Assembly: GCA_029339195.1 (NCBI GenBank)
Contig: JAPTJF010000091.1
Location: forward strand, 1-64,000
From: Micractinium sp. NFX-FRZ
Lineage: Eukaryota; Chlorophyta; Trebouxiophyceae; Chlorellales; Chlorellaceae
Direction: 5' to 3'
DNA: 64,000 nt
Position numbers and translations under genes: made by a program. The notes under the pieces were generated by a model, which ran no database searches, was not told the DNA's origin, and was given only the letters and a program-made list of their open reading frames with translations. This document shows, in pieces, positions 1 through 64,000 of the stretch; the stretch's first letter is position 1; each line of letters opens with the position of its first letter.

Positions 1-12
1 GGGGGGGGGGGT

Positions 13-77
<65 letters not shown>
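1..77. repeat. poly-G homopolymer run
   Basis: The first 77 bases are G except for a single T at position 12. The run lies directly against the 3' end of the first gene, whose stop codon is at 81-83. It may be a real G-tract or a sequencing or assembly artefact at a contig edge; the window alone cannot decide this. Confidence 0.95.
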
Positions 78-80
78 CTA

Positions 81-3000
81 TCAGGAGGCTGACAAGCGGC
101 CGGTCAGGACCAGGAAGCGCAATTCCAGTGTGGCTACAGTGCAGCAGGTGCCATTGCAGTGAGGCAGCGCCACCACCCCCACCCTCACGCCCACCCTCTC
201 ATGCCCCCATCACCCACCCATCCACCCACCGAAGCAGTGGTAAGCGAGCTGCTGAGCGTCAGGCCGCCAGCGGCGGGATCCGGGCGGGCCTCGCCATTGG
301 TGCAGGCAAAGCCTACGGTTGAGACGAACTCCACGCCGCCGTGGCTGACAAAGCCGACTTGGAAGGTGTCAATCTGGCCACAGGAGCAGGCCGTCAGGCC
401 CGCCACGCTGCCGCTGCCGATGTCAACAAACTCTGCCGGTGGGCAATAGGGGGTGGAGCAGGGCTTGAGCCGTCTGATGTGGGGATGAGCAGCAGGAAGG
501 CAGGCAAGGGAAGAGGATCTGACACGTTTGGAAGCCAGCCCGGCAGCTGGCACACCTTGCTTTACGTGCAGGACAGTTCGCGCGGCTGCCGAGGCAGGCT
601 GCCAGCTGCTCACCGAAAACATTGTGCGGGGGTGGGGGCGGGGGGTAGGGCGGCAGTGGTGGGGGCGGCGAGGGGGTAGGCGGTGGAGGGGGTGAAGGGC
701 TTGGTGGGGAGGGTGGAGGGGGGGACGGTGGTGGTGGGGAGGGTGGAGGCGGAGAGGGGCTGGGTGGAGGGGGAGAGGGCGGCAGCGGCGGAGGTGGTAA
801 GGGGCTTGGCGGGGGCGGAGCTGGTGGCGAAGGTGGAGGCGGGGAGGGGCCAGGGGGCGGGGGTGATGGTGGCACTGGTGGTTGTGGCGATGGTGGGAAG
901 GGTGGAGGCAAGGCAGGGGTGGGGGGTGGGGGTGAGGGTGGAGCCGCGGAGGGGCTTGGTGGGGGCGGCGATGATGGGGAGGGCACGGGTGGTAAGGGGC
1001 CATGGGCAGGAGGCCAGGACGGCAGCGCTGGTGGGGGCGAGGGCGACAGCGGTGAAGGTGGGAAGGGGCTTGGTGGGGGCGGCGGTGAAGGTGGGAAGGG
1101 GCTTGGTGGCTGTGGCGGCGGTGGGGCTGGTGGCTGTGGCGAGGGAGGCAGGTTGGGAGACGGCTGTGGTGGAGAGCTTGGAGGTGGCTCGAAGGGAGGC
1201 CTTGGGGGTGGCGTGGATGGAGGCGGCAGCGGGGGCGGCGGCGGGGATTGCAACGGCGGCAGCGGCGGCGGTGGCAGCGGCGGTGGGGGCTGTGCCTCGG
1301 TGACCACCGGGGGTGGCGGGGGCGGCGGGGGAGGGGATGAGGCTGGCAGGGGGGTGCGCGGTCGTAGCGGCACCAGTATGCTGTGCAGCACGCTGTCTCC
1401 CACATCAACCACCCACACCTCTGCAGCCGCAAAAGATGGAGCAAGGGGCAGCGACAGCGGTGCATGCGCTCAATAACAAAGCGTGCTAGCTGAGAGGAAC
1501 GGACACATGTGCATGCTGAACAAGGGGAAGCTGCTTCTGCCACGCACTGGCCCACACCCGAGTGTGCCTCAGCAGCTTCCATCCAGCACCCCATCATAAG
1601 GGGGGCAGCTTCTGCCTGGCCCTCTAATCGTCCAGGTTGATGAACAATTTGATTGATGTCAGATCGCAGAGCCCTTATTTGCCTCTCACCTGCGTAAGCA
1701 CCCCCGTGGGCATTCACTGCGTAGCTCTGGACGGACCCATCGTACACCTGACTCACAAGGGGAGGGAGAGAGCATGGGGGTGGGAGGACAGAGACAGAGA
1801 TGCGTGCTGTGCCGCCACATCAGCACTACTGCTACACTGCCTTGTGGTACCCGGCTTGCTCCATCAACGCAGCCCGGAAGCTGGACCTTCTGCTCACCAA
1901 TGCCCCCAACCTACTGGCACCAAACCGGCTGCTGTATGAGTCACTGCATGCCACGTCATTCCAAGTCAGGTCAGAGTGCGGTCCCCACTTCCCCTGCCCT
2001 CCCACTGACCTGCTGGCAGCTGGCAGCGACCAGGCCGCCGCTGCACACCACCACCCCGGCGCAGCTGCCGTCCGGTTTGCGCGCGCTGCGCCACAGAACG
2101 AGGCAAGGAACGAGGCGGGTGGCAGCAGCTTATTGGGTTGCAGACTCTAGGCAGACAGGCGGCGGGCGGGGGGAAGGGGTTTGCCCCACCCGCACCCATC
2201 CCTTACAGACAGCAGGGCAGCCAGCCTGACCGCCAGCCAGCCTGCCAGCCACCGCTCAACCCGTGCAGGAACCCCATGCACAGCGCCGGCGGTCGGCGGT
2301 CCATCACGCATGGAGCCAGGCTAGCCGGCAAAACACATGACGTTTCTCGCGCAGTCCCCCACCTGTACCAGAGGTCCCCCATGCCGTCGTATACAGCGCT
2401 GCAGGCGGGCAGTGGCGCCGTGGTCTCCCATGTACCCAGCTGCAGGACCAGTGGGTCACGGCATGCAGGAGGAGGAGGTGACAGCAGCCTTCCCGGTGCT
2501 TGGGCCGTTCTCCCGCACCGCTCTCTTGTGGCTGACTGCTCCCCGCTGCCTGCTCATGTGCGCCTCTCAAAGCAAATCATCTGCCAGTGGACATGGCTAC
2601 CCCCAGCCAGCAGGGACACCCGCCCCTACTGCCACCCCTGCTCAAAACCGACTCACGTGAAGACCGCTTGTGTGCCTAAAGCCACCACCTTGTTGGGCCG
2701 CTGTGAATGCCAACAAGAAAACGAGCGCAGGCCCACACACACCGTGCCCCAGCTGTCGCACACCTGTGTGTCCAGCGCCACCAGCTGCTGGCCGGTTGTG
2801 AGCGCCGCCACCCTGCCTCGTGCGTCCTGCCCGCTCACGCCCGCCAGCTCAGCGCCCGAGTCGATGCGGTCCCGCCATATGTTCAGGACTGGGTCGTACT
2901 GCCTGACCTGCCTTGGGGGTGAGGTACACATGAAAGGAGGTGAAGGGCGGAGGGCATATGGCGGCGGTTGCTGGGGTCAAGGGGATGGGTGCGCTGCAGG

Positions 3001-6000
3001 TCGAGAGCTGGCCAACACGAGGTCCAGTGAGACTGAGTCCAGCTTCCTGCCTTCCTTCCTTCCTGTTACACCGTGTACGTCTCAGCAGAGACCGTGTACG
3101 TCTCAGCAGCGAGGCAAAGCAGGCCACATTCCAGTGCGTGAGGTGCACTTCCGCCTGGCCGTCCGCCCAGGCCCAGCCCTAGCCAAACAACCCGCCCCGC
3201 CCTCCCCAGGGACAGCCCCCCACAACTTCGGGCGCCAGCTGGCAGGCCACGCACCGCTCGGCGTGAGGACAGCAGCGCCCACATGGTTGCATCCGCCACC
3301 ACAGTGCCGTCCACAATGCCGGCCTGCACAGGCGTGGGGAACGAGAAGTTAGAGCAGAGCGTGTGGCGCTGTGTGCGGCCCTGCCCATGCTGCAACACCC
3401 TGGCAGCCGTCACCCGGCGTAGTGCCTGCCCATCTCCCCCGCCCGCCCCACCACCCACGACGCAAGTATGCAACATTGCCCATAAATGTCCCAGACACCA
3501 CGGTACACTGCTGGATGCCTCGCCCTCACACCCGCACTGCAGATCCCACCCACCGGCATGTTGGGCGGGCAGAGCGTGAGGTCAACGGGGCCGGAGGACG
3601 GCGACTGGGCCAGGCGCCGGGTGGCTGCAACACCGCCCTGCGCGAGAGCGCTGCTGCTGCTGTCAAGCTCAGCAGCAGCGCCAGCCCCAGCAGCCGTCTG
3701 GGGCACCGCCTGCGCAGCGAAAGCAGCATCACTTGCAAGGGCGCCGCTGCTGCCGTTGACAGCGGAAGCGCCCAGAGCGATCAAAGGCGGGGGTTCGGCG
3801 TAGGCTGCGGCCACGTTGGCAGTGCCGGTGGCGTTGAAGGGGTCGGCGATGAGAATCCAGTGGGCGCCGTTGTAGTAGAACCCCTGCTCCAGGGCCGTGA
3901 TGTGGGGCGGGAGGAGGAGATGGAAGGCACAGCTAAGCGGTGAGGGCTGTTGTGCAATCCGTACCGCCGCTCTGAGCCTACCACTGCAACGCTGGTGCAT
4001 GCACTTTTAAATTGACACCACTTCCTAATGCCAACACGGATTGTCACCTGCTCGCATGCGTTGATGACGTAGGCGGTGCCGTTGGTGGGTCCGGCAATGA
4101 CCTGCAGAGCAATCGTGGCATGGGGTCGGGCGGCAGGGCAAGGCAGGGTGGGATTTATCAAGTGCTGCTTGTATTGTGTCAGGCAATCTCATTCGATGCA
4201 CTGCAAGGAAGGGAAGAGGGAGGGCAGGTGCAGGCCACTGGCAGCGCCACACAGGGCACCTGGCAGCCAGCCAACCGACAAGGGTTGTGCCGCATCCACT
4301 GCCAGCAGAACCTGCTGCTACCGCACGCTCCCTCTGAGCACAGTCCATGCTGGGAGGCCCACCTTGATGCCCGGCAGCCCCTCCAGCTTCACCCACTGCC
4401 CGCTGCTGTCCAGGTACCAAACCGAGTCGCCGCAGTACGACACCGAGCCGGCGCCGGAGCCGCCTGCGGCATCGAGAACACGGGTCGGCAGCAAGAATTA
4501 AATGAGGAGCGACAGCCAGGGGGAGGCAGCATGAGGCACAGCTGGCGCCGTGGAGCCTCCGACGGCTGGAAATAGGTAGGGCAGCAGCAGGGTTACAACG
4601 GGGCAGCAGGGGGCAGGCAGGGCGCCCGAGACGATCTAGGGGAGTGTTTGGCAGAGAGCTGAGGAGGTGCCTGTGGGCTTTGAGGGCGGACGGCAACCAC
4701 ATACTGTTGTGAAAGTGCCGGTGAGCTGAAAAGCACGTGAAGCAGAGCGGACAGAGCAGCTCAGTAGACACGCCATTCACTGGCGGGGGCGCAGTCACCT
4801 TCGCCGCAGGCGCCGTTGCAGGGTGCTGCATCGGGGGAGACGCGCCAGAGGCCGCCGGAGGATCCCACTCCCATGAGCTTGGCTGAGGGCAAAAGGAGCG
4901 GCAGGCGGCAGGAGGCGCTTGAACAACGCCGGCCTGGCGTCATGTGGGACAGGCGCGGCGCTGTGTGTTGCCATTGGCGCAGTTCGAAGCAAGGGCGATA
5001 ACTGGCGCAGGCCCCGCTCATCCACACACCCACACATCCACACATCTTGACAACCACACATCCACACATCCACACATCCACACATCCACACATCCACACA
5101 TCCACACACCCACACATCCACACATCCACACATCCACACATCCACACATCCACACATCCACACATCCACACATCCACACATCCACACACCCACACACCCG
5201 CACATCTTGACAACCAGCAATGAAGGCCAGACCGATCCAATGCATTGCTGCCTGACAGTCTCCCTTTACCCCTGGGGCAGCCCAGCAGGCAACCCAGCAG
5301 GCAGCCCAGCAGGCAAGCAGGCGCGCACCCGAGGTGCCGGCCTGCGGCTGCCAGCTGCCCACTTGCTGGTAGATGGCTGCGGCGGCCGGGGCGGCTGTTT
5401 TCTTCTTGCCTCTGAGCAACAGCGCTATCCCGATGCCGCCACCCAGCAAAAGCAGCAGGAGCAGGAGGAGGAGCAGCAGCAGCCGCTTGCGCCTCTTCTT
5501 CTTCTCCTTGTTCTCAACTGGCACCTCCCCAGCCACCTCTCCAGCCGCTGCTGCCGCCGCTGCTGCTGCCTCTGCTGCTGCCGCTGCATCAAGCTCCTCG
5601 GCCGCCCCCCCTGCAGAGGCTGAGGCAATGTCACCGCCCTCTCCCTCCTGCGCTGCCTTGCCGTCACCCTCTGCCACAGCTGCCGCGGCAGCTGCTGCCA
5701 AGGCGTTTGGGATGGCGGGCAGGGGCACAGGCGGGCTGACGGATCGGCGGGCGGTGGCGCTCAAGGGTCGAGAGCTTGGGTGCATGCCGGCAGTTGGGGA
5801 GGAACCTGCAGATGGCACACACATGGAGAGAGGTGTTGGCTTAGAACCAGCGCTCTTCAGCCCCATGGATGCCTCCTCCTCTCCTTCGCCACCATTCCAC
5901 CCTCATACTGTCGAAAGTCACATCAGATGCCCGCAGCACAGCAGCAGGTGGGGCAGCACTGAACCCGCTCACCTCTAGCGCTTCGCTGGCGCAGCAGGGA

Positions 6001-7422
6001 GGGGGCGCGGGCCAGGCAAGCTGGCGGGAACTTCGCCGCCGTCAGCCCATCATCTCCCTGCCTTGCCGCCTCTGCTGCTCCACTGTTGCCGGGATGTAAC
6101 TCGAAAGCATGAGGTGACGCACGGATGTTCTGCCCTCCGGACTCTGCCTGCCGGGAGTCAGGCTGCGGCACAGCATCAGGCGAGTCTCCCCTGGGTGTGC
6201 GCTGAGCTGGAGGGCTTGCTGACCTGGCCGTAACGCCAGCTGGCACCCGCACCGCGGCCAGAGCGCGAGGTGAGTCAGTGGCCTCTGCCCCTGCTGCTGC
6301 CGCGGAGGGCGCACTGTTGACCACTGCCTCTGAGGCTGCTGCTGCCCCATTTGCCGCGGGCAGCACATGTGCCCCTGCCAGCCGGCTGGGCAGCTGCCCC
6401 TCTGGCTTGGCACGGAGCTGCTCAGCCCGCCCAGGGCTGCTGCCGCTGCCGCTCCCGCTGCCGCTGCCATTCTGAGTGTGTCTGGTGCCGCCGCTGCTGC
6501 GTGGGGGCGGGTGGTGGAGGGGCCCGAACAGCTGCTCGACCAAAACACTGGCAGCAGCGGCGGCAGCTGCCGGCGTGCCACCCGCAGTGCCTGCCCCTGG
6601 GGCTCCCGCTGCCAGAGGCTCATGCTTGCCTGCTGGCAGGGATTTGTCCGGCTTGTGCTGCCCTGCTGCTGCCACCGCGGCTGCTGGTTGTGGCACCACA
6701 GCATTTTGCTTGGTTGTTGGCGCCTTGGGCGGCTTTGGAGGCTGCTTGGCCAGCTTGACTGTGGCTGTGTTGCCATACAGGCTGGTGGCTGCCTTGGTGC
6801 TGCCTTTGGGCGGGCTGCCAGCTTTGCCGGGGCTGCCGGTAGCGCTGTCACGAGCATGGCCAGCAGCCGCCACAGGCGCGCCACCAGCCGCACTGCTGCG
6901 AGCGGCTACTGTGCTGGAAGCTGCAGTGGGCTTGGCGGGGTGGCGGGGTGAGCTGCCGGCAGCTGGCGAGGCATGGGGCGTGCCGTCCTGAGGCCCGGGC
7001 TGCCCAGGCGGCTGCGGCGGCCGAGGCTGGCCCCACTCAGGCTGGGCAGCATCCTCTATCACTGCTTCCAAGGAGGCCCCACCTGCACCCAAAAGTAGCA
7101 CAAGAGAGCAGGGGAAGAGCATACTGAGGCTGCAGCACCAGCTCCAAGCCGCCAAGCAGGTGGGGGCGCCGCGGGCAGGCAGGCGGCAGCTGGGCACCGC
7201 AAGACGAGCGGCGCACCTCCCACTCCAAACCTCCCACTCCTTGACTCTAGCACTCGCACTCAACGCACCAGCCAGCCCACTCTGCGCCTCTGCCGCCCCT
7301 GGAGGCGAGGGCACCCCCTCTTGCTCGACGTCCGGCTCCTGACTTTCGCTGGGGGTTCGCAGGCCCGGGGCCTCATCCCCCTGCCCCCGCCGCTGCCGCA
7401 GGCTCCTGGCACTGGGGCGCAT
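81..7422 (-). CDS. Type II membrane protein with beta-propeller-like ectodomain and extensin-like proline block
   Basis: The family is not recognised. Exons read from the minus strand include about 7276-7422 (ATG, acidic), 5973-7082 (about 370 residues of A/P/S/G-rich disorder), 5363-5805, 4799-4877, 4363-4463, 4048-4101, about 3560-3883, 3255-3323, 3128-3154, 2764-2907, several short tentative exons at 1800-2700, about 1685-1749, 614-1420, 226-432 and 81-133. The 5363-5805 exon carries poly-Ala, a basic stop KKKRRKR, 13 leucines and GGGIGIALLL, which is one membrane span with a basic cytosolic flank. The following exons have Trp/Gly/Tyr repeats such as SVWYLDSSGQWVKLEG and QYDPVLNIWRDR that look like kelch or tectonin propeller blades. 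Exon 614-1420 encodes about 220 residues of PPSPPPP-type extensin sequence. A Cys-containing glycine-rich domain (EFVDIGSGSV onward) ends the protein. Phases close from 1420 to 81 and from 7082 to 4048. The 1800-2700 part is weak. The likely role is a cell-surface or wall-linked protein (inference). Confidence 0.5.
614..1420 (-). other. Proline-rich extensin/pherophorin-like exon
   Basis: This is a single exon with acceptor ctgcag just upstream of 1420 and donor gtgagc after 614. It begins EVWVVDVGDSVLHSILVPLR and then runs through PP, PPS and PPPPSP units almost to HNVF. SPPPP-type blocks are typical of hydroxyproline-rich wall glycoproteins and pherophorins of green algae. The exon sits between the propeller-like part and the C-terminal Cys domain, so it probably acts as a rigid, O-glycosylated rod. 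Confidence 0.75.
5030..5207. repeat. 8-bp minisatellite (CACATCCA)n in an intron
   Basis: There are about twenty copies of CACATCCA with occasional CACACCCA variants, flanked at both ends by the sequence catcttgacaacca. The array fills most of the intron between the exons at 5363-5805 and 4799-4877 of the first gene. It is translatable in several frames, but only as a Cys/Val/Trp-type repeat with no support as coding sequence. Confidence 0.9.
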
Positions 7423-7964
7423 GGTGGGGGCTGGGTCGGAGGCGGGCCAGGCGAATGCCGTGTCAGTTGCGTGAAGTTGAAATCTGCCTACAGCATAGGC
7501 GTAGCCTGTCGCTGTTCATTCCTGAGGTCCCCCCCCAGCAGTGAGAGGAACAGGGGAGGAGTGTCCAAGGTTGTGCCGCCACGTCAGCGCTTACGTCATG
7601 CTCTCCACCAGTGCCAACTCATTCAATTGTGTTGCTACTGCGGCTACTGTTGGTGGCGCCAGGTTCTTTGGGTTGCGTTTGGATCAAGATCACAGCCAGG
7701 CTTATCAAAGCGAGCTAGCCCATGCAGGCTGCACTGCTGCACCGCAGCGGCGGCACTAGAAAACAGGCCGCGCCGCCACTCCCCTCCTGCCAGTCTGCGC
7801 CGCTGAGTTTGATTGCCAATGGTGCGTGGTGGTATGTACACGGATGGCTTATTGCAACGAGCCAGGCAGGTCACCAAGTTAAGGCTGAGACAGCAATGAG
7901 AAATGTACTGGGTGTGGGCGGGGGGAAGCTGCTTTGTAGCCGCCGCGAGGCGGGCCCAGGAGCG
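7423..7964. other. Intergenic: promoter of gene 1 and 3' UTR of exonuclease gene
   Basis: This is the stretch between two minus-strand genes. It holds the 5' flank of the membrane-protein gene and the 3' UTR of the exonuclease. I see no further gene, no tRNA and no clear terminator motif. Confidence 0.6.
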
Positions 7965-8430
7965 TTAAACGGCCAGCAGCCTTCCAGCTAACCACTCTGC
8001 GCCCGCTGGCTCGTCAAGTGGCAGCTCATCTGCCTCCGCAATTCTAACAGACTGCTCATACCTTGCCTGACGCCAGCTGACGTACATCCGCCGTCGCAGT
8101 TCAACCTTCTGCAGCTCGCACCTCCACCGCTGCTGTGCATTGACCTCCTCCTGCTGCTCTTCCTGCTGCTGCTGCAATGATTGTGGCGGCTGTGGCGGCT
8201 GCTCCTCCTCCTCTTCTTCCTCCCGCTGCTCGCCCTGCAACGGCCCTGCCGCCACTGGTGAGTCATCAACTCCGGCACCGCTTGACAGGCAGTCATCCAG
8301 CGGCGCCGGCAGCCACGGCTCCTCCCCCTGTGGGGCTGTGTCTGGCGCCAGCTGCACATGCCCAGGCTGCACAGCTGTTTTCTCCGGTGCCAGCTGTGCC
8401 CGCTCCTCAGCCTGCTGCTGCTGCTGCGGC

Positions 8431-8474
<44 letters not shown>

Positions 8475-9763
8475 GAGAGGGGGCTGGTGCCCAGGCGGTG
8501 CTAGCTCATCAACCTGCTGCTGCTGCTCCTCAGACTGCGGCTGCACCTCATGCTGCTGCAGGTCCTGGGGTCGCGCCTGGCTGCTGCAGCCCGCCTGCTC
8601 GACCCGCTTGCGCTTGCGCTGGCTGCCTGCCAGCGGGGCCTCCCCAGCAGGCGGCGCCCCGACACCAGCCGCTGCCGCTCGCGCCGCTCCAAGATGCATC
8701 ATGCGGCGCCACACCATGAGGTGGGCGTAGGCGTCTGTTGCACCGTACTGGATCTCTGGGTCGCTGCAGGGGAGGGGTGGGGTAATCCGGGGGCGGGACG
8801 GGACTGGGAGGATGAGGCAGAAGAGACGCAGGCGTGCTTCATGCCATCAGGTAAATGTGCCATGCGCGGCCATGCAGTGCCCGCAGGAGCCCTGAGCTCA
8901 CCCCAGCGCGCCTCCCTTGTAGCGGCCACTTCGCCTCGGCATGCAACACATGCCCAGGTTCTCTGTGCCTCGCGCGGCCACCTCCCAACCCTGAGCGGAA
9001 CATGCAAGGAACGGCACCTGCAAGGCGCTGGGCATACCTGAGCGCCCTGCCCTCCCAGTTGTTCTGCTTCTGCAACTCTTTGCTGATGTGGCAGCCCATC
9101 AGCCAGGCCACCACGTCTGCCAGGGTGGGGTATAGCATGCCTGGGGGCAAGAGTTCCGGGAAGTGTGTTCGCAGGCAGGCTTGTACGTCCACCAGGGAAG
9201 CGACCCAGCACCGCTCCCCGTAGGTGGCTGCCAGCCTCGGCCCGTCGTAATTTCCAAAGGTGACCTGCGGCAGATTGCAGGGAAACAGTCAATCAAGCAA
9301 TCCATCAATTACATTTCAAGGAAACCAGTGAATGGCAGGTCGAGATATCCGGCTGGGCAGTCCACTGCGGGGACGAGCATTGCGCAGGCAAGGCGTTGGC
9401 AGTGCTGGCACTAAATACGACAGGTGGCAGCTTGCACGCAGAAAGGGTTGGCCCCTCGCTTTTTGGAGCATCGGTCACCTTGCGCACGCTGCCGTCCTCC
9501 AGCAGCGTCCGCAGCAAGCCAGTCATGCGGCCCGGCACACGCGCCACATGCAGCACCGCCGCCTGCAGCTGCCCGCCGGGGCCGGGCCAGCACAGCTGGA
9601 TGACCGCCACAGGTCCGGCTGTTTTCCACAACTTGTTAAAGTTCCACTCCAGGTCGAGCCCGATGGTTTTCGCCTGGCTGGCAATGGCGGCACCCGCCGC
9701 CGCATCTATTTCGTCCGCTGTCGCTGCATACACTGGGGCGCCGGGGAAGCGCAGGACCGGCAT
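7965..9763 (-). CDS. WRN-like 3'-5' exonuclease (DEDDy) with glutamine-rich tail
   Basis: Three exons (9479-9763, 9038-9264, 7965-8763) give 436 residues with phases closing. The ATG lies in a strong context (GCCGCCATGC). The DnaQ-like fold is shown by IGLDLEWN (Asp37, Glu39; motif I), VAVIQLCWPG, NYDGPRL (Asp102; motif II) and DPEIQYGATDAYAHL (Tyr177, Asp181; YxxxD motif III). This matches the WRN exonuclease family, which trims DNA 3' ends. No helicase domain follows, as in plant stand-alone WRNexo proteins. Instead the last 250 residues carry an NLS-like RKRKR, a run of about 13 Gln from a CTG/CAG tract, an acidic Glu run and a basic helix. The gene starts about 0.9 kb from RUVBL1 on the opposite strand. 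The fold call is strong; the biological role in DNA repair is inferred from the family. Confidence 0.85.
8431..8473. repeat. (CTG)n trinucleotide tract encoding polyglutamine
   Basis: An almost perfect run of about fourteen CTG units on the plus strand reads as CAG on the coding strand and gives polyglutamine in the exonuclease tail. It is a likely length-polymorphic site. Confidence 0.9.
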
Positions 9764-16434
<6,671 letters not shown>

Positions 16435-17260
16435 CCTGTGCTGCCACGGTGGCACAGCGGGCAAAGCAGGCCCGTGCTGTGGAGCAGGCAGTCAAGGTAC
16501 ATCACGTGACAAGTACACCCCTCCCTGCCAGGCTGGCTTGGCACAGCATGCACACCAGGCTGAAAACTGATGTTGCTGGGCTGTGTACTACACACTGCGC
16601 GTGTCACCACCTGCTGCCCGCCCTCCTGCCGCCATCTGTCCTGCTGTGCGGGGAATCATGGTATCGCTGCTGTGTGTGCGCCCCGCCTGCCGCCTCGCCT
16701 CTCTTTCGGCCGAGCTCAGTCACGCAGTGTTTGTTAACATTCATCATCATACCGCCATGCCGCACGGGTGACACGTCAGGCGTCAAGGCAGGGAGAGTCA
16801 GCAGGGGTGGGAGGGGCAGGGGACGGATCGAGGGGAGAGGCAGGAGAGGGAGGGGCACAAATAAGCAGGGAGAGGGGGAGGAACAGACACAAAAAGCGCG
16901 GGCACACACACTTGTGGGTGGGGGGTGGGGAGCGGGGCAGGGCAGAGCGCATGCACGCGGTTCACGTCTCCGTGCGGGCAGAGCACGCAGAGCATGGGCG
17001 TAGCTCACAGCATGGCGCTGTCACACTTGCACAGCCGCCAGCAGCTCTAGGCACAGGCTTGGCAATTGGCCAGTCCGGCGTGTCTGGTCTGCCCACTGGC
17101 AGGTAGGGTGGGGAGTCGTTGGGCAAACCCTAAACCTATTGTTGGCAGCCCTCTGCCTCCTAGATTGCTTGGTGTTGCCACCAAGGCTGCCCGCTGCTCA
17201 CAGGAGGCGCTAGCAGGCGGGCAGGCAGGCAGGCCGGTATCAAAACTGCCTGCTCGCCGC
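16435..17260. other. Convergent intergenic region (3' UTRs of RUVBL1 and ASS)
   Basis: This is the stretch between two genes facing each other. It begins with a second copy of the RUVBL1 stop region (16481-16512, compare 16405-16436). It also holds a purine-rich GAGGGG-type stretch at about 16780-16960 and one AAACCCTAAACC motif near 17127. I see no extra gene. Confidence 0.6.
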
Positions 17261-20200
17261 TCACATCAGCTGCTTGCTCCACTCCTCGCCGCGGGCGCTC
17301 GCCAGGGTGCGCAGGCGCAGCGCCTGCACGGGTGGGCAGGCAGGCGGGGTATGTGGGAGGGGTGCACATGTTTCGGGCCGTTCTCACGCACACACCTGCA
17401 CGCAGGCAGGCGCATACATTCCCCACACAAACAAACACTTTGCGTGCTTTCCAACGCTTGCAGCGGCCAGCCGTACCTGCAGCTTGATCAAGCTGCTTGT
17501 GCCTGCGAGCGCCCACACCGCGGCTTTCCCAAAACAAACACTTCCCCCCCACGAGCAGCAAAAATCGGCGACTTTGCAGCGGCCAGCCGCACCTGCAGCT
17601 TGATGAAGCCCGCAGCGTCCTTCTGGTCGTACGCGCCGCCATCGTCCTCAAAGGAGGAGATCTTATTGTCGTACAGGCTGTACTGCGACTTGCGCCCCAC
17701 CACAATCGTGTTGCCCTGCACATGGGGGCCGGCCAGACACAAAGAGAGGTGAGAGGTGTTGGGAGGGGCATGGGAGGGGTTCTTGTTGCCCGCACCGGCT
17801 GCACTGGGAATGCCAGCACTGCAGCACAGAGCTGTTGGGTGGGCATGGGAGTCGGTGGAGGCAGGAGAGCGACTGCCGCCACTGCCCGGCGTGCAGCTCC
17901 GCACCTAAACTGCACTGAAATGCATGCCATGCACCCTGTGCAACTGCATGCGTGCAGCGCCGCTCACAAACGTCTGAGTCTTGTCAAATGCACCCTTCAG
18001 TACACACCCACAGCAACCTTCTCCCAGCTGCCCCCCCACACCTTGTACAGCTTCATGCGCACGGTGACGTTTTCAAGCTTTTAGGGCTTGTCAACTGCAC
18101 CCGTCTCTACACACCCGCTGCCACCTTCTCTCAACTGCCCCCCACACACCTTGTACAGCTTCATGCGCACGGTGCCGGTGACAAACTTCTGCGTCTTGTC
18201 AATCGCCTCCTGCATCGCCAGGCGCTCGGGCGAGAACCAGAAGCCGTTGTACACCAGCTCCGCGTAACGGGGCATCAGGTCGTCCTGCGGTACACAGGCG
18301 AGGGGTGCAGTACAAGTACAACCGAGGTCAGGGTGGTGCAAAGGTGTGGGGGGGGATGTTGTCAAGTGTGGCGGGGCAAAAAGCCGGTGCACAGGAGCTC
18401 AGCGTCACCATCCACCGCCATGCACACACACGCAGCCCATCGTCAGATGTGCACTCACGGCCCTCCCGACGGTCAGGCGCCCCCCCGCCCCCCCGCCTCA
18501 TGTGGGAAACCGACACAGCCCCTTGCCCCTTGACAAATGACAAATTGAGAGCTCGATAAGAGGTAAAGAAACAAAGGATTAAAGGAATAAAAGGAAACAG
18601 ACACACCTTGAGGTGCGCCTCGCCGCGGTCCGCCCCAGCAACACCCATTGGCACCACCAACCCCCACCACAGCTAGTCAGGCAGCAGAACAGGTCAGCCC
18701 CTCTGCACTCCGCCACACCGCCCCATGTGCAGCGCAACAGACACACCTTGAGGTGCGCCTCGCCGCGGTCCAGGCACACGCTCTCAATGGCGCGGCGCGC
18801 GGTGAGGAGCACGGTGCCGCCGGGGGTCTCGTACACGCCGCGCGACTTCATGCCCACAAAGCGGGACTCAACAATGTCCACGCGCCCGATGCCTGGAAGG
18901 AAGGAGGGAGGTGCCGAGCGACGGGGATGCTTGTCGATAAACCATCGCAGGCTGTTGCGGAACCCACTGGGCAACATGACCGCAGAGGAGCCAACAGTGT
19001 GCCCGTTGAGCAGGGCGACCAAGGCATGCGCACGCCACAGCCTCACCACTTGAACGTTTTTTTTTTTTTTTTTTTGCAAATCTCAAAAACAAAGCTGTCT
19101 TTCCTAAATTTTTCAATTTTGGCCCGCGCCACCCCAATCCAACACACACAGCCCAAGCCCACGCAGAGGCATTCAATGCAGACCCACACATTAAGCGTAC
19201 ATAACCCTGCACACCACAAACAACGCCACCAACACCAGCCCCCCCTTCCCTCACCGTTCTCCCCTCCCAGCCGGTTGAGCTCCGTGAGCAGCGTGGCGGG
19301 CGACATGCGCACGCCGTCAATGGCCACCGGGTCGCCCTCCTCAAAGTCAATCTCAATGTAGGTGGGGGTCTCGGGGGCCTGCGCGGGTGGGGTGGGGCAG
19401 AGAAGTCGGGGAGGCACAGAGGTGAGTGGCTCCGGGATGTGCAACAGGCAGGGCAGAAAAGTGCAGGAGCAGGACGGTGGTTGATGCCCTCCGCGGAGCC
19501 AATCTGGAGATTGCAGCAGCGCGGCAGCGGCGCCAGCAATGCAGCCGCGGCACAGCGCCACTCTGCACTCCAGGTCAGCCATGCCAGCACCAACTCAGCA
19601 CCGCCAGCTCCGCCAACACCACCAGCTCCGCCAGCACTGGCCAGCCCAGCACAGCGCCAGGTCAGCGGTGCCAGGTCAGCGCACCTGCTCGGGCGACACG
19701 GAGCGCGTGAACATGCTCTCGCTGGGCTCCTCCCAGGGGTCCTCCAGAGCGTTGCTGCAGTGCGTATAGGATTAGGGGCTAGGGTTTAAGGTTGTTTGGC
19801 TCAAGCACGTTGCTGCGGCATGAAGAGAGGCGGGGAGGGGCAGCACGGGGCAGGGCAGGAAGGAGCACAGTGGGTGCGATGGCCGGGGCCGGGAGTCTCA
19901 GGGCCCGGAAAGGCCGGCAAGCAAACGGGCGGCTGCCGGAAGGCAGGGCAGCTGGATGCACTGGCCTGGCCTCGCTCCCCACGTAAGAAAAAAAGGTTTG
20001 AGAGGCTCTCTTCCTCCCCTCGCAAGACCCCTCGCCTTACGCAGCGTGCCTCCCCTCCTCCCGTCAGACGGGTCAGTCACTCGCTCACCCCACGAAAGAG
20101 ATGTGCAGCAGGCACATGTGCGGGCAAGAAGACCTTGGCACAGGCACCGCCCTGCCATCCGCTCACCCCTCGTAAGAGATGTGCAGCAGGTTTGCGTCCA

Positions 20201-20674
20201 TGGAGAAGGGCGGCTCGTTGCGCTTGCCCGCGGGCACCGCCAGGCCGTGGGTCTCGGCATACTCGATGAGGCGGGTGCGCGAGTTGAGGTCCCACTCGCG
20301 CCAGGGGGCAATCACCTTGATGTCGGGCTTCAGGCCATAGTAGCTGCAGCATGTGGGGTTTTGGGAGAGGCCAACGACTGTGCGTGAGCACGGTACGGAA
20401 GGTGGGGGGTAAAGGGGACAGGCAGCACTGGGCGTGGTGCCAGGCTTCCGCTGAATGGCATGCCAAGCCGTTTCAGCACAGGGAAAGCAGGCGTACCCTT
20501 GAGTGGGATTAGTGAGTGCCTCAGCCCAGCTCAAACCGTGCTTGGTCGTTGGTCATCCCACGAGTACCCATCCCCCGCACTCTCCGTTCACCCTTGATGG
20601 CATATCAAGCCTTCCCAGCAGAAGGACCACACGTTGCTTCGTGAGCAGCCACTCACCCCAGCTCGAAGCGCACT

Positions 20675-20705
<31 letters not shown>

Positions 20706-22726
20706 TCACCGCGTCCGCCCCCACCTCCTTGGCAATCTCAATCTGGCGCTTGGCGATGAGCGGGCGCGCGATGGAGGTGCCCAGCAGATACACACCCTCG
20801 TACTGCGAGTTGGCCCTGCAAGGCGGGGGGAGGAGAGAAAGACGTGGGGGAAGGGGGAGGTGTGCGTGCGTGGTACAGGTGCCCAGCAGCAGTGGAGTGG
20901 GGCGCAGCACGTGGCGTCAACGGCAGGGGGGCAGCCAGTGCGTGGCCGGAGCGCCGTTGTGTACCGGCAGCACCGGCAGCAGCCTCACAAGCCGCAGCTT
21001 CCCCAGGTCAACGTGCAGGCCCTCCACGCCCCCCGCAGGCCGCCCCGCACCTGAACATGGGGAACACAAAGTCGCGCACAAACTCCTCCCGCAGGTCGTC
21101 AATGTAAATCTCCTTGACGCCCGCCGCCTCGGCCTTCTGGCGGGCAGGCTCCAGCTCCTCGCCCTGCCGGGAGGGAGGGAGGGAGGGAGGGAGGGGAGGG
21201 AGGGAGGCAGGCAGGAGGCACGGTTTGAGGGATGCTCAAGAAAGGGAAGAGGGGAGGGTGCAATGTCAGGCGAGAAGCGCAGGTTGGGGTTTGCGGGGCC
21301 CAGTACGCAAATTATGTGGGCGCGGCTGCGTGTGCAAGCGCTGCGTGCGTGTGCACGCTGCGCGCGTGCTGTGCACGCTGCGCGCGTGCTGTGCATGCCG
21401 CACAGCTCATGCATTGCTGCCTCCGCACACCCCGCGAACCGCCTGCCCTTGCCCCCCGGCGCGCCCCGCTGTGCGCGCTGTGCTCACCTGGCCCAGGTCA
21501 GCGGTGAAGGTCACCACCTCGCAGTCATACGTGTCCTGCAGGTGAAGGACGAGAGGGCAACAGAGGTGTGAGCGGTGCGCAGGGGGCTGCGCAGGGGGTC
21601 GAAAAAGGTGGCGAGTGCAGGGGCAGGGCTGCGGCAACGGCGATGAACACAACGGGCAGTGGCTTGGATATTGAGGCACTGCAACTTGTGAATCAGAAGG
21701 CCTGGATGTGCCCATCCCCAGCGAAGTGAAAGGCGGGGGTAGAAGCTGCCTGCTCCCGCCCTCACGAGCCAGCAAGCCCTGCTTGTCCTGACGTGCAACC
21801 CAAAGCACGAGCTCGTGCCCCCGCCTGCCCCTGCCCCCTACGTGCCTGCAGCCATTTCAAGATGACCGAGGTGTCGAGACCTGTAGAGGCAGAGGGCAAA
21901 CAGGCAGGCAGAATCATGTTCGAGTGAGTGCGAGAGTGTGCCGGAACAGCACGCTCTGTGCGCAGGGGTAGCGCAGAGCGCTGTGCGCCTAGCCGCCTGT
22001 AGTTCTGTGTGCCATGCGCCATGGTATCACACCGACTGCCAGGATTGCAGCACCGCTGCACGGCCTGCACCTCGGACCACGATGCCACGGCGGGGCACCC
22101 CGACCCGCCTGGGCACGCCGCCACATGTGCATGCAAAAGTGGGCTGATCAACCGCCCGGCAGTCAGTGGCGACGCTTGTACTTGTTATGCTCCACTCACC
22201 GCCGGAGTATGCAAGCACCACCTTCTTGACCTTGCTGGCGGAGCAGGCAACCACGCGGGGACGGGCTGCACGGGCGGTGCCCGCACGGTGCGCCACCCGG
22301 GTGCCGCCCACCACAGCCTTCTGGGCGGTCAGTCCTGTGAACGGGCAGGCAGGGGGGACGGAATGTCGGTGCAAATGCATAAGAAGGCAGTGCAGGAGGT
22401 GCTCCTGCTGACTGCTGGGCCTGGGAGCTGCCGCACGAGGCCACGCCAGCCGCAGCGGCGGCGAGCGGGTGGCAGGGGTTGGACGGACCCCCCCGTGGGA
22501 TTGCTCACGGCCCGAAAGGGCGATTATTTGCATGCAACTCTTCCGTGCAAGCACGAGGGCGAGGGAGGCACCCAAGCTGGCTGAGGATGCCGCCGCCCCG
22601 CTAGGGCATTAGCTCCCAACAGCTTGCACCGCTGCCGCCCGACGCGTGGCCCAAACGTCACGCAAAGCGACCCTGTGGCCGATGCTGCCCCGCCCAGCAG
22701 CGGCGCGCACCCTGGCAGCTCTGCAT
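17261..22726 (-). CDS. ASS1: Argininosuccinate synthase, probably plastid-targeted
   Basis: The enzyme condenses citrulline and aspartate with ATP in arginine synthesis. Thirteen exons on the minus strand (22711-22726, 22200-22334, 21846-21880, 21488-21535, 21051-21163, 20657-20815, 20167-20343, 19685-19754, 19255-19378, 18747-18892, 18150-18284, 17593-17715, 17261-17323) close in phase to 447 residues. Visible motifs are the PP-loop [31 protein letters not shown], the signature [25 protein letters not shown] and [12 protein letters not shown]. The first 45 residues ([16 protein letters not shown]) look like a chloroplast transit peptide. The 16-nt first exon (MQSCQ) is inferred; an in-frame ATG near 22383 is an alternative. 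The intron after 21846 has a GC donor. Several introns carry exon-edge echoes. Identification is very secure. Confidence 0.96.
17458..17500 (-). repeat. Copy of ASS exon 12 3' end plus donor
   Basis: The segment ttgcagcggccagccgtacc plus tgcagcttgat is a close copy of the exon 12/donor junction at 17572-17608, about 112 bp further along the intron in the transcription direction. Confidence 0.88.
17969..18120 (-). repeat. Partial copies of ASS exon 11 end (about 107-118 bp unit)
   Basis: The exon 11 end encoding [10 protein letters not shown] with its donor (18148-18197) is repeated at about 18038-18070. Fragments of the KTQKF-coding part recur at about 17969-17990 and 18072-18095. The intron is therefore built mostly from copies of the upstream exon edge, and one junction contains TTTTAGGG. 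Confidence 0.88.
18596..18631 (-). repeat. Exact 36-bp copy of ASS exon 10 end plus donor
   Basis: Positions 18596-18631 match 18736-18771, which spans the exon 10 3' end (LDRGEAHLK) and its donor, at a spacing of 140 bp. The second donor is intact and could be used as an alternative 5' splice site. Confidence 0.95.
19058..19240 (-). other. AT-richer intron segment ending in an A-run on the transcribed strand
   Basis: Intron 9 of ASS contains about twenty T on the plus strand (about 19057-19076), which is a poly-A run in the sense orientation. It is preceded on the minus strand by an AT-richer stretch (aaaattgaaaaatttagg). A 3' A-run suggests a retroposed short element, but I see no Pol III boxes or target-site duplication. 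Confidence 0.4.
20081..20120 (-). repeat. Copy of ASS exon 7 3' end plus donor
   Basis: The sequence around the exon 7 donor (20158-20197, encoding LLHISYEG) recurs as tcgctcaccccacgaaagag plus atgtgcagcag, about 78 bp away in the intron. It is partly diverged. Confidence 0.88.
20513..20556 (-). repeat. Copy of ASS exon 6 3' end plus donor
   Basis: The donor junction after QVRFELG (20649-20689) is echoed here with several substitutions, about 135 bp downstream in the transcription direction. Confidence 0.85.
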
Positions 22727-23676
22727 GACGCGCTGGGGAAGAGGGCTGCTGGGCTGTGCAAGGGCTTCCCTTGCAAAGCTTAGATAAAGCGGGGAGTGCA
22801 GGGAGGAGCGCACTGGGCCAGATCAAGTGATCGATGGCGGTTTGCAGCGCAGGGTTCACAGGCCTCCGCGGGGGCCGCCCCAGCGGGGCCAGCGTGCACC
22901 GCCAACGGCTCACCTTTGGCTGACTACCCAGGCATAACTCAGCCGCGGGTTGATTCTTGCAGTTCGGAAGCGCTACGCAGCAGCGCAGGGCTGTGCCCTT
23001 GTGCCGCCACAACCGGCAGTCGCTGGCGCAGCAGGGCTCCCTGCTAGCTTGCACCGCAAAGCCCTGTACTGCAGCACCACAAAGCCGAATTTGCTTGTTT
23101 GTGACCACAAGATTCCGCGACGACCATGCGCACAGCACAAGCGTATAAGCACCGCCTGCTGCCACGGGGTGCCGGCCGTGAGCGTGCCGTGCCTGGCTTG
23201 ACCAAACAGTGCAAGGCAAGCTGCCCGGAATGCGCCCCAGCCCTGCTCTGACCAGTGAGCTTCGTAATTTCTTGCAATTGGGAGTGAAGTGGCACCAGCA
23301 GCCATCCAGACGCGCCAGTGTGCGGAGCGTAGCGGCAGCGGTGCATCCCAACCGCCGGCAAAAGCAGCCATGGCACCACTCCTGCCTGCTTGCTGGCCTG
23401 CTTGCACTTTGCACGGCTGCCTGCACCCAAGTCGTGAATTGTGGGAATCAATATCAACATTATTCAATATAGCCTGCAAGCCAGCTAGAGCCAGGCACTC
23501 GGGTGGGCGAGGAAGTTGAAGTGGCGGCGGCGGCCGGCGAGTTGACCATGCTGCGCCAGCATGGACGCCCTCCTCTTCCTCCCTGACGCTACCCACCTGC
23601 TGCCCTTGCTGCTGAACCCACCTTGCTGCTTGAATTCTGTACGTCCCGGTGTGCAGCGCGGTGCCAGCCGCTTTGT
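22727..23676. promoter_or_regulatory. Divergent intergenic region, ASS / gene 5
   Basis: About 0.95 kb separates two genes transcribed outward, so both promoters should lie here. The composition is less skewed than in the neighbouring exons, with ATATTGAAT-like stretches near 23440-23475. I name no specific factor sites. Confidence 0.5.
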
Positions 23677-26600
23677 ATGTCCAGCAGTGCTTCCACTGCT
23701 CTTAGCTGCGCGCTGCGCTCCGGACAGCCTCTGCCCGATAGTCTGATTATATCGTACCTGGAGGAGCTGCAGGAGGAGCGGAAGCAGCCCAGCAACGTGA
23801 GTTCTCGGTGATCGGTGGAGGACTCGCGCGCTTCCCGACCCCCTCTGCCCTCCGGCAGGCGCATTGTAGACTGCAGACTCGTTTGGCACCGCCACTTGCG
23901 CCCATGCAGGCGGGGGCGGCTGAGCACCTTCAAGTTTCCAGCGGGCAGTGCGGTGATGGCTCTTCCGCGATGATGCTGGCGCGCCGAGAACAGACGATTA
24001 GGGCCACTGGAGACCGCCTGGCGCCGTCAGCCTTTGTGCTCAACCCGGGCGGCAAGGTGGTGCTGGCCGTGGCACAGGGCCCTCCCCAGGCCTTCTACAT
24101 TAGCAAGGACGCGGAGGACAGATTCGTGACGCCCACTATACCCCAGGGCACCACCTACGAGTGGTGGGTGCTGCCGCCGCTGCCGCCCAGCCGCCACTCC
24201 CGCCGCTGCCACGCTGCCGCCTTGCACCCACGTCGGCTGGCTCCCGACGCTTCGTTCTGGCGCAGTTGGATGCCGCCGGGATTCAATCCTCCTGTTCGGG
24301 GATCTGTGAAAGCAGCCTGCACACATGCGTCTCTGTTACAGGCTCATCCCCGCTTCCTCCCTGCCTCCCCATCGCTCACTCTACCTTGCTTGCTTGCGCC
24401 CGCCGTGCTACGTCCCGTCCCTGCAGGACGCCTGCTGAGCCCGGGCGTTACATCGTGCAGAGCGAGGTGTACCCGCACCTGCGGTCCACCATTCAGGTGC
24501 TGCAGGAGGCGCAGCAGGAGGACGCGACCGCTGTGCCTGCGCCAGGCGACATTGCCGCAGCCCGCCGCCGGCGCTCCAGCAGTATGCTGGGCAGCAGTGG
24601 CCCAGGCAGCAGCCTCGCCGACGAGCTTAGCAGCAGGGGGGCGTCCGCAGTGGATGAGCCGATCAGCTTCCCAGCGCTCACCGCTGCCCGCCCTGCCGGC
24701 TGGGGCGGCAGCAACAACAGCAGCAGCGGGATGCTCAGCCGAGCCACGCAGACGGCCGGCGGCAGCAGCGGCACCGTGAGCCGGCACACCTCCACCAGCA
24801 CAGTGTCCCCGGGGACGGTCCTGGGCCGCTTTGCACAGGCAGCAGAGGATGCTGATGCGGATGATGAGCTTGACCTGGAGGCAGCAGAGGCACCAGCTGG
24901 CAGCGGCCTGCGCCGCCGCCCACGCTCCAGCGCTGCTCCGCTGCCGGGCGCACCCCCAGGGGGCAGCCTGTCTGCCGTCACAGAGGCGCAGCGGCAGCAG
25001 CAGCAGCTGCCTGCTGGCGTGCTGCCGCCACTCAAGCCGGCGCAGCCGGCGGGGCTGGCGGGCCGCGAGAGCTTCTCCGTCCTGTCGAGCGGCTCAGGGG
25101 TGAGCGCCCGCCAGCGCCCAACTCTCGCCCTGCCTTGACAGGCATGCTCAGCTGCCGCGCCGATCGCAGCTGCTAGCCGCCATACGCTGACCACACTTGC
25201 TCTGCCCGCCCTGCTCTGCCCTGCCCTGCACCCTGCAGAGCTCCCCCCGCAGTGGCAGCGATCGCAGCTCCTCGTCAGCGCCTCCCCTGGTGGTGCAGCG
25301 CCGCATCCCAGGTGGCATGCTGCAGACCACACACGCCTACCCCTCAGCCGCAGCCCGCAGCAGCGTCTACAGCGACTCGCTCAGCGGCGGCAGCGATGAG
25401 AAGCAGCCGCTGCTGTTCAACGTGGCGGGGTCTCGCAGCGGGCAGGGCCCGCTGCACTCCCCCAGGTGGGAGTCGGGGCCTGGGTGGGAGGCAGGGTTGG
25501 GCAGGGCATTGCACAGGGCCGGGCAGAGGGTATTGGCAGGAACCAGAGGTATTGTGGAAGGGGGATCCGGCAATGGGTGGTGGCCTCTGGGGCAGCCTCC
25601 TACCCCTGGCCCCCTAGCTGTGCATGCGAGGTGGCAGCCTACTGCAGCCGGCCCACTGGCACCTACCCACAGCTGTCCTGTGCCCACCCTGCCTCCTGCC
25701 TGCCTGTGTGCCGCCCTGCAGCTACGGCAGCAGCACGGGCAGCTTCCGGCCGTACCCCGCCGCCATGCCGCCCCACATGCAGCGCCCGCAAGAGGACCGC
25801 GCCCCCACGCCGCACAAGTGCCCGCGCTGCCGCAAGGAGTATCTGTCCACCATCAACCAGCGGCGCTGCATCAGCTCACACCTGGGCAACGGGGGCAAGG
25901 GGCGTGGCGCCGGCCCCAGCGGCAGCATGCCAGGTGGGCTGATGGGCCAACGGGGGTGATGTGTGCTTGCTGCGTGGGCGTGGCATGATTGGGTGCTCGC
26001 CTGTTGGTGCTCCTCCCGCCTACACAAGGGCTGCTGTCCGTGCACCCGGGCCCAGCTGGCATGTTGGTACGTTTCTGGTTCGGTGAATGTTCTTGACTTG
26101 AGCCGGAGGCTGCCAGCTGTCGCTGCGTGTCGCCAATAATTGCTTGTCGCAGCCTGCTGGTTCCGCTGCCTCTCAAACCGCCTCATGTGCTCTCCCTGCC
26201 CTAACGTACTGCAACATGTTTACCTCCTCCTGCAGATTCTGCCCAGCTGGCCGCCTTTTGGGACGAGCTGGATGAGGGGGAGAAGCGGGCTGTGATGGAC
26301 CTCAGGAGCGAGCTCAATGGGGAGATGCTCATGCGGCAGGTGGGGGCACGTGCCAGCAGGGCGGGCCAGGCGGGCACGTGGGGTGCTGCCCTGCGCTGTG
26401 CTGTGCTGTGGGTTGCTGTTCTGCGTTACGCTGTGCTGCGTGCGCGGGCAGCTCTGGTAACTGCCTCACCACCCGGTTGCCGCCTGCCTCACCACGCGCT
26501 TGCCTTCTCCCCTCCCCCTGCAGCTAGGGACCCCACCCATCCCATCCCACTGCGCAGTTTTGGCCCCGCTTCCTGGCCCCTCCATGACCCAGAATATCTT

Positions 26601-28972
26601 CCCTGCCGCCCTCTCCTGCAGTTTGAGGTGCAGAAGCTGCACCGCCAGCGCTTGCGGGCGATGCCAGAGACTGCCTCTTGTGCAAGCCTTGTTTCTCAAC
26701 CTATGCTTGCTCTCACGCTCCACCTGTGCAGCTGGAGATCCAGAAGCTGCACCGGCAGCGCTCGGGGGCCATGGATCAGCTCACCCAAGAGCAGAAGCGG
26801 CTGCACACCTCCGGCCTGCTGCTGCACTCGGCCTGCGAGGGCGGGCGCGGCAGCACGGGCGTGGCGGCGGCCATCCAGCGCCTCACAGGGGCAAACCTCA
26901 TGCGGTGAGGCAGGCCAGCAGGACATTCTGTTGATGTATGTGCGGTGGACTTCCGGCAGCAGTGCAAAAGCAGAGTCGGCGCATGCGTGAGCTTGTGCTG
27001 CTGCCCGGCCGCCCTCGACATGCTCCGTCGGGCAACCAGTGGGTCTGCGCCTGCCGCCCCTGACCTCTCCCTTGTATCCCACCTGCGTCCTCCCCTCCCC
27101 CGCCGCAGTGTGCTGAGCGAGGTGAGCGAGGGCACTTTCCTGGCGGACCGCAACCCCATCAGCCAGGAGGAGTTCCACACAGGTGCGTGCTGTCTGAAGG
27201 TAGCATTTGTGGTGGTAGTGGTGGCAGTGTCCTGATTGCTTTGAAGTCCACCAGCCGGTCTGCTGTCTTCGGACCCAGGAGCCAAGAGTAGATTTCGTTC
27301 ACACAGGTGGACGTTGTAAGACGTTTGTTGGCGGCCTTGAGGAGCAGTGGCTGAGGGGCTGAGGCGCATGTTGACGGTCTTGGCAGGCTCACACCACTGC
27401 GATTGCAATCGTGCTACTTGTTCTCCTCGTGTGCACGCTGCTGTTGCCGCCACCTCTGCTGGCCACCACAACCGGCCCGGACCCTACCCAACCTGCGGCA
27501 CCTCCCTCCCTCTTGCTGCACCTGCAGGCAACAACCTGGAGGCTGGGCTGGGTGCCCTGGTGATGAAGCGCCTGGTGGATGCCCACCTGGCAGCCAAGCA
27601 GCGCCAGGCGGACCGCCTGCAGCGCGAGCTCGAGGCGAGAGGGGAGGGCTCGTGGTTTGGGAGGGGGGTGGCGGGAGGGGGGCTGGAAGGGGCGCACGGC
27701 AGCGGTGCTGGCAGTGTGCGTGCGGCAGCGGGCTGGGACAAGGTGGCCTGGGAGGGCGTGAAGGGCTGGGGTTAGGGTTGGGGTCGGGGCTGGCGACGTG
27801 GCTGTGCGGCTGGCAGTGTGCGGGGCAGGCGCTGCTCTTTCTTCTGGCTGTACCTGTTGCCCATGCGAAGCTGCGCTCGGTGCTCCGACTCACACAGAGT
27901 TTCTGCTCCTCCCTGGTGCTGTGCTGCAGGACCAGGAGGCGGTCCAGCAGGCTCAGAAGGCCGGCAAGAAGAAGGTCAAGGCAAAAGCCAAGGGCAAGGC
28001 TGTTGCTGCCGCAGCACCGCCAGCTGGCAAGCCCGCCGGCAAGGCGGCACTTGCAGCTCCAGCAGCGGCACCTGCTGCCCCGGCAGCGGCCTCCGCTGTT
28101 GCCTCGGATTCAGATGACGGGGCCGCTCCAGGAGCAGCAGATGTCTCCCAGCAGCAGCAGCAGCAGCAGCAGAAACATCAGGAGAGCCTCCCACCGCCGC
28201 CAGCAGCGGAGCAGGCCAACGGCACTGCAGTAGCAGCAGCACCAGCCGCGCCGCCAGCTGCCGACGTGCTTTCGCCACCACGCCCCGGTGGCGGCGAGCG
28301 CTACGGCAGCAGCCCGGTGAAGCCCTCTGCTGGTGCCGCCGAAAGCAGCAGGTTTACCAACTTCCTGTTTGCTGAGGAAGCCGAGGTGGAGACGCAGCCT
28401 GTGGCAGAGGCCGGGGCAGAGCCAACCAACGGCTGGCGCATGGCCGGCAGCGGGCGCGCCACGCGCACCTCCTCCCAACCTGTCAGCGCGCCCAAGGCTG
28501 GCCGCAGCAGCAGCAGCAGCCGCGTGCCGCCAGCAGCAGCAGCACCCAAAGGCACTGCTAGGGGAGCTGGGCGTGGCGGCAACGGCGGCCTGCAGCAGGA
28601 GCGGCCTTCCTCGAGAAATGCTGCTGAGCGTGCCGTGCCTGCCATCGGCAGTGCTCCGGCGGCAGCAGCACCGCCCAAACCGGCAGCAGCACCAAGCAAC
28701 GGCAAGACGCCGGCAGCGGCGACAAGCAGCCGCCACCCGGCTAGCGGCGCAACAGCGCCCGCAGCCAGCAGCAAGCCGCAGCAGCAGGCTCTCCCGCCGA
28801 GCAAGGAGAGCTTCCCTGCGCTGCCTGCAGTAGCCGGCGGCAAGCCTGCAGCTCCCACCGGCCCCGGCAGCGCACCAGGTGCCTCGTTCAGCTATGCAGC
28901 TGCAGCGTCCAAGTCACGGAAAGACGGCGGCAAGGCGGCAGCAGCCCCCAAGTCGGAGCCTGCAACTGCCCA

Positions 28973-29003
<31 letters not shown>

Positions 29004-30975
29004 CCCTCGGCGGTACCCTCGCTGGCGCAGCAGCCCAAGTCCTGGCCTGTGCCCGGCTCTGGCGCTGCGGCAGCAAGCTCGGCAGCAGAGGTGCCAGCTG
29101 AGAGCTTGGCGGCAGCCAGCACTGCAGCTCCAGCTGCCAGCACAGCAGACGCCGCGCCAGTGCCAGCATTCGCAGCAGGGCAGCAAGAGGTGCAGCCGGC
29201 ACCGCCACAGCCACAAGAGCCTGCCGCCAGCGCAGCAGCAGCACCAGCGGCAGCAGCCTTCATCCAGCCAGCAGCACCGGCGCAGGTGCCCGCCGCTGCT
29301 TGCGAGGAGGCAGGTGCCGAGAGCCCGCCTGCTGCTGAGGATGCGCAGCGTTGCGCCTCCGTGACGCCTCCCATCTCAGATGCTGGTGCGTGCTGGCTGG
29401 CTATTGATGACGGTCTTGCCCTGCCCACCTTGCATGCACATGCCGCTGCCTCCTCGTGGACACCTTTGACTCACCGCTCTGCTGCTGCTTGACCGTCTGC
29501 CTGCCTGCGCTTCCCCAACCGGCTGCCTGCTCCTGCCCTTCCCTGACTGGCCGCCTGCCCACCCACCCTTGCTGCCCGCAGGCTCGCCTCCCCCTGGCGT
29601 GCTCCTGCCGCCGCCTGGCGCCTTCCCAATGCCGCCAGGCTGGCCGGTGGGGCCGGACGGCGCGCCGCTGCCTCCCCCTCCAATGGGGTTCTATTGGATG
29701 GTCCCGCCTCCGCCACCCCCGCCGGGCATGCAGGTGCGCAGCTGGCCGGGTGTATGTTGCCCGCGGGGAGTGCTTGGCCTGGCGTGCGTGGCGGCCTGTG
29801 CCTGCGTGACGCCCCTGCTGCAGCAGTGGGAGCTCTTTAGGTGCATGCTCTGCCGTGACCTGGGGAATGCCTGCCATTAAAGGGCCGAGTAACTGACACC
29901 CCTGCCCTGCTGGCACTTCCCTTGGCTGCAGTATGGGAACGGCGAGCCTGGGGAGGTGATGCCCCCTGGCCCTGGCCACTACATGAGCATGCCCTACCCC
30001 TTCTACGCTCCCTACCCGGTGCTGCCGCCTGGGCACCCCGCCGCTGGTGGTATGCCCATGCCGCTGCCCCATATGCTGCCCTATGCTGGCGGCGACCAGC
30101 TGGCTCCGTTCCCGCCTGGCATGCCTGTGCCAATGCCACACGACGCAGCAGCGGAGCTTGGCGCAGAGCCAGACAGCAACGAGCAAGCGCCCGAGGGCAG
30201 CTGGGCGGCTGCCGGGCCCGAGCCAGCTGGTGCAGCAGCTGAGCCAGAAGAGGCACTGGCAGACGCAGAGCCACCTGTTGGCCCGGCAGACGGTGTGGAG
30301 CCCTCTGCTGCTGCGGCCGCCGAGCAGGCGGAGGAGCAGCAGTGGAAGGAGCAGCAGCGGGAGGATGCCCCGGCTGCCAATGGCAGCGACGCCAGCAGCG
30401 CCCCCATTAGCAGCAGGAAGAAGAGCAGCTTTCTTGAGATGCTGCAGGAGGCGTGCGGGGTGCCAGCTGGAGCACAGCTTCCGGCTGCAGCCCCAGCACC
30501 TGGCGGCGGCCGCCGGCGCGGCGCCCCCCGCACCCCGCCCGGCTTTGATGCCGCTGCTGCAGCAGCGGAGCTGGACCGCCGCTGGAAAGCAGCGGCCCCC
30601 CAGTCAGTCCCTGCCAGCAGCCTCTCCGTGCCGTCGACTGGCCCGGCAGCAGCAGCAGCGCCCGCCCTGCAGCGGCCAGACCGGCGCAGCAGCGGCGGCG
30701 GCACGGTCAGTGGCAAGGCCGTGGGTGCACCTGCCTGGGCCAGCACCGGCGGCCAGGCCGGCAGCAAGCCTACCAAGATGGTGGGCAGCGGCAGCGGGCG
30801 CAACAGCCCGGCGGCAGGTGCCAAGCCTGTGGTCGTGGCTGTCCGCGCCTGGTCTAGCAGTGAGGAAAGCGCGATTGCCGACGGCCAGGGACCCAAGTGG
30901 CGCATCCAGGCAGCAGCGGCAGCAGCCAAGCAGCAGCAGTCGCAGCTGCAGCAGCAGGCGGCGCAGGGCAAGTGA
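23677..30975 (+). CDS. Large low-complexity protein with possible NST1-like segment
   Basis: Twelve exons (23677-23796, 23859-24163, 24427-25099, 25239-25465, 25722-25933, 26236-26339, 26732-26904, 27109-27182, 27528-27634, 27930-29385, 29582-29733, 29932-30975) close in phase to 1548 residues. The N-terminus has a helix (SLIISYLEELQEERKQ) and a small beta-type domain ending YEWTPAEPGRYIVQSEVYP. A CPRCRKEY cysteine motif follows. Residues about 510-660 (AAFWDELDEGEKRAVMDL, KLHRQRSGAMDQLTQEQKRL) recall the salt-tolerance down-regulator NST1 domain of fungi and plants; this is a tentative match. The rest is K-, Q-, A- and P-rich disorder with polyQ near 28150 and 28970, and a proline/methionine/tyrosine-rich segment (GPGHYMSMPYPFY) typical of RNA-granule proteins. 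Intron 9 has a GC donor (GAG|GCGAGA). Function is not established. Confidence 0.7.
26619..26664 (+). repeat. Copy of gene 5 exon 7 start plus acceptor
   Basis: The acceptor and first 45 bases of exon 7 (encoding LEIQKLHRQRSGAM) have a diverged copy 110 bp upstream that reads FEVQKLHRQRLRAM. The upstream copy has a good CAG acceptor but no donor, so the second copy is taken as the exon. Use of the upstream acceptor with read-through cannot be excluded. Confidence 0.88.
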
Positions 30976-32306
30976 AGGTGAGGGCGCTGCGTGGGGATGG
31001 GACTTTGATGAAGGACAGGAGGGGCAGGGGGCCAGCAGCCAGAGCGTCAGGCCGTGCCACCTGTCTGGCCCAAGGAGCATGCCGCGGCATGCCGTGCCTC
31101 TGCAGTTTTGCTCACGCCTCGCTAGCCTTGCTTCCTCCCCTGCCCTGCAGCTTCCGCCCACGGCTGCCCCCCGGCTGCACGCCGAGGGCCCTGCCCCCTA
31201 GCACGCCCCTCTGTGACTGAGCTGGGGCTGAGCTAGCATGGGGAGCGGGCCTGCCCGTGCTTGCGCCGCCCCGGCCAACCCCACTTCAGTGTGTACCCTC
31301 TCAGCTCCATCTTTACTGCAACACCCACTCATAGTGTGACCATGAGCTCTAGGTAGCATGGCCCCCCATTTCAATCCCCATCCACACCCCCACATGCCCC
31401 CAAGATACACCCTAGAAGCAGCTGCAACTAACCCCAGGCCAACTTGCCTCGGCAACCCGACCCCAGAACCGCCCACTGCCCCTTTCTTTCTTTCCTTTGC
31501 TTGACTCTGCTTTTCATGCGATGCCACCCCACTCCCGCCCCCTCACTCTATAACCTCAGGTCCCACCCAGGCATAAGGAGTTATACGCATTCTACCATCT
31601 CATTTTTGGACCAAAGATTCATTCTCTCGTTTTCATGTCCGCGCCCCGCCCACCCCCCTGCCCTGTGACCGCCGCCTCCTTTGGGCGCCAACCCCTACCC
31701 ACATTTTAGCTGTCCCAACACCCTGCCGTGCATTTTGCGTCTTGCCCCCTGTCTGCCTGCCAGCCCTGCCATGCGAGTAAATTGTGTACATATCCACTTG
31801 GGCCACTGCAATGAAAACTCGATGCCGCGTGAGCACACAGAGGCAAAGGTTGCGAGGCCGGCGGTGAGCTCAAACTGCTGGCAGCCTATAGTGCGGGCAG
31901 CCTGCCAACGCACCGCTGCCTCTGCCAACGAGACCGGCTCCGATGTTGGTTCCACCAGCGCACTGAGCGTGGATTGTTGTGCGGGGATTGTTGGCATGCT
32001 TTGTGTCCCAGCTTGATGCCGCCTTGGGTGCCGTCAGTGTGCTCTTTGCACCCATTGTTTAAATCCCAGGTTCTGTGTTACCAGCGCTTTGTACCTCACA
32101 TGCGAAAGGCAAGTGTAGCAGGGATTCGGTGCATGCAATGTGGATTTATGGCGGCCTGCCAGTGGCTGTCACCAGGGGCATGCGACATGCCGCCTCGTTG
32201 GCAGACCGCCAGACCGCGGCGGTCTGACCTCCCGCCCTTTCCTTCCGCACCGCACACTCACTTGCTGCTCGTGGCGTGCCCTCTTTGAAAGCGCAGTTTA
32301 GTCTAA
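30976..32306. other. 3' UTR of gene 5 and promoter of the first RNase T2-like gene
   Basis: About 1.3 kb contains no exon I can support. The half nearer gene 6 is less GC-rich (for example 31540-31640 and 31760-31820). No tRNA or repeat was noticed. Confidence 0.5.
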
Positions 32307-35072
32307 ATGCCCGGGCGCCTGGTTGCACTGGCCTGCGTCCTGGCCTGCTGCCTGGCTGGGTCCGAGGCCGCAGACGTGCTGGTGCTCAGGAGGTGCGGGG
32401 TGCATTGTGAATCGCTATGTTTGGATCATTGTGAGGCTGAATTGCCCGCAGACTGGCCGCTGGCGGCAGCCGCTGGGTTTGTGTGGGCCGCAGCCGTCGG
32501 GAGCTGGCTTCAGCTTCACCTCTCCCGCGAACGTGCCCTTGCCGCGTTGCAGGGACTGGACGGCGACAACATGCTCGGCGGGAGGGTGCAGGGCATACCC
32601 GTAAGTCATCCAGAAGGTTGCGCTGCACAGCCTTCCCGCCGCCGCCGCCGCCGCCATGCGCATGCCGCAGCAGCCAGGGCGGTGTACTAGCGGCGCGGTG
32701 TCTAAGGCACCTTGATCATTCTCCCATCCCTCCTCGGCGCCCACTTTGCAGGGACTCGTTCAGCATTGACGCTCTTTATGTTGCCAGCGAGGCCAGCCCC
32801 GAGCCGCGGTCCTTGTGCCGTGCGGGCGGCAGGGGCGGCCTGAAGAGCGCTGATCTGGACGCAGCTGGGGTCAGCCGTGCTGAGCTGTCGTGCGCCTGGC
32901 AGAATTATGACCGTGAGTAGTGGTGGTGGTGGTGTGGGGGGTGGGAGGCCCGCCTACTGTTCAACAGTGCTGCTTTGTTGCAGCTAGCGGCCGTCAGCCA
33001 GCGCCATTTGCGCTGGTACGCTTCCGCCGCATGCCCCGCCCATGTGCCGGCCCTTGCGCCCTTTGCCAGGCGGGCCTCCCCAGCAGCCTGCAGCAATGCT
33101 GGCCATCCCCTTGCCTGTTTTGAAAACCCACTTGCCCCTGACCCTGGCAGCTCGCTCCCCTGTGCCGCCCCACGCTTTGCATGCTGGGCCTGCAGCCAGC
33201 GTGAAGAGCCTGCAGGAGTCGTGGAAGGATTCGTGGGATGTGTACGGCAAGTGCACGCCCGCCGGCAGCGCCGTGGATTACCTCCAGCTCGGCCTGCTGC
33301 TGGACAGGCGGTACCCCCTGGTGAGGCGCTTCGCTGTTTGGTGTGCCGTGCCGTGCTATGCATGCTGTGGTGCGTCATGGCATGCAGCACGGCATGCCGG
33401 CTCACATGCCCATGCCTCCCCCTCACTTGACGGAAGGTCTGCTGCACCCTCGCTCCTGGTTGAATGCAGCCGCAGGACCTCCCCCCTCTTGTGGATCCCG
33501 AGCAGCTGAAAGCGGCGGTGCAGGCGGCTTTCGGAGTCCGCCCCATCCTTGCCTGCGACGGGTGAGAGCGCGCTTGCTGCCCCCTCCAGCACGCGCCAGG
33601 CGCCATGTGCGGGTGCTGCTTCGCAACCCTCTGGCCAGCCAGCAACAAGCAGTCAGTGTTTGTTAGCGCTGTTGGCCCAAACACCCCACTTTTTGCTGCA
33701 CGGCATGCACCCTTCCCCCCTCTGCTCCTCCCCGATGCAGGCAGCAGCACTTGCGCAACATCCAGCTGTGCTTTGACCCAGCCACTGCCACGCCCCGCGA
33801 CTGCCCCTGGCCCGCGCCGGCCGGATGTGCAGGCCAGCTCAGCCTGCCGCGCAGCGGACGGGTGAGCCTGCGCGTGCAATCCCTTGCCTGCACCTGCCCA
33901 CCCGGCCTGCTGTGTGTGGGCCTCCGCCTGCCTGCCTCTGCTGGCTGCTGCCTGTGCTCCCGAGGCAGCGGCGCAGGCCTAACCTTACCAACAACTAGCC
34001 AGCTGCCCAAGGTGCGCCCTGCTGGCCTCCCAGTCTGGCCTAGCCGGCCCAGCGATTCACACCCCCTGGAAGTGGACTCAACTCAACTCTCAGGGCTCAC
34101 AGATTCCTCTGGCAAGTGGACGAGCCATGCAACCAGGCCATGACATGGTGTGAACACACATCCCCTTTCTCTGCGCAGGGCATCGGCGCCCAGTGTGCCA
34201 GCTACTACCAACCCTCACCAGTGACTCTCAGTGGCGCCGCCCCACCGCCTGCCGCGGCCCCGCCCCCGCCAGCAATGCAGCCAGCCAGCCCCCCAACAGC
34301 TAGCGTGGAGGTGCCGCCGCCCTGGGCGCCCATCCAGCCACCCAGCGCCGCTGCCCCTGCGCCCCAACAGGAGCCCGGGCAGCCAGAGCTGGCACTGGCA
34401 CCCCCTGTGCTACCGCCAGCAACGGGGGGTGCTGGCAGCATGGGAGGCGACTTCGCAGGTGCTGCTGCCGATGGCAGCGCACAGGCTGCGCCTGCGTCGC
34501 AGCCAGCGGAGGCTGGCACTGCTGGCGCAGCGACTGGTGCAAGCGCAAGCAGCAGCGGCGCCGGCATGGCGGCAGCACTGGGGGGCGGGATCGCCGGGGG
34601 CATCATCGTCGGTGTGCTAGGTGGGCCGCACTGCCCACCCCGCCTGCCAGCCTGCCGTGGGCCTGATGCAGGGTGGCGCTGGCACACGTGTGCATGCGAG
34701 CCTGTCTTGTCAACCACAGCGGCTAGCATGTCGCTTAGGCTGGGTAGTGACCCCTCTTCCCCCTCCACCCCCACCCCCTGTGCAGTCTTTGGTGGCGGCT
34801 ACGTCCTGTACCGGCGCGGCCTGAGGGCTGGCCAGTCCTCTGCTGCCCTGCTGGCTGGCTCGGACTGCAGCAGCGAGGGCGAGGGCGGCAGCGACCCATC
34901 AGCCAAGGACGGCCACCCGCTGTCTGCCACTGAAGCTGGCTGCGCTGGCAGCAAGCAGGACGATTTGCTGATGGGCCCGGCAGGCTCTGGCCATGCCTCG
35001 GAGCAGGCATCTCAGGCGTGGGCGGTGCCCCAGTTCAGCGGGCGCCTGCCGCTGCCCACGGTGCCCGAGTGA
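32307..35072 (+). CDS. Membrane-anchored RNase T2-like pseudoenzyme, paralog A
   Basis: Eight exons (32307-32392, 32553-32600, 32752-32912, 33196-33320, 33470-33561, 33741-33861, 34179-34620, 34786-35072) give 453 residues in closed phase. A signal peptide (1-22) precedes an RNase T2-type domain (about 23-215): LVLRRDWTATTC matches the first strand, FSIDALY the CAS I region, WKDSWDVYGKC the CAS II region, then LKAAVQAAFGVRPILACDG and HLRNIQLCFD. Active T2 enzymes have FxIHGLWP and HEWxKHGTC. Here CAS I His is Asp51 and the CAS II His, Glu, Lys and His are Asp, Ser, Val and Tyr (110-115), so RNA cleavage is not expected. Most Cys positions are kept. A P/A-rich stalk, one membrane span (GGGIAGGIIVGVLV), YRR and a Ser/Gly-rich tail follow. 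It looks like a receptor or binding protein; the ligand is unknown. Confidence 0.85.
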
Positions 35073-35900
35073 CGCGCCCGAAATCCAGGGGCCTCCTGTG
35101 CAATTGCCATGACACCCCATATCCCCGGTGCAGCCCAACTGCTGCGGCATGCCTGCACCATTGCATCGCATCCAAACAGTGTGTGTGTTTCCCTCTTTTG
35201 CAGCCCGCCTGCCTTGCATACAAACAATTTGAGTACCTTGCACAGCCCTAGAATATGTGCACAGCCCTAGAATATGTTGATCTCTCATTGCCAAGCTCTC
35301 TTTCTACCTCCCTTGATCCCCTGATGCCCTGATACCCTCTGGTGCGCTGGCGGCCAAGCTCCGGCCCGCCAGCCCACTCTCTGAGTTGTGCATCCTCACA
35401 GCCCAACACCCGTCCTATTTTGTTCCTCACTTTCATGCTGATTATTTTTCAGGCCACGCACGGCCAATATGTGAATTGTCCCAGTCTGTGCAGGCGGCAG
35501 CAGTAGCAGGTGCGGACGCAGGCAGCGCCCCAGGTGCGCCCAGGCGGCACCCGGGCGGCGCTTCGGGTGGGAGGGTCAGCAGGCCAGCGAGCGTGCTGCC
35601 CACGGGGTTGTAGAACCATTGGATTTTCACAAACCGTACGCACAGTCGGGAACCGTAGGTTTGCGCGGCGTGTAGACCGCTGGGCTCAGGGTTTGAACAA
35701 GGTGCCTCCGGCGCAAGAGCCAGGTGGCGAGGTGTGAATTACACAATTCGCGCCGATCACAGGTGGGTGGGCCGATGTGCAGCCCCCTGCATGCCTTGCC
35801 GTCTGAGGAGTGGCGCAGCAGGGGCAGCAGGGGAGAGGGGAAAGAGCTGAGAGTGTCCTGCCCCTATTGGAAGTGCATCCAGGCTGAGTACTTTGTAATC
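35073..35900. other. Spacer between tandem RNase T2-like genes
   Basis: About 0.8 kb holds the 3' UTR of paralog A and the promoter and 5' UTR of paralog B. It contains a perfect 19-bp tandem duplication (cacagccctagaatatgtg at 35241 and 35260, the second with one end mismatch). No additional gene is evident. Confidence 0.6.
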
Positions 35901-38900
35901 ATGGCGGCTTCAAGGAGCCGCTGGCGGCTAATAGCCCTGGCAACGGCCTGTCTGGCATGCGCCACAGACGCCGCCGACCTGCTCGTCCTGACGAGGTGCG
36001 AAGAGCGGGAATGGATCCACATGACCGAATGAACGATCCAGGGTTGCGCTGGGGGCTGGCAAAACCCACACGGTGGGGAGTGACCTACATGTCGCTGCAG
36101 CAGCAAACCTGACGGTGGGCCCCGCACCTGCCTGGCCCTGCAGGGATTGGACACCCACAACATGTTTGGATCCGGCGCAAGGGTGCTCCGCCTCCTACCC
36201 GTGAGTGCCTGCACACCAGCAAGGGGCTGGTGCAGCCGCCGTCCGGCAGTCTCGGCCGCTCGTACTGCAGCCTTTGCTGCCGCCCCCGACGCCCCTCACC
36301 CCTGCGCAGCAAGCAGCACAGCATGCCCAGCTGCATTGGATGCCTCGTGTTGGGGCCGGGGACGAGGCTGGAACGAGCTTGAAGTGCTTTTACGTGGATG
36401 TGCGCGCACGCGCCCTGCGCACGTCAGCGGCTGTATTCGCTTGCATTCGGGGCCAGCGTGCGCCAAGACCCCAGAATTCCCACGGCTGATTGCACCATCG
36501 GCCTGTGCACCTACGGTCCCCCAGTGGCCATGCTGCTCAGGCACAGCCCTGCCAACAGCTCCTCCACCTCTGAATCGCTCCCAACCCGCCCTCTCGCGCC
36601 GCCTCCCGCACGCCGCTGCTGCAGCGACAACTTCCGGGTACAGCGCCTGGCTCTGGCCAGCGATGCCAGCCCTGCGCCGCAGACGGGGTGCAAGGGCAAG
36701 GGTGGGCTAAAGTCACAGGACATTGATAAGTCGAAGATCAGCAAAGACGAGCTGAGCTGTGCCTGGCAGAACGCCACGGGTGAGCGGGCGCAGGGGGCGG
36801 GGGTGTGGGACACGGCGCATCGTTCTCGACAGTGGAGCATGCGAGGGTGCACCAGCCTACGAGGGGCAGGCCGTGCACACACGGCGGCGCGGAGCAAACG
36901 TGTGGCTGTATGGCAGTGGTGTGTGGGAGACCACTGGCCGTTCGGGTAGGAGCACCTGGAGGGAGCTGTGCTGCTGCGGAGATGCCTTCAAGCCCCTGTG
37001 GCAGTGCAATGGCAGGTGCACGGCCTGCCTGGCTGCGGCGCATGAAGCGCTGCACTCCGGGCTGCCCGTACATGGCAGCATTTGCGCCGCGCCCCCCTGT
37101 CGCATGGTGTGCGCTGCACGCTCTGCCTTGTCCCGCAAGCCCACCACCTGCCACACCATCCCTGGCGCGCCATCTGGTCGTGCCTCTCTGTTGCGCGGGC
37201 CACTTGCCCCCTGCACTCCTGCCTTCTCCCCCGCACCCACCTTCCTGGCACTTCCCGCCCTTTCCCCTTCCTGGTGTGCAGACGGCCTGAAGAGCCTGCA
37301 GAACAGCTGGAAGGAGTCGTGGGCAGAGTATGGCAAGTGCACGCCTGCCGAGGACGCGATTGCTTATTTAAAGCTGGGCCTGGATTTGGACAGGCAGTAC
37401 CCCCTGGTGAGGAGCGGCCCACGCTGTGTGTGCTGCGCTGTGCTGCGCTGTGCTGTGCTGCGTTGCTGTGCCGGGTCTGGAGCCGGGTCTGGGGGCTGGA
37501 CAACCAGCGCACGCTGGTCCATGCATGCCGTGCTGTGCTGGCTGCGCTGCGCTGCGCTGCGCCATCCCCACCTGCGCCCTGCATTGCGTGCCTGCACACC
37601 TCATCTGCGCCCAGCAAGCAAGCCTGCCCCTGTCTTCGCATTACCGCTCCCCTCCGCCCTCTCCCTACCACCCCCGTGCAGCCGAATGACCTGCCAGCCA
37701 GCGTGGATTATGGCGCGCTCGTGCAGGCGCTGGCAGCCGGCTTCCAGGCCCAGGCCTTTGTGGAGTGCGACGGGTAGGCAGGGCTGCACAAGAGGCAGAG
37801 GGGATGGAGGGCGCTCATGGGGTGGTGGGATTAGTAGTGGGGCACAACAGGTCGGCCGTTGTCTGCAGCACAAGCCCGGGCCGCCGCTTCTCTCCCACCC
37901 AGCCTGGGTATCCTGCCTGCACACACCTGGGAAGCATCTGCGGGGCAAACTTGATGTGTTCATGCCCCATCTGTCGTGACCCTGCAACTCCTGCAGCGCC
38001 AAGCGTCTGACCGCCGTCTCCCTGTGCTTCAACACCGAAACAAAGGATGGAGGGCCCAAGATGATTGGCTGCCCCTGGGCCGCGCCCAGCGCGTGCGCGG
38101 GCATGCTGGCCGTGCCGCGAGGTGGCCAGGTGCGCAGGCGGCGCTGCTTCGCGCTTGCCGCCGGTTGCGTGCGCCGCTGCCCGCTGCACTTGCCTCGATG
38201 GCCGCTGATGTGTGCGTGCTGCTGCCGCTCACGCCACCTCACCAGCCCCGTGTCGCCATGCTCCCCCTGCATGGCTGCTGCAGGGACCCAGCTGCGCCGA
38301 CTATTTCAAGCAGAGCCCAGTGAACGTGACCGGCCTGGGCAGCACCGCAGCCGCGCCGGCGCCTGGCCCCGCCCAGGCTACGGTACCCCAGAACGCTACA
38401 GCCCCCGCCAAGGCGCCGGCTCAGGTCCCCGCTGGCGCAGCCCCCGCCATGGCGCCTGCGCAGGTCCCCGCTGCCACAGCGCCGGCCAAGGCGCCCGTTG
38501 CCGCTCCCACAAAGGCGCCAGCAGCGGCGCCTGAGCAGGCTCGAGAGCCCGTGGCCGCGCCTGCCAAGCCCTCCTCGCCCTCCTCACCACCACCCGAGCC
38601 TGCGCCAGCTTCGCCCCCACCCACAGATGAGCCCAGCCCTTCGGGCGGCAATCCCGACGGGACCGCCGCTCCTGCGCCCGCTCCCGCTACTGAGGGAGGG
38701 GGCGCGCCCTTTGCTGGCGACGCTGCCGCAGCGGGAGCGGCTGCCGAGCCTAGCAGCGGCGACGACAGCCCCAGCACCGGCCTCAAAATCGGAGCACTGG
38801 CGGCCGGCATTGCTGGGGGCGTCGTCATCGGCGGCGCAGGTAGGCTCAACAATGCACCGTTCTCGTGTCTAGCACCCCGTACCGCATTGCAGCGCAGCCT

Positions 38901-39822
38901 GCTTGCTTCCACCGTTTGCCACGCGGCCCACCTGCGCTGCTGCCTGTGGCTGACCCCTTCCTCCCGTGCCCTCTTGCCTCCTCCTGTCCCCTCACCCGCA
39001 GCCTTTGGCGGCGCCTGGTGGCTGTACCAGCGCAAGAAGCGGCGGGCACAGGCGGTGGGCTCCAGCCCCGCCAGCGGTGCTCACCACGACCCAGAGAAGG
39101 GCTGCCTGTCCAGCAGTGCTGAGAGCCAAAGCAGCTGGAGCAGCAGCGATGGGGCCGCCAAGCGCTTGGACAGCAAGAGCAGCGGCAGCAGCAGCCGGGC
39201 GGTTGGCGGCGCCGGCGCCGCCGGCGCCAAGCGCGGAGAGGGCGGCAGCAAGGGCACGCCTCCGCGGCGCCACCACTCGCACCAGCACCGCAGCAGCAGC
39301 GGGAGCCCAGGAATGGCCGACACGCCACCACGGCGGGCGGAAAGCGTGCGCAGCATGGGCAGTCGCCGTTCCGAGGGCGGCCACAGCGAGCGGCGGCTGG
39401 ATGGCGGCAGCGGCAGCCTGCGCCGCCTCGACAGCAGCGGCGGCAGCCTGCGGCGCGTGGACAGCACCGGCAGCGGCTTTGGCAGCGCCGGCGGCAGCGC
39501 CAAGTACACGCAGCCCACGGCGGGCGCCGCGGCGCCTGCCCCACACACGCTGGCACGCTCCGGCAGCGGCCTGGGCGGCAGCGGCAGCTACACCTCTCTG
39601 GCTGAGGAGCTTCAAGTCGTGATGTCTGCAGGCAGCGACTGCGGCGGCGACAACGGCAGCCTGCACCGCACCCTGTCTGGGCCGCGCAGCCCCAGCAAGA
39701 CTCCCTCTGGCCGCTTTGTGCCGGGCCCTCCAGTCAAGGCACTCAAATATGTGCAGCCCGCCCCGCCCACACGCAGCCCCACCAAGAGCCCCTCCGGCAA
39801 GCTGCCCTCCGTTAATGAATAG
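35901..39822 (+). CDS. Membrane-anchored RNase T2-like pseudoenzyme, paralog B
   Basis: Eight exons (35901-35995, 36144-36200, 36625-36779, 37282-37406, 37682-37773, 37997-38129, 38284-38839, 39002-39822) give 677 residues. Every intron phase (2,2,1,0,2,0,1) matches paralog A, and exons 4 and 5 have identical lengths (125 and 92), so the two genes are a tandem duplication. After the signal peptide (1 to about 24) come LVLTRDWTPTTC, FRVQRLAL in place of FxIHGLWP (His to Gln57), and WKESWAEYGKC in place of WxHEWxKHGTC (114-122); both catalytic His and the Lys are lost. Then follow VECDG and VSLCFN. A stalk of APAKAPAQVPA repeats leads to a membrane span (about 388-412) with QRKKRR stop. The 265-residue tail is Ser/Arg/Gly-rich with RRLDSSGGSLRRVDS repeats and SPSKTPSG-type sites that look phosphorylatable. 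Confidence 0.87.
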
Positions 39823-40733
39823 TAGTGATGAACACATTGCATGCAGCATGAGCACGCGTGGTGGCGGCACCCGTGCGAGGGGCGGCCCTCGCCCCTGCGC
39901 GCGCCCACCCGCCCACCTTGCCACCCTGACCACCGCGCGCGCCTGACCGTGAGCGAACACTGACTCAGCGGCCGCCCATTGGCCCGCAAAACCCTGCCCC
40001 ACACTTTTGCTGCTGCCCCGTGCGTGTGTGACCCCCATTTTCCTCCTCCTCGCAAGCCCAAACGCTCAGCTGCAGGCCTGGCGCGCCCCCACCGGCGCTG
40101 CGCCACAGCCAGGCAGTGCGCCCAGTTGCAGTGTAATGTTCGTGAATAAACCCTGATTCACTTGATTTCCATGTTCCTGTCTGCCTCCTGTTTGCGCTCC
40201 CCACCTGCGGCACGCCGCCGCGCCCAGGTGCCGTGCTGCGGGCACCTGCACCGCCGGCAAACCCCGCACCCCAAACGCATGCCCAGCTCTTTCATTCCCC
40301 AGCTGCACATATATCCCCGTTTGTCATACTGTGACGTTGCACAGTGCAATAACTGTTTAACACTTACCAGCGGTCCATCGCTTGCTGTGGTGGCAGGCGC
40401 AGGGAGTGAAGCAGCCAGCAGGCTGACGCCCAGGGTGTGGTACTTCAAGCGGAATGCAGGTATAAGCTCTCATCAGTAAACATGTGCATTTGCAAGTGTC
40501 ACATGGGGTCCCAGTGATAGACCGATCGATGGGAACGACAGAGGGCACTCAGCGCGGTCCACAGCCGCCGCCCGGGCGCGCCCCCGTCCCCGCCAGGTGG
40601 CGGGGCGGTGGGACTTGTCCCTCCTTCCAGATACAACGCGGCGGACAGCGCGCCTCACAACCCACGTCCGTTCAACTTGCGATTACACCTGGACCACAAC
40701 AGCACACGCCAAAGGGCCAGGACTCAGGGATTT
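39823..40733. other. 3' UTR of paralog B and promoter of MsrA
   Basis: The region between two plus-strand genes contains a TGTAA poly(A) signal near 40132 and no supported exon. Confidence 0.6.
40132..40136 (+). terminator. TGTAA poly(A) signal for paralog B
   Basis: TGTAA is the usual polyadenylation signal of chlorophyte nuclear genes. This copy is about 310 bases after the stop codon at 39822, a normal 3' UTR length in this group, and is followed by a short AT-richer stretch. Confidence 0.45.
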
Positions 40734-41948
40734 ATGGGCGCCAGGATGTCGGCCGAGGACAGCAAACCAGTGAGCCAGCAGCCTGCCGTCCACAGCCGTG
40801 AGCTTGATCAGGTCGGTATGTTCCCCCCGCTGAGCCGCCTTCCCCCATCCTGCGTGCAGGCCCAGTGGCCGCCTACCGGCGTGCACGCCGACGCCAACAG
40901 GACCGCCACCTTTGCTGGCGGATGCTTCTGGAGCGTCCAATTGGCGTTTGATGTAAGCGCTGGCCTGTGACTCACAGCCTATCGTTAGATTTGACTCCAC
41001 TGCGGCTGTGCTGGGACCGTTCCCCAGCCTGCCCCGGCCCTTGCCCTGCCCCCCGCCCTGCCCCACCGGCTCCTCACCCCGCCTTCCACGTTGCAACCTC
41101 CCGCTGCAGCGCGTGCCGGGCGTGGTGGCCTCCTGCGTGGGCTATGCCCAGGGCCACACGCCCAACCCCACCTACCAGCAGACGTGCACCGGCAGGACGG
41201 GGCACACGGAGGCGGTACAGCTGCTGTACAACCCTGCTGAGGTCTCGTTTGACCACCTGGTTACCACCTTCCTACACAAGATTGACCCGCGCCAGGTTCG
41301 AGGGCTGGGGTGGTGTGGGCTGCGCTGGGCTGGGCGGGGCTGGGCGGGGGCGGTGCTGCTATCCAAGGGCGGCGCCGTCTGGCAGGGGCAGGTGGCCTGC
41401 ACCGCACGCGATTTGCCCGCTGGCCCTGCTTGCTCCCAGCCCTGCCTGATCTGTACTGGTTGATGTCACCTCTGCTACGACCGTCTCTGCTGCAGAAGAA
41501 CGGGCAGGGCGGCGACATTGGCAGCCAGTACCGGACCGGCATTTACTGGCACGGCGAGGAGCAGCAGCAGGTGGGTGGGTGCTGCATGCGTTGGCGGTGT
41601 TCCCTCTTGCTGACAGTATGTGTGCTCTTCAGTACTTGCGTGCAAAGGGCAGGCAAGGGAAAGGGCTCCCCCATGCCCTCGAACTTGCTGGGAGCAGTGT
41701 CTAGAGCGGCATCGTATGCAGCATGCTGGGTCAACCCCAATGAGCCACACATGCCCGGCGCCGCGGCTCTGCAGGTGGCGCAGCAGCGCCTGGCCGCCAT
41801 CCCCGGGTGCGCTGTGGAGGCGGAGCCCTTCAAGTGCTTCTGGCCGGCAGAAGTGTATCATCAGAAGTACTTGGAGAAGGGAGGGAGGAACGGCCAGGCG
41901 CAGTGCGCGGCCAAGGGTTGCAACGACCCGATCCGATGCTACGGCTGA
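40734..41948 (+). CDS. MSRA: Peptide methionine-(S)-sulfoxide reductase
   Basis: Five exons (40734-40811, 40860-40952, 41110-41295, 41496-41570, 41775-41948) give 201 residues. The enzyme reduces methionine-S-sulfoxide in proteins with thioredoxin as donor. The catalytic motif GGCFWSVQLAF (Cys48), GYAQGHTPNPTYQQTCTG with RTGHTEAVQ, IDPRQKNGQGGDIGSQYRTG and the plant-type ending KGCNDPIRCYG with resolving cysteines are all visible. The N-terminus is short (MGARMSAEDSK), so a cytosolic location is likely. An ATG four codons downstream (40746) is also possible. Intron 1 is 48 bp, a multiple of three with no stop, so retention would add 16 residues in frame. Confidence 0.95.
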
Positions 41949-42046
41949 GGCGGGGTGTGCGGCACCGGCGGCAGTCGGCGTTGAAGGCCGTGGAGCGGCC
42001 GTCAGCCAAGGGATGTTACCTGGGTCACGAAATTCCGGGACGAAAA

Positions 42047-45000
42047 ATGAGCTTCCAGCAGCGGCGGTTGCAGCAGTACCTGTTGACATCAGCCGGCGGC
42101 GGGTGCTGAGCTGGCGGCGCGCGCCACATTTGACTTGGCAGGCTGCTCCGCCATTCTGCTTGTGTGACTGTAATCTCCAGCGCCAAATTTTAGCTGTTCC
42201 GCGTGGGAGAACTCGTGAAAGAGGCGCGGGCCAGGCAGCGACAGCGACAACTGGGCAAGAGGGGCCGGCTGCTTTGGCCGAGCCCAGGGGGCATGCTGCC
42301 CGAAGAGGTGTTCGCTTCGCCAGCTCCTGCGCCAGCGGTGAGAGCCAGGCCGGTTGACTTTGCGCGCCACTGGCCCAACCTGCCTCCGCTATCGCCTGTA
42401 CTGCTGTGATTGACGTGGGAGACGGCATAACGCTGATGCGTGAGTTGTGGCGCCCAGCCACCTCACAGGTGCACCGTGCCGCCGCTTCCAGTGCCAGCGG
42501 CCCCGCCGCCCTGCAACTTAGGGATGCCACGCCCCTGCTCACCTGTGCTTTGCTGCAGGCCAGGCAGAGCCTGCGGGACCTGCAGGGTCATCTGCAGCAC
42601 CTGCAATCGCTCTACGATGACGTGCAAGCTCAGGTGCGGGCCCAGTGTTTCATGCATGAATGTGTGCGTCTCCAACACGTGCGACGCAGCCTGCTCAGCT
42701 GCAAGGCACGAATGCGCCCCCAATGCGACTGCACTCAATTGATGGCACGCAGGTGGTGGCGCAAACCCCTGTGGGAAGCAGCAGGCGGCGCGCCACGGAC
42801 CCTGGCTCGCCCGGAGCGCCCCCCAGCAGCGGCGCCCGCATGCGGCGCAGCACGATTGCCTCGCCCCTGCGGCAGCCGCTGCTGGCCGGCATTGCTGAGG
42901 AGGGCGCTGCCTCTGGGCGCAGCTCACCCATGCTACGGCAGGGAGGCTTGTCGCCCACCCGGGTGCTGACGGCAGAGCGCCTGCACACGCTCCGCCGCAG
43001 TTGCAGCAGCTCGGTCACGGCCATCGCTGCTGCCGCTCCCGGCTCCATGCCCCTTGCCGCCGGCGCCAGCACCATCAGCAGCGGCAGCGGCAGCGCAGCT
43101 GCAATCACCCTCGACCACAAGCAACCTGAGCAAGCGGTGCAACCTCTGGGCAGCTACCAGCAGTTTGCGGCTCAGGTGTTTGAGGAGCGGTTTTGCCCAC
43201 TGCGTGTTGGTATGCAGCAGGCGCACCAGCCGCAGCAGCAGGAGCAGCAACCGTCACAGCTAAGGCAGCATGCGCAGCAGGCGCAGCAGCAGAAAGCTCC
43301 GCAGGTACATCAGCCAGCGCAGCAGTCACAGCCAGTGCAGCGGGCACAGTCAGAGCAGCAGCAGCAGCAGCAGCACCAACAGCCACCACCGCAGCAGCAG
43401 CCAGACGGTACCCTGCAGCAGCCCCTGCGCAGATCCTTATTGGCGGCACCGCCGGCAAGCCATGTTGCCGCTGCCGACCCATCCACCCCTCTGGACTGCC
43501 AGCGACTGGGCGGGGGCCAGGCAGGCAGCAGCAGCATAGCTGCGTCCAGAAGCGGCGGCAGCGTGCTGTCATACGCTTCTGAGGAGTTTGCTTCCGAGGA
43601 GGGAGATGCCGTGTTGCTGGCCAGCCCAGCCAAAGGTGCGTGACATTTCAATCAGACTTGCCATGGAATGATTGATGTGCAGGAATGCACCCTTGGCATG
43701 CAACCTTGGAATGCAGACTGCCTGGGCGTGACGCTTGGCCTGCAGAATGCTCATATGGCGTACTTGACCGGCGGTGTGGTGGCGAATTCGTTTAATGTGC
43801 TGACACTTCTCCTGACTGCCCTGCAGGTGGTGCTCTAAACCCAGAAGCAGAAGCACCGCCAGCAGCTGCGCCAGCGCTCAACCCCTCAGCCAGCGCGGAG
43901 GAACGCTATGCAGCCAGCCCCATGCCGCTGCTGGAAGCGGCACTGCAGCTGCTGTCTGACCCAGCTGAGCCGCAAGGCGCGGCATGTGCTGCGGCAGTTG
44001 CAACGGCACCATCCACAAGTGGTGATGCTGTGGGGCCGCACGTGATTCAACAACAGCCTGTGCAGTCAGCCTCTGGCAGTGCAGTACTGGCAGCAGCAGC
44101 ACCTACAGCAGCAGATGTGCCTGGTATCGCAGCGCCTGCGGGGCTGCGGCCGCAGCGCCTGGAGTTTGACGCCCCCAGCAGCTCTGTGCCTGTAGCGGAC
44201 AGTGTGCAGTGCCCGGTGGCACCGCAGGCAGCAGCATGTGATGGCAGGCAGCCACAGCAGCCGCAGGCAGCATTGCAGGATGTGCTGCCAGCGGCACACA
44301 GCAGCGTTGTAGCACTGGGCGAGCCATCTGCTCCAGCTGGCGCTCAGACCAGCGAGGGAGCAGCAGCAGCAGCAGCAGAGCAGCCGCAGCAGCAGGCAGC
44401 CACTAGCAGCCGGGCGCAGGCGCTCTTGCGCCTCAAGCAGCGGCGCCTGCAGCAGCAGCCCGCCAGCAGCAGCAGCGTGAGTGCTGAATGCCACCTGCAG
44501 CAGAGCACAGGAGCACAGGCGGAAGAGGCGGTATGGGGAAGCAGCGCAGTGCCAGCAGCAAGCCGCTCTCCACTCCGCTCCCCCGCTGACAAAGCCGCTC
44601 GCGGGCAGCGGCGGCCAGCCACCGGTGGTGGCACAGCGCAGGAGGAGGGCCGGCCTGGCGCACAGTCAGGCTGGAGCCCCCGGCGTGCGCAACCGCAGGG
44701 AGCTGCAGCAGTGTCACCCAGGGTGTCACCCAGGGTGTCACCCAGGGTTCAGCAGGAGCTGGAAGAGCGGGAGCAGCAGGAGGAGCAGGAGGCGCGGCAG
44801 CCGAAACCCTTCCTGCGGCGCCGCACCGAGCGCATACCCATGCAGGCAAGCCCGGCCATGGTGCACAGCAATTTTACCTTGGGTGGAGGGTGAGGGGTTT
44901 TGTGAAACCTTTCGTGGCATTGTGGCGCATGGCAGGCATTGGCTTGGTAAGGCATGGCAGACCTGCGCATGGCGGGCAACACTTGCTCTGCTGCCTTGGC

Positions 45001-45259
45001 CCACACCAACCTGCAGAAGCTGCCAGACTGGAAGAGCGTGCGCCCCCGCACAAGCTCGCGATGGGAGGACGCTGGGGGCAGTGCGGACGGCAGCAGTCGG
45101 CCCTCCACGCCAGGCACGCATGCGGGACAGGGCGGGGATCATTTCATAGGCAGCATATGGGGGAAGCGTGCACGCTGGAGTCAGCAAGCTGCATGTGGCT
45201 CACACAGTGCATGGTCATTAGACTGCGGTGCAAGATGTAGACTCTTGAGCACGTGCCTC

Positions 45260-45290
<31 letters not shown>

Positions 45291-46194
45291 AGGAGCCAGC
45301 ACGGGCATCACGCCCACGGGGTCGAGGGCGACCACGCCCCGTGTGGCTGCCCCCTCCCCACGTGCGCAGCAGCAGCGGCAGCAGCAGCGGCCCGCTACTG
45401 GGAGCTGCCTGGCGAGCAGCGGTGGCGGCACACGCACTGGCAGCCGCCTGGGCGGTGGCACTGCCCCTTTGGGAAGCTGGGAAGAGGAGGCTGAGGAGGC
45501 ATGCTATGCACTGGAGCGACCCGCTGTGGCACGCTTGGGCAGCCGTGGGCGCAACGCGGATGCCGCCGCCGGCAGAGCGGCAGGGCAGCCAGGTGCTCAG
45601 CAGCAGCGGCAGCGCACGCCACGCTGGGGCGCCCCGCCTCGCGAGCCCTCCCCCGGGAGGCCGGCCAGCCGCCAGCCACAGCACGGCAGCGCACGCAACA
45701 CCCCCTTTGCCCCGCAGCCCAACGCTCATGCCGGAAGTCTTGGTGGCAGTCACAAGGGGCGGTGGCAGCAGCTGCCGCAGCCGGCAGCACGGCGCCCACG
45801 GGGCACGCCTCTGTATGATGCCAGCAGCCTGATGCCCCTGGACCTTGACAACCTGCACCTAGGCCACATGCTGCACGGAGGAGGCAACTCGGCAGCACCT
45901 GAGGAGCTGCTGCACCATGGCAGCTTGTCGTATGGTGGCGGCGGCGGCGGCAGCATGTACCATGGCGGCGGCGGCGGCGGCAGCATGTACCATGGCGGCG
46001 GCGGCAGCAGCTGGCGGCCCCCGACTGCAGGCGGCAGTGGCAGACTGCCCGCGACCGGTGGCAGCAGCGGCATGCCCGCCTGTGGCGACGATGGCATGGT
46101 GGCGGCTGGGGCGGCTGGTGACATTGGTCCATTGGACGACCTGCTGTCCCAGGTTGACCGCATGCTGCACCAGGTGGAGCGGGCCATCAGCTGA
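42047..46194 (+). CDS. Q/S/A-rich disordered protein with N-terminal coiled coil
   Basis: The family is not recognised. Supported exons are 42194-42337, 42559-42633, 42753-43635, 43827-44845, 45017-45113 and 45293-46194, all in consistent phase, encoding about 1040 residues. The start is unresolved: an ATG at 42047 has a good context, but no donor joins it in phase to the acceptor before 42194. The N-terminus is helical and basic (GELVKEARARQRQRQLGK) and is followed by SLRDLQGHLQHLQSLYDD, a likely coiled coil. The middle is poly-Q and Ser-rich disorder, with three SPRV repeats near 44715. A basic patch PFLRRRTERIPMQ-KLPDWKSVRPRT spans an intron and looks conserved. The C-terminus has glycine repeats (GGGGGSMYH) and a final helix DDLLSQVDRMLHQVERAIS. 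Two introns use GC donors (after 44845 and 45113). Confidence 0.6.
45257..45292 (+). repeat. (TGC)n tract directly before a splice acceptor
   Basis: About eleven TGC/CTG units immediately precede and form the CAG acceptor of the last exon of gene 9. The tract takes the place of a polypyrimidine tract. Confidence 0.85.
45935..46008 (+). repeat. Coding tandem repeat GGGGGSMYH
   Basis: Two and a half copies of a unit encoding six glycines plus SMYH lie in the last exon of gene 9. The DNA copies are nearly identical (gcggcagcatgtaccatggc), which suggests recent expansion. Confidence 0.85.
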
Positions 46195-46868
46195 GCTAGA
46201 ACCAAAGAGAGGTCCTCAGTTGGCCAGGGCACTGTGACGTTCACAACCAAGAAACAGGCACACACGATATGCCCCAGTGCCTCTGCCGCTGCTGCTCGCT
46301 TAAGCATGCCCCTGGGACCCCCTTTTTTGCCTGTCCTGCCCTCTCCTGGTTGCTCCCACCCATTTGTCAATTGAAAAGTTGCGGTTGAGATGGTCAGATG
46401 CACAGCAGTTCAGTGGAGCTGTGTCTTGTGTAGAGCGAGGCAAGGGAGGGGAGCGGAGCAGGCGGGAGCGGAAGCAACAATGGCAGGGGCAGGCACGAAT
46501 GTGGTGGGTCAGTAACGGGGGCTGGCCGCGCTGGGCAAAGACGAATGGACAGTTGTGTGTGAGGGTGCTGTGCGGATGCCAGAAGTGACGGTCAACAGCA
46601 GGCGCAGTGCTTGGGGCCGGGCCCGTGCCCCAGGTGCTCGCCAACACTGCACCAGCTGGTGCTTCACGCTTTGAGCACATGGCTGCTTGGGGCGGCACCC
46701 GTAAAATCTCATGCGGGGGCTCAGGACATGCCAGGGAGCCCAGAGGTCCGGGAGGGCTGATCAGGGGTCAGGTCGCCAGGCTCATCAGGGGTGCGCACAT
46801 ACACTGCTGGCAGGCAGGCCCCTCAGGGAAGCAAGCTGAGGAGAGGAGAGAGGAGGGCTCCACTGTCC
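46195..46868. other. Convergent 3' UTR region between gene 9 and OEP21
   Basis: About 0.67 kb lies between two stop codons facing each other. I see no gene, repeat or clear poly(A) signal. Confidence 0.55.
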
Positions 46869-49275
46869 TCAGAGGTCGTACGACACGCGCCACTGGCCGT
46901 CGGGGTGCACGGTCAGCGCCCAGCAGTTCTCCTGCACCCGCAGGTAGGGGCGGGCGTCGCCCACGCCCTGCAGGCAGGCAGAGGAGGGGGCGGGCGGGGG
47001 GCAAGGGGCAAAGGCCCACGTTTATGGGCTGGGCTGGAGCCGGCCGCAAGTCTGCGCCGCCCAAGATCCGCCTGCGCGCAGGCACACACACATGCGCACA
47101 CACCATGTGCTTGCCCGGGGGGGGGGGGGGGACCTGCTACCAACCGACCTGCTGCGTGAGGGGTGCCCGCACGCCGGCTGTGAGGCGCACATCCTGGTCG
47201 TCAGTGAACCGGAAGATGGCGTGGCTCAGGTGGCCGTGCAGCTCGCCAGACCACTGCGCATGGGGGGGAGCAGACACAGGAGGGAGGGGCACTAAACTGT
47301 CACATACTGCAGGATGCCGGGTGGTCGTAAGGAGGGTGCCCGCCGGGGCGGGCCGGGGCGGGATAGCTAGTCTGTGCTCGCTGTCTTGGTGATGCCTATG
47401 GTAAGGTTATCCTCACTGCCACTCCGCTGGTGCCACGTCTGATGCAGACCAACATGCCAGTGTCGTGCCTTTGCGGTGCAAGTGGTGCTGTCTTGCTTGC
47501 TGCCAGCCGCCTCTCACAAGGAGCCCCGTCGCACCACTTGACACACACAGCAAACTCCCCATCTGCTCCATGCGGATGTTGCATTCGCAGCTTGCCGCCG
47601 CCTCCCACAAGCCCCCTATGCACCACTGGGCCACAACAAGGCGCACCACAACAGGCGCCCACCTGCTCCGTGCGGATGTTGTAGTCGTAGTTTGCCGCCA
47701 CCGCTGCCTGCGTGTAGTTGCGCAGCAGCAGGCGGGAGCGCACGACCTCCTGGCTGCGCTGCACCTGCACCTTCTTCTTGGCGCTCACAGACAGCAGCAG
47801 GTCGTCTGCATGGGAGGGGGAGCGGTTGGGGGCGAGGTGAGGGTGAGCTAGCTGGGGGCAAAGGGTGGCAGGTGGGTGCTGCACCTGCACCTGCAGCTGG
47901 GCGCTGACGGAGAGCAGCGGGCTCTCTAGCAGGGTGTGGGCGGTGTGGGGTGGTGCTCAAGGGGGAGGGTGACGGGGTGTGAGGCGCGGTCTGCACGGCA
48001 GCTGCATTCGGATCGCAGCACACCTGTCGGCTGCGCCCCGCATATGCCTTGGTGCCAGAACTCACACGCCCCGCCCTCCCCACCGCCGGATGCCCCGCTC
48101 TCGTCAATGCCGCAGCCGCCCACCGCCTGCCCCACCCACCCGCCGACAGCGTCTTGCCGCCCACCCCCGCCGCCTTGACGCCCACGCCCAGCCGGAGCCG
48201 CGTGTCGGGCTGGTACACCTCGTTGGGGTTGTAAGGCTTGAGCTTGCCCGCGCGGAAGAACTGCAGTGTGCAGGTGTGTGTGTGTGTGTGTGTTTGTGTG
48301 CTGGGTTCGTAGTCTGAGCGAGTCAGAGTGTCAGAGTTCATTTCGACAAGTGTCGGAAAGCACAGAGCCTGAGTGACGCGCGCCTCTTGGGTGGCAGGTG
48401 GCACAGCTGCCGCGCGCACTGTGGTACCGAGGGATGACGTCATCCCCAGGCCGCACCCCAGCCCTCCCTCTCCCCCCCAGCGCGTGGGGGAGTGCGCCCA
48501 GGTGCACTCCCCCCGCAAGAGAGGGGCGGCCCCTTCCCCGAACGGGCGCGGGGCGCCCGCGTCCCCAGTTCCCCCCGGTGCCGTGCGCGCTTGTGTGCGT
48601 GTGTGTGTGTGTGTGTGTGCGAGTTTTGCAAGGGTGAGGAGCACCCCAGGTAGGGCATGGCCAGCTCAATCGTGGGGCACACTGGCAGCTTCCCACCAGC
48701 AGCTGCGAGCGGCACCCACCGCCACCGTCTGCCGCAGCGCTTCCCTGGGTGTCAGTCCGACAGTCACTGCTCCCCCCATTCACCCCCCTATCCCCTCGAA
48801 CCGGGATTAGGAGGTATATTTTCCAACCATCTCACCTTGTTCAGTGCGCCATTCACCTCCACCTGGGCAGTCACCGTGTTGAGCACGCCCCTGACTTTGA
48901 GGGACACCCCGCTGTCGTGCTCAAACAGCTTCTTGAAAGAAATGCCCAGCTGCTTGCTGCTGGAGCTGCAAGAAGGGAAGTGATTGGGCGGCGTGTCACA
49001 GCAAACTCTTGGTCAGCGGTGCAGAAGAAGGGCAGTGGCAAGGGGCAGGAGACACGCCGCTGGGGGCGTCGTGGCGGCAGCGGGCGGCGGCGGACCACCG
49101 GCTGCCCCGCCCTTGCATTTCGCATTCCTGTGCTGCTGATCCGCATGCCGCATCGTGATCGGCCGGTCTGCGACGGCGGCCCGTCGCAGAGAGCACACAG
49201 CGCCGAAAGATAACTTGCATGCTCTCGCCGCTGCCCGAGACTCCCTCCTCACCCCAGCTCAAGTCTACTCTCCAT
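46869..49275 (-). CDS. OEP21: Chloroplast outer envelope pore protein 21
   Basis: Six exons (49253-49275, 48836-48965, 48140-48260, 47663-47805, 47149-47253, 46869-46967) give 206 residues in closed phase. Plant OEP21 is an anion-selective beta-barrel in the plastid outer envelope that passes phosphorylated sugars and is modulated by ATP. The sequence starts MESRLELGSSS, has alternating strands with VSLKVRGVLNT, LRLGVGVKAAG, QDVRLTAGVRAP, and ends ARPYLRVQENCWALTVHP followed by DGQWRVSYDL, which closely matches the conserved PYLQIRENNW and WNVRYDL end of plant OEP21. It is slightly longer than plant proteins (about 177). Introns 3 and 4 contain exon-edge echoes and intron 2 has GT-rich simple repeats. 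The C-terminal match makes the call strong. Confidence 0.9.
47117..47131. repeat. Poly-G run in OEP21 intron
   Basis: Fifteen consecutive G on the plus strand lie in the intron between the last two exons of OEP21, so the transcript carries a C-run close to the donor. Confidence 0.9.
47550..47605 (-). repeat. Copy of OEP21 exon 4 3' end plus donor
   Basis: The exon end encoding VAANYDYNIRTEQ (47658-47710) is echoed about 108 bp further into the intron as gctccatgcggatgttgcat and following bases, with about 75-80% identity by eye. Confidence 0.85.
47876..47925 (-). repeat. Copy of OEP21 exon 4 5' part, upstream
   Basis: The sequence encoding LLLSVSAKKKVQVQ (47757-47808) has a diverged copy about 118 bp upstream in the transcription direction (tgcacctgcagctgggcgct and following bases). 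Confidence 0.8.
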
Positions 49276-50095
49276 CCCGGGAAGCTGCACAAACTCTAGG
49301 CTGTCCAGGGCGACGATGAAGAGAGTGTGGCTCGCTTCTTGGGAGGCTCCGGGAGGCTGCGTGCACTTCAGAATGGGCAGATGGTGCGCGATGGGAGGGG
49401 AGCAGGCTCCGCAAGTGGCGCTCGAGAATCCATGCCACGTGCCACCAGCTCAGTAACGGCGGCGGTGACGTCAAGCGGCAGATCGGTGTGGCTTCGGCTC
49501 ACATCACCTTAATTTGCTCCTCCCGCATGATGTGATTTAATAACAGCCATCTTCCCACGTCACGTGCATGTATCACCTCAGCTGAGCACCAAACAACCTA
49601 TGCAGCCGGTGACAGCGCAGCGAGCGGCTGCGCTTCCAACCCCGTCCGCCCGCCCGCTGTCCAGAACGTGTTCGGCGAATTCCTTGCGGCTACATTGATC
49701 TACAGGTTTTCATTGTTCAATCTGAAACATGCTACATGCTTGAAAGGAGATCTAAGATAACATGTCGTGAGCACTGGCCTGAGGGTGAGCACAGGTGGTG
49801 AAAACAGAGTAGTGTGGCTGGGATTTGTGGGCGGGACCAGAGGGGGACAGGGTAGGTGTTGGCAGTGAGGCATCGCAAGGGGTGCCTCAAGCAGGGCGCA
49901 CCACAAAAAATAACGCAGAGGCGCATCTGAAACGAAATGCAGCAGAGGAAGACGAAAGGCTCGGCGTGGATGAAAGGAGTTGGGATGGGGCAGCTCGTAC
50001 ACAGGAGCACGCATGGGGCGGTCAAGAATGCACCAGGCAGGTGCGGACTGAAAAGACAGCACGGCACGGTGCTGTACTGTCACTTGCAGGCGTGG
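49276..50095. promoter_or_regulatory. OEP21 promoter and 3' UTR of the MscS-like gene
   Basis: About 0.8 kb lies between two minus-strand genes. Positions 49500-49760 are clearly AT-richer than the surroundings and form the probable OEP21 promoter. I recognise no additional gene. Confidence 0.5.
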
Positions 50096-53000
50096 CTACG
50101 GCGCCTGCGGGCGGAACAGAAGCTCCATGCGATCGGGCTGCTCCGCTCCGGTGGCAAGCGCCATCTGCGCCCTGGCGGCCACCGCAGCCCGCCCCCGCCC
50201 CCGCCCTGCTGCCGTGGGCGCCACAGAGCTCCCGGCCACCAGCCCCTGCCTGCCAGCGGCAAGCCCACTGGATCCGCGGCCGGCAAGAGCAGCCATGCCG
50301 CTAGCAGCGCTGCCGCTGGATCGCGGCGGGAGCCCCGTGCTGGCGGCGGAGCCACGGGGCGACGGGGCCCCAGTTGCTGCAGGCCCGGCTGCTGCCGAGG
50401 GGCCGCTCTCAAGGCCCCCACTGATGCGCATGAAGATGTCGTCCATGCTGGGACCGCCAGCCGCCCCGCCATCGGCAGCACCGCTACCGCCGCCGCCGCC
50501 GCCACCGCGTGAGGGCTGGGCAGCCGTTGCCCGCGGCACGCCCCCGCCACCGCCCCGGCCGCCGCCGCCCATGCTGTCGCTGCGGCCGCGTGCCGTCAGG
50601 GCGCCGCCGCCAGGGGTGCGGTTGGGCGTACGCTGCGGGCCCCCGCCTGCGCCTCCCCCTGGCCCCAGTTCCCCCCTGCCTGGGCCTGCCAGGCCGCCGC
50701 CTGGGCCGCCCCCGCCGGGGCCTCCCGCCCCTCCTCCCGTGTCGGGGCCCCAGGGGGCGGCTGGCGAGTCCCCGGTGGGCCAGGTGAAGCGCACCCCCAG
50801 CTCTGTGAGCACGCGGGCGGTGTACCGGATGAGCCCCGTGCGCGCCTCGGCGCACCGCTCCTTGCTGGTGCCCGAGTGGCTGCAGGGGCGGGGAAGGCGA
50901 GATGTGGTACAGTGAGACGTGGGCATGGTAGTTATGGGATCAGTGGGAAGATGTGCTGTGAGATATGGGCATGCACTTGTGGGTCCGCCCCTGGCCGCAC
51001 TCTCGGGTTCTGTCGGCATGAATGTGCCTCCCCCACTCCCAACTACCCCTGTACCTGTAGTGCCACTCCGCCTTGAGCAGCACGCCCATAGGGCTCGTGA
51101 TGTCCCTGCAGGCATGGAGTGCAGGCGTGGGGCGCGGGGCGGCGAGTTTGCATGCACTGAGCAGCGGGCTGCAAGGCGGCCCCACAGATGGGCCAGCTGT
51201 GGGTGCGAGGCGAGCGGCGCATGCTGGAAGGGGCGCGCAAGTCAGGGCCTCCATGCACTGCAGGTGGGAGGAAGCCAGAAGCGGCACAGTGCCGGCAGGG
51301 GCAAGGTGCGTGCAGGCTGGCAGCAGCCGTCACTGTACCTGTACGTGACGACGGTGCCTCCAAGGTCGAACTCCCCCCGGTGCTTGCGGCAGTAGTCGTC
51401 CAGCGCCAGCTTGATCTGTGCGGCACAGGGATGGTTCAAGCGATTCAGGCCACTGGACATACATGTGCTGGCGGCAGACGTTGACCAGCCAGGGTAGCGT
51501 GCCCAGCACGCACAACCCCTGGCCCCCTCTGCAGCATTCCGTGAGGCCCCACCTTGGCCAGCAGGTCTGGGTGGCGTGCCACCATGTCGAGGTCCAGCAG
51601 CAGCAGGAAGCTGTCCTCCATCACCTCTGCAGCAGGCGGAGGGTGTACACGGCAGTACAGTGCACGGCAGGGGTGACACACGTACTGCCAAGCGGCGGGC
51701 AGCAGCAGGGTCACGCCGCCTGCCGCGACCTCTGCAGAGGAGGAGTGCTGAGCCAGAGGTCTGTGCCCGCATTGCACACGTGACGACCTCGAATCTTTCC
51801 CACTCTAAAAGAGTTTCGCCTGCACACAGTGTCGCAGGAATGTGCCCTGCCCTCTCATCTCCTGAATTCACGCCTACCGGAGGTGGTGAGGTTGATGAAG
51901 GGCGTGTCGCGCAGCACGCGGTTGGGCCACCAGCAGCGGCCGTTGTCCTTGTCCAGGAAGCGCGAGTAGTTGAGGTGGATCTCCTCCACCTGCAGGGGCG
52001 GTGCGGGGACAAGGGGGGCGAGCATGTGGGTGGGTTGAGATGGGCGAGCATGTGGGCGTGTAAAGGTGGACTTCTCCTCCACCTGCCGCCTGCCGGGGCG
52101 GTTGTTTGTTGTGGAGGGGTGAGGAGGAGGCAGGGGTGGGGACGAGGAAGGCAGGCCAGCCAGGGGAGGCTTCATACCCCTCGGTTCCGCATCCACCCAC
52201 ACTGTCCCCTGCAACAGCAGCCCGCCCCGCACGCACTTCGTGCCGCGCTAGCTCCTCGCCGCTGCCGCCCGCGGGCAGCAGCAGGGTGTCCCCCACGTCA
52301 AAGGGGTGTATGAGGAAGATGAAGACGACGTTCTCGCTGCAAGCAGGGGGGGCACATGCACGACAAGTGCAGGTGTGTCACTACTTGTAGTTCCAAGGTC
52401 AGGCCAGGTGTGGGTGGGGAGAGAGAAATGAAGGGCCCACCGCTGCAAGGTAAGGAGGGGGAGGGGCACTCCGAGCCCAGGCCGCGCCAGCGGACTCAGC
52501 AGGCCAGGCATGCACTGTGCCGCCAGCATGCTGTGCATGCTGTGAATGCCGCCACAAGGCGGCATGGCGTGCGTGCTGCAGTGCCTACTGCTGCGCGCGC
52601 TGCGCATGCTGAACTTACTAGAGGTTGGTGATGGTGCTCTGGAAGATGAAGGAGAAGGCCAGCAGCACTGCGGGGGCATGGCGGGGAGGGCGGCACCGTG
52701 CACACGACTTTAGCGCGTGAAACCGTGCAGGCGCAATGTGCGGGCAGAAGCAGCACGGGGTGGGCCTCCATCCGGCGCCGCGACGCGTGCAGCACGCACA
52801 GCACAGGCCTGCCCATGCCGGGGACTCCACATCACGTGCAACCACAGCAGATCACGGCTTACGTGCTGAGAAGGCATTGTAGAAGCTCTCAGTGAAGGCG
52901 ACCTGCAAAGGGGCACACAGGAGGCGGGCAGTGGGAGTGGGGAGCGTCCAGCAGAGGCCCGCGCCACACAGTCTGAAGCGGCCCGAGCGCCGAGTTGAGT

Positions 53001-56000
53001 GCACGCAGGAATGCAGGTGTGTGCTCTGTGAGCGGCCCATTGCCCCCAGTTAACACCCCCAGACCAGCAGGAGGGAGATGGTGTGCCTCGTCATCTCCCC
53101 CTTGGTCCTTCTTGGTGTACAAGCACCCTGCTGGCCCCACGTACCCCCCCCCCCATCAATAGGTCCAAGACAACGTGCCACCCCGTCCCCTCTAGGCCCC
53201 TCTTAGCGCCCATCCCCACACCAACCATGATGCACCCACACTCAAGCCCCCAACCAACCAAGTTGCATCCGTGCTCATGCCCTGGGCCAGCCCAGATGAC
53301 CCCCAGGCCACTCACCCCCCAGACCAAGAGGTAGAAGATGATGAAGATGGCGTGCAGCACACCGCCGATGAACAGGTCCAGCTTCTGCGGAGAGGGAGAC
53401 ACGGGGCATTGCGCGCGGTGGATGGCATGCCTTGGCAGGCAGGCAGGCAGACACTAGTGGAAACCCTGTGTGTGCGTTGTTTCGGGGCAGTGAGGAGGTC
53501 GCTCCCCTCCGCCCTGCCTGGCTGCCAGCAAGTCCTGCTCTGCCCTGCCCTGCTGTGCTGTGCTGTGCACGCAAGCCCCCACCTTGAGGATGGTGTTGGT
53601 GCCCTGCAGCCCCTTGCGCAGGTTGGCCCGATCCTTGTGCAGCTGGCACACCATGCGCACCACGTTCTGCACACACAGGAAACACAGGCGTGCAGAGAGC
53701 GGGAAGATAGCAGCTGTCACGGTGCGCATGAGCATGGGAGGGGTCAGGGCAGCTCGCTTGTGCAGCTGGCAAAATATGCGCACCGCATCCCGCATGCAGG
53801 TCGTTAAAGGGCGAGCAGGGGCGCAGTCTATATAAGCCAGGCTTATATCAGGTCCAGAAGGAGTCCTGGCGCACCATGCGCACCACGTTGGGTGAGTGTG
53901 GGGTGGAGTGGGGTGGGGTGGGGGTGGGGGATAGGGCAGGGGCAGGGCGGCATGCACAGGGCAGGGCCGGGGCTCATGGCAGGGAGAGTCGAGGAGCCGC
54001 ACGTCTCGGCCACCGAGGGGAAAGTGTTCGCAACGGGAGGCATGTACGCTGTGTGCTGTGCACGCTGCGCATGCTGTGCGCGCTGTGCCCCCACCTCCTC
54101 GGTGACCCAGTCATCAAAGTCTTGGTCCAGCAGCTCAAAAGCGTAATCCGTCTCGTCACCTGCACAGCATGGCACAGCATGGCGCACCGCAGCACGGCTC
54201 AGGGCTAGCAGGGCACAGCATGGTGCGCCGACAGCACCGACAGCACGGCCTAGGACCAGCAGGGCACAGCCCAGCACCGCCACACACATATCAAGTCTCC
54301 TCGATTGCACAGCTGGACGGCACAGCAGGCGCAGCATGACATGGCCACAGCTCCTGAGCCCTTGCTGACGCCACAAGCAATGTGCAGCCCACTCCGGCAT
54401 TGCCAACCCCCACTCAACCGGCGTTTCAGCACTGCCCCACTCTGGCACTCCCGGGTGCGCGTCAACACATGCCCTCACTACTCACCCGCACCGCGCGCGT
54501 CCATGAAACCCTTGACGTCCTCCCTGCCAAGCCCCTCCCTCCGCGCAAGCGCCAGGCTCTTGCTACTGGCGCCGTGCCGGGCGCCGGCCAGCAGGCTGGA
54601 GCGAGGGCTGAACAGCTGCTTGCGGCTGTCAGCGGCGGCCCCCGGGGCGGCGCCGCCGCCACGTGGCGTGCCCGGCACGCTAAACGGCCCCGAAGGGAGA
54701 GTGGAGATTTGCCGGCCGCTGCCTGTCCTCGCCAGTGGCCCTGGCCGGACAGGCCCGGACGCGGTGCTGCCGCCGCCACCTCTTGCGCCCGCGGCCGGCC
54801 TTGCTGCAGGGGGAGCCGCCAGCACCGGCGCCGCCTCCTCCTCATCCTCCTCCTCAGTCCCCCCAAACATTTCACTGAGCCCCGGAATCGTGGCCGCCAC
54901 ATCACTCATGCTCCGGTCGTAGGCCTGCTGCCCCGCACCCGCCGGCTGCGCCGCCGCGCCGCCCGCACCAGGCGACCCGCCGGCCCCGCCGCCGCTGGCC
55001 GCCCGCCGCGCCCGCGCCGCCGCCGCCGCCGCCTCCTCTGCCACCCTGACCCGCTCCCGCTCCGCCTCCTGCCGCTCCGCCTGCTGCCGCTCCTGCGCCT
55101 CGTTTACCAGCGCAGAGCGCAGCCTGAGGAAGGCCATGAGGCGGCGGTGGAAGATGAAGCGCCCCAGGGAGATGGCATCCCCCTCAGTGCCAATCACCGT
55201 GCTATCCTCCCGACCGGCGACCAGCTTGCCATCGGGCCCGGGCACCGCCTCTGCTCGTGCATTCCAGTACTTGAGCTGCGCAGGGGGGGATGGGGTTGGG
55301 CCAGGGCGTGGCTAATTGCTTACCTGACGTTAAGGTCAGTAGGCACCACCACCCTGCCAGAACAGACGCCGCCAGGCCAGCGCCCCCCTGCCCACCCCAC
55401 CCGCATCCAAACCCTTGCTCTTGTGGATGTGCTGACATGCAAAGCCTGGGATGGGCCTGACGACTGTGCCACGCGCATGATTGCGGAGGGGTGAAGACAG
55501 CCTGCACGCCCCCACAAGCCAGCATTCCACTCACCCGCAGCTCATCTTCTAGAAAGTGTCGCTCCCTGTCTGCCAGCATGTGCGCCTTGCTCAAATCCCC
55601 AGCCCGCGAAGTCAGCGCCACACGCTGCCGGTCGCCCAGAGCCAGCGCCGCCGCCGCCACCGCCGCCGCTGCCGCTGTGTCCGAGGGGGGCAGGGCATCG
55701 GTGACTGTGGAGGTGGTGCTGGGGAGGGAGTCGTCGCCGCCCTGAGAGGCGGGTGACTTTGGGGTCGCAGACGGCGTGCTGGGCAGGGGACCGCTGCCGC
55801 CGCCGCCGGCGCTGCCGCTGCCGCTGCCGGTTCGCTCCAGGGCGGTGCGGAACGAGGGGCCTTTGTCGGTCATTGACCTGGGCATGGCAGCGGCGCAAGA
55901 GAACGAAATGTGAACTATCCAAGGCGGTGGTTCTGGGTCTGGGTTGTATGGGGCAGGCCGCAGGCGCCGGCATGGGGGAGGCGACGCGACAGGCAGCGGG

Positions 56001-59000
56001 TGCGGGCCAACTAGCAAGGGCGAACATGTGCTGCCTGGCTTGCACTTGGTTGGCCCGCCGCAGGAATGGTGTAGTGGGCCACGGGCCAGAGGCACGGCAA
56101 GCCAGAAGGGGAAGAACAAGAACCCCCCAGCTCCTCCTTCCAACATGTGCACTGCCCAGGGCTGTACTGCTCTGGCCTGGCCTGTACTGCCTGGCCTGCA
56201 GTGTGAGTCGCACGGCGTTCGGGGACAGTCATCAAGGCGGGCTAAGGGAGAGCAAAGACCCCAACCCACCTGCGAAGCTTTTCCGCTTCCTGCGGCGGCC
56301 CCTGCTCAATGTCGCCGTCCTGCAGCAGGGAGGGTGGGTAGGCGGGCAGGCTGGCGTCAGTGCAGCCAACGGCAAAAACATCCCCTTGCAGCAGGTTCAA
56401 GCAAGCCAAAGGTAAATAAGTTCTGCTGGTGCAGCCAAGGAGCGGGCAGAGCGCAACCTGTGGGCAGGGTGCCTGCCCTCCTCCCACCTGCCCTGGCGCA
56501 AAGGAGCACCCCAACCCACCGCCGCCAGCCCACATTTGGTACTCTCACTACAGCGTCCAGCCATACACATCACATGTGGTGTGACGTAGCAGCCACCCAC
56601 CGTTGGGGTAGGCAGGCTGCGGCTGCGCTTGTGGGGGCGCCACCCCGGCAGCGCCCGGCTGATGCGCCCAAGCGACTCGGTCAGAGCATGCACCTGCAGC
56701 GGGAGGGAAGCCAGGTGGAAGCCAGGTGAAAGTCGGGCAGAAGCCAGGCGCAGGCTGGCCTCATACAAACTTGTGATAGACTCGGTCAGGGCATGCTTCT
56801 GCACCGGGTGGGAGCCAGGCCTAGGCTGGCCTCAAGCCCGCACTCGACTCTGCCCCGCAGCATGCACGAGAAAGAGTACTTTGCACCCCGGGATGGTGCG
56901 CCCGCACGAGCACGAGGACCGCTCGTGTGGGCATCCACCAGGGGGTGCCAGGGCGGTGCTCTTCTGACGGGGTGCGCTGGCGGGCGGACGGAATGCCCCC
57001 GGCTGCCCTGCGGCGTGGCGTGCGCTGTGTGCATGTATGTAGGAGCCTGTGGCCTTGGACACGCCACAGCATCCAACCCACACTCGCTTGCACAGCCGCA
57101 TGAGCTTCCACCGCCGCAGGCCTGCATTGGTGCGCGCGCCACGTGCCGTACGCGTGTGCGCACATCCAAACCTCGCCCCCCTGCCTGCCCCTCTCAGCCC
57201 GGCACACCCACCCGCCCCACCCGCTCCACCCACCGAGATGGTGCGCCCCCCCGGCAGCATGATGCTGCGCTGCTCCTGCTGCGCCGCTGCCGCCGCCTCT
57301 GCCGGACACGCATCCGGCTGCCGCAGCTCGGGTGGCAGCAGCCTGTTGGCCGCCTGAGGGTCCCCCTCGTCCTCCAGCCCCTTGCTCAGCAGCAGCTGCA
57401 GCAGCGCCTCCTGCGGGGCGGACAACGGGGCGCGGTCGAAGGAGGGAGGGAGGGAAGGAGGGAGGAGGGAGGCGGGGAATGTGAGCGGGGAGTGCCGCAG
57501 AGGGGCGGGCAAGCTACGGTCCCGCATTGATGCACCTCGGCTTCGACCAGCCCCTCGTCCTCAACCACCCCACCCGTTATGACACCTCCAGCATGCGCTG
57601 CCACCCCACCCGACCCCACCACACCACACCTGTGCAATGTATGCCGACAGGTCGCCCCCTCAACTTACCCCGTTTTGACACCTCCAGCATGCGCTGCCAC
57701 CCCACCCGACCCCACCACACCATGCCACACCCGCCGGCGCAACTAACCCAGAAGCAGCGCCCTCGCCCCACCCCACCCCACCCCAGCTCACCCGTTTGGA
57801 CACCTCCAGCATGCGCTGCCGGTGGTTCATGCGCTTCAACTTGATGCCGGCCAGCGAGGAGATGGTGCGGGTGATGAGGTTGACCACGCACATGAGGGTG
57901 AGGCACAGCATGACCTGCACAGGGGGGCACAGGGTAGCAAGAGGCGGGACGGTGGGTCGGCAAGCAAGCCAGAGGTGGCAAGCAAGATGTGAGGTGAGAG
58001 GTGCCAATGGTGAGTTGATGTTGATGATCAAGTTGACGCCAAGCATGAGGGTGAGGCACACGCAGCAGGGCCTGCACCCCGCGGGGGATCGCAGCGGGCG
58101 GGGCAGGCAATGAGGCGAGCGGGGAAAGTGAGTGGAGGTGCAGGATGGCGGTGTGGGTGGCGAGGTTCAGGTGCAGCAAGAGGTTTCAGGTGCAGCAAGA
58201 ACCACAGACACATGCATTCCATTCCGCCCACGGACATACAGCATACGTGTCTCCAAATGTCATGGCATCCAATGCGGTTTTCAAGAGGTGCGCGCTGCTC
58301 ACCCGGAAGAACACCCAGAAGCGCTGGTTGTGGGACGGCACCACGGTGAGGTAGGCCTGCGCCCAGAAGACGGCCCAGAAGCCGGTGGCCAGGCCCAGGC
58401 AGGCGCAGCGCTGGATGTGCAGCTGCACAGCGAGGGGGGGGAGGGAGGGGGCAGGCCGGCGGGGAAGCCAAGTGACGTGCGTGCATCGACTGGTGATTGA
58501 CTGGTGAGTGACAGGCTGACCGCCTGGCCGGGGCTTGTACGGGGGCGGGGCGGCAGAGCGCACTGCTTCTGGCAGGGCAATCTTGGAGGCAGCAGCCCCC
58601 CGGCCTGCCCCTGCCCCACTCCAGCCACCACATCTCCACCACGCCCGCACATGCTGGCAGCCCCTGTCCCACTCCGCCCACCACCCCACCCCACCCCATC
58701 CCGACAGGTCGAACAACGCCCCGCCTCAGCAGGCACGCACCTGCACATGCTCAGCCAGGTAGGAGATCTCCAGGTTGACCAGGAATCGGGCTGCCCCGCC
58801 CCCCACGCCACGGTGTACCTCTGAGAATCTGTCCTCCTGAGGGGCCAGGGCTTGAGAGGGCGCCCCCACGCCGCGCCTGGCGCTGAGGCCGCTGCCGCCC
58901 TCGCTGCCGCCGCCGCCAGGCGCGGTGTGGGGGCCGAGCAGCGCGGCGGCGGCCGCGGCGGCGGCGGGCTTCTGAGGAGAGGGCGGTTTGATGGATTCGG

Positions 59001-61793
59001 TGCGGGCGGGGGGGCCGGTGCCCCCGCAGCGCTGTGCCTCTGCTGCCGCACGCTCTAGCAGGCTGGCCTGCCAGGAGACGGCCATGCCCAGCGGCTTCCG
59101 CCCAGTGGGAGCAGCGGGCAGAGGCCTGATGGGTGGCGCGGGCGGGGCTCCCCCGCCGCGCTGCGCCTCTGCCGCTGCACGCTCTAGAAGGCTGGCCTGC
59201 CAGGACATGGCCATGCCCAGTGGCGGCCTGCCCGCCTTGCCCGTCGGCGCCGGCAACCCAACGCCATTGGGCGCGCCCCCGCTGGTCAGCTGGCCGCTGC
59301 CGCTGCGGCTGCCGCCGCCGCGGCCAGGCGGGCCGCTGCCCAGCCGCCCGCTGCTGCCGACGCCGCTCAGCCGGCCGCTGCCCAAGTCCACCTGCTGCCG
59401 CTCCAGCGCCCTCTGCTTCTCGGCCTCCGCCTGCTCCCGCCGCCGCCGCTCCTGCTCCACCTCTTTCAGCAGGCGGGCGGCCGCCGCGCGCTGCTGGAAG
59501 CGCCGCTCGCTGCGCTCCGCCCAGCTCTCCACGCCAGACACAACCGTCACAAACAGCCAGCCCAGGATGTGGGAGCACCAGATGGAGACTGGGGGGGTGG
59601 GGGTGGAGGGGGGGAAGAGGGGACGTAAGGACGGGTAAGTGGGTGCTGGATGGTGGGTGTGAGGGAGGGGGAGGGGGGGTGCAGTGGACTGGAGACCTGA
59701 GGGGGCGTCACACACAACACACACACACGCAGGCAGAACAGGATGGGGAGGCCCCAGGTGGAATCTGACGGCACCAACGAGACGGGGTGTGGTAAGATCG
59801 GATGTGCGGAAACAGGTGTGCAGCACGGCAGTCAGCCAGGCGATTAACGTAGACCCCCCTGTCCACCAGCGTGTTGTCAATCCCCCCAGATTGCTGGGAC
59901 GGATTGAAAGCAAGCATGGCAGGACGAACGCTGCATCCGCCCAGCCAGCCAGCTCAGTGGGAATGCATGCCAGGAGGAACGTTGCACCCCAATCAACCCC
60001 TGCCGTGCCAGCAATGCACCCACCTTGCCAGCTCAGCTCACCGGGGATGCATGCCAGGAAGAACATCACCCTCCACCCAATGGAGCCGTCATCTATCTGC
60101 CCCGTGGTGCACGACTTGCCCTTGCCATTGGAGGGGCAGGTGGCCTCGGGGGGCCCCAGGCAGCCGCACGTTTGGGAGAGGTACAGGCCAACTCCCTGCG
60201 GGACACAATGAGGCAGCAGGCGACAGGTGTGCGGTGAGCAGGCGGGCGGGCAGGCAGCTGCATGCTGCACGCGTGCACCATAGCAGGGATGAAAGCAGGC
60301 AACTGCGCTTTGGGTGCTGCACTGGCCAAATGCCCTGCCTGAGGGGATGTGCTGCGTTGGGCAGGCAGGTGGGGAAGGCAGGAGCAGCGGCATTGGCAAC
60401 CAGCTGTCTGCTGCACGCACACATCGCGACCAGCAACACAGTAGGCACCCACGTGGGCCTGCCCAACTTACGATGCCAACAAACACGGCAGACCAGGCGA
60501 GCAGCAGCAGATTGGAGACCCAGAACGCCCGCTGCCGATAGAAGGGCAGCTGGTCGCTGGCGGCAGATGCCTGCGCGCATGTGAGGAACCAGGGCGGCGC
60601 CAGCAAGCGTGAGAGGAGGGAAGTCGATGGCAGGCGCCGAGGCACGTCGGCAAACGGGCAGGGGTAGGGGCTTTTGAGGCAAGGGCAGCTGGTCGCAGCC
60701 GGCAGTGGCCTGCATGGCAAAATGCAGGAGGTGGGAGAGGTGGCCAGGCGGGTGGCACGCGAGCAGTCACTTGTGCACAGAAGTGGTGGGCGGGCAGGCG
60801 GGCAGGCAAGCACACTGCGACCCCTTCGCACATGCATTCCCAACGCCTGTCACGTGTTTCATGCATTCCTCACCCGTCGGCACGGCCAGCGGCCCACGCT
60901 CAGTCAACCCTCGCCCCAGAACACAGCCCCCCCTGCCCACCACAGCTCCACGCCCGTCCCCTCCATACCGGCAGGAAGAGGTCTGGTGGCTCGTCCTCCT
61001 TGGTCTGATCAACCGAGCTGAACTGGCTGAGCAGAGGGGAGGGCACCTCACCGCCGGCCTCCCTGCGGGCACCCAAAGCATCGGTTTGGGACAGGCAGCA
61101 GGTTTGAGGGGACATGAATTCGGGGCAGGGGCTGGGCCTGGAATGCAACTTCCACCCAAAAACCTTTCAACGGGGAGATGAGCACCCAACTCACTTGAGC
61201 AGGTCTAAGAGCATGGCGGTGGGCTCCGTGGCAGCATGCTTGATGCGGGGCCGCTTGGAAGCAGCCCCCGCGCCGGCGCCGCCCCGCGCCTTGCCCTCGG
61301 CACCCTCTTTGGGCGGCGGCGATGGCGAGCCCGCCGGGCCGCTCGCCCCCATGGCGGCAGCCTTCCGCAGCTGCTTCTGAAGGAAGGCCGGGCCAGCGGT
61401 GAGCGAAGCAAAGATGCCGGGCTTCTTCTTGGGAGGCTCGTGCAGCACGGGGAAGCCTCCAAAGGCATTTGCTGAGCTGGGTGCTGCCTTGGGCGTGGCT
61501 ACTGGTGAGTCGGCAGCGGCGCCGAGCGGGGGGGCGGGGCGGAGCGCAAAGCTGCCGCCGCCAGTGTTGCTCTGCGCCCAGCTGCTGATTCCTGCGGGTC
61601 CACTGCTGCTAGGCTCGCCCACAGCGCCCTTGGGAGCCACGCTCTCTGCGCCCCAATTCTCGCTGGCCAGTTCTGCAAAAAGCACAGCCGACAGCCCATC
61701 CTCGTCCAGGTCCTCCTCCTCCTCGGGAATGGTCTCTGGGTGCGGGTGAGCAGGGGGCGCAGTCTGCCCGCCCAAAGGAGGCTGCGACGCCAT
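50096..61793 (-). CDS. Plant-type MscS-like mechanosensitive channel, very long
   Basis: Twenty-three exons on the minus strand close in phase to 1664 residues; the first is 61195-61793, the last 50096-50879. MscS-like channels open under membrane tension to release ions. The plant-type core is clear: a pore helix LLAFSFIFQSTITNLYENVV, then FLIHPFDVGD (compare MHPFDVGD of plant MSLs), VEEIHLNYSRFLDKDNGRCWW, LLLLDLDMVARHP and a beta domain to about 1410. Other membrane spans are FWVSNLLLLAWSAVFVGIV (about 245-263), SIWCSHILGWLFVTVVSGVE, LGLATGFWAVFWAQAYLTVV, LCLTLMCVVNLI and FIGGVLHAIFIIFYLLVWG, about six in all. Long disordered insertions lie after span 2 (about 270 residues) and before span 5 (about 550), and a Gly/Pro/Arg-rich tail follows. 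The N-terminal 200 residues are acidic. It may sit in the plasma membrane or an organelle. Exon-edge echoes occur in many introns. Confidence 0.93.
52065..52095 (-). repeat. Copy of MscS-like exon 19 start plus acceptor
   Basis: The acceptor and start of the exon encoding VEEIHLNY (51975-51997) have a copy (ggtggacttctcctccacct) about 95 bp upstream in the intron. CTGCAG has become CTGCCGCC, so this acceptor is damaged. Confidence 0.8.
53740..53895 (-). repeat. Two copies of MscS-like exon 14 start
   Basis: The exon encoding NVVRMVCQLHKD (53628-53672) is echoed at about 53752-53795 and again in part at about 53866-53890, both upstream in the transcription direction and about 115 bp apart. 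Confidence 0.85.
56770..56820 (-). repeat. Copy of MscS-like exon 9 start plus acceptor
   Basis: The exon start encoding VHALTESLG and its acceptor (56677-56723) recur about 97 bp upstream (gactcggtcagggcatgctt and following bases) with a damaged acceptor. Confidence 0.87.
57571..57700 (-). repeat. Two copies of MscS-like exon 7 3' end plus donor
   Basis: The junction encoding RQRMLEVSKR with its donor (57788-57820) recurs at 57571-57603 and 57668-57698. The 22-bp core gacacctccagcatgcgctg plus cc is identical in all three, at spacings of about 97 and 120 bp. Confidence 0.93.
58027..58077 (-). repeat. Copy of MscS-like exon 7 5' end
   Basis: The start of the same exon (57880-57920, encoding VMLCLTLMCVVNLI) is echoed about 150 bp upstream (gcatgagggtgaggcacacg and following bases). 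This exon is therefore copied from both edges. Confidence 0.82.
59031..59230 (-). repeat. Internal protein duplication in the MscS-like channel loop
   Basis: The segment encoding LGMAMSWQASLLERAAAEAQ occurs twice in exon 5 (about 59031-59095 and 59160-59222) with M/V and G/C changes, each followed by a G/P-rich linker. The 24-residue helix with Trp looks like a short linear binding motif rather than random low complexity. Confidence 0.9.
59898..59990 (-). repeat. Two copies of MscS-like exon 4 3' end
   Basis: The exon end encoding VMFFLACIPG with its donor (60035-60070) recurs at about 59955-59985 and, more diverged, at about 59903-59938, at spacings of about 70-80 bp. Confidence 0.83.
60676..60720 (-). 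repeat. Copy of MscS-like exon 3 start plus acceptor
   Basis: The start of the exon encoding ASAASDQLPF with its acceptor (60541-60580) is repeated about 137 bp upstream (aagggcagctggtcgcagcc and following bases). Confidence 0.82.
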
Positions 61794-62306
61794 TCTGATC
61801 GCCACCCCCAGTGCCGCTTAGCCCCTTCGGCGCATTGCAGAGCACTCAGCGGCCCCAGGAGAAGCGCAATTGACAGCGCCGTGGCAAACGCGGTGGAAGG
61901 GTATCAAGGTGGCCTGCCTTGAGGGCTCGACTTTGGCATGGACAGGCTGATTCCCTCCCTCCTCTTTCCGCTGTGACAATGAATAACTGCATGAGGGCTG
62001 GCGCGGCTTCCTATGCCGCCCCCGTGGGCTGTGAAAGGCAGTAGCGGCGGCCTAACCACCCCACTCAATTTGAAGTTCTGTGCAGACGGCGACCCCATGC
62101 TCGCCTGTGGCATGCTGCAAGGTTCATACACACAGAGTAATCAAAGAGGAAACATGCATTCATCGTTGGTACATTGCACAATCGTGACACGGGCGGCCAG
62201 GCTGCGCGGCGCCTGCCCGCGCGCCCCGCCGGCGCCCCCGCGCGCTGCGCCCGAAGTGGGGCCACCCAACCTGGCATGGCGTGGCACACTTCTTATACTG
62301 GTAACA
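61794..62306. promoter_or_regulatory. Promoter of the MscS-like gene and 3' UTR of the kinase gene
   Basis: About 0.5 kb separates the ATG of the channel from the stop of the kinase gene, both on the minus strand. The part near 61930-62170 is less GC-rich. No extra exon was found. Confidence 0.5.
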
Positions 62307-64000
62307 TCACCACTCTGCTGGGTAGCGCTCATCGTCTGGTATGTCCAGATGCTCCTCCTCGTTGAATTCATCATGATAGCCGCCCCCCTCGCTGTAGCTC
62401 CCCTCGCGCTGCAGGTTGTCCGGTGGGCCAGATGGGAGGAAGGGGGCACACGGTTGCAAGGGTGCGCTGGCGAAGTGGGGCGGGGTGCTGTGAGCACAGG
62501 CCGCAGTGATTCACATGCTGTGCGCAAGCGCCCGTCTGGGAAGCAGGCGCCCCAGGCAGGCAGGCGCGCGCCGCTGCTGGGATGCACACGCTGGGCAGAA
62601 GACGAGCGGGCAAGCTGGTGGGCGGGCGGCCAGGTGGGCGGGTGGCCAGGTGGGCGGGGGAAGCCGGAGCGGGCACCCAAGCTGTTGCTGCAGGGCGGGC
62701 AGGCGCAGCTAGGCACCCATACAGCCTGCACCCATACAGCGCGCAGCGCACACACATAGAACGAGCGTCCCATCGCAGTGCCGGGTGCCGATGCCTCCTC
62801 TATGATTGCCAGAATGTCTTCGGACGTCTGGCTGGGAGGCTCTCGCTGCAGCAGGGCGCCGTCTCCCTGCGGGCGGGGCGGGCACATGGAGCAGGGGAGG
62901 GAAGGGGAAGGACGGCGGTGTTGGCGGGTCAGGCAGGAGGGAGGCAAGGCGGGGTGACGTGGCAGCTTCCGGCGGGTGGCCAGTGGCACGCAGCAGGCGC
63001 TGCTCCGCAAACAGTCTCTGCCTTGCAGCGTGCAGCCTCCTCCACACACTCTGCATGTCGTCTCCCCCTCTTACCCCCGCAGTCCCGCTGTCCTGCCCCC
63101 TCCCCGCCACTACTTGACTGTTCCCAGCCTCCGTTCCCCGCCCCCACCTGGCACTCCCGCGGAAGGTTGACCATGAACCAGGGGTGCTGCCGGATCTCCG
63201 CCAGCGAGATGCGGTGCTCCGGATCCTTGACAAAAATGCGGGTGATGAGGTCGACACACGATTCGGACAGCGGCACATCCGAGGGCAGCTCGTACTGCAC
63301 CCGCAGGATGCGCTGCAAAGGGGGCGAGGGCGGTTGGGGGTGGAGGGTTGGGTCCCCACAGCGTCTCTGTCCCTTCCCTTCACAGCACCCCCTGCACAGC
63401 ACTTGTCCACCACTGCTGAACCCTCCACCACCGCTCCACCCTGCCTTCCCACCCCGCCTCTCCGACCACCCCCGCCGCCGCTCTTGCCTGCACTGTGCGG
63501 GGGCAGCTGCTTGGGTGGTCGGGATCCTGGAAGGGGTAGGATCCAACAAGCATTGTGTAGAGGGCCACGCCGCAGGACCACACATCCGCAATCTCGCCGT
63601 CGTACTGCACAGGCAGGGCAAGGAGGGGAGGGGGGCAAGCGGTGCATGAGACGATGGGTGGGAGCAGGCATGGCACATGGCACTGCAGGGCAGGGTGGGG
63701 CCTGGCACATGGCAGGGGCAAGGCGGTGCGGATGCGGGGCACCAAGCGGGAACCACATGCAGGGGTCAGTGGTACCCCACGGGGCATCAGTGGGGCAGCG
63801 TATGCCGCACGGCACAGACAACACCTTGCTGGGTTGAACAGGCGCAGCAGCACCCAGCAACCCTGGCTGGTCTGGTCGGCTGCCATGCAGGCCGCCAAGG
63901 GCCGCGACTAGCCGCCCGGCGCTGCGTTGGCCACCGCCCGCCACCTCACCTCTGCCCCCGAGAACACCTCTGGCGCGATGTAGGCGGGCGTGCCCACCAT
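62307..64000 (-). CDS. SnRK2-type Ser/Thr protein kinase, C-terminal part (continues beyond window)
   Basis: Five exons are visible on the minus strand (63950 to at least 64000, 63488-63604, 63148-63312, 62756-62866, 62307-62408), in phase throughout. They cover the activation-segment end [15 protein letters not shown], subdomain [21 protein letters not shown], the SnRK2-like [11 protein letters not shown] and [14 protein letters not shown], then a C-terminal extension [14 protein letters not shown] and an acidic end with [12 protein letters not shown]. SnRK2 kinases act in osmotic-stress and ABA signalling in plants. The [11 protein letters not shown] helix resembles the SnRK2 box. The exon ending at 63488 uses a GC donor (CAG|GCAAGA), supported by the conserved protein sequence on both sides. 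The N-lobe and catalytic loop lie outside the window, so activity cannot be judged. Confidence 0.88.

What the first reader, a model, noticed from the sequence alone, without database searches (positions are those of the whole stretch)
32307..39822. Tandem pair of receptor-like RNase T2 pseudoenzymes
Both genes encode signal peptide, RNase T2-like ectodomain, proline-rich stalk, one membrane span and a cytoplasmic Ser-rich tail. The T2 scaffold is clear from the Cys pattern and the WKxSWxxYGKC and LxACDG/LCF segments. Every catalytic residue is replaced: CAS I His to Asp or Gln; CAS II HEWxKHG to DSWDVYG and ESWAEYG. Loss of catalysis with retention of the fold, plus a membrane anchor and tail, suggests a surface receptor or RNA/ligand-binding protein. 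Known T2 enzymes are soluble and secreted or vacuolar. I am not aware of a described family with this layout.
Basis: partly seen in the sequence, partly recalled or inferred. Interest (0 to 1): 0.87.

Follow-up and report, generated by a model that had tools for sequence, protein, structure and literature searches.

The report
Membrane-anchored dead RNase T2 pair
A probable green alga carries two neighbouring genes for proteins in which an old RNA-cutting enzyme domain has lost its cutting residues, sits on a flexible stalk and is followed by a membrane anchor, probably as a binding or sensing head instead of an enzyme.

Summary
Two 8-exon genes (A 32307-35072, 453 aa; B 35901-39822, 677 aa) have all seven introns in the same phases. 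Each encodes a hydrophobic leader, an RNase T2 ectodomain (PF00445, E 1e-11 to 1e-13), a Pro/Ala-rich stalk, one hydrophobic span and a tail. Both catalytic motifs are destroyed, and the six complete ectodomains hold 0 or 1 histidine. A-type and B-type relatives with consecutive locus tags exist in Micractinium tetrahymenae and Micractinium sp. CCAP 211/92, with the same layout and losses. Four other T2 loci in the same genome keep the CAS I His and a Lys/Arg-His pair in CAS II, so the loss is not a genome-wide trend. The last ectodomain cysteine, the stalk and the start of the span share one exon, so they belong to one gene. B's 265-aa tail is nearly as conserved as its ectodomain (60-61% against 64-67%). 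I read them as single-pass surface binding or sensing proteins with a repurposed T2 fold. RNA binding is not supported. Soluble inactive T2 proteins are known in plants; eight paper searches listed no membrane-anchored receptor-like form. No function was tested.

The parts
32307..35072 (+). Gene A, 8 exons: 32307-32392, 32553-32600, 32752-32912, 33196-33320, 33470-33561, 33741-33861, 34179-34620, 34786-35072; 453 aa
   Evidence: Spliced frame without stop; relatives P0001 (487 aa) and P0002 (484 aa) align across the junctions
35901..39822 (+). Gene B, 8 exons: 35901-35995, 36144-36200, 36625-36779, 37282-37406, 37682-37773, 37997-38129, 38284-38839, 39002-39822; 677 aa
   Evidence: Spliced frame without stop; relatives P0004 (647 aa) and P0005 (629 aa)
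32752..32912 (+). A exon 3, former CAS I: FSIDALYV, His replaced by D51
33196..33320 (+). A exon 4, former CAS II: SWKDSWDVYGKC (D110, S111, V114, Y115)
   Evidence: register
36625..36779 (+). B exon 3, former CAS I: FRVQRLAL, His replaced by Q57
37282..37406 (+). B exon 4, former CAS II: SWKESWAEYGKC (E114, S115, E118, Y119)
34179..34620 (+). A exon 7: last ectodomain Cys (C217), Pro/Ala-rich stalk and first part of the membrane span in one uninterrupted exon
38284..38839 (+). B exon 7: last ectodomain Cys (C223), Pro/Ala-rich stalk and first part of the membrane span in one uninterrupted exon
34786..35072 (+). A exon 8: rest of span and short tail ending LPTVPE
39002..39822 (+). B exon 8: rest of span and 265-aa Ser/Arg-rich tail ending LPSVNE
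   Evidence: a 96-aa query of span and near tail matched only here in the genome
35073..35900 (.). 828-bp spacer between the two genes

Best explanation
A and B are paralogous type-I, single-pass surface proteins. Shown: the ectodomain is an RNase T2 domain by descent; it keeps 10 cysteines and the T2 sequence pattern and has lost both catalytic histidines, Lys and Glu; layout and losses are conserved in three genomes. Inferred: the protein enters the secretory pathway; the Pro/Ala-rich, probably glycosylated stalk carries the T2 head through the cell wall; the small-residue (GxxxG-like, by eye) span anchors and may dimerise it; the dead T2 cleft or its rim binds a wall, neighbour-cell or secreted ligand; and B's long conserved Ser/Arg tail, with recurrent RxxS and SP sites, passes the signal on by phosphorylation-dependent docking. 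A, with a short tail, would act as co-receptor or adhesion partner. It would work like a yeast wall sensor or a receptor-like protein whose binding head was made from a dead enzyme.
For: PF00445 match in all 7 proteins scanned (A, B, P0001-P0005). CAS I His and the CAS II Lys and last His are absent in 7 of 7. The six complete ectodomains have 0-1 His and 10 Cys each. A- and B-type relatives in two Micractinium genomes carry consecutive locus tags and equal contig lengths. One exon joins ectodomain end, stalk and span start. Constraint: dN 0.43, dS 0.97 between A and B ectodomains. B's tail is 60-61% identical to its two relatives against 64-67% for the ectodomain and 37-45% for the stalk. A C-terminal LPxVxE is shared by 6 of 6 complete proteins. 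The stalks of P0001 and P0002 carry 5 and 6 SPPP motifs, typical of hydroxyproline-rich wall glycoproteins (recalled). Four of four other T2 loci of the genome keep the CAS I His and a K/R-H pair in CAS II.
Against: No ligand, partner, localisation or expression datum. No Pfam domain above its cut-off in either tail. Tail conservation could partly reflect biased composition. The window's A has no SPPP motif, B has 2, P0004 1, P0005 0, so the wall-glycoprotein argument rests on the A relatives. The AlphaFold model of P0001 is only moderate (mean pLDDT 53.5, ectodomain blocks of ten 52-92) and was not compared with solved structures. Variation of B's CAS I position (Q, G, E) speaks against a fixed contact at that place in B.
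Confidence: 0.5

Rival explanations
1. Structural wall-to-membrane linkers: the dead T2 head and the proline-rich stalk only anchor the cell wall or coat to the plasma membrane, with no signalling.
For: Pro/Ala-rich stalk, SPPP motifs in the A relatives; no intracellular enzyme domain found; A's tail is short.
Against: B's tail is long and nearly as conserved as the ectodomain, with a conserved C-terminal end; a pure linker would not need it.
Confidence: 0.25
2. Surface receptors or scavengers for extracellular RNA or nucleotides that kept binding but lost cutting.
For: Descent from an RNA-binding fold; the CAS II segment keeps its two Trp and the GxC.
Against: The His and Lys of the former active site are replaced by Asp, Glu, Gln, Gly, Val, Tyr or Phe; ectodomain pI is 4.3-5.4 in 4 of 6 proteins, though 7.6 and 8.6 in P0002 and P0001.
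Confidence: 0.1
3. Regulators of true T2 RNases: the dead paralogue pairs with or decoys active T2 enzymes or their inhibitors at the surface or in the secretory pathway.
For: T2 loci with kept motifs exist in the same genome; pseudoenzymes often regulate active relatives (general knowledge).
Against: No evidence of interaction; the ectodomain is far from solved T2 proteins (best phmmer E 1e-4 for A).
Confidence: 0.08
4. The enzymes are still active through other residues.
For: None found; T2 proteins with a changed substrate-binding His in CAS II are expected to keep reduced activity (PMC4136927, passages).
Against: CAS I His, CAS II Lys and last His are gone in 7 of 7 and there is almost no His in the domain.
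Confidence: 0.03
5. Gene-model artefact: the ectodomain and the membrane part belong to different genes.
For: No transcript of the window's own species was seen.
Against: Exon 7 holds both in one open frame; database proteins of two Micractinium genomes have the same layout.
Confidence: 0.02

Closest known systems
RNase T2 / S-like RNase family (PF00445), e.g. human RNASET2, RNase MC1, trichomaglin
   Same: Whole-domain profile match, T2 cysteine and Trp pattern, WxxxW..GxC segment, hydrophobic leader
   Different: Both catalytic histidines, Glu and Lys lost; stalk, membrane span and tail added
Inactive plant T2 proteins: Calystegia CalsepRRP, rice OsRNS4 and the grass clade lacking catalytic His (PMC5598434, PMC5520845, passages read)
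   Same: T2 domain kept, catalytic His lost, genes retained
   Different: 'transmembrane' has 0 hits in the main text of PMC5598434; proposed storage role; class I losses there go with a basic pI (some class III losses with an acidic one), here 4 of 6 are acidic
Wall-stress sensors (yeast Wsc1/Mid2 type; recalled)
   Same: Signal, small head, extended stalk, one span, Ser-rich tail
   Different: Head is a T2 domain; no WSC match in Pfam
Proline-rich receptor kinases of plants (PERKs, e.g. RHS10, PMC4783376, passages read)
   Same: Proline-rich extracellular part, one span, wall association
   Different: No kinase domain here; RHS10 binds the T2 enzyme RNS2 through its kinase side in yeast two-hybrid, a different relation to T2

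Membership tests
RNase T2 family (PF00445) | Profile match over the whole domain | tested here: met
   A 48.1 bits and B 51.2 bits against a cut-off of 26; 7 of 7 proteins match
RNase T2 family (PF00445) | CAS I His and CAS II HE..KH catalytic residues | tested here: not met
   CAS I His, CAS II Lys and last His absent in 7 of 7. Other loci of the genome: CAS I His 4 of 4, CAS II K/R-H 4 of 4 (C47 has Arg), first CAS II His 2 of 4 (Tyr in C337 and C16)
RNase T2 family (PF00445) | T2 three-dimensional fold | tested here: inconclusive
RNase T2 family (PF00445) | Soluble secreted or vacuolar enzyme | tested here: not met
   One strong hydrophobic segment (19-residue mean 1.89-2.17) C-terminal to the stalk in 6 of 6 complete proteins; hydropathy only
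Inactive soluble plant T2 proteins (CalsepRRP type) | Loss of essential histidines with the domain kept | tested here: met
Inactive soluble plant T2 proteins (CalsepRRP type) | Soluble storage-protein architecture | tested here: not met
   Stalk, span and tail present
Wsc/Mid2-type wall sensors | Head, stalk, single span, cytoplasmic tail layout | tested here: met
   (by hydropathy and composition; topology not tested)
Wsc/Mid2-type wall sensors | WSC or Mid2 domain | tested here: not met
   PF00445 was the only Pfam match of A and B at E up to 0.1
Proline-rich receptor kinases (PERK) | Intracellular kinase domain | tested here: not met
Cell-surface receptor | Ligand binding and signal transfer | not testable with these tools
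   No experiment available

The most novel reading that the evidence does not exclude
The first two-component transmembrane sensor built on a dead RNase T2 head: A and B form a heteromeric cell-surface receptor of chlorellacean algae (a group with ciliate symbionts such as M. tetrahymenae), in which the T2 cleft recognises a ligand and B's phosphorylatable tail signals; retention of late introns could yield soluble or span-broken forms.
Probability: 0.25. Interest if true: 0.8.

Novelty: new variant of a known kind. Interest (0 to 1): 0.55.

Why it matters
Few cell-surface receptors of unicellular green algae are known (my general knowledge, not searched). A conserved pair in which an enzyme fold became a membrane-anchored head gives a defined candidate for wall sensing, cell recognition or symbiont-host contact, and shows a route by which T2 proteins, already used in recognition by plant self-incompatibility, can become non-catalytic surface proteins.

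Tried and rejected
Residual catalysis: rejected, since the six complete ectodomains hold 0-1 His. Hidden exons restoring the motifs: all 14 introns were translated in three forward frames and scanned with a pattern for His-containing pieces of CAS I and CAS II; 6 short hits, none with HGLW or HE..KH; the closest is WQVHGLP in intron 3 of B, soon followed by a stop. Chimera of two genes: rejected by exon 7. Pseudogene: rejected by open frames, GT-AG introns and constraint (dN/dS about 0.45 by NG86; the YN00 method failed). RNA binding by charge: mixed, because pI is acidic in four of six and neutral or basic in two. More distant relatives: three protein searches gave P0001-P0005 and the fragment P0006; two of them were cut at 8000 candidates and the third scored 6695, so absence elsewhere is not shown. 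NCBIfam on three proteins gave only one weak match far below its cut-off (P0003, 13.4 bits against 250). Pfam on one downstream frame that recalled MsrA gave no match. My first model of A was out of frame after exon 3 and was corrected.
Full report
What is there. The window is part of contig C91 of an unnamed 66-Mb genome in 838 contigs; that it is a green alga I infer from its best relatives. Two genes lie head to tail on the + strand, 828 bp apart. By GT-AG splicing, A has 8 exons and 453 aa and B has 8 exons and 677 aa; all seven introns of the two genes have the same phases (2,2,1,0,2,0,1), although lengths differ. They are a tandem duplication. My first model of A was out of frame after exon 3 and was corrected; the corrected junction agrees with the relatives.

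T2 descent. Pfam finds only Ribonuclease_T2 in each ectodomain and in full-length A and B (DUF6203 matches below that family's cut-off appear in P0004 and P0005). Phmmer of B against solved structures gives six matches, all T2, RNase MC1 first (E 6e-4). Phmmer of A gives trichomaglin (E 1e-4) and five unrelated chains with E 0.27 or more. A profile of seven ectodomains gives 19 matches with E up to 10, of which 12 are T2 proteins, including the ten best (trichomaglin 5.5e-9). The alignments give the register: the CAS I His of human RNase T2 and SF11-RNase stands against the D/Q column, and HEWEKHGTC against SWDVYGKC and SWAEYGKC. The six-frame Pfam search of the genome did not list exons of A or B, so single exons are too weak for it; it may miss other divergent copies too.

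Loss of catalysis. The CAS I His is D in A, P0001, P0002 and P0003, and Q, G, E in B, P0004, P0005. CAS II His/Glu/Lys/His are D,S,V,Y in A, P0001 and P0002; E,S,E,Y in B; V,S,D,Y in P0004 and P0005; Y,Q,Q,F in P0003. P0003 keeps more of the old shape (DGLF against HGLW), so it looks like an intermediate, and the loss probably predates its split from A (inference). Single histidines occur in A, P0002 and P0003 at other places, none in B, P0001, P0004 and P0005. The six complete ectodomains have 10 cysteines each. As a control, the family search gave eight exon matches at four other T2 loci (C247, C47, C337, C16); all four keep HGLW or HGFW; CAS II reads HEWAKHG, HEWERHG, YEWDKHG and YEWMKHG, so two have Tyr at the first His, a change that PMC4136927 (passages read) says may attenuate activity. 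The search with B's ectodomain matched only exons of A (2) and B (6).

Conservation. The protein searches returned P0001/P0005 (ABPG77_007891/007892, Micractinium sp. CCAP 211/92) and P0002/P0004 (ABPG75_012159/012158, M. tetrahymenae): one A-type and one B-type with consecutive tags and equal contig length in each genome. Their DNA, and so their orientation, was not seen. P0003 is a 320-aa protein on a 1219-base contig from a JGI source without organism; P0006 is a 221-aa frame from an unlabelled source that reads, by eye, as a B-type exon 4 with flanking intron. P0003 runs unbroken over the places of introns 1-5 of A and departs where intron 6 begins, with V-S as a GTGAGC donor would read; I take it as a spliced transcript that retains intron 6, but could not read its contig (inference). 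Identities: ectodomain 63-66% (A with P0001, P0002) and 64-67% (B with P0004, P0005); stalk 34-45%; span with flank 65-77%; tail 42-44% (A) and 60-61% (B); A against B ectodomain 54%. So the duplication is older than the split of the three algae, and both copies were kept. Between A and B, dN is 0.43 and dS 0.97 by NG86; this shows constraint only roughly.

Anchor and tail. In the six complete proteins one strong hydrophobic segment follows the stalk and one opens the protein; weaker segments in the tails of P0001 and P0005 (means 1.42 and 1.21) and in the ectodomain of B (1.21) also passed the lax limit of 1.2. Exon 7 holds the last ectodomain cysteine, the stalk and the first part of the span in both genes. 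B's tail has 54 Ser, 10 RxxS and 8 SP/TP in 265 aa; P0004 and P0005 have 9 and 7 RxxS, 8 and 7 SP/TP; A's tail has none of either. All six end in LPxVxE. A 96-aa query of B's span and near tail found no other copy in the genome.

Structure. AlphaFold2 of P0001 with 5 sequences gave mean pLDDT 53.5, ectodomain blocks of ten between 52 and 92 (80-92 at residues 121-200), a helix at 376-401 at the span (blocks 41-64) and low confidence over stalk and tail. The order of strands and helices fits T2 as I know it, but the comparison with solved structures was switched off and the B model could not be made.

How it probably works. The layout and B's conserved tail fit a surface binding or sensing protein. 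The acidic, neutral or aromatic replacements in the former active site speak against RNA as the ligand. I give the receptor or sensor reading 0.5, a passive wall linker 0.25, an RNA receptor 0.1. Every step after 'membrane-anchored dead T2 domain' is inference.

What is known. PMC5598434 (passages read) reports 91 sequences, in a plant set of 715, that are established as inactive or lack a conserved essential histidine; the set holds four chlorophyte sequences, and 'transmembrane' does not occur in the main text. PMC5520845 (passages) describes rice OsRNS4 with two essential His replaced, and CalsepRRP. PMC3400635 (passages, part of the abstract among them) reports growth inhibition by catalytically dead yeast Rny1, so T2 proteins can act without cutting. 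PMC12633428 (passages) mentions a tandem array of four T2 genes in Auxenochlorella; whether they are related to this pair was not checked. PMC12516953 (search listing only) describes M. tetrahymenae as a symbiont of Tetrahymena utriculariae. Eight paper searches on T2 proteins listed no description of a T2 domain on a stalk with a membrane span; I saw titles and starts of abstracts of at most 20 papers each, while four of the searches matched 73 to 396 papers, and most subscription papers are not in that library.

Verdict. It is a new variant of a known kind (inactive T2 proteins), with an architecture I did not find described, conserved as a pair in three genomes; its function is open.

Noticed in passing
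window 34621-34785 and 38840-39001: The two copies of intron 7, which cuts the membrane span, are the only two of 14 introns whose length is a multiple of three, and both are free of stops in phase, so retention would insert 54-55 residues into the span. After the fact, chance is about 5% with the stop rate of the other introns (0.64 of windows open) and about 0.5% with that of the spacers (0.20).
   Followed up: partly
P0003 (JGI source, 320 aa): The frame departs from A where intron 6 begins and reads on as an intron would, which suggests a transcript with intron 6 retained that would give a soluble ectodomain without anchor.
   Followed up: partly
G000 C337:51673-52376 and C16:151824-152395: Two canonical T2 loci have Tyr for the first His of CAS II (YEWDKHG, YEWMKHG), while the other catalytic residues remain.
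   Followed up: no
G000 C47:139776-140936: A canonical T2 locus has an open frame with a Lys-rich and Pro/Gln-repeat stretch after CAS I; it may be an unspliced intron or a real insert.
   Followed up: no
window 36780-37281 (intron 3 of B): One frame reads WQVHGLP, close to the CAS I pattern as I recall it, and meets a stop after four more codons; it lies after the CAS I exon, so it is probably chance.
   Followed up: partly
window 35052-35069 and 39802-39819, and four relatives: All six complete proteins end in LPxVxE, a possible docking motif shared by otherwise different tails.
   Followed up: partly
window 40521-40967: A downstream open frame holds GGCFW, which recalls peptide methionine sulfoxide reductase A; Pfam found no match in that frame at E 0.01, but the frame ends soon after the motif.
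   Followed up: partly
window 24001-31000: Upstream lies sequence that reads by eye as a long gene rich in Ala, Ser, Gln and Pro; its exons were not modelled and a Pfam try failed on frame.
   Followed up: no
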